Notes under the pieces: model-generated
Seen by the model: the letters and a program-made list of their open reading frames with translations, nothing else
Databases searched by the model: none
Told to the model about the DNA's origin: nothing
Program-made: the position numbers and the translations under genes
Part shown: positions 1 to 53,855 of the stretch, in pieces
How the letters are laid out: the number at the start of each line of letters is the position of its first letter
How positions within the stretch are numbered: position 1 is the first letter of the stretch
Assembly: GCA_027306925.1 (NCBI GenBank)
Contig: DAHUXW010000100.1
Location: forward strand, 1-53,855
DNA length: 53,855 bases
Direction: 5' to 3'
From: Acidimicrobiaceae bacterium
GTDB lineage: Bacteria > Actinomycetota > Acidimicrobiia > Acidimicrobiales > Bog-793

Positions 1-74
1 CTGTGGTGCAGCTCGGAGTGCACGCCGGCCTGTCAAGCCGGAGGTCGCGGGTTCAAATCCCGTCAGGTCCGCCA
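1..74 (+). tRNA. tRNA-Asp (GTC), 5' end cut by the window
   Basis: The anticodon stem CCGGC/GCCGG closes the 7-nt loop CTGTCAA, giving anticodon GTC (Asp). The T arm contains GTTCAAATCC and the 3' acceptor strand CAGGTCC is followed by discriminator G and an encoded CCA (72-74). The matching 5' strand should read GGACCTG; only its last three bases (CTG) are inside the window, so about four bases are missing upstream. It is followed at 156 by tRNA-Phe in the same orientation, so the two may be co-transcribed. Confidence 0.95.
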
Positions 75-155
75 CCCGGCTCCCGCCGGCCGCACGGGCA
101 CGCCACGAGGTCGGCCTCGGGGGCGTAGATTCGAGCGGCCGACTGGTGCCGGCGA

Positions 156-228
156 GGTCGGGTAGCTCAGTTGGCAGAGCGCGCGCCTGAAAAGCGCGAG
201 GTCACCGGATCGACGCCGGTCCCGACCA
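156..228 (+). tRNA. tRNA-Phe (GAA)
   Basis: The acceptor strands GGTCGGG (156-162) and CCCGACC (221-227) pair fully, with discriminator A at 228. The D arm contains AGCTCAGTTGG. The anticodon stem CGCGC/GCGCG encloses loop CTGAAAA, so the anticodon is GAA (Phe). The T stem ACCGG/CCGGT encloses ATCGACG. CCA is not encoded. The segment from the anticodon stem to the 3' end recurs in degraded form at 1421-1465, which marks this tRNA as a past integration site. Confidence 0.95.
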
Positions 229-262
229 CACAGGAAATGGCTATCTACCAGGTATTTCCCAT

Positions 263-784
263 TTGAGTTTGTCGCTCGTCCAAGTGCTCGAAACAGAGAC
301 GGTGCTCGAGGAGCTGCAAGAGGCTGAGACACAGAAGCTGATCCGCCGAGGAACTTCGCCGGAGGCTGCTGAACTCCGTGCCGTGACGCGAATCGCGAAT
401 ATGCGTCATGCCTTTGACGACAGCGAGGTGCCAGAAGCCTCTTACCGGGCGCTCGAAGGGATGTTCGGGTTGCCCGACGCGGATGACGAGCACGTAGTCG
501 CGGCAGCGGTTGTGGGCGGAGCCGGTCTTATCGTCACGGAGAACCTCAAAGACTTCCCCGCGGCTTTGCTCCCCTACGGGATGGCGGTCTCGCATCCGAA
601 CGAGTTCCTCTTCGGCTCCGTCCAAATTGACACGTCTGGCGCGGCTCGGGCCATCGGACGCCTCGCGGCTCGAAGCGGCCGTTTCGGACCGCAGATGACA
701 TTCGACGACGTGCTCGACGCTCTCCAACGTCGCTACGGCGCAGACGACTGCGTACGGATGCTTCAGATTGGGCCCCGTCTCTAG
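263..784 (+). pseudogene. PIN-domain toxin-like protein, N-terminally truncated
   Basis: The 173-residue frame carries the C-terminal two thirds of a PIN-domain ribonuclease of the VapC-like superfamily. The motif PDADDEHVVAAA (about residues 71-82) followed by GLIVTENLKDFP (88-99) supplies the conserved acidic residues and the T.N..DFP signature. The N-terminal beta strand with the first catalytic Asp is missing. The frame stays open upstream into the end of tRNA-Phe with no ATG or good ribosome site, and the only plausible start is TTG at 263. Loss of that Asp should abolish nuclease activity. The break sits at the tRNA junction, consistent with deletion when the island formed or decayed. 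No cognate antitoxin gene lies next to it on the same strand. Confidence 0.7.
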
Positions 785-887
785 TCGCCCGGCTCGGAGC
801 TGGGGTGTCTCGTCGAGCCGACCATGTGGCGCGTGCAACGACCTGTCTCGCCGTCGCGGGCACGTTTTCGTCGAGCTTGACCTTCAC
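782..887 (-). pseudogene. DUF5615 PIN-like toxin, truncated after about 20 residues
   Basis: A GTG start at 887 overlaps the stop of the DUF433 gene by 4 bp (GTGA), the usual arrangement for DUF433/DUF5615 pairs. The product begins VKVKLDENVPATARQVVAR, matching the DUF5615 N terminus with its catalytic Asp in LDEN. After about residue 20 the family similarity is lost. A +1 frame resembles the next motif weakly (RHMVG in place of RGHDV) and reaches a TAG at about 782. The family is normally about 110-120 residues, so the toxin is dead. Its 3' end abuts the 3' end of the PIN remnant on the other strand. Confidence 0.6.
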
Positions 888-1126
888 CCTTGGGTCGGAT
901 CGAGCGGACCGATCTCGTCACGAGCGAGCGCCGCTGCGTGAGCGAGCGCGGCGTGGACTACTCCTTGGGACAAGGTCGGGTACTCCTTGCGCAGTGCTTC
1001 CTCACTCATGCCATCCGCCAGGCAATCGAGCACGACGGTCACCGGAACGCGGGTGCCACGGACCACCGCCTGACCGTGCAGCACGGCGGGGTCCGACGTG
1101 ATCAAGTCGAGAAGCTCCCAAGACAT
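884..1126 (-). CDS. DUF433 antitoxin-like protein (80 aa)
   Basis: The ATG at 1126 is preceded by GGTGG. The protein is the length of DUF433 antitoxins (about 75-80 aa) and shows their signature HGQAVVRGTRVPV (residues 17-29), equivalent to the family's G.p.I.GTRIPV, followed by a helical C-terminal half (SEEALRKEYPTLS) that resembles their HTH. Members pair with DUF5615 PIN-like toxins. Here the partner follows with a 4-bp overlap but is truncated, so this is an orphaned antitoxin. The frame is open further upstream to 1315, but that extension contains AGGACGCGAAAA-like direct repeats and looks non-coding. Confidence 0.8.
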   Translation of the reverse strand: MSWELLDLITSDPAVLHGQAVVRGTRVPVTVVLDCLADGMSEEALRKEYPTLSQGVVHAALAHAAALARDEIGPLDPTQG

Positions 1127-1847
1127 GCCACCATGGTCGCGCCCGAGCGGACGCACTGCTGCCGTCGGCTCGCGCCAACCGAGGACCATTTCGACGCCGG
1201 CCCGTGGCACCTCGGGCGAAGCACCGCTCGGTCCGTACCGGTCGCCGGGTGCGGCCCTCGGAAGGACGCGAAAATGACGCGCGAGGACGCGAAAAGGACG
1301 CGAATTCGTCGACACTGGGCGTTACAGAGCGGCGCCAAATAGGCCAGAGAAAGTGACTCTTACCAGGGAGAACGTCGGCCGAGCAGGACGGACGTCCGTT
1401 CGGAATTGACCCCGGATTACGCCTGAAAAGCGCGAGGCCGCCGGATCGACGCCGCTCCCGGCCACGGCGAGCTTCCGGTTCCCGGCGTTGTTGTCGCTGA
1501 CGCGGGCTTGCCGGAGCGGCTGTCGCGCCGCGGCGGACCGGTCATCGGCGGTCGCGCGCGCGACGCCGTGGCGGATGGCCGTGGTCGCCGACCGTGTCCC
1601 GTGCGCACGCGGTGAGGTACCGGTCGGCCGCTCGCAGGTCGGCGACGCCCGAGGCCGCGAGCCGACGGCGAGCACCGCCGGTCGCACGGACCCGCTGGCG
1701 CACGAGCGTGCCGGACACGGGCCGAGCGCGGGTCCGGCCGCGCCCGCGCGAGGATCGCGCGATGCGGCAGCCTCCCGCCCGAAGAGCGCGATGGGCGGCT
1801 ACGGCGCTCGCATCGGAGTCCCGGCGCGGCGCAGGTCGGCGCGCCCC
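1127..1847. other. Intergenic region with degenerate tRNA-Phe 3' copy; no convincing gene
   Basis: No frame shows recognisable domains or a credible start. The region holds AGGACGCGAAAA-type direct repeats (about 1261-1305), the tRNA-Phe fragment at 1421-1465, and then very GC-rich sequence up to the ACT gene. Long open frames here are low-complexity Arg/Ala translations, as expected by chance at this composition. Confidence 0.6.
1421..1465 (+). repeat. Duplicate of tRNA-Phe 3' half (att-like)
   Basis: This stretch copies tRNA-Phe 185-229 from the anticodon stem to the 3' end. The first 17 bases are identical, the central CCGGATCGAC is identical, and only about five positions differ in the whole. 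The changes break T-stem pairing (CCGGT has become CCGCT), and there is no upstream D arm or acceptor strand, so it is not a functional tRNA. It is best read as the distal attachment-site copy left by an integrated element. Confidence 0.8.
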
Positions 1848-2240
1848 GTGACGGACGGGCTCGCGGCGGTCCTCGCCGGACTCACCGTCCGCCGGCGGCC
1901 CGGGAGCTGGTGCGTCGTCACCGGACCCGCGCCACCGGCCGGCGCGACCGTCGTTGCGAGCGTCGTCGAGGACGAGGGGACGACGTCGGTCATCCGGCTC
2001 GAGGACGCGCGGCGAGCCGGGATCCCGGTCGATTTCGTCGCCGCGTGGCTCACCGTGGAGGTCGTCACCGGGCTCGAGCTCGTCGGGCTCACGGCCGCGA
2101 TCGCCCACGCCCTCGCCGTCGAGGGCATCGCGTGCAACGTGCTCGCCGGCTACTACCACGACCACCTCCTCGTGCCGGTCGACGAAGCCGACCGCGCGCT
2201 CGCCGCGCTCGCCGCGCTGCGCGAGGCGCATCCGGGCTGA
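1848..2240 (+). CDS. ACT domain-containing protein
   Basis: From a GTG start at 1848 the product is 130 residues. The C-terminal half (VEVVTGLELVGLTAAIAHAL, then NVLAGYYHDHLLVPVDEADR) matches the ACT_3-type small-molecule-binding domain, whose members have a conserved G.YHDHLfVP core. An N-terminal half, seen as SWCVVTGP and SVVEDEGTTSVI, forms the paired ACT-like fold typical of these proteins. They are thought to bind amino acids, but no specific reaction is established. The frame stays open upstream to 1488 but that part is low-complexity. The PLP decarboxylase starts 133 bp downstream on the same strand, so an amino-acid-related role is possible but unproven. Confidence 0.8.
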   Translation: MTDGLAAVLAGLTVRRRPGSWCVVTGPAPPAGATVVASVVEDEGTTSVIRLEDARRAGIPVDFVAAWLTVEVVTGLELVGLTAAIAHALAVEGIACNVLAGYYHDHLLVPVDEADRALAALAALREAHPG

Positions 2241-2373
2241 GGCGCTCGGCGGCTGAGACCGTCCGCGGCGGTGCTCCGCCGACGCACGGGCCGCACCGCG
2301 CGGAGCACGCTCCTGGCGGCCACGTGTCCGGGCTGCAAGGCTCGGGGCGACCGAGCGACGAGGGAGGTCCGCC

Positions 2374-3762
2374 ATGTCGGTGCGGCGCGACGCGTACGAC
2401 GACGCGCTCGCTCGCGCGCACGAGCACGCGAAGGCGTGGCTCGACACGGTCGGCACGCGCCGCGTCGGTCCGAGAGAGCCCGCCGACGTCCTTCGCGAGG
2501 GTTTCGCCGTCGCGCTCCCCGAGGGACCGACCGCGGCGTCGGACGTCGTGGACCTCCTCGCCGAGCTCGCCGAGCCCGGTCTCATGGCGATCGGGTCGGG
2601 GCGCTTCTTCGGCTGGGTCATGGGCGGCACCCTGCCCGCGGCGCTCGCGGCGGACTGGCTCGTGAGCGCGTGGGACCAGAACGCGGCGATGCGCTACGCG
2701 ACTCCGGCATGCGTAGCGGCGGAGGAGGCCGCGGCCGCCTGGCTCCTCGACCTGCTCGGCCTCCCCGCAGCTTCCGGCGTCGGCTTCGTCACGGGATGCA
2801 CGATGGCGAGCTTCGCCTGCCTCGCAGCCGCGCGGACCGCCGTGCTCGCCCGGGTCGGGTGCGACGTCGCGCGCGACGGCCTGGCCGGCGGCCCGGCCGT
2901 GCGGGTCCTCGTCGGCGCAGAGCGGCACGACTCGATCGACCTCGCGCTCCGCTATCTCGGCCTCGGCGCGCCGACCGCGGTCGAGGCGGACTCCCAGGGA
3001 AGGATCCGGGTCGACGCGCTCGAGGGCGCGCTGTCGGGCACCGACGGGCCGACCATCGTCTGCCTCCAGGCGGGGAACCTCCACTCGGGCGCGTTCGACC
3101 CGATGTCGGAGGCGATCGAGGTCGCGCACGCAAACGGCGCATGGGTCCACGTCGACGGGGCGTTCGGGCTGTGGGCCGCAGCAGCCCCGGCCCTTCGCGA
3201 GCTGACTGTCGGCCTAGCGGGCGCGGACTCCTGGGCCACCGACGCCCACAAGACGCTGAACGTCCCATACGACTGCGGCATAGCGATCGTCGCCGACCCG
3301 GCGACGATGCGCGGTTCGCTCGGTGTGCACACGAGCTACGTGATCGCGGACGACACCGGGGCGGGCGACCCGATCGACCGGGTGCCGGAGCTCTCACGGC
3401 GTGCTCGCGGCGTCCCCGTGTGGGCCGCGCTACGGTCGCTCGGTCGCAGCGGGACGGCCGAGCTCGTCGACCGACTCGTGCGCCACGCGCGCTCGCTCGC
3501 AACGGAGCTCGAGCGCGTCGAGGGCGTCACCGTGTTGAACGACGTCGTCTACACCCAGGTGTGCGTCGCGTTCGAGGACGACGAGACGACCCGAGCGGTG
3601 ACCGAGCGCGTGATCGCAGACGGGACCGCGTGGATGTCGGGATCCCGTTGGCAGGGGCGCCAGGTGCTCCGCATCTCCGTGAGCAACTGGTCGACCGACG
3701 AGCGCGACGTACGTCGCTCGGTCGACGCGGTCGCCCGAGCGCTTGCCGAGGTGCGCGGCTGA
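2374..3762 (+). CDS. PLP-dependent group II decarboxylase-like enzyme
   Basis: The ATG at 2374 follows a GAGGGAGG ribosome site. The 462-residue product belongs to the aromatic-L-amino-acid/glutamate decarboxylase superfamily (fold type I PLP enzymes). The cofactor-binding lysine lies in TDAHKTLNVPYDCG (K293), and the upstream HVDGAFG (259-265) carries the Asp that contacts the PLP pyridine nitrogen. GFVTGCTMASF (137-147) forms the phosphate-binding loop region. Length is normal for the family (450-500). Some close relatives are annotated as aspartate aminotransferase-family proteins, so the substrate cannot be assigned. It acts in the cytosol. Confidence 0.85.
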   Translation: MSVRRDAYDDALARAHEHAKAWLDTVGTRRVGPREPADVLREGFAVALPEGPTAASDVVDLLAELAEPGLMAIGSGRFFGWVMGGTLPAALAADWLVSAWDQNAAMRYATPACVAAEEAAAAWLLDLLGLPAASGVGFVTGCTMASFACLAAARTAVLARVGCDVARDGLAGGPAVRVLVGAERHDSIDLALRYLGLGAPTAVEADSQGRIRVDALEGALSGTDGPTIVCLQAGNLHSGAFDPMSEAIEVAHANGAWVHVDGAFGLWAAAAPALRELTVGLAGADSWATDAHKTLNVPYDCGIAIVADPATMRGSLGVHTSYVIADDTGAGDPIDRVPELSRRARGVPVWAALRSLGRSGTAELVDRLVRHARSLATELERVEGVTVLNDVVYTQVCVAFEDDETTRAVTERVIADGTAWMSGSRWQGRQVLRISVSNWSTDERDVRRSVDAVARALAEVRG

Positions 3763-3792
3763 CCGTGCGGCGGGCCCGGTAGCACCCGGACG

Positions 3793-4239
3793 ATGACGCA
3801 CCCGGGCACGACGGGAGCGACCGCGCTCGTCGTCGCGGACGCCCAACCCAACATGCTCGTCGGTGCCGGAGCCGCGCCCGAGGCGGCCGAGCTCCGCGGC
3901 GTGCTCGGCGAGCGGGTCGTGAACAAGTCGGTCTCCGACACCTTCGCGGCGAACCCGCCCCTCGCGGCCGAGCTGTGGTCTGCCGGCGTGCGCCGTCTCG
4001 TGGTCGTCGGCCTCCAGAGCGAGCACTGCGTCCGCGCGACGAGCCTCGGCGCGCTCGACGCGGGCTTCGCGGTCCTCCTCCCGAGCTAGGAGCACGCGTC
4101 CTACGGCGACGGCGCCGCCGGGGCGAGGGCGATCTCGGACGCGGCCGAGCAGGAGCTCGCGGCCGCGGGTGTCTCGATCGTGCACGCCGCGAAGGTCGCG
4201 TTCGGACCGGCCTCGCACGTGGCGGACCGCCGCGGCTAG
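3793..4239 (+). pseudogene. Isochorismatase-family cysteine hydrolase, broken
   Basis: The frame starts at 3793 with ALVVADAQPNML, carrying the family's first catalytic Asp, and continues to GLQSEHCVRATSLGAL with the nucleophilic Cys. Between them the helical segment of about 40-50 residues that normally precedes the catalytic Lys is largely missing, so the Asp strand runs almost directly into VVNKSVSDTF. A TAG at 4087-4089 then interrupts the frame where relatives have the H..Y/GDG segment; similarity resumes immediately after it (EHASYGDGAAGARAIS) and runs to a second TAG at 4237. Internal deletion plus nonsense codon indicates a pseudogene. No readthrough signal is evident. Confidence 0.7.
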
Positions 4240-4311
4240 ACATCGACCGGGCCGGCGCGACGGGACGTCGCGGCCGTGCCGCGGCTAGGGGCGCCGGGGC
4301 GGGAGCGGGGG

Positions 4312-5895
4312 ATGGCACTGCGAGAGACATTCGACGTCGTGGTCGCCGGCGCCGGCCACAACAGCCTGATCGCCGCCGCGTACCTCGCGCGGGCGGGCCT
4401 GCGCTGCCTCGTGCTCGACGCCCGGCCGGTCGTCGGCGGCGACACCGCGACCGAGGAGCTCACGCTCCCGGGCTTCCTACACGACAGCTGTTCGACCGCG
4501 CACAACCTCATCCAGACCTCGCCGACGCTCCGCGACGACGAGCTCGGGCTCTTCGAGCTCGGGCTCGAGTACCTCTACCCGGACCCCGTCGCGCACGTGC
4601 CGTTCCCGGACGGCACCTCGATCACGCAGTGGCGCGACATCGACCGGACGTGCGACGAGCTCGCGCGCTTCTCGGTCCGCGACGCCGCCGCCTACCGGCG
4701 GCTGATCGACGAGTACGCCGCGATCGCCCCGGTCGTCGGCGCGTACCGCTACACGCCGATCGGGTGGGGCCCGTCGCTCGGCGACGCCCTGCTCGCGCGA
4801 GACGGCGGGGCGCGTTGGGTGCGGCGCGCGGCCGGCAGCGCCTGGGAGGCCATCGCCGCGACGTTCGAGGAGGAGCACGTGCGCGCCTTCATGGCGTGGA
4901 TGGCGTTCATGACGATCCAGCCGCTCGAGCAGCCGGGGACGGGCCTCAACGCGTACTCGCTCGTATTCGGTCGCCAGCGGCACAGCTGGGTCGTGCCGCG
5001 CGGCGGCTCCGGGGCGCTCCCCGCCGCGCTCGCCCGCGTGATCGAGGCGGGCGGCGGGCAGCTCCGCACCGGCGAGCGGGTCACCGGGCTGTGCATCGAG
5101 CACGGGCGGTGCGTCGGGGTGGAGACCGAGCTGGGTGACCGCTACGACGCGACGCGCGCCGTGCTCTCGACGATCCACGTGAAGCACCTCCTCGAGATGG
5201 CGCCCGCCGCCTCTTGGGACGACGGCTTCCGGTACGCGATCGACTCGTGGCAGCCCGGGATCGCGATGTTCGTCACGCACTATGCGCTGCGCGGGCCGCT
5301 CGAGTACCCGGGTGACGCCGGTCCGGTGCGCCCACTCGCGTCCGGCACGCCCGTGTCCTCACTTCGCATGCGCGACCTCGAGGTCGACGTGCGGCGCGGC
5401 CGGGTCGCGCTCGACGACCCGCCGCTGCTCGTGCTCTGCCCGACCGCGCTCGACGCGAGCCGGGCGCCGGCGGGGGCGCACACGCTGAAGGTCGTCGGCT
5501 TCCATCCCTACGACATCGAGGGCGGGGCCCGGCGCTGGGACGAGATCGCGGACGAGGTCTCCGACGCGCACCTCGCCCATCTCCGACGGTACGCGCCGGG
5601 CCTCACCGACGAGACGATCCTCGCGAGGAGCGTCCACAGCCCGATCGACCTCGAGCGGGCGAACGCGCACAACTGGCACGGGTCGTGCCACGGCGGCGAC
5701 TCGGGTCCCGCGCAGTCCGGGGCGCTCCGGCCGGCTGCGGGCTGGGCGACGCACCGGATGCCGATCGACGGCCTCTACCAGACGGGCTCGACGACCCATC
5801 CCGGAGGCTCGGTCTCCGGCGCGCCGGGGCGGAACGCCGCGATGGTCATGCTCGCGGACTTCGGGCTCGACCTCGGCGAGGTCGTCGCGCGCTGA
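4312..5895 (+). CDS. Phytoene dehydrogenase-like FAD-dependent oxidoreductase
   Basis: From ATG 4312 (preceded by GGGAGCGGGG) the product has 527 residues. The N terminus DVVVAGAGHNSLIAAAYLA (about 8-26) is an ADP-binding Rossmann motif, followed by LVLDARPVVGGDTATEE, the extended dinucleotide-binding signature of the phytoene desaturase/COG1233 group. The C terminus GLYQTGSTTHPGGSVSGAPG is the second FAD-contact motif of the same group. Such proteins oxidise or isomerise carotenoid-like or other hydrophobic substrates, but no carotenoid genes lie nearby, so the substrate is unknown. The last 50 bp overlap the 3' end of the convergent patatin gene. Confidence 0.88.
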   Translation: MALRETFDVVVAGAGHNSLIAAAYLARAGLRCLVLDARPVVGGDTATEELTLPGFLHDSCSTAHNLIQTSPTLRDDELGLFELGLEYLYPDPVAHVPFPDGTSITQWRDIDRTCDELARFSVRDAAAYRRLIDEYAAIAPVVGAYRYTPIGWGPSLGDALLARDGGARWVRRAAGSAWEAIAATFEEEHVRAFMAWMAFMTIQPLEQPGTGLNAYSLVFGRQRHSWVVPRGGSGALPAALARVIEAGGGQLRTGERVTGLCIEHGRCVGVETELGDRYDATRAVLSTIHVKHLLEMAPAASWDDGFRYAIDSWQPGIAMFVTHYALRGPLEYPGDAGPVRPLASGTPVSSLRMRDLEVDVRRGRVALDDPPLLVLCPTALDASRAPAGAHTLKVVGFHPYDIEGGARRWDEIADEVSDAHLAHLRRYAPGLTDETILARSVHSPIDLERANAHNWHGSCHGGDSGPAQSGALRPAAGWATHRMPIDGLYQTGSTTHPGGSVSGAPGRNAAMVMLADFGLDLGEVVAR

Positions 5896-6796
5896 CGCGC
5901 GCGGCCGGGCGCGGGACCGAGAAGCGCCCGTCGGGGTCCGGTCGCGCGAGGGCGCGACCGGAGGGCCGGCGCCCGGGGCGCTCGGACGTCGGGAGCCCGT
6001 CGAGCCACGCGAGCGCGTGCTCGTAGCCGATCTCGAGCAGCCGGTGGGTGTGGCGAAGGCCGGCCATCGGGGCGCGCACCCGCGGCGCGGGGATCACGTG
6101 GAGCTGCGCGGACAGGGCCGTGCGCGTCCCGTCGAGCCCGTCGCGCACGGACGCGACCTGGCCCGGCATCGTCGGGAGCACGAAGAGGCGGGTCGCACCG
6201 AGCGCGAGGGCCTGGCGCACCGGCACGTCCGCGGCGAGGCTCCCGTCGACGAGCACCGTGCCACCGTGCGCGACGGGCGGGAGGAGCCGGGGCACCGCGC
6301 TGCTCGCGAGCAGCGCGGTCACGACGTCGCCGGACTCGAGCACGACCGCCCGGCGCGAGCCGCGTTCGGTCGCGACGACCGCGAGCGGTATCGGCGCCTC
6401 CTCGAGGCGCTCGAAGCCCACGAAGGACTCGAGCACCGATCGCAGGCCGGACGAGTCGAAGAGGTGACCGCCGCGCCGGACGAGCCCGCGCAGCGCCGTT
6501 GGGGCGTCGAGGCGCAAGATGTCGCTCCGCCGGAGCGAGCGCCAGAATCGGGCGATCTCGGCGATGCCGTCGAGATCCGCGCGACTCGACAGGAAGGCGC
6601 CGTTGATCGCGCCGACGGACGTCCCGACGATCAGCCCCGGGCGGATGTCGCGCTCGACGAGCGCGTAGGCCATGCCGACCTGCAGCGCGCCGAGGTTCCC
6701 CCCGCCGCCGAGGACGAACGCCGGGCAGTCCGCGTCGCCCGTCGGGCCGCCGGGCTCGCGCGCGCCCGCCGGCCCCGCGCGCTCCGACGTCGTCAT
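5846..6796 (-). CDS. Patatin-like phospholipase
   Basis: The 316-residue protein from ATG 6796 has the full patatin set: the Gly-rich oxyanion loop LGGGGNLGALQVG (29-41), the nucleophile elbow GTSVG with Ser60, and the DGS motif with Asp184 (LVDGSLAADVP), forming a Ser-Asp dyad. This architecture matches bacterial RssA/YlbK-type lipid acyl hydrolases. There is no signal peptide, so it is probably cytosolic or membrane-associated. An in-frame extension upstream to 6973 lacks any family similarity and runs into the MFS gene, so it was not used. The 3' end overlaps the convergent oxidoreductase gene by 50 bp. Confidence 0.88.
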   Translation of the reverse strand: MTTSERAGPAGAREPGGPTGDADCPAFVLGGGGNLGALQVGMAYALVERDIRPGLIVGTSVGAINGAFLSSRADLDGIAEIARFWRSLRRSDILRLDAPTALRGLVRRGGHLFDSSGLRSVLESFVGFERLEEAPIPLAVVATERGSRRAVVLESGDVVTALLASSAVPRLLPPVAHGGTVLVDGSLAADVPVRQALALGATRLFVLPTMPGQVASVRDGLDGTRTALSAQLHVIPAPRVRAPMAGLRHTHRLLEIGYEHALAWLDGLPTSERPGRRPSGRALARPDPDGRFSVPRPAARVSARRPRRGRARSPRA

Positions 6797-6830
6797 CGAC
6801 CCGGCCCCCGTCCACGTCCGACAGATCACC

Positions 6831-8078
6831 TCATTGCGCGCGCAACATATCAGGGGCGCGAAGCTCTGTCGAGCGGCTCCGCGCGCGAAGTGCGGCCGCG
6901 CCGGCGAGCGCGACCCCGAGGACGGCCGCCGTGGCGAGCTGAGCGGCGCCGAACGCGCGACGCGCGCCGACATGGCCGAACAGCGCGCCCGCCGCGATCG
7001 GGCAGGCCACCGCGGTCGCGGCCCACGCGAGGTTCAACAGGCCGGTCGCGACGCCGACGCCGGCCCCGGCGCCCACGCGCCGCGACTCCGCCGCGGCGAG
7101 CGGGTAGGCCACGCTCCAGAGCACGGCTCGGCTCGCGGTCACCGCGCACAGCGTCGCGACGACCGCCGCGACCGCCGTGCTCGCGGCCGCGACCGTCAGT
7201 ATCGCGACGAGCACGCCCATCGCGACGAACGCCGTGCGCGCGCGGACCACCCGGCGGCCCGCTGTCGAGACCGCCGCGCTCGCTGCGACGAACACGACAC
7301 CCGAGAGCGCGAACACGAGACCGATCCCACCGGTGGAGATGCGCGCGCGGTGGAGCTCGAGCGGGACGAGCAGGCTCGAGACGCTCGCCGCGACGCCGGC
7401 GGCGACGACCGCCGCGACGGTTCCGGGCCGACCGAGCAGCGCGGCGAGCTGAGCTCCCGTGCGGACGGCGGCGCGACGCACGGCCGGCCGCGAGCCGGGC
7501 GCCGCGGTCAGTGCCAACGTGACCGTCGCGAGCGCGACCCCGGTGACGACAAAGGGCGTGGCGAGGCCCCACCTGGCCGCGAGGAAGCCGGTGAGCGCGG
7601 GTCCGGCGACGCCACCGACCCCCGAGGCCGCGACGGCGCCGCCGAGCGCGCTCGGCCCCGCGGCGACCTCGTCGAGCCAGGCGAGCCCGGCGGTCCACGC
7701 GATTCCGTAGCCGAAGCCGAAGCCGAGCCGGGACGCGAGCAGCGCGCCGTACGAAGGCGCGAGACCCTGTGTGCACGCCGCGACCGCCATCAGCCAACCG
7801 GCGAGGAGCGTGAGCCGCCGCGCGCCGAGGCGGTCCGTGAGGCGCCCTGCGGGGAGCGCGACGCAGAAGGTCGCGAGCGCGGTCATCGACAGCAGCAGGC
7901 CGGTGCCGGTGCCGGAGAGGTGGAACCGGCGCGTGTACGAAGGGAGCACGGGAGCGATGCCCACCTGCAGGCTCGAGCTCACGAGGACGACCGCGTAGAC
8001 GAGCGCCGCGACACGCCGGCCCGGTCCGGCGGCGGGCGCGATCGCTCGTGCGGGGTCGACGCCGTCCGATGTGCCCAC
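6831..8078 (-). CDS. Major facilitator superfamily transporter
   Basis: The start is GTG 8078, with GAGGTGG upstream. The 415-residue product shows about 12 hydrophobic segments, beginning VAALVYAVVLVSSSLQVGIA. The loop between helices 2 and 3 reads GRLTDRLGARRLTLLAG, the MFS signature. An Arg/Ala-rich loop near the middle (SRPAVRRAAVRTG) separates the two six-helix halves. The family exports drugs or metabolites using the proton gradient; the substrate is not predictable. It is divergent from the LysR gene, with 150 bp between starts, a common arrangement in which the regulator controls the transporter. Only 34 bp separate its stop from the patatin start, so the two may be co-transcribed. 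Confidence 0.88.
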   Translation of the reverse strand: MGTSDGVDPARAIAPAAGPGRRVAALVYAVVLVSSSLQVGIAPVLPSYTRRFHLSGTGTGLLLSMTALATFCVALPAGRLTDRLGARRLTLLAGWLMAVAACTQGLAPSYGALLASRLGFGFGYGIAWTAGLAWLDEVAAGPSALGGAVAASGVGGVAGPALTGFLAARWGLATPFVVTGVALATVTLALTAAPGSRPAVRRAAVRTGAQLAALLGRPGTVAAVVAAGVAASVSSLLVPLELHRARISTGGIGLVFALSGVVFVAASAAVSTAGRRVVRARTAFVAMGVLVAILTVAAASTAVAAVVATLCAVTASRAVLWSVAYPLAAAESRRVGAGAGVGVATGLLNLAWAATAVACPIAAGALFGHVGARRAFGAAQLATAAVLGVALAGAAALRARSRSTELRAPDMLRAQ

Positions 8079-8091
8079 CGCCACCACCTCG

Positions 8092-8142
8092 AGCCGACCG
8101 CTCTGCGCAGCCGACCGCTCTGCGCAGCCGACCGCTCTGCGC
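8092..8142. repeat. Three tandem 17-bp repeats in the MFS/LysR intergenic region
   Basis: The unit AGCCGACCGCTCTGCGC occurs three times without interruption, followed by a partial fourth (AGCCG). It lies directly upstream of the transporter start and about 90 bp from the regulator start. It could be a regulator-binding array or simply slippage. Confidence 0.9.
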
Positions 8143-8210
8143 AGCCGCGCCGACCACCGGCACGCGGCGCGCGCCTGCGGCGCTGCGGACCGATCGTAAC
8201 GTGAAGGATT

Positions 8211-8258
8211 TCGAGATATCGTCGAGCTATGTCTCCGGAACGATCGATTTTTTCGATC
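8211..8258. promoter_or_regulatory. AT-rich inverted repeats around the LysR start
   Basis: TCGAGATATCGTCGA (8211-8225) ends three bases before the ATG at 8229. A second inverted repeat, GATCGA-TTTTT-TCGATC (8242-8258), lies in codons 5-10. Both stand out in otherwise very GC-rich DNA. LysR proteins usually bind T-N11-A type dyads in the shared promoter of divergent genes, so these are candidate autoregulatory sites. The second could also form an RNA hairpin. Function is inferred. Confidence 0.4.
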
Positions 8259-9170
8259 ACAGGAGACGTCACCCTCACGGAGCTCCACGCGCTCGTCGCG
8301 GTCGCCGACCTCGGGACGTTCCGCGGTGCGGCGCTCGAGCTCGGCTACACGCAGTCGGCGCTGTCGCACCAGGTCGCGAACCTCGAGCGCAAGCTCGGCC
8401 ACGAGCTGTTCAGCCGGCCCGGGGGCCGGGGCGCCGTGAAGCTCACGGTCGCCGGGCACGCCGCGTACCGCCGCGCGCGGCGCGCGATCGGCGAGGCCGA
8501 CGCGATCCGGGCGGAGATCGAGGCCGCGGAGCGGGGCAGCCGGACGCGGGTCCGCATCGGGGTCTCCCAGACGACCGCGTCGGAGATCATGCCCGCGGCG
8601 CTGCGCGAGTTCCGGGAGCTCCACGCGGGTGTCGAGGTCGTCCTCTCGGCGATCGACACGGACGAGCAGGTGATCTCTGAGCTGAGCCGCGGCGGGCTCG
8701 AGCTCGGGTTCGTCCACGACCTCACGCCCGACGACCGGGTCGAGATGACTGCGATCACCGAGGATCCCTGGGTCGTGCTCACGCGGCGCGACAGCGAGGT
8801 CGCCGCGCTCTCCCGGCTCAGCTTCGACGACCTCGACGGCCTCGAGGTCGTCGCGTGGACGCGACGCTGGCGCGGCCAGATCGCGCTCGAGGAGGCGTGG
8901 GCGAGGCGCGGGATCGCGCCGCGCATCGTCTACCGGACGGACGACAACCTCGCGCTCCAGCGGCTCGTCGCCGCGGGGCTCGGCCACGCGTGCGTCGGGT
9001 GGCTGAGCGCCCGGCGCGCGATCGACCCGGCGCTCACGTGGCTCGTGCCCACCGAGCACGTGGCCCCCCGCCCGGTCGTGCTCTGCCACGCGCGCCGTCG
9101 GGAGCTCACCGCGACGCTCGCCGCCCTCGCCGCGGCGATCCGCGACCAGGCGCCCCGGCCCGAGCGGTGA
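8229..9170 (+). CDS. LysR-family transcriptional regulator
   Basis: The 313-residue product has an N-terminal winged HTH (about 16-75): LTELHALVAVADLGTFRGAA, then SALSHQVANLERKLGHELF, the classic LysR recognition-helix pattern. A LysR substrate-binding domain follows (RVRIGVSQTTASEIMPAAL onward). The ATG at 8229 lacks a Shine-Dalgarno sequence. A good AGGAG lies downstream at 8261-8265 but no usable start codon follows it, so 8229 is kept; leaderless translation is possible. It is divergent from the MFS transporter, which it probably controls, together with itself. The inducer is unknown. Confidence 0.88.
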   Translation: MSPERSIFSITGDVTLTELHALVAVADLGTFRGAALELGYTQSALSHQVANLERKLGHELFSRPGGRGAVKLTVAGHAAYRRARRAIGEADAIRAEIEAAERGSRTRVRIGVSQTTASEIMPAALREFRELHAGVEVVLSAIDTDEQVISELSRGGLELGFVHDLTPDDRVEMTAITEDPWVVLTRRDSEVAALSRLSFDDLDGLEVVAWTRRWRGQIALEEAWARRGIAPRIVYRTDDNLALQRLVAAGLGHACVGWLSARRAIDPALTWLVPTEHVAPRPVVLCHARRRELTATLAALAAAIRDQAPRPER

Positions 9171-9185
9171 GCGCGTTCGGCCGCA

Positions 9186-9246
9186 CGGACGCGACCTGCG
9201 AGCGACGCGACCCGAGCCCTGCCGGGCTCCCGTCCGGTTGCGTCCG
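9186..9246. terminator. Nested hairpins between convergent lysR-like and LOG genes
   Basis: The outer stem CGGACGCGACC (9186-9196) pairs with GGTTGCGTCCG (9236-9246). Inside it GAGCCC-TGCC-GGGCTC (9214-9229) forms a perfect 6-bp stem. The position between two convergent stops suggests a bidirectional terminator. There is no U-tract, as is common in high-GC actinobacteria. Confidence 0.55.
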
Positions 9247-9260
9247 CGCCGCGGCCCGCC

Positions 9261-9875
9261 TCACGCCCTTTCCGGGTCGTACGCGCGTCCGCCGGCGTCG
9301 ATCCAGCGCGCGCCGACCGGCGGCGTCCAGCGCTCCATGGCGTCGAGGAGGGGATCCGGGTGCGCGTCCGTGAGGACGATCCCGCGGTGCTCGTCGCGCA
9401 GGAACCGCTCGTCGACCGCGTGGTCGAGGAAGCCGAGGAGCCGGTCGTAGTAGCCGAGGACGTTCAGCAGGCCCGTCGGCTTCGCGTGCAGGCCCAGCTT
9501 CGACCAGGTCGTGACCTCGGCGAACTCCTCGAGGGTCCCGATCCCACCCGGCGGCGCGACGAAGCCGTCGGACAGCTCGGCCATGAGCGCCTTGCGCTCG
9601 TGCATCGAGCCGACGACGTGCAGCTCGCTCAGGCCCGGGTGCGCGAGCTCCGCGTCGAGCAGCTGTCGCGGGATCACCCCCACGACCTCCCCGCCGGCGG
9701 CGAGCGCCGCGTCGGCGAGCATGCCCATCATCCCGACGCGTGCGCCTCCGTAGACGACGCGCACCTCGCGCGCGACGAGCGCGAGCGCGAGCGCGACCGC
9801 TCCGTCCGCGTACTCGGGGCGCCGGCCCGGGTTGGACCCGCAGAAGACAGCGACCGATCGCACGGCGCAGATCAT
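9261..9875 (-). CDS. LOG-family protein (cytokinin riboside 5'-monophosphate phosphoribohydrolase-like)
   Basis: The 204-residue protein starts at ATG 9875 and has the LOG/TIGR00730 architecture: Rossmann-like SVAVFCGSNPG (7-17), VYGGARVGMMG (41-51), MHERK (91-95) and the hallmark PGGIGTLEE (109-117). The family hydrolyses the N-glycosidic bond of nucleoside 5'-monophosphates, releasing ribose 5-phosphate; in plants and some actinobacteria the product is a free cytokinin. In bacteria without cytokinins it probably has a housekeeping nucleotide role. It is convergent with the LysR gene. Confidence 0.9.
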   Translation of the reverse strand: MICAVRSVAVFCGSNPGRRPEYADGAVALALALVAREVRVVYGGARVGMMGMLADAALAAGGEVVGVIPRQLLDAELAHPGLSELHVVGSMHERKALMAELSDGFVAPPGGIGTLEEFAEVTTWSKLGLHAKPTGLLNVLGYYDRLLGFLDHAVDERFLRDEHRGIVLTDAHPDPLLDAMERWTPPVGARWIDAGGRAYDPERA

Positions 9876-9921
9876 CGCTCGCCGGGGCTCGTGCGCGTGC
9901 GCACGCCCGGCGAGCCGCGCG

Positions 9922-10689
9922 TCACGAGGCCGGCGCGCTCGCCTGCGCGACGACGGGTCCGACCGGTGCGACGACGGGCTCGGGGTGCACGACCGAGCGT
10001 CCCCACTCGACCGCGCGCCCGCCGCGCCGCATCACCCTCGTGAAGCCGACTATCGACCAGACGATCGCCGCGGTCGTGAGCCCCCAGCTCACCGCCGTCC
10101 GCTCGAGGACGAAGGCGCCGACCGAGCTCGTGAGGAGCAGCCAGAGCACCAAGCCGGCGTTCGCGAGGAGCGCGAAGGCCCAGACCAGCGATATCCGGAC
10201 GAAGAAGCGGTGCACGATCGGCTGGTCGAGCACCGTCGCGTCGATCGGGCAGAAGTCGTGCGCGAAGCGCTGGGTGAACGGGCGACGCAGCGCCGCCGAC
10301 ACGACGAGGAGCGCCGAGGCGCCGACGGTCGTGGCGAGCGGCTGGATGAAGTAGACGAACGCGCTCCCCGTCGCGAACGCGACGGCCGTGCGGGCGGTGA
10401 GGAGCACGGTGCCGAGGAGCAGGAGGCTCGAGACACGCTCGCGGCGGCGGACTCGCCGAGCGAGCGCGAGGTACGACCAGCAGAGGGCCGCGATCAGCGC
10501 CACACGAAAGCCGGCAAGCACGAGCGCGCCGTAGAAGAGCGCCATCGGCGCGACGACGCCCTCGGCGACGATCGGGATCGCGTGGCGCACGGCCTCGCGC
10601 GGCCGAGGCATGTGCACGGTCGTGTCGTCGCAGTGGATCGAGAACGCGGCTGGAGACGCGCCACGCGACCTGCAGTCGGCGCTCGGCAT
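9922..10689 (-). CDS. VC0807-like integral membrane protein
   Basis: The 255-residue product starts at ATG 10689, with GAGGGA upstream. It has about six hydrophobic segments (for example VVAPMALFYGALVLAGFRVALI, then LLLLGTVLLTARTAVAF) and the central loop RRPFTQRFAHDFCPID. The pattern, including a hydrophilic PFTQRFAHDF-type loop, resembles proteins described as VC0807 family, whose function is not established. The C terminus is Ala/Val/Pro-rich and probably cytoplasmic. An in-frame GTG at 10725 is a possible alternative start but has no ribosome site. Confidence 0.65.
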   Translation of the reverse strand: MPSADCRSRGASPAAFSIHCDDTTVHMPRPREAVRHAIPIVAEGVVAPMALFYGALVLAGFRVALIAALCWSYLALARRVRRRERVSSLLLLGTVLLTARTAVAFATGSAFVYFIQPLATTVGASALLVVSAALRRPFTQRFAHDFCPIDATVLDQPIVHRFFVRISLVWAFALLANAGLVLWLLLTSSVGAFVLERTAVSWGLTTAAIVWSIVGFTRVMRRGGRAVEWGRSVVHPEPVVAPVGPVVAQASAPAS

Positions 10690-10828
10690 GGCCGGTCGTC
10701 CCTCTGTCCGTGATCGGACGCCCACCCGGGCTGCGGCGGTAACAGAGCAGCGGAGGTCCGTCTCCGCGCTGGCGACAGTCTACGGGGCCGGAGGCCCGAT
10801 CCGCGCGCGCGGCCTCCGTGGGAGCCGA

Positions 10829-11602
10829 TCAGCGCGGCAGCACGACACCGGTGAGCCCCGCGCAAGCCGCGAGCAGGCCCTCTTGGACGTCCGACTCGTA
10901 GGCGGTGTCGTTCGCGCGGCGCTCGCGGCGGCCCTTGAAGTAGCGGCCGGTGACGTCCGCCGCGGCCTCGTCGCTCGTCGCGAGCCACACCTGGGTGTCG
11001 GCCCCTTCCGCGAGCCCCCCGGGCGCCGCGGGCCCGCCCATGCGCGTCCGTATCCATCCGGGATCGACCGCGTTCGAGCGCACGCGGGGCCACAGGCGCG
11101 CGATCGCGAACGCGAGCACCACGTCGCAGAGCTTCGAGTCGCTGTAGGCCTGGAGGCCGTCGAAGCGGCCGCGCTCGTGCTGCAGGTCGGCGAAGTCGAC
11201 CCGACCCTCCGCCTCGAGCCCGGAGGTCAGGTAGACGAGGCGCGACGGACGCGCCATGAGCGCGGTGAGCAGGTACGGCGCGACGACGTTCACCTGGAAG
11301 ATGAGGTCGAGGCCGTCGGCGGTCCTCGTGCGCTCCTCCCCACGTCCGCCCACGCCCGCGTTGTGGACGACCGCGTCGAACGGCCCGCTCGCGTCGGCCG
11401 CCGCGGCGAGCTCACGCGTCTCGGCCATCGACGCGAGGTCGCCGATGACCACGGCCGCGGCGTCGGGCACGGCCCCGACCGCGTGGGCGGCCCGCTCCTC
11501 GCTCCGCGCGTGGAGCACGACCCGGTGGCCGAGCGCAGCGAGGTCCGACGCGGTCCGCCGGCCGATCCCGTCGGTCGATCCCGTCACGAGCACCGTCGCC
11601 AT
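10829..11602 (-). CDS. Short-chain dehydrogenase/reductase
   Basis: The 257-residue protein starts at ATG 11602. It has a classical SDR fold: the cofactor loop TGSTDGIG (7-14), NAGVGG (81-86), and a Tyr153-x3-Lys157 catalytic pair (YSDSK) with Ser127 upstream (YLTSG). The basic HARSEER after strand 2 favours NADP(H). DPGWIRTRMGGPAAP is the usual post-catalytic PG motif. The substrate is unknown; sequence style is close to retinol-dehydrogenase-like actinobacterial SDRs. It stands alone, divergent from the DUF2156 gene with about 108 bp between them. Confidence 0.9.
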   Translation of the reverse strand: MATVLVTGSTDGIGRRTASDLAALGHRVVLHARSEERAAHAVGAVPDAAAVVIGDLASMAETRELAAAADASGPFDAVVHNAGVGGRGEERTRTADGLDLIFQVNVVAPYLLTALMARPSRLVYLTSGLEAEGRVDFADLQHERGRFDGLQAYSDSKLCDVVLAFAIARLWPRVRSNAVDPGWIRTRMGGPAAPGGLAEGADTQVWLATSDEAAADVTGRYFKGRRERRANDTAYESDVQEGLLAACAGLTGVVLPR

Positions 11603-11710
11603 CGATCCCCCCAACCTGCGCACGAACGGTGCACACCGTACCGGGCGGGGCGCCGCGGGGCCGCCGTAGGCGCGCGGATGCACGCGTCGCACGGGGCGCG
11701 CCTGCGATGA

Positions 11711-13585
11711 TTGTCGGCCGTGTCCGCGATCCCGGCCGAGCTGGCCGACGCTGCGCGCCTCGAGCGCACCCGACGGGTCGCCTCGGTGCTCGTCTTCGTC
11801 GCCGGCGCGGCGAACCTCGCATCGGCCGCGACACCGCCGATGCGCGCGGGGCTGCACCTCGTGCTCGAGCTCGAGCCGCTCGTCGTGTCGCAGACCGCCG
11901 CCGCGCTCGTCGCGCTCGCCGCGCTGGTCCTGCTCTCGCTCGCGCGCGGCGTGCGCAGGGGCCAGCGCCAGGCATGGCTCGTGTCGAGCGCGCTGCTCGG
12001 CGGGTCGGCGCTTCTCCACCTCGTGAAGGGCGTGGAGCTCGCGGACTCGTCGCTCTGTCTCGGCGTGCTCCTCTGGCTCGTCGCGCACCGTCGCTCGTTC
12101 ACGACCGCGGTCGACCGGCCGTCGCGGGCCCTCGCGCTGCGCGGGCTGCTCGCGGGCGTCGCGCTCACGACCGCGCTCGCGACCGCCGCGGTCGAGGTCT
12201 CGCTGCTGTTCGACCCCGACATCAACCCGATCCCGCCCCAGCGGGCATTCGCGGCCGTCGCCGAGCGGCTCGCGGGGTTCCGCACGATCCCCCTGCCCGC
12301 ACGCCTCGACGACTTCCTCTCGCCCAGCCTGCTCGCGGCCGGCCTCGGCCTCGCGTGCGTCGCGCTCGTCCTCGTCTCGCGTCCGGTCGTCGACCGCCGG
12401 CGGCGGGCCGGGAACGGCTCGAGGACCCGGGCGCGCGACCTCGTCCGCCGCCACGGCGCCGGGACCCTCGACTACTTCGCGCTCCGCGACGACAAGCAGC
12501 ACTTCTTCGACGGCGAGACGCTCGTGACCTACGCGGTCTACGGCGGCGTGTGCCTCGTCTCCCCGGACCCGATCGGACCCGGGGCCGAGCGCGCCCGGGC
12601 CTGGGACCGGTTCTGCCGATTCGCGGACTCGCGCGGCTGGTGCGTCGCCGTGCTCGGCGCGGGAGACGAGTGGCTCGAGACCTACCGGACCGCTGGCATG
12701 CGCGACATCTACGTCGGCGACGAGGCGATCGTCGACCTGTCGACCTTCGAGCTCGACGGCGGCAGGAGCAAGGGGCTCCGCCAGGCGGTGAACCGAATCG
12801 CGCGCAACGGCTACACGGTCACGTTCCACGACCCCGGCCGGTGCGACCCGGAGGTCTCGGCGGCGCTGCGCGAGGTCATGACGAAGAGCCGCCGCGGTGG
12901 GCGGGAGCGCGGCTTCTCGATGACGCTCGGCCGCCTGTTCGACCCCGAGGACGTGGACCTGCTGATCGCGGTCGCGCACGCTCCCGACGGGCGGCCGGTC
13001 GCGTTCTGCCAGTACGTGCCCGCTCCGGGGATCGACGGCTACTCGCTCGACCTCATGCGCCGGGACGACGGGGAGCACCCGAACGGGCTGCTCGACTTCG
13101 TCATCGTCTCGACGATCGCCCACCTGCGCGCCCGGGGCATGCGCGCCCTCGGGCTGAACTTCGCGACGATGCGGGCGGTCCTCGCCGGCGAAGGCGAGGA
13201 CTGCGTGCGGCTCCGCCTCACTCGGTGGGCCGTCCGCCGGATGTCCGGCTCGATGCAGATCGAGTCGCTCTGGCGGTTCAACGCGAAGTACCACCCGCGC
13301 TGGCTCGGCCGCCACGTCGTCTATCGGGCCCCCGAGCACCTTCCCGCGGTCGCCGTCGCGATCGCGAGGGCGGAGTCCTTCTGGGAGCTCCCGGTCGTCG
13401 GGCGCTTCCTCGCAGGTGAGCGCTCCCGCGAACGACCGGCGCGGGGTCTCGAGCGGGACATGCGGCCGGGACGTCGGGACGTGCGGCCAAGACGGCGTGC
13501 CGCGCACCGCCGCCTCGGCTCCGGTGTGCGGCACGCCGCGACGGACGGCGCAGCGCGGGCCGGATCCGTCCCCCGGCTACCGTGA
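11711..13585 (+). CDS. MprF-like protein, DUF2156 (phosphatidylglycerol aminoacyltransferase C-terminal domain)
   Basis: The start is TTG 11711 or GTG 11720; neither has a clear ribosome site. About five membrane segments occupy residues 20-235, then a soluble domain (about 245-565) begins RHGAGTLDYFALRDDKQHFF. It includes AVYGGVCLVSPDPIGP, FSMTLGRLFD and LESLWRFNAKYHPRW-type sequence typical of the LPG synthase C-terminal GNAT-like domain. Such enzymes transfer an aminoacyl group from tRNA to phosphatidylglycerol, lowering membrane negative charge and increasing resistance to cationic peptides. The membrane part is shorter than in full MprF flippase-synthases, so flippase ability is uncertain. 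The last 50 or so residues are an Arg-rich, low-complexity tail, and the stop overlaps the DUF3048 start. Confidence 0.8.
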   Translation: MSAVSAIPAELADAARLERTRRVASVLVFVAGAANLASAATPPMRAGLHLVLELEPLVVSQTAAALVALAALVLLSLARGVRRGQRQAWLVSSALLGGSALLHLVKGVELADSSLCLGVLLWLVAHRRSFTTAVDRPSRALALRGLLAGVALTTALATAAVEVSLLFDPDINPIPPQRAFAAVAERLAGFRTIPLPARLDDFLSPSLLAAGLGLACVALVLVSRPVVDRRRRAGNGSRTRARDLVRRHGAGTLDYFALRDDKQHFFDGETLVTYAVYGGVCLVSPDPIGPGAERARAWDRFCRFADSRGWCVAVLGAGDEWLETYRTAGMRDIYVGDEAIVDLSTFELDGGRSKGLRQAVNRIARNGYTVTFHDPGRCDPEVSAALREVMTKSRRGGRERGFSMTLGRLFDPEDVDLLIAVAHAPDGRPVAFCQYVPAPGIDGYSLDLMRRDDGEHPNGLLDFVIVSTIAHLRARGMRALGLNFATMRAVLAGEGEDCVRLRLTRWAVRRMSGSMQIESLWRFNAKYHPRWLGRHVVYRAPEHLPAVAVAIARAESFWELPVVGRFLAGERSRERPARGLERDMRPGRRDVRPRRRAAHRRLGSGVRHAATDGAARAGSVPRLP

Positions 13586-14691
13586 CCCGGATGGCTCGCC
13601 GGGGCGCGCACCGCAGGACCGTCGTGCGAGAGGCGCGTCTCCGCCGGATCGTCGTCGCGGTCGCCGGGCTCGCGGTCGTCGTCGGCGGGAGCGTCGTGTT
13701 CGCCGTGACCCGGAGCCCGAAGCCCGCCGCGCACCCGGCCACGACGACAACGTCGACCTCGACGTCGACGACCTCCGCGCCGTCCGCCCGGTGCCCGCTC
13801 ACCGACCTCCCCGCCCCCCACGGCGTGCCGAACCGCCCGGCGCTCGCGGTGAAGGTCGGCAACGAGCCCGAAGGCGCACGACCGCAGAGCGGTCTCAACG
13901 AGGCAGACGTCGTCTACGACACCCCGGCCGAGGGATTCGTCATGCGGTACATCGCGGTGTTCCAGTGCGAGGGCGCTTCGATGATCGGCCCGACACGGTC
14001 ACTTCGCTGGGTCGACTGGCACATCATGGCCGAGTACGGGCACCCGATCCTCGCGTTCGCGGGCGGGATCAACCCCGACGTCGACACCGTCATGGCGCTC
14101 GGCTGGCTGCACCCGGCGAACCTGCTCGAGGGCGCGCAGGCCGCGGCGGTCCGCACCTCGGACCGGCTACCGCCGGACAACCTCTACACGAGCACGTCCG
14201 CGCTGTACTCGATGTTCCGCACGGCGACGGGGGCGCCACGCCCGGTCTTCACGTTCTCGAGCGCGCGACCGCGCGACGCGACGCCCGCGAAGTCGATCGA
14301 GATCTACTTCTCCTACGGCACCGACGTCCTGTGGAAGTGGGACGCGACGTCCCGCTCGTGGCTGCACACGTACGCGGGCACACCGGACGTCGACGCGCTC
14401 ACCGGGCGGCCGGTCACCGCGGCGAATGTCGTCGTCGAGGTCGTCCACTACACCTACGGGCCCTACGTCGAGAGCCCCGGCAGCACCGGCGACGTCGAGA
14501 GCGAGACCGTCGGGAGCGGCACGGGGTACGTGCTGCGCGACGGCGTGGCGGTGAAGGTCACGTGGCACCGGCCGGCACCGTCGGACCCGACGACCTACAC
14601 CGACTCAGCCGGGCACCTTGTCGCGCTCACCCCGGGACGCACGTGGGTCGAGATCGTCCCGTTCGGCACGAAGATCGCGCTCACGCCCTGA
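13582..14691 (+). CDS. DUF3048 domain-containing secreted or membrane-anchored protein
   Basis: GTG 13582 overlaps the upstream stop (GTGA); an ATG at 13591 is an alternative. The 369-residue product has a basic N terminus, one hydrophobic segment (about 22-43, RIVVAVAGLAVVVGGSVVF), then a Thr/Ser-rich spacer, and DUF3048 from about 80 on: RPALAVKVGNEPEGARPQSG, NEADVVYDTPAEG and MIGPTRSLRWVDW are its conserved blocks. Relatives such as Bacillus YerB are extracytoplasmic lipoproteins or anchored proteins of unknown role. No lipobox Cys is present, so this one is probably held by an uncleaved signal anchor. Overlap implies co-translation with the MprF-like protein, suggesting an envelope function. 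Confidence 0.85.
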   Translation: MTRMARRGAHRRTVVREARLRRIVVAVAGLAVVVGGSVVFAVTRSPKPAAHPATTTTSTSTSTTSAPSARCPLTDLPAPHGVPNRPALAVKVGNEPEGARPQSGLNEADVVYDTPAEGFVMRYIAVFQCEGASMIGPTRSLRWVDWHIMAEYGHPILAFAGGINPDVDTVMALGWLHPANLLEGAQAAAVRTSDRLPPDNLYTSTSALYSMFRTATGAPRPVFTFSSARPRDATPAKSIEIYFSYGTDVLWKWDATSRSWLHTYAGTPDVDALTGRPVTAANVVVEVVHYTYGPYVESPGSTGDVESETVGSGTGYVLRDGVAVKVTWHRPAPSDPTTYTDSAGHLVALTPGRTWVEIVPFGTKIALTP

Positions 14692-14770
14692 TCGCGCGCG
14701 CCGCGGGCCGCCACCGGCGACCGTCCACGGTCGCGGCGCCCGCCATCGGGCGCGCCCCTCGCAGCGGGCT

Positions 14771-14785
14771 GCGGCCTCAGGCCGC
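14771..14785 (-). terminator. GC hairpin at the end of the 14777-15205 gene
   Basis: GCGGCC-TCA-GGCCGC is a perfect 6-bp stem whose 3-nt loop is the complement of the gene's TGA stop. A weaker stem, GCGACC/GGTCGC (14717-14734), lies between it and the convergent DUF3048 stop. Together they may end both transcripts. No U-tract is present. Confidence 0.4.
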
Positions 14786-15205
14786 CCGGCCGGCTCCCGG
14801 CGCCTTCCCGGGAGCGTCGTGCGCGGCCGAGAGCTCCGCGGCGATCGCGTCGAGCACGCTCCACGCGCCGTCGAAGTAGCGCTCGGCGCTCACGAGGAGC
14901 CGGGGCGCGTGCCGCGCGGGGCGCAGCCCGACCTCGCCGAAGTGCGAGCTGTACGGGTTGAGATCGACCTCGACGCGGAGCTTGCCGGGAAGGATGCCGG
15001 GGAAGCTGAGCACGCCGGAGAAGCTCCGGTACTGAGCGTCGTCGACGAAGATCGGTTCGAGGATCGTGAGCGTCACCCCACCGGCGCCGGTGACCGTCGC
15101 GGGGAGCTGCGCGGCGGGCAGCTCGGACGCCGCGACGTCGACCCTGCGGGACACGTACCAGCTGATGCCGCGCTCGGTTCCGTACTCGTCCTCGGTGATC
15201 GCCAC
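14777..15205 (-). CDS. Conserved-looking hypothetical protein (142 aa)
   Basis: The GTG at 15205 is preceded by AGGAGGG at good spacing, so the start is well supported. I do not recognise the family. The protein is soluble, without signal peptide or membrane segment. It has a mixed N-terminal region (YGTERGISWYVSRRVDV), a beta-rich middle (VTLTILEPIFVDDAQYRSF, then GKLRVEVDLNPYSSHFGEVG) and an Ala/Gly-rich tail. The pattern suggests a small beta domain, but no catalytic motif is visible. It is the only gene between purF and the convergent DUF3048 gene, and has its own AT-rich upstream region. Confidence 0.7.
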   Translation of the reverse strand: MAITEDEYGTERGISWYVSRRVDVAASELPAAQLPATVTGAGGVTLTILEPIFVDDAQYRSFSGVLSFPGILPGKLRVEVDLNPYSSHFGEVGLRPARHAPRLLVSAERYFDGAWSVLDAIAAELSAAHDAPGKAPGAGRAA

Positions 15206-15260
15206 GACCGCCCTCCTACCTGCCGCCCGATGGCTCGCCCACCGGGGTCTTCTCCTACCT

Positions 15261-15290
15261 AGTATCGGCACGCAGGGAACATCTGTCCAA
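15261..15290 (-). promoter_or_regulatory. Candidate promoter for the 14777-15205 gene
   Basis: Read on the minus strand, TTGGAC (15285-15290) and GATACT (15261-15266) resemble -35 and -10 boxes with an 18-bp spacer, about 55 bp before the start codon. The surrounding 15255-15345 is the most AT-rich stretch of this neighbourhood and also holds the inverted repeat TGACA/TGTCA near 15309-15325. The rest of the 15206-15498 gap shows nothing else. Confidence 0.45.
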
Positions 15291-15498
15291 CAGTTCCTAT
15301 CTATATGTGACATCGTTCTGTCAGATATCATCTCGCCGGACACGGTGCACCACCGAGCGTGCCCGCACGGCCGCCCGACGCCCCGACCGCGCGCGATGGC
15401 CCCGACCGGGAGGCGCGCTGCGCCGGCCTCGACGGGCGGGTTCGGGAGCCCGCCCACGCGCGACCCTGGGCTCGCGGCGATCTGCCGCCGCGGAAGCG

Positions 15499-16941
15499 TC
15501 AGCGGTGCGCGGCAGCGAGCGCGGCGGAGCCCGGCACCCGGGTCGGGTACTCCCCGGTCAGGCACGCCGAGCAGAAGCCCTCGCCGCCGGCGCCGATGGC
15601 CGCGACGAGCCCTTCGAGGGACAAGTACGCGACCGAGTCGGCTCCGAGATGGGCGGTGATCTCGCCCACCGTCATGTTCGCAGCGATGAGCTCGCGGCGG
15701 TCGGGGGTTGCGATCCCGTAGAAGCAGGGCCAGCGAAACGGCGGCGACGAGATCCTGAGGTGGACCTCGCGCGCGCCCGCCTCGCGCAGCATCCGCACCA
15801 TCTGGCGGGTCGTCGTGCCGCGCACGATCGAGTCGTCGACGACGACGAGACGCCTTCCGGACACGCTCTCGCGCAGCGGGTTGAGCTTGCGGCGCACGCC
15901 GTCGACGCGCGCCTGGTGGGTGGGCGCGATGAACGTGCGGCCGATGTAGCGGTTCTTCACGAGCCCCTGGCCGAACGGGAGACCGCTTCGCGCCGCGAAG
16001 CCCTCCGCGGCGGGAACGCCGGAGTCCGGGACGCCGATGACGAGATCCGCGTCGACCGGCGCCTCGAGCGCGAGCTGCTCGCCCATCCGGTGCCGGGCCG
16101 CGTGGACCTCGTGACCCAACAGTCGCGAGTCGGGCCGGGCGAAGTAGACGAACTCGAAGATGCACAGCTTCGGGTCGACGCGCTCGGCGGGGAACGGGCG
16201 GAACGAACGAGGCCCGCCCGCGTCGATCACGACCATCTCCCCGGGCTCGATCTCCCGGACGAGGTGGGCGCCGACGATGTCGAGCGCCGGCGTCTCGGAC
16301 GCGATCACCCAGCCACCCTCGGGCGCCCCGGGCACCGGGTCGAGCCGCCCGAGGCACAGCGGCCGGAAGCCGTTCGGGTCCCGCACCCCCACGAGATGGG
16401 TCGCGTCGAGCAGGCCGAAGGCGAACGCGCCCTCGAGGTCCGGGAGCACCTCGAGCAGCGCCTGCTCGAGGTCGGGATCGGCACCGTCTCCGACGTGGTC
16501 GACGGTCGGGAACGCCCGCGAGACGAGCTCACCGACGAGCTCGCTGTCCGAGGTGACGATCCCGGGCAGCATGCCGGCGGACTCCGCGAGCGCCTCGACG
16601 TTCGTCAAGTTGCCGTTGTGGCCGAGCGCGAATCCCGCGTTGCCGACGGACCGGTAGACGGGCTGCGCGTTCTGCCAGGTGCTCGGGCCCGTCGTCGAGT
16701 ACCGCACGTGACCGAGCGCGACGTGACCCTGGAGCGACGCGAGCGTCCGCGCGTCGAACACGGACGTGACGAGGCCCATGTCCTTCACGACCGTCACGGT
16801 GTCGCCGTCGCTCACCGCCATGCCCGCGGACTCCTGTCCACGGTGCTGGAGCGCGAACAGGCCGTCGAAGACGAGGTGGGGCACGTCGAAACCGGGCGCG
16901 TAGACGCCGAACACGCCGCAGGCTTCCTTCACCTGTCCCAT
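15499..16941 (-). CDS. purF: Amidophosphoribosyltransferase (purine biosynthesis, first step)
   Basis: The 480-residue protein from ATG 16941 begins MGQVKEACGVFGVYAPG. As in Bacillus-type PurF, a short propeptide (7 residues) would be removed to expose the nucleophilic Cys8 of the glutaminase domain. HRGQESAGMAV and LGHVRYSTTGP follow (about 33-43 and 74-84), and NGNLTN forms the glutamine site. The C-terminal phosphoribosyltransferase has the PRPP motif LVVVDDSIVRGTTT. Cysteines near CIFEFVYFARPDS and C-terminal GFCSACLTGEYP fit the 4Fe-4S-binding class. It converts PRPP and glutamine to phosphoribosylamine. It is divergent from the PHP gene, 41 bp away. Confidence 0.97.
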   Translation of the reverse strand: MGQVKEACGVFGVYAPGFDVPHLVFDGLFALQHRGQESAGMAVSDGDTVTVVKDMGLVTSVFDARTLASLQGHVALGHVRYSTTGPSTWQNAQPVYRSVGNAGFALGHNGNLTNVEALAESAGMLPGIVTSDSELVGELVSRAFPTVDHVGDGADPDLEQALLEVLPDLEGAFAFGLLDATHLVGVRDPNGFRPLCLGRLDPVPGAPEGGWVIASETPALDIVGAHLVREIEPGEMVVIDAGGPRSFRPFPAERVDPKLCIFEFVYFARPDSRLLGHEVHAARHRMGEQLALEAPVDADLVIGVPDSGVPAAEGFAARSGLPFGQGLVKNRYIGRTFIAPTHQARVDGVRRKLNPLRESVSGRRLVVVDDSIVRGTTTRQMVRMLREAGAREVHLRISSPPFRWPCFYGIATPDRRELIAANMTVGEITAHLGADSVAYLSLEGLVAAIGAGGEGFCSACLTGEYPTRVPGSAALAAAHR

Positions 16942-16982
16942 TCTGCCATCGCCGGCCCGGTCGTCGTACGTTCCCGCGGAGC

Positions 16983-17855
16983 ATGCCCGATACCCTGGGG
17001 CGCGTGATCGACCTCCACAGCCACTCGACCTTCTCGGACGGCTCGGAGAGTCCCGAGCGCGTCGTCGAGCTCGCGGCATCGGCCGGATGCACGGCCGTGG
17101 CGCTCACGGACCATGACGGCACGGGCGGGCTCGAGCGGGCGACCGCGCGGGCTCGACAGCTCGGGATACATCTCATATCGGGATGCGAGGTGTCGTGCGC
17201 GTACTCACCCGGGACGATGCACGTGCTCTGCTACCACGTCCCCGCGTCGGGGGGTCCGCTCCAGGAGGAGCTCGCCAGGTTGCGCAACGACCGCGAACGG
17301 CGCAACGAGACAATGGCACGCAAGCTCGCGGACCTCGGCCTGCCCGTCACCTACGAGGAGGTGGTCGCCGAGGCCGGCGGCGTCGGGGTCGGCCGCCCGC
17401 ACTTCGCGGCCGTGCTCGTGCGTAAGGGCGTCGTCTCGTCCGTGCAGGAGGCCTTCGACTCCTACCTCGCGAAGGGCACGCCGGGCTACGTGAGCAAGGC
17501 GCGAATCGAGGTCGAGACCGTCGTCGACCTCGCGCGCCGGTCGGGCGGCGTGGCGGTGCTCGCGCACCCGCTCTCCCTCGGGCTCGAGCGTCAGAGCCTG
17601 GCCGCCGAGCTCCAGCGCCTCGCGGAGCTCGGCCTCGCCGGCGTCGAGTGCTACTACGGCCGCTACGACCCGGAGACGCGGGCCGAGCTCGCCGCGCTCG
17701 CGTCCCGCCTCGGACTCGTCGCGACGGGCGGCTCCGACTTCCACGGAACCTACAAGCCGGACCTCTCCATGGGCACGGGGACCGGCGACCTCACGGTCCC
17801 CGACACGGCCGTCGAGGAGCTCGCGGCACGCCGGCCTCCGGCCGACCCGGGTTGA
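16983..17855 (+). CDS. PHP-domain metal-dependent phosphoesterase
   Basis: The 290-residue product has the four PHP metal-binding blocks: DLHSHSTFSDGS (10-21), ALTDHDG (40-46), the Glu of SGCEVSC, and late AHPLSLG and GSDFHG. This matches the YciV/TrpH-type subgroup, whose characterised members are the 5'-3' RNase AM or 3',5'-nucleotide bisphosphate phosphatases. Either activity is possible, on RNA ends or pAp. ATG 16983 is used; a GTG at 17004, just before DLHSHS, is an alternative. It shares a 41-bp intergenic region with the divergent purF. Confidence 0.88.
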   Translation: MPDTLGRVIDLHSHSTFSDGSESPERVVELAASAGCTAVALTDHDGTGGLERATARARQLGIHLISGCEVSCAYSPGTMHVLCYHVPASGGPLQEELARLRNDRERRNETMARKLADLGLPVTYEEVVAEAGGVGVGRPHFAAVLVRKGVVSSVQEAFDSYLAKGTPGYVSKARIEVETVVDLARRSGGVAVLAHPLSLGLERQSLAAELQRLAELGLAGVECYYGRYDPETRAELAALASRLGLVATGGSDFHGTYKPDLSMGTGTGDLTVPDTAVEELAARRPPADPG

Positions 17856-17953
17856 CGCGGGCGCGCGGCAGCGCGCGTTAGTTGAGAGAGCTGCTCCCCG
17901 AACGGGGCCGCTTGTAGGATCGGAGCGGCGGTGCCGGCCGGCCTCGGGGAGGC

Positions 17954-18620
<667 letters not shown>

Positions 18621-18634
<14 letters not shown>

Positions 18635-19586
18635 CGCGGTCGCGGCTGCGCCTGCGGCGGTCACCGTCGCGATCCCCGTGCTCGACGGGGAGCAGCAGAT
18701 CGACGGGTGCCTCGCGGCGGTCGAAGCACAGACTTACGCCGGGCCGATCGAGATCCTCGTCGTGGACGGAGGCTCGCGCGACCGGACCTGCGATCTCGCG
18801 ACTCGCCACGCCGGGGTGAGAGTCGTCGACAACCCCCGCCGGAGTCGGCCCGCCGCGATGAACGTCGCACTGCGCGAAGCGCACGGCGAGATCGTCGTGC
18901 GCGTCGACGTCCGGACGTCGGTCGCGCCGGACTACGTCGAGCGAAGCGTGCGCGCGCTGGACCGCTCGGGCGCGACGATCGTGGGCGGCCCGATGCGCCT
19001 CGCCGCGTCGAGCGCGCGCGAGCGCGGCGTGCGGGCCGCGATGACGTCGCGCCTCGGCGGCGGCCCCGCCGCGTTCCGGCGCGACGAGGGCAGGGCGCGA
19101 TTCGTCGACACCGTCTACCTGGGCGCGTTCCGCCGCGACGAGATCGTCTCGCTCGGCGGCTACGACGAGAACTTCGGCGGCAACGAGGACGCCGAGCTCG
19201 CGCACCGTGCGCAGTCAGCCGGCGGCGTCTACCTCGACCCCGCGATCCGCTCGACGTATGCGGTGCGGGGAGGACCGCGTGAGCTCGCCGCGCAGTACTT
19301 CCGCTACGGGCGGGCGCGCGCAGGCACGGTCGCGAAGCACCCGTCCTCGCTCTCGCCTCGGCAGCTCGCGGTGCCGGCGCTCCTGCTCGGGATCTTGAGC
19401 CCCTGGCGCCGCCCGGTGCTCGCGACGTACGCCACCGCGATCGTCTCGCGCACCGCGCTCGAGGTGGCACGCGACCCGTCGGCCGCGCCGTGGCTCGCGG
19501 TCGCGCTTCCGACGATGCACGTCGCGTGGGGTGCGGGATTCGTCCGGGGACTTGCACGGGCGTGCTCGCGCGCGCTTCGCCGCTGA
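18621..19586 (+). CDS. Family 2 glycosyltransferase (ExoA-like)
   Basis: The 321-residue protein starts with tandem GTG codons at 18621/18624 inside the end of the preceding gene. It has a GT-A fold: TVAIPVLDGEQQIDGCLAAV, then EILVVDGGSRDRT, RPAAMNVALREAHGEIVVRV, where the usual DxD is VRVDVRT, and GGYDENFGGNEDAELAHRA as acceptor-side motif. Hydrophobic C-terminal segments (about 245-265 and 290-315) would anchor it at the membrane, as in ExoA-type succinoglycan transferases. It probably adds a sugar to a lipid-linked intermediate on the cytosolic face. Confidence 0.85.
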
Positions 19587-19590
19587 CGTC

Positions 19591-19626
19591 AGTCCTCGGC
19601 TGCTCCCCAGTCCTCAGCTGCTCCCC
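19591..19626. repeat. Two tandem 18-bp repeats between convergent glycosyltransferase genes
   Basis: AGTCCTCGGCTGCTCCCC (19591-19608) is followed by a copy with one change (19609-19626). The second copy contains the stop codon and last Ser codons of the minus-strand GT4 gene, so the duplication arose at its 3' end. Confidence 0.9.
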
Positions 19627-20675
19627 GCCACGAGGCTCGCGACGTAGCGCGCGAACTCCTCGTGGTCCTCGTGAACGCGCCGCCGCGCCTCGGCTGCGAT
19701 CGGCTCGCGCACCGCGGGTGCGGCGATGGACGCGAGCAGCTCACGCCACGCCGCGACGGGTGCGGCGGGGTCGAGGAGGAAACCGCTCACGCGGTCGCTG
19801 ACCTGCTCGGCGAGTCCGCCGACGCGCGACGCGAGCACGACGGATCCGAGGGCCTGTGCGAGCACGACGGCGCCGCTCTGCGAGGCGCGACTGTACGGGA
19901 GCACGGTCGCCTGCGACGCAGCGACCGTCGCCGCGAGCTCTGCGCCACCCACGAACCGGTCGACGAGCGCAGCGCCAGAGCCGGCGGCGGCGCGGCTCGC
20001 CCCGCGCCCGACGACTGCGAAGCGCCACGGAGGAAGGGGAGTCGCGGTGACGGCGGCGAAGACGCCCGTCCCTTTGTACTCGCGGTGCAGATGGCCGAAG
20101 TGGAGCGCTAGCGGTCCGTCACCCGAGGGGACGAGCGGCGAGGCTCCGCCCGCACCGGCGAGCAGGCCGACAGCGAGCGGGAGCGGCACGCGCACGACGT
20201 CGGTGCGCCCCGACAGCGCCGCAACGTGCCCGCCGACGTAGTCGGAGTGGACGACGACGACGTCGACCTCCCGGAGCAGGTTCGCGAGCGCGCGGGGGCC
20301 GCCCGCTCGAGCGCGGCGCGCCTCGGACTCGTGGGCGACGAGCACGACCGGCACGCCGGAACGGTGTGCAGCGCGCACGACTGCACGCTCCGCATCGGGC
20401 ACCGCGAAGTTCTGCACGACGACGAGCTCGGGCGCGAGCCGGCCGATCGAGCGCGCGACACGCGCGACGAGCTCGAGATGAGCCACGGCGGCGCCGGCCC
20501 TGCCCGTACGTACCGCGATCGCGGGAGAAACCTCCGCTGCGAGCTCTCGCGAGTCGCGTGTCGCAAGGGCGACATCCGCGCCGGACGCGCGCAGCGAGTC
20601 GACCCACGCCCGCGAGCAGTGGGCGATCCCGCCACGACCGAGCCAGTCGACCAGCAGGACGCGCCGACCGCTCAT
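19614..20675 (-). CDS. Family 4-type glycosyltransferase
   Basis: The 353-residue protein starts at ATG 20675, overlapping the upstream stop by 4 bp. It has a GT-B organisation. The N-terminal domain begins RVLLVDWLGRGGIAHCSRAW, with the Gly-rich loop, and includes LVVVQNFAVPD and VVLVAHESEARR. The C-terminal domain has LHFGHLHREYKGTGVF and the nucleotide-sugar segment LPYSRASQSGAVVLAQALG, where a Ser/Gln replaces the usual E.fG. motif, then SRVGGLAEQV. It probably extends a lipid-linked glycan. It is the last gene of a three-gene minus-strand operon (flippase, GT2, this gene). Confidence 0.8.
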   Translation of the reverse strand: MSGRRVLLVDWLGRGGIAHCSRAWVDSLRASGADVALATRDSRELAAEVSPAIAVRTGRAGAAVAHLELVARVARSIGRLAPELVVVQNFAVPDAERAVVRAAHRSGVPVVLVAHESEARRARAGGPRALANLLREVDVVVVHSDYVGGHVAALSGRTDVVRVPLPLAVGLLAGAGGASPLVPSGDGPLALHFGHLHREYKGTGVFAAVTATPLPPWRFAVVGRGASRAAAGSGAALVDRFVGGAELAATVAASQATVLPYSRASQSGAVVLAQALGSVVLASRVGGLAEQVSDRVSGFLLDPAAPVAAWRELLASIAAPAVREPIAAEARRRVHEDHEEFARYVASLVAGSS

Positions 20676-21619
20676 CGGACCTCGCGCCACGCCCGCAGCG
20701 CTGCCGAGAGCCCCGCACGGCGCGCGTTCAGCAGCTCGTGACCGCGGGAGCGCGCGTCGCCTCGACCGACCGCTCGATGAAGCGCTGCGACCGCGACAAG
20801 CCGCGCGTGCCAGGCGACGACGATGGGCCAGCCGAGCGCCGCCGTGCGTGAACCGTAGAGCGCGCGCAGGCAGCGGACCGCGTTTCGCGCGAGCAACGCC
20901 TGCTTCGCGCCGGAGGTCACCGCGCGCCCACCGAGGTGGGTGACCACGATCTCCGGTCGGTACTCGACGGGCACCTCGCGGCGCGCGAGCCGCACGAACC
21001 ACTCGGATTCCTCGAAGTACATCCCGTAGCGCTCGGGGAGCGGCTCCTCGCGAAGCAGCGACGCCGGAGCCGCGACCATCACGGCCGACGCTGCCTCGAT
21101 CCGTTCGGGCGCAGAAGGCGTGCGCCACTTCTCGACCCTGACGCGGCCGGCGAGCAGGCGCGGCGGAGCGTCGGGGAGAAGCAGCCACTCGACGACGAGC
21201 GAGCGCAGGTTCAGTGCCGCCTGGACGGTGCGCACCGGGCGCCCGTCGCGGTCGTTCACCCGCGGGACCGCGACGCCACCCGACTCCGTGCTACACCGCG
21301 CGAGTGCCACGATCGCGTCCGCGGAGCACGAGAGGTCGTCGTTCGCGAACACGACGATGTCGCTCCCTGCCACCGCCGCTCCGGCGTTCACCGCGGACGC
21401 GTACCCGGGGTTCCCCTCGATCGTGACCAGTCGTGCGCCTGCGCGGCGCGCGACGTCCGCGACGGCTTCGTCGGCCTCGACGTCGACGACCACGCGCGCG
21501 ACGCGCGGATCGGCAGTCGAGGCGAGCAACCGGGCGAGCTCCCGCGGTCGGTGGAACGCGACGACGACGAGCGTCGCTCGCAGCATCACCTCGCCGCGCG
21601 GCGATGCGGCGCCCGTCAC
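20672..21619 (-). CDS. Family 2 glycosyltransferase (rhamnosyltransferase-like)
   Basis: GTG 21619 overlaps the flippase stop (GTGA); an ATG at 21586 is an alternative. The 315-residue protein has a GT-A fold: TLVVVAFHRPRELARLLAST, then GNPGYASAVNAGAAVAGSDI and VVFANDDLSCS, where NDD takes the place of DxD, as in many rhamnosyltransferases. The acceptor motif is YGMYFEESEWFVRLARRE. No C-terminal membrane helix is obvious, so it may be peripheral. The gene lies between flippase and GT4 genes with 4-bp overlaps on both sides, indicating coupled translation. Confidence 0.85.
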   Translation of the reverse strand: MTGAASPRGEVMLRATLVVVAFHRPRELARLLASTADPRVARVVVDVEADEAVADVARRAGARLVTIEGNPGYASAVNAGAAVAGSDIVVFANDDLSCSADAIVALARCSTESGGVAVPRVNDRDGRPVRTVQAALNLRSLVVEWLLLPDAPPRLLAGRVRVEKWRTPSAPERIEAASAVMVAAPASLLREEPLPERYGMYFEESEWFVRLARREVPVEYRPEIVVTHLGGRAVTSGAKQALLARNAVRCLRALYGSRTAALGWPIVVAWHARLVAVAALHRAVGRGDARSRGHELLNARRAGLSAALRAWREVR

Positions 21620-23196
21620 GTCGAGCCGTGGTGAGCCGTGGGCGCGAGATGTCGCGCGACCGAGACGAGCAACGCGTACGCGCCGACGAGCGCTCCCGCC
21701 TCGAGCACCGCGACGGGTCCGTGGCTCACGCGCAACCCGAGAAGCTCATCGCCGGCCGCGTACACGGCCGCAAGCCCGGCAGCGACCAGCAGCGCGGTTG
21801 CAGACCGCGCGAAGGACGGCACGTACCCAGCCGCGACGCGGAACTCGCGGAACCGAATCGCTAGCAGAGCGAGCTCGCTCACGACGAGCACGACCGCCGC
21901 ACCGGTGATTCCCGCGAGGGGCACTGCGATGAGATTGCCGGCGAGGTTCAGCAACAGCGCGGCGTACACGCCGCGAGGCACCCGCCGTTCGGCACCGACG
22001 AGTACGAGGCCATGCCCGTACACGGCGGTGGGGAAGCCGAGCGCCGCCGCGCTTACGAGGAGCACGAGCGGCACCGTCGCACCCGAGTAGCCCGCGCCGG
22101 CAACCGCGCTCACGACGACATGAGCGAAGAGTGCTGCACCGACAGGGAGGACCGCCGCGACCGTCACGAGCGTGTCGAACGAGCGCTGGACGAGAACTCT
22201 CCTCTCCGCGTCGTCCTTGCGCATGAAGTGCGGCGTGACCGCGGACAGGAGCATCGCCGGGACGGCTGCCGCGAAGCCGGCGATCTGGCTGGCGACTCCG
22301 AAGGCAGCCAGCGCACCCGACGACGCGAGCAGCGCGACGACGACGGTGTCGACCTGGCCGTAGAGGGCATTGGCTCCGTAGGTGAGCCCGAGCGGCGCGG
22401 CGCGGCGGAGAAGCCCGCTCGCTCGGCGGGCAGAGCCTCGAAGTCGCGGGATGACGTACATCCTGGCGAGCACCACGGACGCAGCTGCGGTCACGCCGGT
22501 CGCGACGGCGGTGAACATCACGTACCTCGTCGCCCCGCCGTGAGTGGAACGGACCAAGAGCACCGCGCCGAGAACGAGCACGCTGCTTGCGACGTCGAGC
22601 ACCGCCCGCACGTCGTTGCGCGCCCTCGCGACGAACACCGAGCTGCTCATCAGCCAGAGCGCGGTGAACGGGATGGTGGGGAGCAGGACGTACGCGAGCA
22701 CCCGTACCCCGGGGTGGGTCGAGTAGACCACGAGGACGACGAGTGCCGCGACCACGGTGGCCGCACCGGCCGTGACCGGGGTCGCCGCGAGCGCGGCGCC
22801 GTAGAGCGAGCGCGCGTCCGCCCCGCGCGACGCGAGGTCGCGGCTCGCGATCTGTTGGACCCCGAAGTCGCTCACGGAAGCGAAGACGCCGACGAGCGCG
22901 GTGGCCGCGACGATCGGACCCCAGCGATCCGGTGTGAAGTAGTGGGTACCGACGTGCAGTGCGACGAGCGCCACGAGCCCGCCGGCCGCGCGCCCTCCCA
23001 GCCGGACGAGCGCGTTGTAGGAGATCCGACCGCGGAACCCGGGGCTCGGCACCGACCGCTCCGGCGACTCCTCGGGCCGAGTCGCCGCCGGTCGTTCGAC
23101 CGCCCGCAGGCCTGCGGGTGGACGGGCGCGACGCAGCATCGAGCTCACGACTCGGCTAACGGCCACGAGCGCTCGCGGTCGAAGGGCCGCGAGCAC
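21616..23196 (-). CDS. Polysaccharide flippase (Wzx/MATE-like)
   Basis: The 526-residue product from GTG 23196 (alternative ATG 23139) has about 14 hydrophobic segments, starting ALVRLGGRAAGGLVALVAL after a 55-residue polar N terminus. SDFGVQQIASRDLA is the conserved loop of the RfbX/Wzx family after helix 2, and APLGLTYGANALYGQVDTVV matches the central repeat helix. It should move lipid-linked glycan repeat units across the membrane to the O-antigen ligase/polymerase encoded at 25621. It is divergent from the GT4 gene at 23216, only 19 bp away, so the promoters must overlap. Confidence 0.88.
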   Translation of the reverse strand: MLAALRPRALVAVSRVVSSMLRRARPPAGLRAVERPAATRPEESPERSVPSPGFRGRISYNALVRLGGRAAGGLVALVALHVGTHYFTPDRWGPIVAATALVGVFASVSDFGVQQIASRDLASRGADARSLYGAALAATPVTAGAATVVAALVVLVVYSTHPGVRVLAYVLLPTIPFTALWLMSSSVFVARARNDVRAVLDVASSVLVLGAVLLVRSTHGGATRYVMFTAVATGVTAAASVVLARMYVIPRLRGSARRASGLLRRAAPLGLTYGANALYGQVDTVVVALLASSGALAAFGVASQIAGFAAAVPAMLLSAVTPHFMRKDDAERRVLVQRSFDTLVTVAAVLPVGAALFAHVVVSAVAGAGYSGATVPLVLLVSAAALGFPTAVYGHGLVLVGAERRVPRGVYAALLLNLAGNLIAVPLAGITGAAVVLVVSELALLAIRFREFRVAAGYVPSFARSATALLVAAGLAAVYAAGDELLGLRVSHGPVAVLEAGALVGAYALLVSVARHLAPTAHHGST

Positions 23197-23215
23197 GACC
23201 GCCTAAGGTTTCGCC

Positions 23216-24310
23216 GTGGAGGGACGGACGCTCCGCGTCACCTATGTGCTGCCGAAGCTCGTGGACCACCCGGTCGGAGGCTTCAAGGTCCACTACCAGT
23301 ACGCGAACGAGCTCGCGGCTCGAGGCCACAAAGTCACCGTCGTACACCCGGCGACGACAGGTTTCGTGCCGTCGGCGCGCGAGCTCGCTTCGTTCGCCGC
23401 CGCCGCGCTCCGCCGCAGGCTGCGCGGCGGCGGAGCGGTGCCCTGGTTCGCTCTCGACGAGCGCGTCGGCTCGTCGAACGTCGTGCGCCTTCGCCCGGCA
23501 TCGCTTCCCGACGGCGACGTGCTCCTGCTCACCGCGTGGCAGACCGCCGAGCGCACAGTGGGCGCGCCGCCGCGCGCCGGCCGCAGCGTCCAGATCGTCT
23601 TCGACTACGAGCACTGGCTCGAATCGCCCGCTCTGCGCCCGCGGATCGCGCGAGCGCTCGGGCGTCCCGACGTGACGCGCATCGCGACCTCGGCGGGAGT
23701 CGCCTCGCTCCTCGAGGAGCTCGGCGCCCGGGCCGTCGCGACGGTCACGCCCGGGCTCGCGGCCGGGGAGTTTGGACTCGACGTGCCCGTCGCGCTGCGC
23801 GGGCCCGTGGTCACCTTCGCGTTGCGCCATGGGCTCTCGAAGGACATGGCGACCGCGTTCGCCGCGGTCGCGCAGATCCGCCAGGCCGTCCCGGACGCCG
23901 AGATCCGCTGCTTCGGAGACCCGAGCCAGGCGGCGCCCGCCAGCGTCCGGCACCTCGGCCGGCTCGAGCAGCGAGCACTGCGCCGCTGCTACAACGAGAC
24001 CGCCGTGTTCCTGCTCACGAGCCGCCACGAGGGGTGGGGTCTTCCCGCGGCAGAGGCGATGGCATGCGGAGCGGCTGTCGTGTCCACAAGAAACGGGGGA
24101 ACCGAGGAGTTCGTGCGCGACGGCGCCAACGGCCTGCTCGTGCCGGCCGCCGATCCGGGCGCTGTCGCGGCCGCCGCCGTGCGTCTCCTCGGGGACGAGG
24201 ACCTGCGCGCCTCGCTTGGGGCCAGAGCCGCAGGCGAAGCGCTCCAGATGACCGTCGAACGGGCGACCGACCGCGTCGAGGAGGTGCTGCGGCGTGTCGC
24301 TCACCGGTAG
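23216..24310 (+). CDS. Family 4 glycosyltransferase
   Basis: GTG 23216 starts a 364-residue GT-B protein. The N-terminal domain reads TYVLPKLVDHPVGGFKVHY with the acceptor-side Gly loop. The C-terminal domain reads SRHEGWGLPAAEAMACGAAV, the GT4 E-x7-E motif that binds the nucleotide-sugar, then STRNGGTEEFVRDGANGLLV. The central segment VTFALRHGLSKDMATAF replaces the usual gr....KG motif. It is cytosolic and probably acts on the same lipid-linked glycan as its neighbours. It is convergent with the sugar-transferase gene, with 16 bp between the stops. Confidence 0.88.
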   Translation: MEGRTLRVTYVLPKLVDHPVGGFKVHYQYANELAARGHKVTVVHPATTGFVPSARELASFAAAALRRRLRGGGAVPWFALDERVGSSNVVRLRPASLPDGDVLLLTAWQTAERTVGAPPRAGRSVQIVFDYEHWLESPALRPRIARALGRPDVTRIATSAGVASLLEELGARAVATVTPGLAAGEFGLDVPVALRGPVVTFALRHGLSKDMATAFAAVAQIRQAVPDAEIRCFGDPSQAAPASVRHLGRLEQRALRRCYNETAVFLLTSRHEGWGLPAAEAMACGAAVVSTRNGGTEEFVRDGANGLLVPAADPGAVAAAAVRLLGDEDLRASLGARAAGEALQMTVERATDRVEEVLRRVAHR

Positions 24311-24326
24311 CCGCGCCTCTTCGCAC

Positions 24327-25646
24327 CTAGCGGCCGGTGCGCCCGACGATCGAGCGAATGGTCCGCCCGACGATGCGCGCGTCGAGCATGAGGCTCTGAT
24401 GACGTAGGTAGTAGAACTCGTACTGCAGCTTCTCGAGCGCGTCGAAGCCGCTCGCTCCGTAGTCGAAGTTCACCTGCGCCCAGCCGGTGATCCCCGGCTG
24501 GACGAGGTGGCGAAGATCGTAGTAGTCGATCTTGCGGGCGAGCTCCGCGACGTAGCGCGGCTGCTCGGGACGGGGCCCGACGATCGACAGCTCCCGGCGG
24601 AGCACGTTCACCACCTGCGGCAGCTCGTCGACGTGCGACTTTCGCATCACGCGGCCGACTCGACCGACGCGGCGGTCGTCCACGCCCGTCCACGTGGGCT
24701 CCCCTCCCGAAGGGGGCATCGTCCGGAACTTGAGGATCGTGAAGATCCTGCCGTCCTTGCCGACGCGCTCCTGCCGGTAGAGAAGCGGCCCGCGGTTGCC
24801 CGCGAGGTCCGCGACGAGCACCGCGAGCACCGCGAGCGCGAGCAGCGGGAGCGCGAGCAGCGCGAGCAGCACGTCGATCGCGCGCTTCGAGCGCGCGTAC
24901 GCCGCGTTGTGGATCTCGTGGATGTCGAACAGCAGCGCGGAGCGCTCGAGCTCGGACAGCGGGAGCTTGCCGAGCCATTGGTCGTAGAAGAGCGCGAGCG
25001 TGCGGACCTTGCAGCCGCGCCGGTGGAGCTCCGCAGCCTGGACGACGATGTCCTCGTCCGCGATCGCCTCGCGGTCGAGCACGACGAGCGTCGCCTGGTG
25101 CGCGTCGACGAGCTCCGCGAGCGGGCGCGGCCGTTGCGCGCTCGACCGCACGTCGGCCCCGAGCGCGGTCGCCGCGAGCACCGCAGGGCGCTCCCGGACG
25201 CCCTTCAGGTCGGACGCGAGCGCGAGCGCCTCGGCGACGCCGACGACCGCGAGGACGCGCTCGGCCGCGTCGCGGCGCGCGCTCCCGCCGGACATCGTCC
25301 GGGCGACCACGGCGACGGCCGGCGTGAGGAGCGCGACCGCGAGGAAGACGACGAAGCGCGGCAGAAGCGCCTCGCCCACGACGAGCGCCATGACCGACAC
25401 GGCTCCCGCGGCGACGAGGGTCGCGGCGAACGAGCGGACGAGCGCCTCGGAGAATCGCGGCGCGGACTCGGGCAGGCCGGCGGCGTAGAACGCGACGAGC
25501 AGGAGCGCCGTGAACACGACGAGCCATCCGAACCGGGGGAACGCCGTGAAGCGGTAGTGGCCCACTAGGTGCGCGTGAGCCTCGCCGAGCGCGGCGACGA
25601 CGGCTACCGTCAGGCCCGATATGAGCCACCGCGCAGACCTGGACAC
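24327..25646 (-). CDS. Polyprenyl-phosphate sugar-1-phosphate transferase
   Basis: About four or five N-terminal membrane helices (from ARWLISGLTVAVVAALG) are followed by a CoA-binding-like segment, and then the catalytic domain. This has the membrane re-entrant helix KRAIDVLLALLALPLLAL, the phosphate/metal motif YRQERVGKDGRIFTILKFRT, VNVLRRELSIVGPRPEQP and PGITGWAQVNFDYG. That is the WbaP/GumD family, which starts repeat-unit synthesis by transferring hexose-1-phosphate to undecaprenyl phosphate. GTG 25646 is the nearest start that keeps helix 1, giving 439 residues, but the frame is open to 25781. Either start overlaps the divergent ligase gene. Confidence 0.85.
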   Translation of the reverse strand: MSRSARWLISGLTVAVVAALGEAHAHLVGHYRFTAFPRFGWLVVFTALLLVAFYAAGLPESAPRFSEALVRSFAATLVAAGAVSVMALVVGEALLPRFVVFLAVALLTPAVAVVARTMSGGSARRDAAERVLAVVGVAEALALASDLKGVRERPAVLAATALGADVRSSAQRPRPLAELVDAHQATLVVLDREAIADEDIVVQAAELHRRGCKVRTLALFYDQWLGKLPLSELERSALLFDIHEIHNAAYARSKRAIDVLLALLALPLLALAVLAVLVADLAGNRGPLLYRQERVGKDGRIFTILKFRTMPPSGGEPTWTGVDDRRVGRVGRVMRKSHVDELPQVVNVLRRELSIVGPRPEQPRYVAELARKIDYYDLRHLVQPGITGWAQVNFDYGASGFDALEKLQYEFYYLRHQSLMLDARIVGRTIRSIVGRTGR

Positions 25647-27408
25647 CGCGCCCAATTCAAGCACCGGGCGCGCGGCGACCTCGCGATTCGGCGCTCCCTC
25701 CTGGTTGGAGGGCGCGACGACGCTCGACGTCGTTGCGGCGCTTCTCGCGTTCCTGCTACCGGTGGCGATCTCGCCGGTCACGAACTCCTACACCTTCACG
25801 CCGAAGCTCGCGGTCGTGCTGCTCCTCGCCGCGGTCGGGCTTCCTCGGCTCGCACGTCTCGCCGCCGGAGGCGATCGCGCCGCGTGGGCGGCGCTCGCGT
25901 TCCTCGCGGTCGGACTCGCGTCCGCAGCGACCTCGGGCAGCGTCTTCGTGGGGCTCTTCGGGATGTACCTGTCAGGGACGGGTTGGGTCTTCTGGTGCGG
26001 CGTCGCGGGTGCGTGGGCGATCGGTCGCTCCCTCGGCCCTCGCGGCGCCGACCTCGTGACCGCGGGTCTCGTGGGTGGGGCGCTCGTGAACGCCCTGGTA
26101 ACCGTGGCGCAGCAAGCGTTCCAGCTCGCGAGCCCCGTTCTCGGCCTATACCAGGGCACCCAGGCCGACGGGCTCATGGGCAACCCGATATTCCTCGAGA
26201 GCGTGCTCCTCGGCGCGCTCGCGATCGTCCTCGTGCGCGCGTGCACCGCGCGCTGGCAGTGGTCGCTGGCGGCTCTCGTGGTCTCCGCGTCGCTCGAGCT
26301 GAGCGGCGAGCGCTTCGCGATCGCGCTCCTCGCCGTGCTCGTCGTGTGGGCCGTCGCGGCGTACCGCAACCGCCGGAGCCTGCTGTTCGCCGCGGCGGTC
26401 GCGTTCGGCTACGGGGTCACCTACGCGTTCTCGAGCGCGCTCATCCACGCGCGCATCGCCCGGAACGTCGCGTCGAACCCGCGCCTCACGCTGTGGAAGG
26501 CGCTCGCCCACGCGTTCGTGCACCGTCCGGTCCTCGGCTGGGGCCCAGGCCAGACGCTCCAGGCCACGACCGCGTTCCAACCGCTCGCCCTCGCGAAGCG
26601 GCTCGCGGTGGCGACGTACTTCAACGACGCGCACGACCTACTCGTGGAGGTCGCCGTGACCACGGGCGTGCTCGGCCTCGTCGCGTTCGTCGCTCTCGCC
26701 GGACAGGCGATGCGATCCGCGTCCGGTCCGCTCCTCGGCGCGGCGCTCATGATGCTCGCGGTCGAGCTCGTCGAGCCGCTGAACGTCGGCGTCACTCCGC
26801 TCGCCTTCCTCGCGCTCGGTGCGGCCGCGGCGAGGACGGGCCGGACCCGATCGGGAGGGGCCCGCACGGCGCGCGGCCGCGCGCGCCTCGTCGGAGCCGC
26901 GACCGCGGTGCTGCTCGCCGCCGCCGTCGGGGCCTCCGCGACGATGCTCTACGGCGACTACGAGCTGAACTCCGGGCTGCTCGCCTACCGGTACCCGACT
27001 GCGGTGCGCGGCGCCCATCTCCTCGCCGTCTGGTCCGACCCCGCGCTCGTCGTCGCAGAGATCGCGGTGAACCGTTCGATCGCGTTCCGCGACCGGCGGC
27101 ACTGGCTCCTGCTCGCGCGCCACTGGCACGCGGTCGCAGTGGCCCGCGAGCCGACGAACACGCAGCTCTGGACTGCGCTCGCCGGCGCCGACGCGGAGCT
27201 CGGGAGGCTTGGCACCGCGGCGTCCGAGTACGAGAAAGCGCTCCGCCTCGACCGTTTCGGCACCGAAGCGCTCGTCGGCCTCGCGTCGATCGACATCCGC
27301 GAGGGACGCGCCCGCGAGGCGGTCGCACTGCTGCACCGCGCGCTCGCGACCGCGCCCGGCTACGAGCCTGCGACCGCCTTGCTCCGCAAGGCGGTCGCAG
27401 CGGGCTGA
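25621..27408 (+). CDS. O-antigen ligase/polymerase (Wzy_C) with C-terminal TPR segment
   Basis: The 595-residue protein from ATG 25621 has about 12 membrane helices and a Wzy_C-type periplasmic loop ending YFNDAHDLLVEVAVTTGVLG, the family's conserved H-x5-E motif. After a final helix (about 420-440), residues 455-595 are soluble and helical. They contain TPR-like pairs such as LWTALAGADAELGRLGTAAS and ALVGLASIDIREGRAREAVA. This combination is found in actinobacterial O-antigen ligases and glycan polymerases. It would polymerise or attach the surface polysaccharide on the outside of the membrane. Ribosome-site evidence is weak; TTG at about 25705 is an alternative start. Confidence 0.85.
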   Translation: MSHRADLDTAPNSSTGRAATSRFGAPSWLEGATTLDVVAALLAFLLPVAISPVTNSYTFTPKLAVVLLLAAVGLPRLARLAAGGDRAAWAALAFLAVGLASAATSGSVFVGLFGMYLSGTGWVFWCGVAGAWAIGRSLGPRGADLVTAGLVGGALVNALVTVAQQAFQLASPVLGLYQGTQADGLMGNPIFLESVLLGALAIVLVRACTARWQWSLAALVVSASLELSGERFAIALLAVLVVWAVAAYRNRRSLLFAAAVAFGYGVTYAFSSALIHARIARNVASNPRLTLWKALAHAFVHRPVLGWGPGQTLQATTAFQPLALAKRLAVATYFNDAHDLLVEVAVTTGVLGLVAFVALAGQAMRSASGPLLGAALMMLAVELVEPLNVGVTPLAFLALGAAAARTGRTRSGGARTARGRARLVGAATAVLLAAAVGASATMLYGDYELNSGLLAYRYPTAVRGAHLLAVWSDPALVVAEIAVNRSIAFRDRRHWLLLARHWHAVAVAREPTNTQLWTALAGADAELGRLGTAASEYEKALRLDRFGTEALVGLASIDIREGRAREAVALLHRALATAPGYEPATALLRKAVAAG

Positions 27409-27430
27409 GCGGAGAGCGCCCTGGGCGCGC

Positions 27431-27467
27431 GAGCGCCCCGGCCAGGTGACCCGTGGCCGGGGCGCTC
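27431..27467. terminator. Strong bidirectional terminator between polysaccharide and pilus loci
   Basis: GAGCGCCCCGGCCA (27431-27444) pairs perfectly with TGGCCGGGGCGCTC (27454-27467), a 14-bp GC-rich stem with a 9-nt loop. It lies between the convergent ends of the ligase gene (27408) and the pilin gene (27507). Confidence 0.85.
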
Positions 27468-27506
27468 GAAGCTCGCGGACCAGACGGCACGCGAGGCCCG
27501 GTCAGG

Positions 27507-28088
27507 TCAGGCCGGGAAACCGCCCGTGTTCGTCCAAGCCCCCGGCTTGCCCGCGGTCGTGCTCACTCCTGCTTTCGCCAATGCCGCCGTGCAGGCCGCG
27601 CTGGTCGTGGCCGGGTACCAGCCGTAGAAGGTGTCCGTGCCCGTGAGACCCGTGATTGCGAGGCCCCCGGTGCTCTTCTGGTCGGCGATCGCGTAGCAGC
27701 GGTTGCTGCCGTTCCACGCTGCGAGGACCAGGTCGCTCGAGTCGACGACGTCGACGCTGATGACCTTGTTGCCCGTGGACACAGCATTGCTCACGTACGT
27801 GAGGCCCGTGCCCTCCTTCGTGATGTCGGACACCGACGTCGAGCCGATCAGGGACGTGTAGTTGCCGTTGTTCTGTGTGTAGTAGGTGTCCGCACCGGTG
27901 AGCGCGGTCTGCAGGTTCGACGTCACCGCCGTGTTCGTCGCGCTCTTTGTCACCGTCAGGAACGTGGGGATCGCGATCGCCAGCAGGATGCCGAGGATCA
28001 ACAGGACGACGAGGAGCTCGATGAGCGTGAATCCCTCATCGGCGCCCTCGGACATCTGCGAGAGATGCCGCTTGAGATGGGTTCGCAA
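27507..28088 (-). CDS. pilA: Major type IV prepilin
   Basis: A TTG start at 28088 follows a perfect AAGGAGG, so the start is secure. The 193-residue prepilin has a basic 19-residue leader ending DEG, then FTLIELLVVLLILGILLAIA, the type III prepilin motif with Gly-1, Phe+1 and Glu+5 (E24). The C-terminal domain is Thr/Ser/Gly-rich with two Cys (in NRCYAIAD and SAACTAAL), which probably form the D-region disulfide. PilD would cleave and N-methylate it, and it then forms the pilus shaft. It is the last gene of the operon, separated from the PilX-like gene by about 200 bp, and so probably has its own promoter for high expression. Confidence 0.92.
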   Translation of the reverse strand: MRTHLKRHLSQMSEGADEGFTLIELLVVLLILGILLAIAIPTFLTVTKSATNTAVTSNLQTALTGADTYYTQNNGNYTSLIGSTSVSDITKEGTGLTYVSNAVSTGNKVISVDVVDSSDLVLAAWNGSNRCYAIADQKSTGGLAITGLTGTDTFYGWYPATTSAACTAALAKAGVSTTAGKPGAWTNTGGFPA

Positions 28089-28287
28089 CTCTTCCTCCTT
28101 GGACTACGCGCCGACGCTCGGCTACGGCGTACAACGACACGGCGTGACACCGCCTTGAGTGAAAATCCGCGAAATCCTCACGTTGCGTGCCCGTCGGGCG
28201 CAAGCGAACCACGCAGCGCGGCGCGTGCGAGCGACGGGACGCGCTCGCGCCCCACCGACCCACGCGAGTCGCGCCGTTGGGCCGTCC
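28089..28287 (-). promoter_or_regulatory. Pilin leader region with AAGGAGG ribosome site
   Basis: This is the only gap in the pilus operon larger than about 55 bp. It contains the strong ribosome site AAGGAGG (complement at 28094-28100) five bases before the TTG start, short inverted repeats (GGCG/CGCC around 28140-28155), and an AT-richer patch at 28158-28180. A separate pilin promoter here is plausible but no clear -35/-10 pair is visible. Confidence 0.45.
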
Positions 28288-30675
28288 CTAGCCCACCGCC
28301 GGGCACGCGGGCGTCGCCTGGGTCGCGATGTTCGCGTCGCCGCACACGACGTAGCCGAGGTCCTGCCACGAGGTCACCGCCGACTGCAGCGCGTACGGAG
28401 GCTGCAGGAACTGGAGACGGCTGTCGAAGCTGAACTGCTTGTCGTAGCCCCAGGTCTGGCCGTACCCCGAGATGAGACCGAACGGTCCCCGGTACTGGCT
28501 GATGTCCGCGCCGTTCAGGTAGACGCCGTTGCTCGAGTACGTCCCGTTGCCCTGGTCCCAGTACTCGACGCCGAACGCGCCGTTCAACGAGATCACCGCG
28601 GCGTCGATGATCGGGTTCGAGATGTCGCAGCTCGGCCACACCGCGGCGGGCTGGCCGATCGACGACCCGCTCGTCGGGTCGCCCGAGGTGCCACCGGACA
28701 GGGTCCCCGCGGTCGCGGCCGTCCCGTCGTAGGAGCACGCCGAGAGTCCGTTCGAGGTCGAGCCGAGCATCCCCGCCATCTGCGCGACCGAGTACGGCGA
28801 CTTCACGGGGTGCGACACGAGCACGTTGTCGAAGGCCTCGAGCCCGAGGATGTCCGGCGACGACCCGGTCGTGCACGCCGCGGCCGACGACGGGTCGGTG
28901 GCCGACGCCGGTCCGTTCGTCCCGTCGGCACAGGCGTAGGTGAGGTCGCGGGTGACGATGATGTTCGCGGCGGAGCCGACCGTGAGCTCGCCGCTCAGCT
29001 CGCCCTCGATGTAGGTGTCACCCTCGAGGCAGGTCGCGGACGTCTTCGTGACGGTCGGGAGTATCGGGTTGTTCACCTGCGTCAGGTTCACGTACGGGTT
29101 GATGCAGCCGGAGCCGGTGCTGTTCAGCCCGTCCTGGACCGTCGGGGCGGTGCTCGCGGCACCCGCGTTCTGCACGAAGACGACTCCGTTCGCAGGGAGC
29201 GGGACGCCGATGATGTAGGGGCCCGAGCTTCCGGAGAAGCTCTGGCCGAACGAGGTGAGCGAGGTGCCCGTCGGGCTCGTCCCCGTGCTGCACGCGGCCG
29301 ACGGCGCGTCCGCCCCCGTCGAGAGCGGGCTCCACACGTTCATCGTCGTGCCCGAGCTCGACGTGACGAGCGCGATCATCGTCGGCCCGGTGAACAGGCA
29401 GCCACCCGACGCCGCAGCGGCCGCGAGCTGGGTGTTCCAGCTGGGGAGCACGAGATTGCCGTTCAAGCTCGAGCCGTGCACGAAGTTCGGGGTGTTCGTT
29501 TGACCACAGAATCCCTGGACCGGGTCGACGGTCGTGCCACTCGGCGAGTAGTACGTCGTCCCGCCGGACCTCACCGGCACCGAGCCGAGCCAGTCGTACG
29601 CGTACGCGGTGCTCGACGACACCCCCGACGTGTACGAGATCGGCGCGCCCGAGAACGTCGGCGACGCACAGACGTGGAGCTGGTCGTTCGAGTACACGGG
29701 TCCGGCGAAGTTCTCACCGGTGTTGAAGTCGAACGTCCCGCCACACGCTTCCGCGGGCACCGTCACCGTCGCGCCGTTGCCGTTCGTGAAGCTGAACTGC
29801 TGGGCGCCGTAGAAGGGACCGTAGTACGGGTTGCTCGCCGAGTACGAGTTGTACACGTCGCTGTTCGGGCTGCTCACGGTCTCCGCGCCGACGCTGACGT
29901 TCTGCGTCTGGCCGAGCCAGTCGAGGAAGTCGTTTGCCTGGTAGGTCTTGTAGTCGCACAGCGCGTTCCAGAGCGAGGTCGTCGTGCTCGCGCCGTTCAC
30001 CGGGTACGTCACCTGGTAGGTCGTGATCCCCTGCGAAGCGCTCAGGCCGGTCACGGTCACGCCCGTCTGTTGCACGTCCGGGTAGAGCGGGTCGAGCACC
30101 TCGGTGTTCGAGAAGTACGCGTTCGCGAGGATGGAGCTCGTCGTGAAGCTCGCCCGCGCGGTCACGTAGACGTAGCTCCCGGGTGAGCCGCCACGACCGG
30201 TCACGGAGAGCACGACGCGCCCCGCGTTCGTGCCCGACGTCGCGAACAGTGTCGAGTCGTCGGGCACGTAGTGGAAGGCCTCACCCGGGCTCGTGCCGCC
30301 GAGGTCGCACGCGGACGAGCACCACCCGCCCGTCTGCATCGCGGGGTCCGCGGGCGTCGACGGGTTCGACGCGCTGTAGAGGTAGTAGTTCGGGTCCGCG
30401 TCGAGGTGGTTCCGATACCACTCGATGCCCGACTCTGCCGCGGCGAGCGCGGCGTGCTTGTTCGTCGAGAGCACGACGAGCGGCGCGTCGCTCGTGATCT
30501 GCGACGCCATGAGCGGGCCGAGCACCGAGAGCAGGACCACGAGGATCACGATGATCACGATGATCTGGCCCGAGTCGTCCCGGCTGTGGCGGGCCGCGTC
30601 GACCCGCACGCCGAGGGCGCGCGCGACGCGCCGGCGCGCGCCCGGACGGCTCCTTGGAAGCCGCGCGGCGGTCAT
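28288..30675 (-). CDS. PilX-like type IV pilus protein with very large C-terminal domain (795 aa)
   Basis: ATG 30675 overlaps the upstream stop by 4 bp. After a basic 35-residue leader comes DSGQIIVIIVILVVLLSVLG (34-53), then HAALAAAESGIEWYRNHLDA with the conserved AA.eaGi.w of PilX_N-type minor pilin proteins (Glu81). The remaining 690 residues are rich in Ser, Thr, Gly, Asn, Tyr and paired Cys (GGWCSSACDLGG and many single Cys) with no recognised domain. This looks like an extracellular beta-rich, disulfide-stabilised module. A pilus-tip adhesin or PilY1-like function is an inference from context. Typical PilX proteins have only about 150-200 residues, so the extension is remarkable. Confidence 0.8.
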   Translation of the reverse strand: MTAARLPRSRPGARRRVARALGVRVDAARHSRDDSGQIIVIIVILVVLLSVLGPLMASQITSDAPLVVLSTNKHAALAAAESGIEWYRNHLDADPNYYLYSASNPSTPADPAMQTGGWCSSACDLGGTSPGEAFHYVPDDSTLFATSGTNAGRVVLSVTGRGGSPGSYVYVTARASFTTSSILANAYFSNTEVLDPLYPDVQQTGVTVTGLSASQGITTYQVTYPVNGASTTTSLWNALCDYKTYQANDFLDWLGQTQNVSVGAETVSSPNSDVYNSYSASNPYYGPFYGAQQFSFTNGNGATVTVPAEACGGTFDFNTGENFAGPVYSNDQLHVCASPTFSGAPISYTSGVSSSTAYAYDWLGSVPVRSGGTTYYSPSGTTVDPVQGFCGQTNTPNFVHGSSLNGNLVLPSWNTQLAAAAASGGCLFTGPTMIALVTSSSGTTMNVWSPLSTGADAPSAACSTGTSPTGTSLTSFGQSFSGSSGPYIIGVPLPANGVVFVQNAGAASTAPTVQDGLNSTGSGCINPYVNLTQVNNPILPTVTKTSATCLEGDTYIEGELSGELTVGSAANIIVTRDLTYACADGTNGPASATDPSSAAACTTGSSPDILGLEAFDNVLVSHPVKSPYSVAQMAGMLGSTSNGLSACSYDGTAATAGTLSGGTSGDPTSGSSIGQPAAVWPSCDISNPIIDAAVISLNGAFGVEYWDQGNGTYSSNGVYLNGADISQYRGPFGLISGYGQTWGYDKQFSFDSRLQFLQPPYALQSAVTSWQDLGYVVCGDANIATQATPACPAVG

Positions 30676-31733
30676 GACGCGTGCACCGGAGTTCCCGCCG
30701 AGGTCGACGCGGTGTAGCTCGTCGCGGCCGGCGGGCTCGCGACGCCCGAGTACGTCGCGGTGACCGTGTACGTCGCCGTCGACGAGGCGTAGAACGAGCA
30801 CGACGCCTGCCCGGTCGTCGAGAGCGACGTGGCGCTCGAGCAGGTGTTCGAGATCGTCGAGCTCCCCTGGGTCACGACCGCGGTCACCGAGCCGCCGTCG
30901 GGGACGGGTGAGACCGTGACGGTGAACGAGACCGTCGTGCCGTGCACCGGCGAGGTGTTCGGGAAGCTCACGACCGTGGCGGTCGTCGGCGCGGGGGCGT
31001 TCGCGTTCTGGAGGTACACGGTCGTCTGGAACGTGGTCGGCTGGATCGCCTGGAATCCCACGAGCGGCTTCTGGGGGCCTGCGAGGAAGGTGACGTCGAC
31101 GCCGACGGCGACCACGTTGCCGAGGACCGCGCACGGGTCGTAGGTGCCGACGAGCTCCTGTCCGGTCGCGTCGGGCGGATTGGTCGTCGTCGTCGGGGTG
31201 GAGGAGCCGCACGACGGCTCGGTCGCGCCCGCGCTCGCGTAGTAGTAGTACGTGAACGGGTCGGCGGTGTTCACGACGTAGTAGGTCCCGACCGGGTGCG
31301 GCGTGCCGCCCTGCGGCATGATCGAGACGACGAACGACGCGTCGGCGTTCGACCCGCTCGGCGGGACGAGCTGGGCCTCGAGCGTCGCGATGTCCTGCGT
31401 GGCGGTCGTCGTGTTGTACCCGGCCTCGACCGACGCGATGAGCGTCGTCGGCGTCGAGCCCGGGAGCACGGTGACCGCGCCGTGCAGGTACTCGAGCAGC
31501 GCGTTGCCGGCCGTCTGGTCCTGCTTCAGGCCGAGCATCGTGTCGTGGAGGTCGACGCTCTGCTGGCTCAGGTTGCCGATGAGGCCGTAGATGACCGGCA
31601 CGATGATCGCGAGGACCGCCATCGCGACGAGCATCTCGATGAACGTGAAGCCCGCGTCCCCCCGGGCCGCGGCCCGGGTGAGGGTGCGGGCGCCCGCGGA
31701 CAGCCGCGCCGGAGGTGACCGACGCCGGCTCAT
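30672..31733 (-). CDS. Minor prepilin (PilW/GspJ-like) with Ig-like C-terminal domain
   Basis: ATG 31733 overlaps the upstream stop by 4 bp. The 353-residue prepilin has a basic leader ending RGDAG and the motif FTFIEMLVAMAVLAIIVPVI (Gly28 at -1, Glu33 at +5). A GspJ-like region follows (about 50-200). The C-terminal 110 residues (VVSFPNTSPVHGTTVSFTVT, then SSTATYTVTATYSG) look like a bacterial Ig-like repeat, as in Big_3_5-type domains. Minor pilins of this class prime assembly at the pilus tip, so the Ig domain would be exposed and could bind a surface. Confidence 0.85.
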   Translation of the reverse strand: MSRRRSPPARLSAGARTLTRAAARGDAGFTFIEMLVAMAVLAIIVPVIYGLIGNLSQQSVDLHDTMLGLKQDQTAGNALLEYLHGAVTVLPGSTPTTLIASVEAGYNTTTATQDIATLEAQLVPPSGSNADASFVVSIMPQGGTPHPVGTYYVVNTADPFTYYYYASAGATEPSCGSSTPTTTTNPPDATGQELVGTYDPCAVLGNVVAVGVDVTFLAGPQKPLVGFQAIQPTTFQTTVYLQNANAPAPTTATVVSFPNTSPVHGTTVSFTVTVSPVPDGGSVTAVVTQGSSTISNTCSSATSLSTTGQASCSFYASSTATYTVTATYSGVASPPAATSYTASTSAGTPVHAS

Positions 31734-33331
31734 CCGACGGTTACCGATAGCTGCGAGGTCGCCGGCGACGAGCACACGGAGGAGCCGGGCGAGAGCGGCG
31801 AGGTCGAGGCGCACACGCCCGTCGGCGTCACCCACATGTACGCCTGGCCACCCGAGTAGGTCACGGACGGGTTCGACCCGGTCACGGTCGCGCCGAGCTG
31901 GAACTCCCCGAGCGGCAGGCTGGTGAGGCTCACACCCGTCCCGCCGGAGTAGTTGAGGGTGATCGTGTGCCCGCCCGAGTCCTTCGCGAAGAGCCCGGTC
32001 ACCGAGCCCGCGTCGCTCCTCACCGTGAGCTTCAACGAGAGCGGATACACCGGGAGCGTCACCGATCCCGCCGCCGCCGCCGAGGCCGTGAGGCGGGTCG
32101 TCACCCCGCTCGTGCCGTAGTAGGTGGCCGTCGGGTCGGCGTCGGTCGTCCCACCCGCGTACGCCGTGTAGTTCGCCGCGGCCGAGGGGAACGGGAAGAG
32201 GAGCGCGGTCTGCGCCGAGTCCGCGCCGGTCGCGAACGCGCTCGTCGCGTTTCCGAGCACGCAGAGGCCCGCGCTCCCGCACGCCCCCGGGCTCACGAAG
32301 GTCACCGGGAGAAACGGCGCCGGAGCCGCGGTCTTGTCCACGGTGTCGGAGAAGTTCACCGTGATCGCCGCTCCCTGGTCGAGCACGATCGCGCCGGTCG
32401 GCTGCGCCACGCTGTCGGCGGTGATCGCCATAGGCGCGAGCGTCGGCACCCCGCCCGCCGTCACCGCGTCCGAGAGCTCGTTCGGGTCGACCCAGCCCGT
32501 GTTGCCCGAGACCGTCACGGTGTACAGCCATCCGGTCGCCGCCCACAGGTTCGGGAAGACCGCGCACCCGGTCGAGCCCGTGTTCTCGGTCTCGGTGGTC
32601 ACCGGCAGCGGGGTCCCCGACGGCTGGGCGCACGAGGCGAGCGAGCACCGTCCCGTCACGGTCACCGAGATGGGTGTCGCGGTCTCGAGCGTCGTCGGGA
32701 GCGACGCCGGGGAGCCGGGCGACGTGGTCGTGGTCGTCGTCGCCATGCTCGAGGCGGTCGTCGTGTACACGGGGACCGCGATCTCCCCGGCACTCACGTT
32801 CGCGAGGTCGGCCTGGGCGGGCGAGATGAGCGCGCGCTCGATCACCGAGTTGCCGGCGCTCGCGGATGCGCCCCAGCTCACCGTCGCGGACGCACGCCAC
32901 ACCTCCGTCGAGGTCGCCCCGGGCGGCGCGGTGCACAGCGTCCCGACGCCCGACTGCGGCAGGACGGCGAGGTCGAGCGAGACCGTGAACTGGTCGCTTC
33001 CCGACATCGCCGTCGTGGTGGTCACACCGGTTGTGAGCGGCGAGCCAGCCGCGGCCTGGTACTGCGCGGTCTCGAGCGCCTGGGTCGCGAGGTCCACGGC
33101 CTCCGCTCGACGGTGAAGCGTGTTCGCGGAGCTGTGCGTCGTGATGAGGACCACGGTGAGGGGGAGCACGACGAGCGCGAGGACGAGCAGCGCGACGAGC
33201 ACCTCGACGAGCGAGAAGCCCTCGTCGCAGTGCGCGCCTCGGCGCTCGCGCACCGCGCGCCCGGCGCGCCGCGAGCCGGCGGCGCAGGCGACTCGCCGGG
33301 CTCGTTCCTTCGGGTGACGCGCGCACCTCAT
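31730..33331 (-). CDS. Minor prepilin (PilV/GspI-like), large Thr/Ser-rich C-terminal domain
   Basis: The start is ATG 33331. The 533-residue prepilin has a 38-residue Arg-rich leader with two Cys (RRVACAAGSRR, GAHCDEG), then FSLVEVLVALLVLALVVLPL (Gly38 at -1, Glu43 at +5), the GspI/PilV pattern. The long extracellular part contains TTTTTTSPGSPASLPTT, a proline/threonine-rich linker (about 190-210), and beta-rich segments with several Cys. Like its two downstream neighbours it is much larger than standard minor pilins (150-250 residues). Its stop overlaps the next prepilin start, and together they probably form a tip complex. Confidence 0.82.
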   Translation of the reverse strand: MRCARHPKERARRVACAAGSRRAGRAVRERRGAHCDEGFSLVEVLVALLVLALVVLPLTVVLITTHSSANTLHRRAEAVDLATQALETAQYQAAAGSPLTTGVTTTTAMSGSDQFTVSLDLAVLPQSGVGTLCTAPPGATSTEVWRASATVSWGASASAGNSVIERALISPAQADLANVSAGEIAVPVYTTTASSMATTTTTTSPGSPASLPTTLETATPISVTVTGRCSLASCAQPSGTPLPVTTETENTGSTGCAVFPNLWAATGWLYTVTVSGNTGWVDPNELSDAVTAGGVPTLAPMAITADSVAQPTGAIVLDQGAAITVNFSDTVDKTAAPAPFLPVTFVSPGACGSAGLCVLGNATSAFATGADSAQTALLFPFPSAAANYTAYAGGTTDADPTATYYGTSGVTTRLTASAAAAGSVTLPVYPLSLKLTVRSDAGSVTGLFAKDSGGHTITLNYSGGTGVSLTSLPLGEFQLGATVTGSNPSVTYSGGQAYMWVTPTGVCASTSPLSPGSSVCSSPATSQLSVTVG

Positions 33332-33348
33332 CGGCGTCGTCTGCGCCC

Positions 33349-33939
33349 TCAGGACGGACCCGTCGGGGTCTTCGGCACCGACGTCGTGTACGCCGTCGCG
33401 TTGATCGACGCGGTGTAGTTCGCGAAGCTCGAAGCGTTCAGGTTCCCGTTCCCCGACAGCGAGACCGACTGGATCGTGAGGAGGCGGGTCATCTTGTACA
33501 GGTCGGAGATGAAGGCGAGGAGCTGGTCGTGCGGGCCCGACACGGCGAGCGCGACCGGGATCGTCGAGTAGCCGAGACCGCTCGGCTGCACGGAGTCGTC
33601 GGTCACGCTCTGCAGGCTCACGCCGTCGAGCACCGAGAGCCGGTACACCTGCACGACGAGGTCGGGAGCGTCGGGCGTCGACGGGACCGCCGTCGCGAAG
33701 TGCTTCAGGAACGGGGCGGCGGCCTGGACCTGCTTCGCCTCGGCGCGCAGCTGAACGAGGCGGAGGTTGAGCCGCGTCTCGGTCTGCTGCTCGGTGATCT
33801 GCTGCTGGTGGATGCTCGCGAGCTTCGACCCCTCCGGCGTCATCCATGCAAACCACCACGCGAGCGCGAGCGCGAGCACTCCGAGCACGGAGACGAGGAC
33901 GGCGGGTCGGCGGGCGAGGCTACGGCTCGGGGCGCTCAT
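33349..33939 (-). CDS. pilO: PilO-like pilus assembly protein
   Basis: ATG 33939 overlaps the PilM-PilN stop by 4 bp. The 196-residue protein has one membrane helix (about 12-32, VLVSVLGVLALALAWWFAW), a coiled-coil (HQQQITEQQTETRLNLRLVQ) and a ferredoxin-like periplasmic-type domain (DLVVQVYRLSVLDGVSLQSV). This is the PilO fold (inner-membrane alignment complex). PilO pairs with PilN and links the cytosolic PilM ring to the pilus. Position directly after pilM-pilN supports the call. Confidence 0.85.
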   Translation of the reverse strand: MSAPSRSLARRPAVLVSVLGVLALALAWWFAWMTPEGSKLASIHQQQITEQQTETRLNLRLVQLRAEAKQVQAAAPFLKHFATAVPSTPDAPDLVVQVYRLSVLDGVSLQSVTDDSVQPSGLGYSTIPVALAVSGPHDQLLAFISDLYKMTRLLTIQSVSLSGNGNLNASSFANYTASINATAYTTSVPKTPTGPS

Positions 33940-35645
33940 CGCTTCGGCACCTCGAACTCGGCGAGGCGATCGGTGTGGATCGCCCCGGTGACCGCGAGCT
34001 GCGCCGTGAAGCCCACGCCGTGCCCGCTGCTCGACACCCCGGAGTACTGCACGATCTCGAACCTCGCCGATGCCACCATCGCGTCGAACCACTCCTTGAA
34101 CGAGGGATACTGCGGCCCGGAGAACGACAGGCTCACGGTGCCGACGGTGTCGGTGGGTGACGGGAGCGCCGAGGACGGGGCGGCCACGTGACCGGTCGAC
34201 GCGCTCGTCGCCGCCGTCGGCGCGACCGCCGTCGACCCGGAGAACCCGCTCGCGCTCACCGACGCGGGGGTGTACTTCGCGAGCGCCGCGAAAACCGCCG
34301 GCCAGTTCACCTCGTGGCTCACGATCGGCATGCCGATGTGCGAGTCGGCGAAGATCGCGTTGTCCTGCTGCTGGACTCGGTCGTACGCGGGGAGCTGCTT
34401 CTGGAGGTGCGCGATCTCGCCTTCGATGTTGCCGACGCCGTGCTCGGCGTTGCGCACCTGGAGGAAGCGCAGGGCACCTCCGGCCGCGAGCGCGACCACG
34501 GCGACGACCGCCGCGCTCTGGATCGTGCGGGTCGTGCGTGCGCGGCGACGCTCGACGAGGACCTCGGGCGGGAGCAGGTCGAGCGCCTTGCGACCGGCGG
34601 ACTCCGTCATCGCGGCGCCCGCGGCGACCGCGCCGACCGTGTCGGCGTGGATCCGGTCGAAGCTCAGCCGGCCCGTGTCGACGTGCTCGAGCCAGCTCGC
34701 AGTCGTCACGGGGACTCTGACCTGGTACTCGAGGCGCTCGACGAGCCCGGCGAGGCGCGAGCCGCCGCCGGTCACGACGACGCGCGAGACCTCCGGCAGG
34801 CCGGGGAGCGTCGCGAAGTAGTCGATCGAGCTCCGGATCTCGCCGAGCAGCGGCGCCGATCCGTCGCGCGCCGCCGCGACCGCCTCGGCCGGGAGGCGCC
34901 CCGCGTCGGTGGGCGACCAGCCGAGCCGGATCTTGATCTGCTCGGCGTCCGCAGCGGGGATGTCGAGCGCCGCGGAGATCGCTCGCGTGACGGCGTTGCC
35001 GCCGCCGGCGATCGTCCGTACGAAGTGCGGCTCGCCGAGCTCGTGGATCACGATGGTCGTGAGCTCGGCGCCGATGGAGACGATCGCCTCGACACCCGGC
35101 TCCTCGCCCGCGAGCGAGCGAACGAGCGCGGAGGACGCGAGGTCGACGCCCTTCACGACGAGCCCGGACTCCGCGAGCACGCCGACCAGCGGCTCGACGA
35201 GCGCCCGGTGCGCCGCCGCGAGGTGCACGCGGACGAGCTCGGTGCCGTCCGGCGCGGTGACGGTCCCGAGCGTCCGCGCCGACAGCAGCGTCTCCTCCTC
35301 GGGGAAGGGGATGATGTCCAGCGCCTGCAGCCGGACCGCCGCGTCGAGGTCTGCGTCGGGAACGCGCGGCATGACGATCTCGCGGCTGATCGCACGGAGC
35401 CCGGCGACCGCGAGCCAGACTTCGGGCGGTGCGCCGAACCTACTGCGCTCGAGATGTGCGTTCTTCAGGCAGGCGGTGACCGTGCGCTTCACGGCCGACC
35501 GGTCGGCGACCACGCCGTCGGAAACCGCGCCCTTCGGGAGCGCGGCCTCGCCGAAGGCGTGGACCTTCGCGCGCGAGCCGCCGCTCTCGATCTCGACAAT
35601 ACGCACGGAGGTGGCAGCCACCTCGATGCCGATTCGCCGCGTCAC
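33936..35645 (-). CDS. PilM-PilN fusion protein
   Basis: GTG 35645 follows AAGGAGGG. The 569-residue product joins two proteins normally separate. Residues 1-350 are PilM, an actin-like ATPase: GIEVAATSVRIVEI (6-19), ALDIIPFPEEE (108-118), IVSIGAELTTIVIHE (188-202), VVVTGGGSRLAGL (289-301). Residues 355-569 are PilN: RKALDLLPPE (352-361), a version of the INLLP motif by which free PilN docks in PilM, then a membrane helix (375-395), coiled-coil and an alpha/beta domain with LSFSGPQYPSFKEWFDAMV. The fusion would hold PilM and PilN in 1:1 ratio. No separate pilN is present in the operon, so this is the functional copy. Confidence 0.9.
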   Translation of the reverse strand: MTRRIGIEVAATSVRIVEIESGGSRAKVHAFGEAALPKGAVSDGVVADRSAVKRTVTACLKNAHLERSRFGAPPEVWLAVAGLRAISREIVMPRVPDADLDAAVRLQALDIIPFPEEETLLSARTLGTVTAPDGTELVRVHLAAAHRALVEPLVGVLAESGLVVKGVDLASSALVRSLAGEEPGVEAIVSIGAELTTIVIHELGEPHFVRTIAGGGNAVTRAISAALDIPAADAEQIKIRLGWSPTDAGRLPAEAVAAARDGSAPLLGEIRSSIDYFATLPGLPEVSRVVVTGGGSRLAGLVERLEYQVRVPVTTASWLEHVDTGRLSFDRIHADTVGAVAAGAAMTESAGRKALDLLPPEVLVERRRARTTRTIQSAAVVAVVALAAGGALRFLQVRNAEHGVGNIEGEIAHLQKQLPAYDRVQQQDNAIFADSHIGMPIVSHEVNWPAVFAALAKYTPASVSASGFSGSTAVAPTAATSASTGHVAAPSSALPSPTDTVGTVSLSFSGPQYPSFKEWFDAMVASARFEIVQYSGVSSSGHGVGFTAQLAVTGAIHTDRLAEFEVPKR

Positions 35646-35698
35646 GTCGACCGCCCTCCTTGGTGCCCATCGTCAGCCATCACTGGGCCCCTCTCTCC

Positions 35699-36946
35699 TT
35701 ACGACGGCTGGAGGAGCTTTACGTAGTCGAACATCGGCAGGTACAAGCTGACGACGATCGCTCCGATGCAGATGCCCATGAACACGATGAGCGCGGGCTC
35801 GAGGAGCGAGGTCAGGCTGCCCACGGTCGCGTCGATCTCGTTGTCGTAGAACTGCGCCACCTTGTCGAGCATGTCGCTCACCGCACCCGACTCCTCGCCG
35901 GTCTCGACCATCTGCAGCACCATCGGCGGGATGATCGGGTGGTCCGCGAGCGTCGAGGCGAGCGACCGGCCGTCGCGCACCCCCGCGATCGCTCCCCGTG
36001 CCGCGTTGCTCACGATGCGGTTGCTCACGTTGTCCGCAGCCATTTCGAGCGACTCGATGATCCCGACCCCGGACGCGAGCAGCGTCCCGAGCGTCGAGAG
36101 CATCCGCGACAGACCGACCTTCAACATCAGCGGACCGAACACGGGCGCGCGCAGCCGGAGGCGGTCCCACGTGAGCCGCCCGCGCTCGGTCGACACCCAC
36201 CAGCGGAGGGCGAACACTGCTCCGACGACGACCGCGACGACCGCGAGCGCCCAGATGCTCGCGACGATGTTCGACGCGCCGATCACGATTCGAGTCGGCA
36301 ACGGAAGCGTCCCGTGCAGGCTGCCGTACAGGTGCTTGAACGTCGGGACGACGAAGATCATCATCGCCGTGATCACGAGGACGACGACGAAGACGACGAC
36401 GACGGGGTAGGTGAACGCGGACCGCACCTTCGAGCGGAGCTCGACCCGCTTCTCGATCGTGGTGGCGAGCTTCAGCAGAACGACGTCGAGCTGACCTCCG
36501 GCCTCCCCCGCACGGACCATCGACACGTAGAGGCGGTCGAAGATCTTCGGGTGCTTCGCGAGCGCGGCGGAGAACGACGTCCCGTGCTCGACCTCGCTGC
36601 GCACCGCGACGAGCGCGGCGCGAAGCGGCTTCGACTCGACCTGCGCCGAGAGGACGGCGATCGCACGCACGAGCGTGAGGCCCGACGCGACCATGGTCGC
36701 GAGCTGGCGGCTCATGACCGAGATCTCCTTCAGGTTCACGCGGTCGCTCAGGCCGGGGATGCGGATTTCGCGGTGGAGGTTGAGCGCGGAGGTCGCCTTG
36801 ATCTCGATCGGCAGGTAGCCCATCTCGCGCAGCCGCGACGCGACGAGCGACTTGTTGTCCGCGTCGATCCTGCCCTTGACGACCTTCCCCGCGTTGTCGC
36901 GTACCCGGTACTCGTACGTCGTGACCGTCATCGTGGCCTCACTCAA
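35699..36946 (-). CDS. pilC: Type IV pilus platform protein
   Basis: GTG 36946 overlaps the preceding stop; ATG 36931 is an alternative. The 415-residue protein has the two GspF domains: residues 75-195 (ISVMSRQLATMVASGLTLVR, then YVSMVRAGEAGGQLDVVLLK) and 275-400 (SRMLSTLGTLLASGVGIIES, then VETGEESGAVSDMLDKVAQF). Three membrane helices include AFTYPVVVVFVVVLVITAMM and the C-terminal LEPALIVFMGICIGAIVVSL. PilC is the inner-membrane platform rotated by PilB and PilT. The N-terminal 55 residues (YEYRVRDNAGKVVKGRI) are also typical. Confidence 0.95.
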   Translation of the reverse strand: MSEATMTVTTYEYRVRDNAGKVVKGRIDADNKSLVASRLREMGYLPIEIKATSALNLHREIRIPGLSDRVNLKEISVMSRQLATMVASGLTLVRAIAVLSAQVESKPLRAALVAVRSEVEHGTSFSAALAKHPKIFDRLYVSMVRAGEAGGQLDVVLLKLATTIEKRVELRSKVRSAFTYPVVVVFVVVLVITAMMIFVVPTFKHLYGSLHGTLPLPTRIVIGASNIVASIWALAVVAVVVGAVFALRWWVSTERGRLTWDRLRLRAPVFGPLMLKVGLSRMLSTLGTLLASGVGIIESLEMAADNVSNRIVSNAARGAIAGVRDGRSLASTLADHPIIPPMVLQMVETGEESGAVSDMLDKVAQFYDNEIDATVGSLTSLLEPALIVFMGICIGAIVVSLYLPMFDYVKLLQPS

Positions 36947-38724
36947 CCCTTCAGGTAGTCGAGCAGCTGCTTCGGGTCGTGCGCGCGGTCGAAGGCGACG
37001 GTCTCGCTGATCTTGCGGTCACGGACGGCCTCCGCCAACGCCTGGTCCATCGTCTGCATTCCGCTCGAGCCGCCGGTCTGCATCAGGGAGTAGATCTGGT
37101 GGGTCTTCGACGAGCGAATGAGGTTGCGGATCGCGGGCGTGCAGACCATCACCTCGGCGACGGGCACGCGACCGACCCCGCCCTCGGCGATGACGAGCTG
37201 CTGGGTGACGACCGCCTCGAGCGCGCCGGCGAGCTGGACGCGCACCTGGTCCTGCTGGTTGGTCGGGAAGACGTCGACGATCCGGTCGATCGTCTGCGGC
37301 GCGTCCTGCGTGTGCAGGGTCGCGAACACGAGGTGGCCGGTCTCGGCCGCCGTGAGCGCGGTCGAGATCGTCTCGAGATCCCTCATCTCGCCGACGAGGA
37401 TGACGTCGGGGTCCTGGCGGAGCACGTGCCGCAGGCACTCGGCGAACGACGACGTGTCCTGCCCGACCTCGCGCTGGTTCACGATCGAGCGCTTGTGCTC
37501 GTGGTGGAACTCGATCGGGTCCTCGACGGTCATGATGTGGAGCGGCTTCGTCGCGTTGATGCGGTCGACGACCGCGGCGAGCGTCGTGGACTTGCCCGAG
37601 CCCGTCGGACCGGTGAGGAGCACGAGACCGCGCCGGAGGTCGGCGAACGACGAGATCGCCCGCGGCAGGTCGAGCGACTCGAGCGTCGGCACGCCGGGCG
37701 GGATGGTGCGGAAGACCGCGCCGACCGAACCGCGCTGCTGGAACACCGACAGACGGAACCGGCCCACGTCGGGGATCTCGTAGGAGGTGTCGAGCTCCTT
37801 CGAGGCCTCGTAGCGCTCCCGCACCGACTGGGGCAGGATCTGGAAGATCATGTCCCGCAGCACGAGCGGCTCGATGGGCTCGAGATCCTCGATCGGCCGG
37901 ATCGAGCCGTCGATTCGCACGGCCGGCGCGAATCGCGCCGCGAGGTGCAGGTCGGATGCGCCGTGCTCGACGGCGAAGACGAGCAGGTCGTTCACGTCGC
38001 TCGCGAACGGCCGCCCGAACGGGCCCGGGCGGCGGTCCGACGGCGCGGGACCGGACGGATCCGAGCGATCGGGCACGGGAGCCGGCCCGAGGTCGAGGAC
38101 GACCCGCGTCGAGGGCGAGTCCTTTTCGGCACCGCGGCCGTTCGCCGCCGAACCGGCCTCGAGCGGCCCGCCGTAGGGCGCCGAGGCTGCGGACGGCTGC
38201 ACCTCACGAGGTGCAGCACGCGTCAGTAGCTTCACCGAATCCTCCTCGTCGCCCATGCGCGTGCCCGTCGGGGATCCACCGTGCGCAATGAGCCTGTCGA
38301 TCACGACCGGGTCCGCGAGAACGCACCCGGCGATCCCGCAGTCGAGCGCCGAGGCGATCGACTGCAGGTGGTCCGCGGCAAGCGGCTCGGAGCACGCGAG
38401 CACGAGATAGCCGTCCTCGAGCCGCTGTCCGATCGCCCGGTGGTAGCGCGCGACCGCGAGCGGGACCGCGGCCGCGGCTGCGAGCGTCGGAGGGTCGCTT
38501 TCGAGGTCCACGGCGCGAAGACCGGAGATCGCCGACAGGCACTCGAGCGCCTCGGCGCTGTCGACGATCCCGTCGTGCGCGAGCAGGATCGCGACGGGTG
38601 TGCCGCTCGCGGCGCTGCGCGCGAGCGCGGCGCGCGCCGCGTCGGCGTCGAGCCGGCCGCTCGAGACGAGGGCCTCGGCGAGGCGCCGGGACCATTCCGA
38701 GACCGGAGTCGTTGCAATGCTCAT
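36943..38724 (-). CDS. pilT: PilT-type retraction ATPase with N-terminal MshEN-like domain
   Basis: ATG 38724 follows AAGGTGG. The 593-residue product is much longer than PilT (about 350-370). Residues 14-146 resemble an MshEN/GspE N-terminal domain: LAEALVSSGRLDADAARAAL, then GTPVAILLAHDGIVDSAEAL and DGYLVLACSEPL. A Pro/Ser-rich linker follows (about 160-240), then PilT: ASDLHLAARFAPAVRIDG (256-273), Walker A GPTGSGKST (372-380), HIMTVEDPIEF, DPDVILVGEMRD (Walker B), and AIRNLIRSSKTHQIYSLMQT, the PilT-specific signature. MshEN domains bind c-di-GMP in PilB/MshE-type ATPases; their presence on a retraction motor is unusual and suggests direct signalling input. It lies between pilB and pilC. 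Confidence 0.88.
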   Translation of the reverse strand: MSIATTPVSEWSRRLAEALVSSGRLDADAARAALARSAASGTPVAILLAHDGIVDSAEALECLSAISGLRAVDLESDPPTLAAAAAVPLAVARYHRAIGQRLEDGYLVLACSEPLAADHLQSIASALDCGIAGCVLADPVVIDRLIAHGGSPTGTRMGDEEDSVKLLTRAAPREVQPSAASAPYGGPLEAGSAANGRGAEKDSPSTRVVLDLGPAPVPDRSDPSGPAPSDRRPGPFGRPFASDVNDLLVFAVEHGASDLHLAARFAPAVRIDGSIRPIEDLEPIEPLVLRDMIFQILPQSVRERYEASKELDTSYEIPDVGRFRLSVFQQRGSVGAVFRTIPPGVPTLESLDLPRAISSFADLRRGLVLLTGPTGSGKSTTLAAVVDRINATKPLHIMTVEDPIEFHHEHKRSIVNQREVGQDTSSFAECLRHVLRQDPDVILVGEMRDLETISTALTAAETGHLVFATLHTQDAPQTIDRIVDVFPTNQQDQVRVQLAGALEAVVTQQLVIAEGGVGRVPVAEVMVCTPAIRNLIRSSKTHQIYSLMQTGGSSGMQTMDQALAEAVRDRKISETVAFDRAHDPKQLLDYLKG

Positions 38725-38767
38725 GCGACCACCTTGTCCGCTACTCCCACGTACGTCGCGGTCCGGG

Positions 38768-41215
38768 TCATACGATCACCCTCAGGATCTCCTCGAGGCT
38801 CGTGAGCCCCATCGCGGCCTTGCGAAGGCCGTCGCGGTGAAGCGTCGTCATCCCTTCGAATATCGCGAGGCGCTTGATGTCCTCGGTCGACGCGCGCGCG
38901 AGGATCGCCCGCTCGACCTCCTCGGTGACAGGCATGACCTCCTGGACCGCGAGCCGGCCCCGATAGCCGGTTCCGCTGCACGCCTGGCAACCGACCGCTC
39001 GGCGGAACTGGAGCTCGCCTGACTCGGGCGCGTCGGCCTCGACCCAGCGCGACGCGATGAGCTCCTGCTGGGTCGGCTCGTACGGCTCGGCGCAGACGTC
39101 GCACAGCAGCCGCGCGAGCCGCTGCGCGAGCACGCAGTCGAGCGCCGAGCAGACGAGGAAGGGCTCGACGCCCATCTCGATGAGCCGCAGCGGCGTGCTC
39201 GCTGCGTCGTTCGTGTGAAGGCACGTGAGCACGAGGTGGCCGGTGAGCGCGGCCTCGATCGCGATCGTCGCGGTCTCACGGTCGCGGATCTCGCCGACGA
39301 GCACGATGTCGGGGTCGGAACGCAGGATCGACCGGAGCGCGCTCGCGAAGCTGAGGCCGGCGCGCGGGTTGACCTGCACCTGGTTCACGCCTCGCAGCTG
39401 GTACTCGACGGGGTCCTCGACCGTGATCAGGTTCCGCTCGGGCAAGTTGAGCTTGTTCAGCGTCGCGTACAGCGTCGTCGACTTCCCCGACCCCGTCGGA
39501 CCGGTCACGAGGATCGTCCCGGACGGCTTCTTGTACGACTCCTCGTAGCGGGAGAGGACCTCGGGCAGGAAGCCGAGGCGCGCGAGGTCGAGCGGCGCGG
39601 TCGACTTGTCGAGCACCCGGAGGACGACCTTCTCGCCGTGCACGGTCGGGAGCGTCGCGACGCGCAGGTCGATCTCGCGCGCGCTCGCGGTGAGCGACAG
39701 GCGTCCGTCCTGGGGGACCCGGTGCTCGGCGATGTCGAGGTCGGCCATGATCTTGAGACGGGAGATCACGCCGCCCTGGATGGACTTCGGGGCGCTCGTC
39801 ACGTGGTGGAGCACGCCGTCGATCCGGAAGCGCACCTGCAGGTCGTCCGAGCTCGGCTCGACGTGGACGTCCGAGGCCCGCTCGTTGAGCGCCTGGCGCA
39901 GGATGAGGTTCACGAACTTCACGATCGGCGCGTCCTCGACGACCGCGTGGAGGTCGTTGAGCTCGCCGAACTGCGTCGCCTCGGAGGCGGCCGCCGAGAG
40001 TGCGGCGTTGCGCGCCGCGACGTTCGCCTCCTCGTTGTGCCGGTAGGTCCGCGACAGGTAGTCCTCGACCTGCTGCGCCGTGCAGATGACCGTGACAACC
40101 TCTCGGCCGAGCAGCGTCCGGACGTCGTCGAGCGCGAACACGTCGGACGGGTTGACCATCGCGATGATCGGACGGTCGCCGCGGAAGCCGATCGCGATGA
40201 TCCGATACCGGCGCGCGAGCGACTCGGGGAGCAGCTGCGCGGCGACCGGGTCGATCGCCCAGTTGTTCAGGTCGACGAACTCGATGCCCTCGACGAGCGC
40301 GACCGCTCGTTGCAGGTCGGCCTCGCTCACGATGCCGAGCTCCGCGATGATCTCGCGCAGCGAACGGCCCGACGACTGCTGATGGCGCAGCGCGACCTCG
40401 AGGTCCGCCGCGCTGACCGCACCGGCATCGAGAAGGACCTGTTCGAGCGCTGGCTTCGGCCCGCTGAGGTCCACGGGCGCGACGAGGTCGTCCGGCTCGT
40501 CGAACAGCGCGCCGGGCGCGAGGGCGCTCGCGTCCGCCCCGCCGGGCTCGACCGTCGCGACGACGTCGAGGTCGCCACCGTCGGCCAAGGCGCCGGTCGT
40601 CGCCGCCTCGACCTCGGGGGCGTCCTGCACCGTGCCCTCGGTGGGCTCGTCCGAGATCACCTCGCCGCCGGCTTCGCCGGGCGCGGCCTCGCCGACGCCG
40701 GGGACAGCCGCGCTCCCCGCCGTCCAGTCGTCGAGGCCGTCCGCGCCCGTCGGCACGAGCTCGGCGGGTCCCGCTGCCGCAGCGGGACGCCTCGCACCGG
40801 TCGTGGTCGGTGACGCCGTGCCGCGCTTCGGGCTGTTCGCGTAGACGCGATCGATCCAGCGGTCGATCTGGATGCCGCTCGCGACCACGATGTGCACGTC
40901 CCGCCCAGCGGCGAGGTAGATGTCGTCGAGCAGGAACAGGTCCTCGGGGGTCGCGACCGCGACGACGGGCAGCCCGTAGCGCCAGCCGACGGCGACCGCG
41001 CGGTCGCGGCGCGACCGGTCCTCCGGGAGCACGTCCGCCGACGTCGGGTCGAGCTCGAACATCTCGAGGTCGACGAAGTCGAAGCCGGCCTGGATCGCGG
41101 CCTGCCGCGCGCGGGCGATGTCCTCGGCGAGGAGCGTCGCGTCGGCGTCGTCGGAGGCGAAGGTCACTGCCGGGAACTCCGCCTCGACGACGTCCTCGTC
41201 CGCCATGGACACCAT
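38768..41215 (-). CDS. pilB: Type IV pilus extension ATPase
   Basis: ATG 41215 has GGAG upstream; an ATG at 41206 also fits. The 815-residue PilB is longer than usual (about 560-570) because it has two MshEN-like regions: residues 20-125 (degenerate, lacking the first helix motif) and 255-392 (LEQVLLDAGAVSAADLEVAL, then LREIIAELGIVSEADLQRAV), separated by an acidic linker (130-250). The ATPase has Walker A GPTGSGKST (572-580), NLITVEDPVEYQLRGVNQVQ, the Walker B and His boxes (DPDIVLVGEIRDRETA, HTNDAAST) and the tetra-Cys zinc site CDVC...CQAC. It powers pilus assembly. It is the first gene of the minus-strand operon. Confidence 0.95.
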   Translation of the reverse strand: MVSMADEDVVEAEFPAVTFASDDADATLLAEDIARARQAAIQAGFDFVDLEMFELDPTSADVLPEDRSRRDRAVAVGWRYGLPVVAVATPEDLFLLDDIYLAAGRDVHIVVASGIQIDRWIDRVYANSPKRGTASPTTTGARRPAAAAGPAELVPTGADGLDDWTAGSAAVPGVGEAAPGEAGGEVISDEPTEGTVQDAPEVEAATTGALADGGDLDVVATVEPGGADASALAPGALFDEPDDLVAPVDLSGPKPALEQVLLDAGAVSAADLEVALRHQQSSGRSLREIIAELGIVSEADLQRAVALVEGIEFVDLNNWAIDPVAAQLLPESLARRYRIIAIGFRGDRPIIAMVNPSDVFALDDVRTLLGREVVTVICTAQQVEDYLSRTYRHNEEANVAARNAALSAAASEATQFGELNDLHAVVEDAPIVKFVNLILRQALNERASDVHVEPSSDDLQVRFRIDGVLHHVTSAPKSIQGGVISRLKIMADLDIAEHRVPQDGRLSLTASAREIDLRVATLPTVHGEKVVLRVLDKSTAPLDLARLGFLPEVLSRYEESYKKPSGTILVTGPTGSGKSTTLYATLNKLNLPERNLITVEDPVEYQLRGVNQVQVNPRAGLSFASALRSILRSDPDIVLVGEIRDRETATIAIEAALTGHLVLTCLHTNDAASTPLRLIEMGVEPFLVCSALDCVLAQRLARLLCDVCAEPYEPTQQELIASRWVEADAPESGELQFRRAVGCQACSGTGYRGRLAVQEVMPVTEEVERAILARASTEDIKRLAIFEGMTTLHRDGLRKAAMGLTSLEEILRVIV

Positions 41216-41454
41216 CAACGCTCCGCCACGCGGCACGGCCCGTCCACGGGCGACGCGATCGACCGGCGGGCGCGTGTCGAGACGAGGGCCGCGGTACCAC
41301 GGGTCGGCACCGGCGCCGCGTAGTAGCGTCGCCGCGGCACGCTCGGCGTCTGCTCGACAACAAGGGACACTGTGCGCCTCCTGGAGATGTTGACGGCAGT
41401 TCCGGGCTGCGGATTGAACGCGAACTCGCCTCCGCCGGACCGGACGGCACCCCG
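41216..41454. promoter_or_regulatory. Divergent intergenic region between pilB and the prepilin peptidase gene
   Basis: This 239-bp gap must hold the promoters of the main pilus operon (minus) and the peptidase gene (plus). An AT-richer stretch with TTGACG at about 41392 and a weak GATTGA 16 bp downstream could be the plus-strand promoter. I see no confident minus-strand promoter and no riboswitch. Confidence 0.35.
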
Positions 41455-42219
41455 GTGATCGCGGGCGCCGTCGCGGCGCTGTTCGGCCTGGTCGTAGGAT
41501 CGTTCCTCACGGTCGTCACCGCCCGCGTGCCCGAGGGCGAGTCGGTCGTCGCTCCCGGCTCACGCTGCCCGACCTGCGGCGCGCCGATCCGGCCGCTCGA
41601 CAACGTGCCGCTCGTCTCCTACGCGCTCCGGCGAGGTCGCTGCCGTGCGTGCGGCACGCACATCTCGCTGCGCTACCCCGCGACGGAGCTCGCGACGGCG
41701 GCGCTGTTCACGGCCGTCACCGCGCGCGTGCCGACGCTGTGGGCCGCCCCTGCGTACTGCGTGCTCGTCGCCGGGCTCGTCGCGCTCTCGGTCGTCGACC
41801 TCGAGCGCTTCCGCCTCCCGACGCCGATCATCGTCGCGACCGGCGTCGTCGGCCTGCCGCTGCTCGTGCTCCCGGCGGTCGCGAACCACGACCTCTCGTC
41901 GCTCGTGCGAGTGCCGGTCGCCGGTGCGGCCGGCTTCGCCCTGCTCGGGGTCGTGTTCGTCGCGGCGCCTCGGGGCATGGGCTTCGGCGACGTCCGTCTC
42001 GCCGGCCTCTGCGGCGCGTTCCTCGGATGGCTCGGGTATCGCGTCGTCGCGGTCGGGCTCGTCTTCGGCTTCGTGTCCGCCGGCGCCGTCGCGGTCGTGC
42101 TGCTCGCGCTCGGGCGCGCCGGACGAAAGACGCGCCTACCGTTCGGACCGTTCCTCGCGCTCGGCACCGTCGTAGCGGTCCTCTTCGGACCCGACCTCGC
42201 GCGCGCCTGGCTCGGCTGA
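41455..42219 (+). CDS. pilD: Prepilin peptidase/N-methyltransferase
   Basis: From GTG 41455 the product has 254 residues. The N-terminal domain contains two CxxC pairs (CPTCG at 38-42 and CRACG at 63-67) that bind zinc, and NVPLVSYALRRGRC. The type IV peptidase domain supplies both catalytic Asp residues: LSVVDLERFRLP (Asp115) and GMGFGDVRLAG (Asp179, the GxGD motif). About eight membrane helices. It removes the leader of the prepilins in this cluster and methylates the new Phe. The ribosome site is weak and the frame is open upstream, so the start is moderately certain. It is convergent with the second pilT. Confidence 0.9.
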   Translation: MIAGAVAALFGLVVGSFLTVVTARVPEGESVVAPGSRCPTCGAPIRPLDNVPLVSYALRRGRCRACGTHISLRYPATELATAALFTAVTARVPTLWAAPAYCVLVAGLVALSVVDLERFRLPTPIIVATGVVGLPLLVLPAVANHDLSSLVRVPVAGAAGFALLGVVFVAAPRGMGFGDVRLAGLCGAFLGWLGYRVVAVGLVFGFVSAGAVAVVLLALGRAGRKTRLPFGPFLALGTVVAVLFGPDLARAWLG

Positions 42220-42225
42220 GCCGGG
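42207..42225 (+). terminator. Hairpin over the prepilin peptidase stop codon
   Basis: GGCTC-GGCT-GAGCC (42209-42222) forms a 5-bp stem with flanking C/G pairs. A similar one, CTCGG-TCAG-CCGAG (42277-42290), covers the stop of the convergent pilT gene. Together they may separate the two transcripts. Confidence 0.35.
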
Positions 42226-42281
42226 CTGCTCGCGGCGCGGGGCCGCCACCGGGCGCCGGGCGCCGGGCGGGTCCTTCTCGG

Positions 42282-43379
42282 TCAGCCGAGGACCGACTGG
42301 GCCATCCCCTGGCGCTGCAGCATGATGCGCAGATCGTGCGAGTTGGGCGCCGAGGCGATCGCGGCCTCGACGTCGATGGCCCCCTCGCGGAGCAGGCCGA
42401 CGAGGGACTGCGCGAACGTCTGCATCCCGTAGTAGTCGCCCTCGGCCACGATCTCGGCGATGTTGCTCGTGTGCACGGGCTCGACGATGCACTGCTGGAT
42501 CCGGCCGTTCACGACCATGATCTCGAGCGCGGGCACGCGCCCGGAACCGTCCGCGGTCGTGACGAGGCGCTGGCAGATCGTGCCCCGCAGCGCGCCCGCG
42601 AGCGAGAGCCGGGCCTGGCGCTGCTGGCTCGGAGGGAAGAAGTCGATGATCCGGTTCACCGTCTCGACCGAGTCGCCCGTGTGCAGCGTCGAGAGCACGA
42701 GGTGCCCCGTCTCGGCGGCCGTGAGCGCGGTCTCGACCGTCTCGGGGTCGCGCATCTCGCCGACGAGGATGACGTCGGGATCCTCGCGCAGCGCCGAGCG
42801 AAGCGCGACGTTGAAGTTGTCGGTGTCGAATCCGACCTCCCGCTGGCTGATCGACGCGAGGTTGTCCCGGTGCAGCACCTCGATCGGGTCCTCGATCGTC
42901 ACGATGTGGCACTCGCGCGTCTTGTTCAGGTGGTCGATCATCGCGGCGAGCGTCGTCGTCTTGCCGCACCCGGTCGGTCCGGTCACGAGCACGATCCCGC
43001 GCGGCTCCTCCGCGAGCCGGCGCACGGCGTCCGGCAGGCCGAGCTCGGCGAGCGTCTGGGTTCCGGGCCGGACGTGACGGAAGACCATCGACACGGTGCC
43101 GCGCTGGCGGAACGCGTTGACACGGAAGCGGCCGAGCTGGGAGACCGAGTACGCGAAGTCGGCCTCCGACGACACCTCGAACCGCTGCCACACGCGCTCG
43201 TGCATGATCGCCTTCGCGAGCTCCTCGAGGTCGCCGCCGTCGATGACCCGCTGGTCCGTCATCCGGCGCAGGACGCCGTTCACGCGCATGCGCGGCGGCG
43301 AGCCGGCCTTGACGTGAAGGTCGGAGCCCTCCGCCTTCACGAGCTTGCCCAGGACCGCGTCCAGATCGTGCTGATCCAT
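42282..43379 (-). CDS. Second PilT-type ATPase
   Basis: ATG 43379 follows GAGGAGG. The 365-residue protein has standard PilT length: AEGSDLHVKAGSPPRMRVNG (16-35), Walker A GPTGCGKTT (134-142), HIVTIEDPIEVLHRDNLASI, the Walker B DPDVILVGEMRDPET, and the His box STLHTGDSVETVNRIID. The C-terminal part lacks the AIRNLIR signature of classical PilT; at that position it has NGRIQQCIVEPVHTSNIAEI. Similar divergent forms occur next to T4P loci in other actinobacteria. It could be a PilU-like auxiliary motor. It lies outside the main operon, beyond the prepilin peptidase gene. Confidence 0.9.
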   Translation of the reverse strand: MDQHDLDAVLGKLVKAEGSDLHVKAGSPPRMRVNGVLRRMTDQRVIDGGDLEELAKAIMHERVWQRFEVSSEADFAYSVSQLGRFRVNAFRQRGTVSMVFRHVRPGTQTLAELGLPDAVRRLAEEPRGIVLVTGPTGCGKTTTLAAMIDHLNKTRECHIVTIEDPIEVLHRDNLASISQREVGFDTDNFNVALRSALREDPDVILVGEMRDPETVETALTAAETGHLVLSTLHTGDSVETVNRIIDFFPPSQQRQARLSLAGALRGTICQRLVTTADGSGRVPALEIMVVNGRIQQCIVEPVHTSNIAEIVAEGDYYGMQTFAQSLVGLLREGAIDVEAAIASAPNSHDLRIMLQRQGMAQSVLG

Positions 43380-43412
43380 TGATCGCCCTCCTCGGGCGCT
43401 GCTAACGGACGG

Positions 43413-43871
43413 TCACGGATCCCGATTGAGCTGGTCGCAGATCCTCCCGAGGAAGGCGCGCAACGTCGACTCGGCGACGCGGTGGAGCAGCAGTTGGTCG
43501 ACGCCCCTGCCGATCGCCCCGCCCGGCGGTTTGTACCGGGCGCGAAGCACGACCTCGGTCCTCGCGAGCCCGAACGGCGCGGCCTCGAGATCTGCGTCCA
43601 GCTGGGGAAAGAGCGATCCTGCGGCCGTCGCGCTCCACGAGAACGCGAGCAACGCCCGGTCGGCGAGGACCCGCACCGGTCCACGTTCGATCTCCACGGC
43701 CCTCGCGAGCAGCGCCGGCCAGGTCGGCGGGCCGACCCGGACCCGCAGGCGCTCGCCCTCGGCGCGCGCCGAGTCGAGCGCGCCGCCGAGCAGCGCGTCG
43801 GCCTCGCCCTCGAGGCGCGCCGCGACCCGGTCGAACGCCTGGTCGACGAGTGCGAAGTCCTGGACGAACAC
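43413..43871 (-). CDS. Hypothetical protein, possibly SRPBCC-like (152 aa)
   Basis: The GTG at 43871 has no strong ribosome site. The protein is soluble with no signal. Its C-terminal half (LLAFSWSATAAGSLFPQLDA, then GLARTEVVLRARYKPPGGAI, HRVAESTLRAFLGRICDQLN) has the alternating strand plus long C-terminal helix pattern of SRPBCC/polyketide-cyclase-like lipid-binding proteins. I cannot identify the family with confidence. It lies 33 bp upstream of the second pilT, same strand, and 35 bp after the stress-protein gene, so it may belong to one transcript with either. Confidence 0.6.
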   Translation of the reverse strand: MFVQDFALVDQAFDRVAARLEGEADALLGGALDSARAEGERLRVRVGPPTWPALLARAVEIERGPVRVLADRALLAFSWSATAAGSLFPQLDADLEAAPFGLARTEVVLRARYKPPGGAIGRGVDQLLLHRVAESTLRAFLGRICDQLNRDP

Positions 43872-43906
43872 GCTCGGATCCGTCGGTCCGCCGCGATCGG
43901 ACCCGG

Positions 43907-44383
43907 TCAGGAGCGGACGATCGTGACGGGACAGTGCGCGTGCTGCGCAACCTGCGCGCTCACCGAGCCGAGGAGCAGCCCCGAGAAGCCGCCGCGGCCA
44001 CGCGACCCGACGACCACGAGGACGGCGTTCTTCGCCGCCTCGAGGATCTGCTCGGCCGCGGGCCCCTCACGAAGATCTCGCTCGACCGGCATCCCCGGCT
44101 TCGGGCCGAGTACGTGCACGACCTGGCGCTCGAGGTCCTCCCTCGCCGCCGGCTCGATGTCCTCGAAGGCTGCGGGCGGGAGGTACGCGCTGTAGCTCCA
44201 GGTCGGGAGGCTCCAGGAGTGCACGACCCGGAGCGAGGCGCCCCGGAGCCTCGCCTCCTCGGCCGCCCACGCGAGCGCGGCGTCCGACGCCTTGGAGCCG
44301 TCGACGCCGACGACCACGACCGGACCGTCGGCCGACTCGTCCGTACGCCCCTCGTCCTCGCGACCCACCGACCCCACGTCCAC
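43907..44383 (-). CDS. Universal stress protein
   Basis: GTG 44383 follows GGAGGTGG. The 158-residue UspA-fold protein begins (after 20 polar residues) VVVVGVDGSKASDAALAWAA and ends with the ATP-binding motif GSRGRGGFSGLLLGSVS (the G-x2-G-x9-GS/T pattern), then AQHAHCPVTIVRS. The ATP-binding pattern places it in the nucleotide-binding class. In mycobacteria many such genes belong to the DosR dormancy regulon; here a DevR-like gene is immediately upstream and a DevR-box-like palindrome (44433-44448) lies about 50 bp before the start, so similar control is plausible. Confidence 0.9.
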   Translation of the reverse strand: MDVGSVGREDEGRTDESADGPVVVVGVDGSKASDAALAWAAEEARLRGASLRVVHSWSLPTWSYSAYLPPAAFEDIEPAAREDLERQVVHVLGPKPGMPVERDLREGPAAEQILEAAKNAVLVVVGSRGRGGFSGLLLGSVSAQVAQHAHCPVTIVRS

Positions 44384-44432
44384 GATCGACCACCTCCGCG
44401 AGTGATGGTCGCATCAGGTTGGCGGGCGCAAT

Positions 44433-44448
44433 AGGGCCGTTCGGACCT
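44433..44448 (-). promoter_or_regulatory. Candidate DevR box upstream of the universal stress gene
   Basis: AGGGCC-GTTC-GGACCT is a near-perfect palindrome with one mismatch per arm. On the minus strand it reads AGGTCCGAACGGCCCTAT, sharing the GGCCCTA half-site of the mycobacterial DosR box. It lies between the devR-like stop (44473) and the stress-protein start (44383). Binding is inferred. Confidence 0.35.
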
Positions 44449-44472
44449 GTTCGCGCGGCGGGCGCGGGACGG

Positions 44473-46342
<1,870 letters not shown>

Positions 46343-46369
46343 GCTCGGGCGGTGGCCCTCCGGACGCGG

Positions 46370-46406
46370 CACCACCCGGCCCGATGGAACTCCGGGCCGG
46401 GTGGTG
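46370..46406. terminator. Strong bidirectional terminator
   Basis: CACCACCCGGCCC (46370-46382) pairs perfectly with GGGCCGGGTGGTG (46394-46406), a 13-bp stem with an 11-nt loop, placed between convergent stops at 46342 and 46440. Confidence 0.85.
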
Positions 46407-46439
46407 GCCTCGCCAGGAGCCGGCGAGCCTGGTGGGGGG

Positions 46440-47045
46440 TCAGACGGTCGTCAGCTCCCGATTCTCCGCGGCATGTGCGAGGAGCTCAGCGCTCTCGGGC
46501 ACCTTGCGGGAGTGCACGAAGCCGAGCGCCACGAGCAGTGCCATGACACCGGCGAGGACGAAGGACGCGATCGCCGCCCACAGGGCGATGACCGCGAACT
46601 GCGAGAAGCCGTACGCCTCGAGTAGCAGGCCGCGAAGCGTGGTCCCACGGAACGTGGTCTGGACCTCGGCGGCGAGCGCCGCGTTCTTCGGGGCCGCCAT
46701 CGACGCCGCGCTCACCTTCGAGTACACGCCGCCGTACGGCATCTCGGACAGGTGCACCGCGATGAAGTGGTTCGCGTACGCCTCGGCCTGGGCGCCGGTC
46801 GTGAGCTGCTGGCCCGCGTACTTGAGCAGGTAGGGCTTCATCCCGGGCGTGATCTCCGTGCCCGGCTTCGCGTTCGCGAACGCTGCCTTGCTGGGGAAGA
46901 AGATCTGCTGCTGGGCGAGCTGGTTGTGGACGTTTGACGTCGCGAAGCTGTTTCCCCAAAGGAGCAGGGATCCGGCGACCAGAAGCACCACCACGATCAC
47001 TGCCCCCACTGCGCTTGCCAGAACATCGAATACCTTGCGTCGCAT
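46440..47045 (-). CDS. Conserved actinobacterial membrane protein (often mislabelled 'LigA')
   Basis: ATG 47045 has GAGAGGAG upstream. The 201-residue protein has an N-terminal helix (about 7-30, VLASAVGAVIVVVLLVAGSLLL), an extracytoplasmic region (FATSNVHNQLAQQQIFFPSK, then AYANHFIAVHLSEMPYGGVY, TTFRGTTLRGLLLEAYGFSQ) and a C-terminal hydrophobic pair (about 150-185). This pattern is widespread in actinobacteria and has been transferred as 'aromatic ring-opening dioxygenase LigA', but there is no dioxygenase domain. Function unknown. The gene is monocistronic, with a strong terminator just downstream. Confidence 0.85.
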   Translation of the reverse strand: MRRKVFDVLASAVGAVIVVVLLVAGSLLLWGNSFATSNVHNQLAQQQIFFPSKAAFANAKPGTEITPGMKPYLLKYAGQQLTTGAQAEAYANHFIAVHLSEMPYGGVYSKVSAASMAAPKNAALAAEVQTTFRGTTLRGLLLEAYGFSQFAVIALWAAIASFVLAGVMALLVALGFVHSRKVPESAELLAHAAENRELTTV

Positions 47046-47165
47046 CTCGTGCTCCTCTCGTGAAAACGATCTGGGAACACGATGCCGTGCCGGGCTCCGC
47101 GGCAACAGGGTCGAACGACCCGGCCGGAGGGCCCAACTCTCGCGGCGCCCGTCGGCGCCGCGCCG

Positions 47166-48021
47166 TCACCCCCGGCGGCGGAGCAGCGTCTCGTCCCCCG
47201 GGCTCAGGCGGTCCGAGGCCGTGTTCGCCTGGTGCCAGTAGGGATAGACCATGCGCGGCGCGCTCACCGCGTCGAGCCGAGCGCGCTCGTCGGACGCGAG
47301 CGTCCAGTCCACCGCGCCGAGGTTGTCGGCGAGCTGCGCCTCGGTGCGTGCGCCGACGACGACCGGGCTCACCGCGGGCGTGGCGAGCAGGTAGGCGAGC
47401 GCGGCCTGGGCAGGGGACCGCCCGTGCGCGGTCGCGACCTCAACGACCTCGGCCCGCTCCTCGTCGAGATCGGCGGACCGCCCGTGCGCGGTCGCGACCT
47501 CGGTGAGCGCCTCGACGATGTCGTACATCCGCCCCTCGTCGTGGACGGGGGGCTCCTTCCACTGCGACGAGCTCGCGTGGCGGGCGCCCGCGGGCGCCGC
47601 CTCGCCGCGCCGGTACTTGCCCGAGAGAAGCCCGCCCGCGAGCGGGCTCCACACGAATGCCGAGCCCCTCGTCGACCGGCGTACGACCGTCGCGCTCGTG
47701 GACCTGGTAGAGGTCGATGTAGTCGGTGTCGAGCCGGCGGAGGCTCGCCTCGCAGGCGCGCACGAGGTAGCCGCGCGCGAGCCCGCCCTCGTTCGGTCCG
47801 CCGTCGAGCGCGAACCTCGCCTTCGTCGCGAGCACGACGCGGTCGCGGCGGCCTGCGAGCACCTCGCCGACGGTCTCCTCGGAGCGCCCGAGCGAGTAGA
47901 CGTCCGCCGTGTCGACGACGTTCGCTCCCGGGTCGAGCGCCATGTCGACGATCCGCCGAGCCTCGTCCACCTCGGAGGTCCCGACCTGAGCGAGGCCGCC
48001 TCGTCCTCCGAAGGACGAACG
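47166..48021 (-). pseudogene. Aldo/keto reductase, degraded
   Basis: Family similarity starts near 48012 (FGGRGG, no good start codon before it) and continues VDEARRIVDMALDPGANVVD, TADVYSLGRSEETVG, LATKARFALDGGPNEGG and LDTDYIDLYQVHERDG to about 47660. There the reading frame shifts and the segment that should hold about 50 residues (SNF... strand) is missing. The other frame resumes FVWSPLAGGLLSGKYRRGE and runs to QAALAYLLATPAVSPVVVGA and a stop at 47166. A 60-bp in-frame duplication (47415-47501) inserts 20 residues. Deletion plus frameshift make it non-functional. It was an NADP(H)-dependent reductase of the YajO/Tas-like group. Confidence 0.75.
47415..47501 (-). repeat. 27-bp direct repeat, 60 bp apart, in the reductase pseudogene
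   Basis: GGACCGCCCGTGCGCGGTCG starts at 47415 and again at 47475; identity extends 27 bases in both. The copies are 60 bp apart, adding 20 codons. Confidence 0.95.
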
Positions 48022-48079
48022 CAGGCTACCGGACGGCCGCGATCCGGTTCCGGCGCGACCGGGTCAGAACCGGCGCGTC

Positions 48080-49195
48080 CTAAGCGGTCACGTGCGCTGC
48101 GGCGCCGGAGGCGAGCCTCACCTCGAGCACGCTGTCGAGGGGAGCGAGCGGTCCGGTCGTCTCGCCGCCGACGAGCCACGCGCGGCCGCCGAGCACGACC
48201 GCGCCGGCGTCGCTCCTCGGATAGCGGAGCGTGCCGGCCGCGGCGACCGCGCCGGTCTTCGGGTTCACGCGCCACATGTGGCTCGAGAGTGCCGTTCCGG
48301 TGCGCCCCCCGAGCACGTAGATCTCGCCGCCAAGCACGACCGCGCTCGCGTGCCCGAGGGTGACCGGGAGGTGCCCGACCACGACGGTCCGGCCGGTCTG
48401 CGGGTCGAAGCGCTGGATGTCGCTCGTCTGGCTGCTCGCGCTGTTCTGCCCCGCCCCGGTGTCGCCTCCGACGACCCACACGTCACCCGCGGCCGCGGCG
48501 ACCGCGCCGTAACGGACCGGCTGGACGAGCCGGCCGACCTGGCGGAACCGGACTCCGTCCGAGGTCTCGAGGATCGACGACTCGAGCGCGGCGCCGTCGT
48601 AGCCGCCGACGACGTACGCCCGCCCGGCGAGCACCGTCGCGGACAGGTCCGAGCGGGGCGCCGGGAGCGAGCCGACCGTCGCTGCGCTCGCGGCCCGAGG
48701 CGACCACGCCTGGACCGTGGCGACCGTCGAGTACGAGCCGCCGCCGAACACGAACGCGCGGTGGTCGACGAACGCGCCCGCCGCGTCGTGCACCGCGGAC
48801 GAGAGGGATCCCGCACGCGTCGTCGACCCGTTCGCGAGGTCGACGGTCCAGATGTCGGACGTGGACGTGTCGCCGGTCGCGAGCCCGCCGAGGATGACGA
48901 GCCCGCCGCCGTACGGGACGACGACCGCGCGCGACACCGGCGCGCCGAGATGCCAGGGAGCGAGAAGGACCGCGAGGTGCTCGGCCGGTGCGCGCGTGCC
49001 CGTCGCCGCAGTGCCGGCGCGCGTCGCCGCAGTGCCGGCGCGCGTCGGGGCGGCGGCGCCACCACCACCGGTCGCGGCGCGCACGCCGAGCGCGACCACC
49101 ACGGCGGTGCCGAGGAGCGCGGCCCAGCGCCGCACGAGCACGCCCGTCGGAGGGCGCCGGCGAGCACGTGACGGCCCGCGTCCGTGGTCCACCAT
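48080..49195 (-). CDS. Secreted or anchored kelch-repeat protein
   Basis: ATG 49195 starts a 371-residue protein with an Arg-rich N terminus, a hydrophobic helix (about 23-41, WAALLGTAVVVALGVRAA), an Ala/Thr/Gly linker with a 21-bp repeat, and about six kelch-like beta-propeller blades. The recurring pattern is VVVPYGGGLVILGG, DHRAFVFGGGSYST, LAGRAYVVGGYDGAAL, AAAGDVWVVGGDT, LGGEIYVLGGRTG and LGGRAWLVGGETTG. The propeller is probably extracytoplasmic and anchored by the helix. Propellers of this kind mediate protein or glycan binding; no enzymatic residues are visible. Confidence 0.85.
   Translation of the reverse strand: MVDHGRGPSRARRRPPTGVLVRRWAALLGTAVVVALGVRAATGGGGAAAPTRAGTAATRAGTAATGTRAPAEHLAVLLAPWHLGAPVSRAVVVPYGGGLVILGGLATGDTSTSDIWTVDLANGSTTRAGSLSSAVHDAAGAFVDHRAFVFGGGSYSTVATVQAWSPRAASAATVGSLPAPRSDLSATVLAGRAYVVGGYDGAALESSILETSDGVRFRQVGRLVQPVRYGAVAAAAGDVWVVGGDTGAGQNSASSQTSDIQRFDPQTGRTVVVGHLPVTLGHASAVVLGGEIYVLGGRTGTALSSHMWRVNPKTGAVAAAGTLRYPRSDAGAVVLGGRAWLVGGETTGPLAPLDSVLEVRLASGAAAHVTA
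49002..49043 (-). repeat. Two tandem 21-bp repeats in the kelch protein linker
   Basis: Two identical 21-bp units beginning GTCGCCGCAGTGCCGGCGCG lie at 49002-49022 and 49023-49043. They encode a 7-residue repeat (RAGTAAT) between membrane anchor and propeller, so linker length could vary by copy number. Confidence 0.9.
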
Positions 49196-49394
49196 CGCCC
49201 CGACGACCTCCCGTGTGCGCGCCCGCCGTCGCCGGCGACCGTGTGCCGGAGCACAGCGCCCCAGACGCCCTGGAGTGTAGGGACCCGGCGGCTGCGAGCG
49301 AGGGCGCGCCGGCGTGGGACTCGACCTCGAGAGCGCCCGCAGCCGCCCCCGGCATCTCGGCGTGCGCCCGGCCGCCGCGCGGGTACCGTTGGCC

Positions 49395-49928
49395 ATGGCT
49401 CGCTTCACGCTCCACGCGGTCGCGCCGAACCGGCCCGACGTCGTCGCGGCGGTCACCCAGTCGCTCGCGGACATCGGTTGCAACCTCGAGGACTCGCGCA
49501 TCTCGCTCCTTCACGGCCAGCTCTCGATCGTGCTCGCGCTCGAAGCGCTGGGGATCTCGGACGGCACGGCGGTCGAGGAGGCGCTCACCCCGCTGCTCGA
49601 GGAGCTCGCGCTCCAGCTATTCGTGCGCCCGATCCCCGACGGGGGGGACGACCTCGACCTCGGCAACCTCGTCGAGATCTCGGTGCGCGGTGCGGACCGG
49701 CCCGGGACGGTCGCCCGCGTCGCCCGCGCGGTGGCGGCCGCGGGGGGGAGCATCGTCGACCTCGCCGGCCAGGTGGTCGCGCAGGACACGGCGAGCCCGT
49801 CGCGCCTCGAGATCACCGCCGCGCTGGCCCCGCAGGCCGTGCCTCGCCTGCGCGCCGCGCTCGAGGACGTCGCGACGGACCTGGGCGTGACCTGGGACGT
49901 CCGCGAGCGATCCGGCCGCGCGACCTAG
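49395..49928 (+). CDS. Double-ACT-domain protein (GcvR-like)
   Basis: ATG 49395 gives a 177-residue product with two ACT domains: residues 2-75 (LHAVAPNRPDVVAAVTQSLA, DIGCNLEDSRISLLHGQLSI) and 92-170 (LVEISVRGADRPGTVARVAR, AVAAAGGSIVDLAGQVVAQD). The same arrangement occurs in GcvR, which controls glycine cleavage in enterobacteria, and in many actinobacterial proteins of unknown target. No DNA-binding domain is visible, so it must act by interaction. The frame extends upstream to 49314, but the ACT fold and spacing favour 49395. Confidence 0.85.
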   Translation: MARFTLHAVAPNRPDVVAAVTQSLADIGCNLEDSRISLLHGQLSIVLALEALGISDGTAVEEALTPLLEELALQLFVRPIPDGGDDLDLGNLVEISVRGADRPGTVARVARAVAAAGGSIVDLAGQVVAQDTASPSRLEITAALAPQAVPRLRAALEDVATDLGVTWDVRERSGRAT

Positions 49929-50008
49929 GCCCGCCACGGTGCGGCCGCCCGCCGGCCGAGGCCGCGCGTGGCAGTGCGCGTGCGAGAATGGCAGTGAGGA
50001 GGTGCGAT

Positions 50009-51067
50009 ATGCGCATCGCGATCGTCGCACCACCGTGGCTTCCAGTGCCACCAGGCGGCTACGGCGGGACGGAAGCGGTGCTCGACACGCTCGCGCGCGG
50101 GCTGGTCGCCCGCGGCCACGACGTCCTTCTCTGCACGACGGGGGACAGCACCTGCCCAGTCGAGCGGACCTGGGTGTTCAGCTCCGCGCTCGGCATCGGC
50201 ACGGGCGGGAGCGTCTCGGAGATCCGTCACGTGATCCACGCGTACGACCAGGCCGCCGGATCGGACATCGTCCACGACCACACGCTCGTCGGACCTCTCT
50301 ACTCGGCCGCGATGCCCGGTCTGCCCGTGGTCACTACGAACCACGGTCCGTTCGGGCCGGAGCTCATCGACTTCTACCGGGCAATCGCGCCGCGCGTCCC
50401 CGTGATCGCGATCTCCCGCCACCAGGCGTCGACCGCGATCGGCGTCGAGATCGCGGCGACGATCCACCACGGGATCGACGTCGACGAGTTCCCCGTCGGC
50501 CGGGGTGCAGGTGGCTACGCGCTCTTCCTCGGCCGGATGCACCCCGGCAAGGGCGTCGACGCCGCGGCCCGCGCGGCGCGCGCCGCGGGGGTCCCGCTGC
50601 GGATCGCGGGCAAGATGCGCGAACCCGACGAGATCGCGTACTTCGACGCGCAGGTGCGGCCGCTGCTCTCCAACGAGATCACCTACGTCGGCGAGGTCGA
50701 GCGCGACGAGAAGGTCGCGCTCCTGGGCGACGCGATGTGCCTGCTGAATCCCATCGTCTGGCCCGAGCCGTTCGGCATGGTGATGATCGAGGCGCTCGCG
50801 TGCGGAACGCCGGTCGTGACGACACGCTTCGGTGCGGCGCCCGAGATCGTCGACGACGGCGTCGTCGGCTACCTGTGCGACTCTGAGCCCGAGCTCGAGC
50901 GGTCGCTCCTGCGCGCGGGCGGGCTCGACCGCGCCGCCTGCCGGCGCCGCGTCGCCGAACGGTTCTCCGCCACGCGCATGGTCGACGAGCACGTCGCGCT
51001 CTACGAGCGGCTGCTCGACGGGCACCCGGGGACCCTCGCGGGCGCGTCGATGCGTGGCGCCGCGTGA
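50009..51067 (+). CDS. Family 4 glycosyltransferase
   Basis: ATG 50009 follows GAGGAGG (49996-50002), a strong ribosome site that settles the start. The 352-residue GT-B protein begins RIAIVAPPWLPVPPGGYGGT with the acceptor-side GGYGGTE loop, then DIVHDHTLVGPL. The C-terminal domain has FLGRMHPGKGVDAAARAA and the nucleotide-sugar motif WPEPFGMVMIEALACGTPVV (E-x7-E). This GGYGGTE subtype is common in actinobacteria and often neighbours debranching-type GH genes, as here (25 bp to the next start). Donor and acceptor are unknown; glucan or osmolyte metabolism is possible. Confidence 0.9.
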   Translation: MRIAIVAPPWLPVPPGGYGGTEAVLDTLARGLVARGHDVLLCTTGDSTCPVERTWVFSSALGIGTGGSVSEIRHVIHAYDQAAGSDIVHDHTLVGPLYSAAMPGLPVVTTNHGPFGPELIDFYRAIAPRVPVIAISRHQASTAIGVEIAATIHHGIDVDEFPVGRGAGGYALFLGRMHPGKGVDAAARAARAAGVPLRIAGKMREPDEIAYFDAQVRPLLSNEITYVGEVERDEKVALLGDAMCLLNPIVWPEPFGMVMIEALACGTPVVTTRFGAAPEIVDDGVVGYLCDSEPELERSLLRAGGLDRAACRRRVAERFSATRMVDEHVALYERLLDGHPGTLAGASMRGAA

Positions 51068-51092
51068 GCCGGGCGCGGCGAGCACGGCACGG

Positions 51093-53225
51093 GTGAGCAC
51101 CGCCCGAACCTTCACCGGCGAGCCGACGGTCAGCGGCCTCGTCGGCGCGGTGACCCTCGTCGAGGGGAACTCGTTCGCGATCTCGTCACAGGGCGGCGAC
51201 ATCGAGCCCGGAAGTGCGCACGGCCTGTTCCACGCCGACACGCGATTCGTCTCCTGTTGGCGGCTTCGCGTCGACGGCGAGCCGCTGCAGGACCTCGCGG
51301 TCGTCCCGTTGGACCCGTTCGCGGCGACGTTCGTCGCGCGAGGTGTTCCGCACGATGGGCGGTCGGAGAGCACGATCCTCGTAACGCGCAGCCGGTTCGT
51401 CGGGAACGGCATGCGCGAGGACCTCGTCGTGCGGAACCTCGCGCACGCACCGGTCGAGGTCTCGATCGCGATCGACCTCGACACGGACTTCGCGCACATC
51501 TTCGAGGTGAAAGAGGGTCGCGTCCAGGCCCGCGGCGAGCACACGGTGCGCGCAGAGGACACCACGCTCACGTTCTCGAACGCCCACCGGGGCGTGACGC
51601 GCCGACTCGTCGTCGACTTCCCCCCGATGGCCGTCGTCACCTTGCGCCGCGCCACGATGGACGTGACGGTGCCGCCGCTCGGCGAGTGGCGCGCGTGCTT
51701 CGAGTTCCGCGCGGAGATCGACGACGAGCCGATCGACCTGCGCTACCGCTGCGGGGAGCCGGTCGAGCACTCGGAGCCCGTGACGCGCCTGCGCTCCTGG
51801 GAGCAGTCGGCGCCGCGGGTGAGGACGGGCCAGGAGGGTCTCGCGGCGACGTTCGACCAGAGCGTCCTCGACCTCGGGGCGCTGCGCATATTCGACCCGG
51901 ACGACGAGACCCGAGCGGTCGTCGCGGCTGGCGCCCCCTGGTTCATGACGCTGTTCGGCCGGGACTCCCTCTTCACGGGCCTGATGACACTCGCCGTCGA
52001 CCCGACGCTCGCGGAGGGGATCCTGCTCACGCTCGCGCGACTCCAAGGAGAGCGGGTCGACCCGGTGAGCGAGGAGGAGCCGGGAAAGATCCTCCACGAG
52101 ATCCGCCACGGGATCGCCGCGGGGGGCAACCGACGCAGCGGCTCCATCTACTACGGGTCGATCGACGCGACGCCGCTGTTCGTCGTGGTGCTCGGCGAGC
52201 TCTACCGATGGGGCGCGTCACCCGAGCTGATCGAGCGACTGCTTCCCCACGCGGACCGCGCGCTCGCGTGGGTCGACGAGTACGGCGACCGAGACGGCGA
52301 CGGGTTTGTCGAGTACGCGCGCTCGACTCCGGCGGGCCTCGCGAACCAGGGGTGGAAGGACTCCTTCGACGGCGTGAACTTCGCCGACGGCACGATCGCC
52401 GAGCCGCCGATCGCGCTGTGCGAGGTCCAGGGCTACGTCTACCGGGCGCTCTGCGCGCGAGCGGAGATCGCGCGCGGCGCCGGCGACGAGGCGACCGCGT
52501 CGCGGTGCGAGGCCCGCGCCGCCGCCCTGAAGGTCGCGTTCAACGAGCGCTTCTGGCTCGAGAACCGCGGCCACTTCGCGGTCGGCCTCGACCGGGACAA
52601 GCGCCCGATCGACGCGCTCACGTCCAACCTCGGCCACTGCCTGTGGACCGGAATCGTCGACGCGGACAAGGCGGCGTCGGTCGCGGTCCACCTGAGCGGT
52701 CCGGAGATGTTCACCGGGTGGGGCCTGCGAACCCTCGGTTCGTCCATGGGCGCGTACAACCCGGTGAGCTACCACAACGGCTCGGTGTGGCCCCACGACA
52801 GTGCGATCGGTGCCGCCGGGCTCATGCGCTACGGCTTCGTCGACGAGGCGCTCGCGGTCGCGCGCGGGGTGCTGCGCGTCGCCGAGGCCTTCGGCGGTCG
52901 CCTGCCCGAGCTGCTCTGCGGGTTCGCGGACGACGATTTCGAGCTCCCCGTCCGCTACCCGACCTCGTGCTCGCCCCAGGCATGGGCCTCGGCGACGCCG
53001 CACTGGCTCGTGCGCACGATCCTGCTCCAGCTCGACCCGGCGATCCCCGACGGGGTCGTCTGGCTCGCACCGCGCATACCGGACGACATCGGGCCGCTCG
53101 CGCTCGACAACGTGCCGCTCGCGGGCTCGCGCATCTCGATCGACGCCCTCGGGACGAGCGCGCGGGTCCACGGGTTGCCGAGCGGTCTCCGGGTGCACGC
53201 CGAGGTGCGTCCCCGCTTCACGTGA
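51093..53225 (+). CDS. Glycogen debranching-type glycoside hydrolase (amylo-alpha-1,6-glucosidase family)
   Basis: GTG 51093 gives 710 residues. The N-terminal beta-sandwich (about 1-225) has EGNSFAISSQGGDIEPGSAH and GLFHADTRFVSCWRL, the glycogen-debranching N-terminal (GDE_N_bis) domain. The (alpha/alpha)6 catalytic domain (about 270-640) includes PWFMTLFGRDSLFTGLMTLA, with the Asp of GRDS, KILHEIRHG, NQGWKDS and SVWPHDSAIGAAGLMRYG. It hydrolyses alpha-1,6 branches of glycogen-like or related glucosides. It forms a probable operon with the GT4 gene. No signal peptide, so it is cytosolic. Confidence 0.9.
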   Translation: MSTARTFTGEPTVSGLVGAVTLVEGNSFAISSQGGDIEPGSAHGLFHADTRFVSCWRLRVDGEPLQDLAVVPLDPFAATFVARGVPHDGRSESTILVTRSRFVGNGMREDLVVRNLAHAPVEVSIAIDLDTDFAHIFEVKEGRVQARGEHTVRAEDTTLTFSNAHRGVTRRLVVDFPPMAVVTLRRATMDVTVPPLGEWRACFEFRAEIDDEPIDLRYRCGEPVEHSEPVTRLRSWEQSAPRVRTGQEGLAATFDQSVLDLGALRIFDPDDETRAVVAAGAPWFMTLFGRDSLFTGLMTLAVDPTLAEGILLTLARLQGERVDPVSEEEPGKILHEIRHGIAAGGNRRSGSIYYGSIDATPLFVVVLGELYRWGASPELIERLLPHADRALAWVDEYGDRDGDGFVEYARSTPAGLANQGWKDSFDGVNFADGTIAEPPIALCEVQGYVYRALCARAEIARGAGDEATASRCEARAAALKVAFNERFWLENRGHFAVGLDRDKRPIDALTSNLGHCLWTGIVDADKAASVAVHLSGPEMFTGWGLRTLGSSMGAYNPVSYHNGSVWPHDSAIGAAGLMRYGFVDEALAVARGVLRVAEAFGGRLPELLCGFADDDFELPVRYPTSCSPQAWASATPHWLVRTILLQLDPAIPDGVVWLAPRIPDDIGPLALDNVPLAGSRISIDALGTSARVHGLPSGLRVHAEVRPRFT

Positions 53226-53631
53226 CCCCGGAGACGGCCGGGAGCGCCGCACGAGCGACGGCCCCGACTCGGCGGACGGCTGCGACGGCCTCGACTTCGA
53301 CGAGCTCGTCGGGGTAGCCGAGGGTGGCAACTCCCAGCAGCGCTCGGGTCGTCGTGGTCGTCGAACGCGCCGCGCACGACGTTCCAGGCGGCGAGGAGGT
53401 CCTCGCGTCGGCTGCTCTCTCAGCCCAAGGCAACTCACTCGTTCCCGCGACTAGGTCGCTCGGAAGCTTCGTCGCGATGTCGCCGAGGCGTCCCACCACT
53501 GCCTCGCCTGCGAGGCGAAGCGGACGTTGGGCCGCCCGGCGATCCTGGCCGAGGGCCACCAGCGCGGCGGCCGCGTCGACGGCCTCGGCCAAGTCCTCCA
53601 GGAGGTCATCGAAGTTCCGGCGAGCGGCCAT
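53218..53631 (-). pseudogene. HepT-like (DUF86) toxin, frame-disrupted
   Basis: ATG 53631 overlaps the MntA stop. The N-terminal part (MAARRNFDDLLEDLAEAVDA, then RLAGEAVVGRLGDIATKLPS and ELPWAERAAD) is HepT-like. At about 53420 the frame goes wrong: the next conserved block, around the R-x4-6-H nuclease motif, is found in another frame as AAWNVVRGAFDDHDDP, and similarity returns to the first frame at LLGVATLGYPDELVEVEAVA. Two compensating indels are the simplest explanation. Even in the other frame the motif has Arg-Gly where the conserved His should be. The RNase is probably inactive. Confidence 0.65.
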
Positions 53632-53855
53632 CACAGATCAATCGCCTCCTCGCTGATGCGGTGATGGCGCGGTCGGAGACCCCCGGTCGAGATCACATCG
53701 ACGGGTATCCCCAACAAGGCCTCCAGATCTTGGGTGAGCCCCACCTGATCGAGAAGCGACGCCTCCGCCTTGAAGTCAACGAGGAGGTCGACGTCGCTGG
53801 ACGGTCCGGCATCGCCTCGGGCAACGGACCCGAAGACCCGCACCCGCGACGCGTG
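53631..53855 (-). CDS. MntA-like nucleotidyltransferase antitoxin, 5' end cut by the window
   Basis: The frame is open to the window edge; a GTG at 53843 is not the likely start because the family has about 25 residues before this point. The minimal nucleotidyltransferase motif RVFGSVARGDAGPSSDVDLL (GSx10DxD) is intact, and the C-terminal part DLEALLGIPVDVISTGGLRP is typical. In MntA-HepT modules this enzyme AMPylates and inactivates the HepT RNase. Here HepT is frame-disrupted, so this gene is probably an orphan. Real start lies outside the window. Confidence 0.85.
   Translation of the reverse strand, partial: HASRVRVFGSVARGDAGPSSDVDLLVDFKAEASLLDQVGLTQDLEALLGIPVDVISTGGLRPRHHRISEEAIDL

Follow-up and report, generated by a model that had tools for sequence, protein, structure and literature searches.

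The window, by which we mean the whole stretch of 53,855 nucleotides of Acidimicrobiaceae DNA analysed here, carries on its minus strand a type IV pilus operon in which the retraction ATPase PilT has a true MshEN domain at its N-terminus. The presence of this domain on a PilT-type motor is confirmed, and most of the residues through which MshEN domains contact c-di-GMP are gone from it. The reading that we favour, at a probability of about one half, is that MshEN and PilT were fused long ago, that the fusion protein then served as a c-di-GMP receptor, and that the window's lineage would have retained it as a module for docking. The features on which the discussion is based are the following.

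36943..38724, minus strand: pilT1, MshEN-linker-PilT fusion, 593 aa (intact ORF; TIGR01420 465 bits; Pfam MshEN 31.7 bits)
38278..38697, minus strand: MshEN/GSPII-type N-terminal domain, aa 10-149 (AlphaFold pLDDT 91.3; Foldseek PDB; Pfam PF05157)
38614..38685, minus strand: degenerate c-di-GMP motif I, RLAEALVSSGRLDADAARAALARS, aa 14-37 (consensus alignment: Gly3 to Ala, Leu17 to Ala, Gln24 to Ser)
38527..38598, minus strand: degenerate c-di-GMP motif II, PVAILLAHDGIVDSAEALECLSAI, aa 43-66 (consensus alignment: Arg1 to Pro, Leu2 to Val, Gly3 to Ala, Leu17 to Ala, Gln24 to Ile)
37999..38277, minus strand: linker of 93 residues rich in Pro/Gly/Ala/Ser, aa 150-242 (composition)
36970..37995, minus strand: PilT motor core, aa 244-585 (TIGR01420; PilT 6ojx, E 1.3e-109)
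37585..37611, minus strand: Walker A GPTGSGKST, aa 372-380 (sequence)
37114..37134, minus strand: PilT signature AIRNLIR, aa 531-537 (sequence)
38768..41236, minus strand: pilB extension ATPase, 822 aa, two CxxC pairs (TIGR02538 629.5 bits)
40031-40288 and 40835-41086, minus strand: pilB MshEN matches, one full and one partial (profile match)
35699..36946, minus strand: pilC platform protein, 4-base overlap with pilT1 (Pfam T2SSF 207.6 bits)
33936..35645, minus strand: pilM, 569 aa with a C-terminal transmembrane extension, possible partner for docking (Pfam PilM_2, aa 6-346; TM-like segment)
42282..43379, minus strand: second PilT/PilU-family ATPase, without MshEN and without AIRNLIR (TIGR01420 437.6 bits; sequence)

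The motor and its operon

The intact pilT1 frame matches TIGR01420, the PilT/PilU family model, over aa 244-585 with 465.2 bits, the cut-off being 319.1. The first-pass annotation had called the product a PilT on account of the PilT-specific AIRNLIR, and both the family score and the signature at aa 531-537 bear this out. Judged from its sequence, the product is a type IVa pilus retraction ATPase, with retraction as its predicted function. It shares with known PilT (TIGR01420; Geobacter PilT 6OJX and Aquifex PilT 2GSZ) the motor core from end to end, the Walker A/B motifs (Walker A at aa 372-380), AIRNLIR, the absence of a zinc motif, and an operon with pilB and pilC. However, known PilT begins at N2D, while in the pilT1 product MshEN and the 93-residue linker stand ahead of it. 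A published criterion for PilT, which lies outside the TIGR01420 model itself, is that it has no N1D/MshEN; the pilT1 product has one, and we accordingly class this product as a variant rather than a typical PilT.

A gap of 43 bases separates pilT1 from pilB ahead of it, its end shares 4 bases with pilC, and PilM and PilO come after pilC. On the other side, the cluster contains a prepilin peptidase and the second PilT-family gene, which lacks both MshEN and AIRNLIR; its product (42282-43379, minus strand) reads GRIQQCIVE where AIRNLIR is expected and falls in an actinobacterial side clade of the core tree. The PilM of the window (33936-35645, minus strand) matches its family over aa 6-346 and continues with a TM-like segment and some 180 residues without a Pfam match, a GspL-like layout that is the same in most relatives.

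The fold of the N-terminal domain

The first-pass annotation had proposed an MshEN-like N-terminal domain, which is confirmed. Pfam MshEN (PF05157) matches aa 68-148 with 31.7 bits (cut-off 23.1), and a profile built from the PilT N-domains finds the N-domains of PilB, PilF, MshE and XpsE in the PDB, with E values down to 1.7e-60. An AlphaFold2 model of aa 1-165, made from a 24-row alignment, has a mean pLDDT of 91.3 and a pTM of 0.81, and shows a four-helix bundle, behind which comes an alpha/beta subdomain. All 20 Foldseek matches to the PDB at E <= 1e-3 were found to be MshEN/GSPII domains, the best global fit being GSPII-A of PilF (9g1w, TM 0.70), with MshE (5htl_B) at TM 0.60.

The predicted domain is thus built like the MshEN/GSPII domains of MshE, PilB and Thermus PilF (5HTL, 8PDK, 9G1W), with the same two subdomains and the same tandem of 24-residue motifs separated by a 5-residue spacer. 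It differs from them in sitting on a retraction motor and in having only 4 of 12 c-di-GMP contacts left, and by global fold it is nearest to GSPII-A, a non-binder.

The c-di-GMP site in the window

The c-di-GMP consensus consists of two copies of (R/K/L)LGxx(LVI)(LVI)xxG(LVI)(LVI)xxxxLxxxLxxQ with a 5-residue spacer (PMC5013675, PMC11731258). The LxxxLxxQ spacing was taken from the 24-residue relaxed pattern (PMC5013675), and ligand contacts were scored at positions 1, 2, 3, 17, 21 and 24 of each motif, 12 in total. In the window PilT, RLAEALVSSGRLDADAARAALARS and PVAILLAHDGIVDSAEALECLSAI lie in register at aa 14-37 and 43-66, exactly at the published 24+5+24 spacing, and meet 7/11 and 5/11 consensus positions, respectively. 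Only 4/12 contacts are kept. Arg1 and Leu2 remain in motif I; Gly3 and Leu17 are replaced by Ala in both motifs, and Gln24 by Ser in motif I and Ile in motif II. Of the two patterns that had been suggested for checking the alignment, RLxx[L/A]Lxx.G occurs once, as RLAEALVSSG, while L..aL..Q occurs in neither copy.

For comparison, 6/12 contacts are kept by PilF GSPII-A, which did not bind c-di-GMP when measured (PMC11731258), 8 by GSPII-C, 10 by Myxococcus PilB, and all 12 by GSPII-B, which binds at 6 nM (PMC11731258); known binders keep 8-12. Mutants of MshE and PilF provide a further scale. G11I abolishes binding by MshE (PMC5013675), and binding is lost in the PilF double mutant Q190E+Q218E, while the single mutants still bind (Q190E 950 nM, Q218E 460 nM) and GSPII-B binds although Arg is missing from its motif (PMC11731258). 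Since binders tolerate a few deviations from the motif, weak c-di-GMP binding by the window PilT is possible. A search with NF053729, the curated NCBIfam c-di-GMP motif model (c-di-GMP_motif, cut-off 38), gave no match in the window PilT. The most likely interpretation of these alignments is that the site has decayed in this protein with the fold kept.

The MshEN of the window PilB is eroded as well: it keeps 6/12 contacts and barely reaches NF053729 (38.5 against the cut-off of 38). The PilBs of the window's family keep 3-7 of the 12, most other PilBs 7-11. Of the idea that the two motors share one type of input, the fold, present on both, is supported, and the ligand contacts, eroded in PilT (4/12) and PilB (6/12), are not. 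The same PilB has an additional, partial MshEN match near its N-terminus (40835-41086, minus strand), which seems to be the C-terminal subdomain alone, the 24-residue motifs being absent.

The 170 contigs of the genome, 2.87 Mb in total, contain only three MshEN matches; all lie in this operon, PilB having two of them and PilT the third. With 24 GGDEF, 24 EAL and 2 PilZ matches genome-wide, the organism very probably makes c-di-GMP.

Distribution and history of the fusion

In a set of 60 relatives, the window's family shows the fusion, and so do many further families of its order; the gene order pilB-pilT(MshEN)-pilC is seen in the window and in 20/20 related loci fetched. In a class sample of 100 genomes, 35 have a close PilT; of 30 class PilT loci that were read, 28 show the MshEN profile, one shows it partially, and one is Pro-rich without it. 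The phylum sample adds one family of another class, called f41 here, with the full-length fusion in 3/5 genomes and a fourth copy cut by a contig end. A Rubrobacter MAG also has an MshEN-PilT, on one contig, which could be contamination. The survey of PilT homologues called for by the first-pass annotation thus shows that the domain recurs, in 28/30 class loci and in f41. Across many phyla, only two of 134 PilT-family ORFs from 80 named loci carry the fusion (L056, from Acidimicrobiaceae, and L057), and the surveyed PilTs of Pseudomonadota, Bacillota, Cyanobacteriota and others start at the motor core, with no MshEN.

Many assemblies show the fusion independently of one another, so that it is due neither to chance nor to misassembly. 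Contamination or misassembly as its source was considered and rejected on the basis of the same gene order in 21 loci.

The tree of PilT cores unites the 32 Acidimicrobiia-type proteins in a single clade (SH-aLRT 97); the f41 and Rubrobacter proteins lie near it, and L056 falls inside the window's PilT clade, which suggests an Acidimicrobiales-like order for the window. In the tree of N-domains, the PilT MshENs stand apart from the PilB MshENs, those of the same operons included. We have also considered a recent copy of the adjoining pilB domain, which is rejected, as PilT and PilB MshENs of the same genome do not group. A single clade of PilT MshENs is not rejected (p-AU 0.81; the 147 columns make this a weak test), and in the free tree from the same 147 columns the Rubrobacter domain lands among the PilBs. 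A single ancient fusion with losses afterwards fits best.

The site in relatives

The domain is retained throughout the window's clade (18 proteins), with 1-4 of 12 contacts, and in 18/18 Gly3 is absent from both motifs. The other families of the order keep 6-8 contacts and f41 7-9. NF053729 scores the f41 PilT N-domains at 64.4, 69.5 and 68.8 (cut-off 38); among other PilTs, L139 lies above the cut-off (40.6), and L031 (37.8), L033 (33.2), L057 (31.6) and the Rubrobacter protein fall below it. By these sequence measures the site is near-canonical in f41 and decayed in the window's lineage, and most of the window's class stands between the two with a half-kept site.

The scores of 64-70 make a c-di-GMP-binding retraction motor plausible in f41. 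The suggestion that c-di-GMP acts directly on the retraction motor is not supported for the window PilT and survives for f41. We consider it possible, at somewhat less than an even chance, that in some Actinomycetota (those of f41 and perhaps some members of the window's class) the retraction motor binds c-di-GMP via MshEN, gating retraction directly, and that the window's lineage later lost this input in both motors and reused the domain for docking.

We have also examined whether the site is decayed where PilM is fused to a membrane segment. This was dropped, as the relative L202 has a better-kept PilT motif together with the PilM fusion; in this comparison two other relatives run off the fetched stretch.

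Role of the domain

In the scenario that we favour, PilT would have gained its N-terminal MshEN/GSPII domain at an early point in the evolution of some of the Actinomycetota, probably with a c-di-GMP site, which in the window's lineage would have decayed in both PilT and PilB with retention of the fold. The domain would now most likely act as a docking or coupling module on the flexible 93-residue linker. Its target could be the stator (PilM with its membrane-anchored extension) or an adaptor, for example a PilZ-family protein, and the same kind of dock would then serve both motors at the PilC platform.

The docking role is argued from precedent. The MshEN-like domain of X. citri PilB, which lacks the c-di-GMP residues, docks PilZ, and the N-domains of GspE/EpsE dock GspL/EpsL, a paralogue of PilM (PMC8389850). 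The X. citri domain bound to PilZ (7LKO) resembles that of pilT1 in having an MshEN-like fold without the c-di-GMP residues and, if the proposed role holds, in serving as a protein-docking site; it sits on an extension motor, while pilT1 encodes a retraction motor.

Another option is that the N-domain is a relic without a present role. It evolves faster than the core, with 30-53% identity against ca 67-76% in the family when the match covers the core alone, so that relaxed constraint would fit too, and the domain is absent elsewhere in the phylum. We nevertheless regard this as unlikely, given that the frame is open in 18/18 clade proteins and the predicted fold has a pLDDT of 91.

The pocket could instead have been remodelled for another small ligand, a different nucleotide. 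The fold is kept family-wide although the c-di-GMP contacts changed, and the clade has some substitutions in common, among them, in motif II, Pro at position 1 and Val or Ile at position 2. However, neither a candidate ligand nor a conserved new polar pocket was found, and the pocket residues differ within the family, which makes this option quite improbable.

Direct control of the window PilT by c-di-GMP bound to its MshEN, as the first-pass annotation had envisaged, is very unlikely. The retained fold and spacing, Arg1 and Leu2 of motif I, the plentiful GGDEF/EAL matches and the near-canonical motifs of the f41 relatives would all suit it. Against this stand a contact count below that of GSPII-A, the loss of Gly3 twice and of both Gln24, each paralleled by a mutation that abolishes binding (MshE G11I, PMC5013675; PilF Q190E+Q218E, PMC11731258), and the missing NF053729 match. 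The annotation had itself named absent ligand-binding residues as evidence to the contrary, and they are mostly gone.

Finally, that the product is really an extension ATPase mis-called PilT, as an N1D domain would otherwise typically point to an extension ATPase (PMC11656802), is next to impossible in view of the 465 bits with TIGR01420 against 169.6 with the PilB model, the presence of AIRNLIR, the zinc CxxC pairs (none here, two in the adjoining PilB), the complete separate PilB next to it, PilT motors as the closest solved structures by sequence (6ojx), and its place among PilT in the core tree.

Implications

A 2024 review separates extension from retraction ATPases by the N-terminal GSPII domain (PMC11656802), and the founding MshE paper considered c-di-GMP regulation of PilT unlikely, as PilT is without the domain (PMC4624772). 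In the open-access literature, which the search covered, we found no MshEN or GSPII described on PilT; such proteins may stand in domain databases without comment. The class-wide MshEN-PilT architecture breaks the published rule. It also offers a natural series, from the near-canonical site of f41 through half-sites to the decayed site of the window, in which the contribution of c-di-GMP binding to the motor can be told apart from that of docking. The strongest version, a c-di-GMP-gated retraction motor, concerns f41 and not the window protein.

Other N-terminal additions to PilT were also observed. The PilTs of Cellulomonas, Curtobacterium, Frigoribacterium and Leifsonia (L060, L069, L070, L071) have long Pro/Ala-rich extensions in which no domain was recognisable. 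Those of a Coriobacteriia MAG (L062:4320-6062) and of Actinobacteria UBA6100 (L063:4257-6053) begin with a response-regulator receiver domain, with Pfam Response_reg scores of 59.2 and 49.7 bits (cut-off 30.2), a sensory domain of a second kind on a retraction motor.
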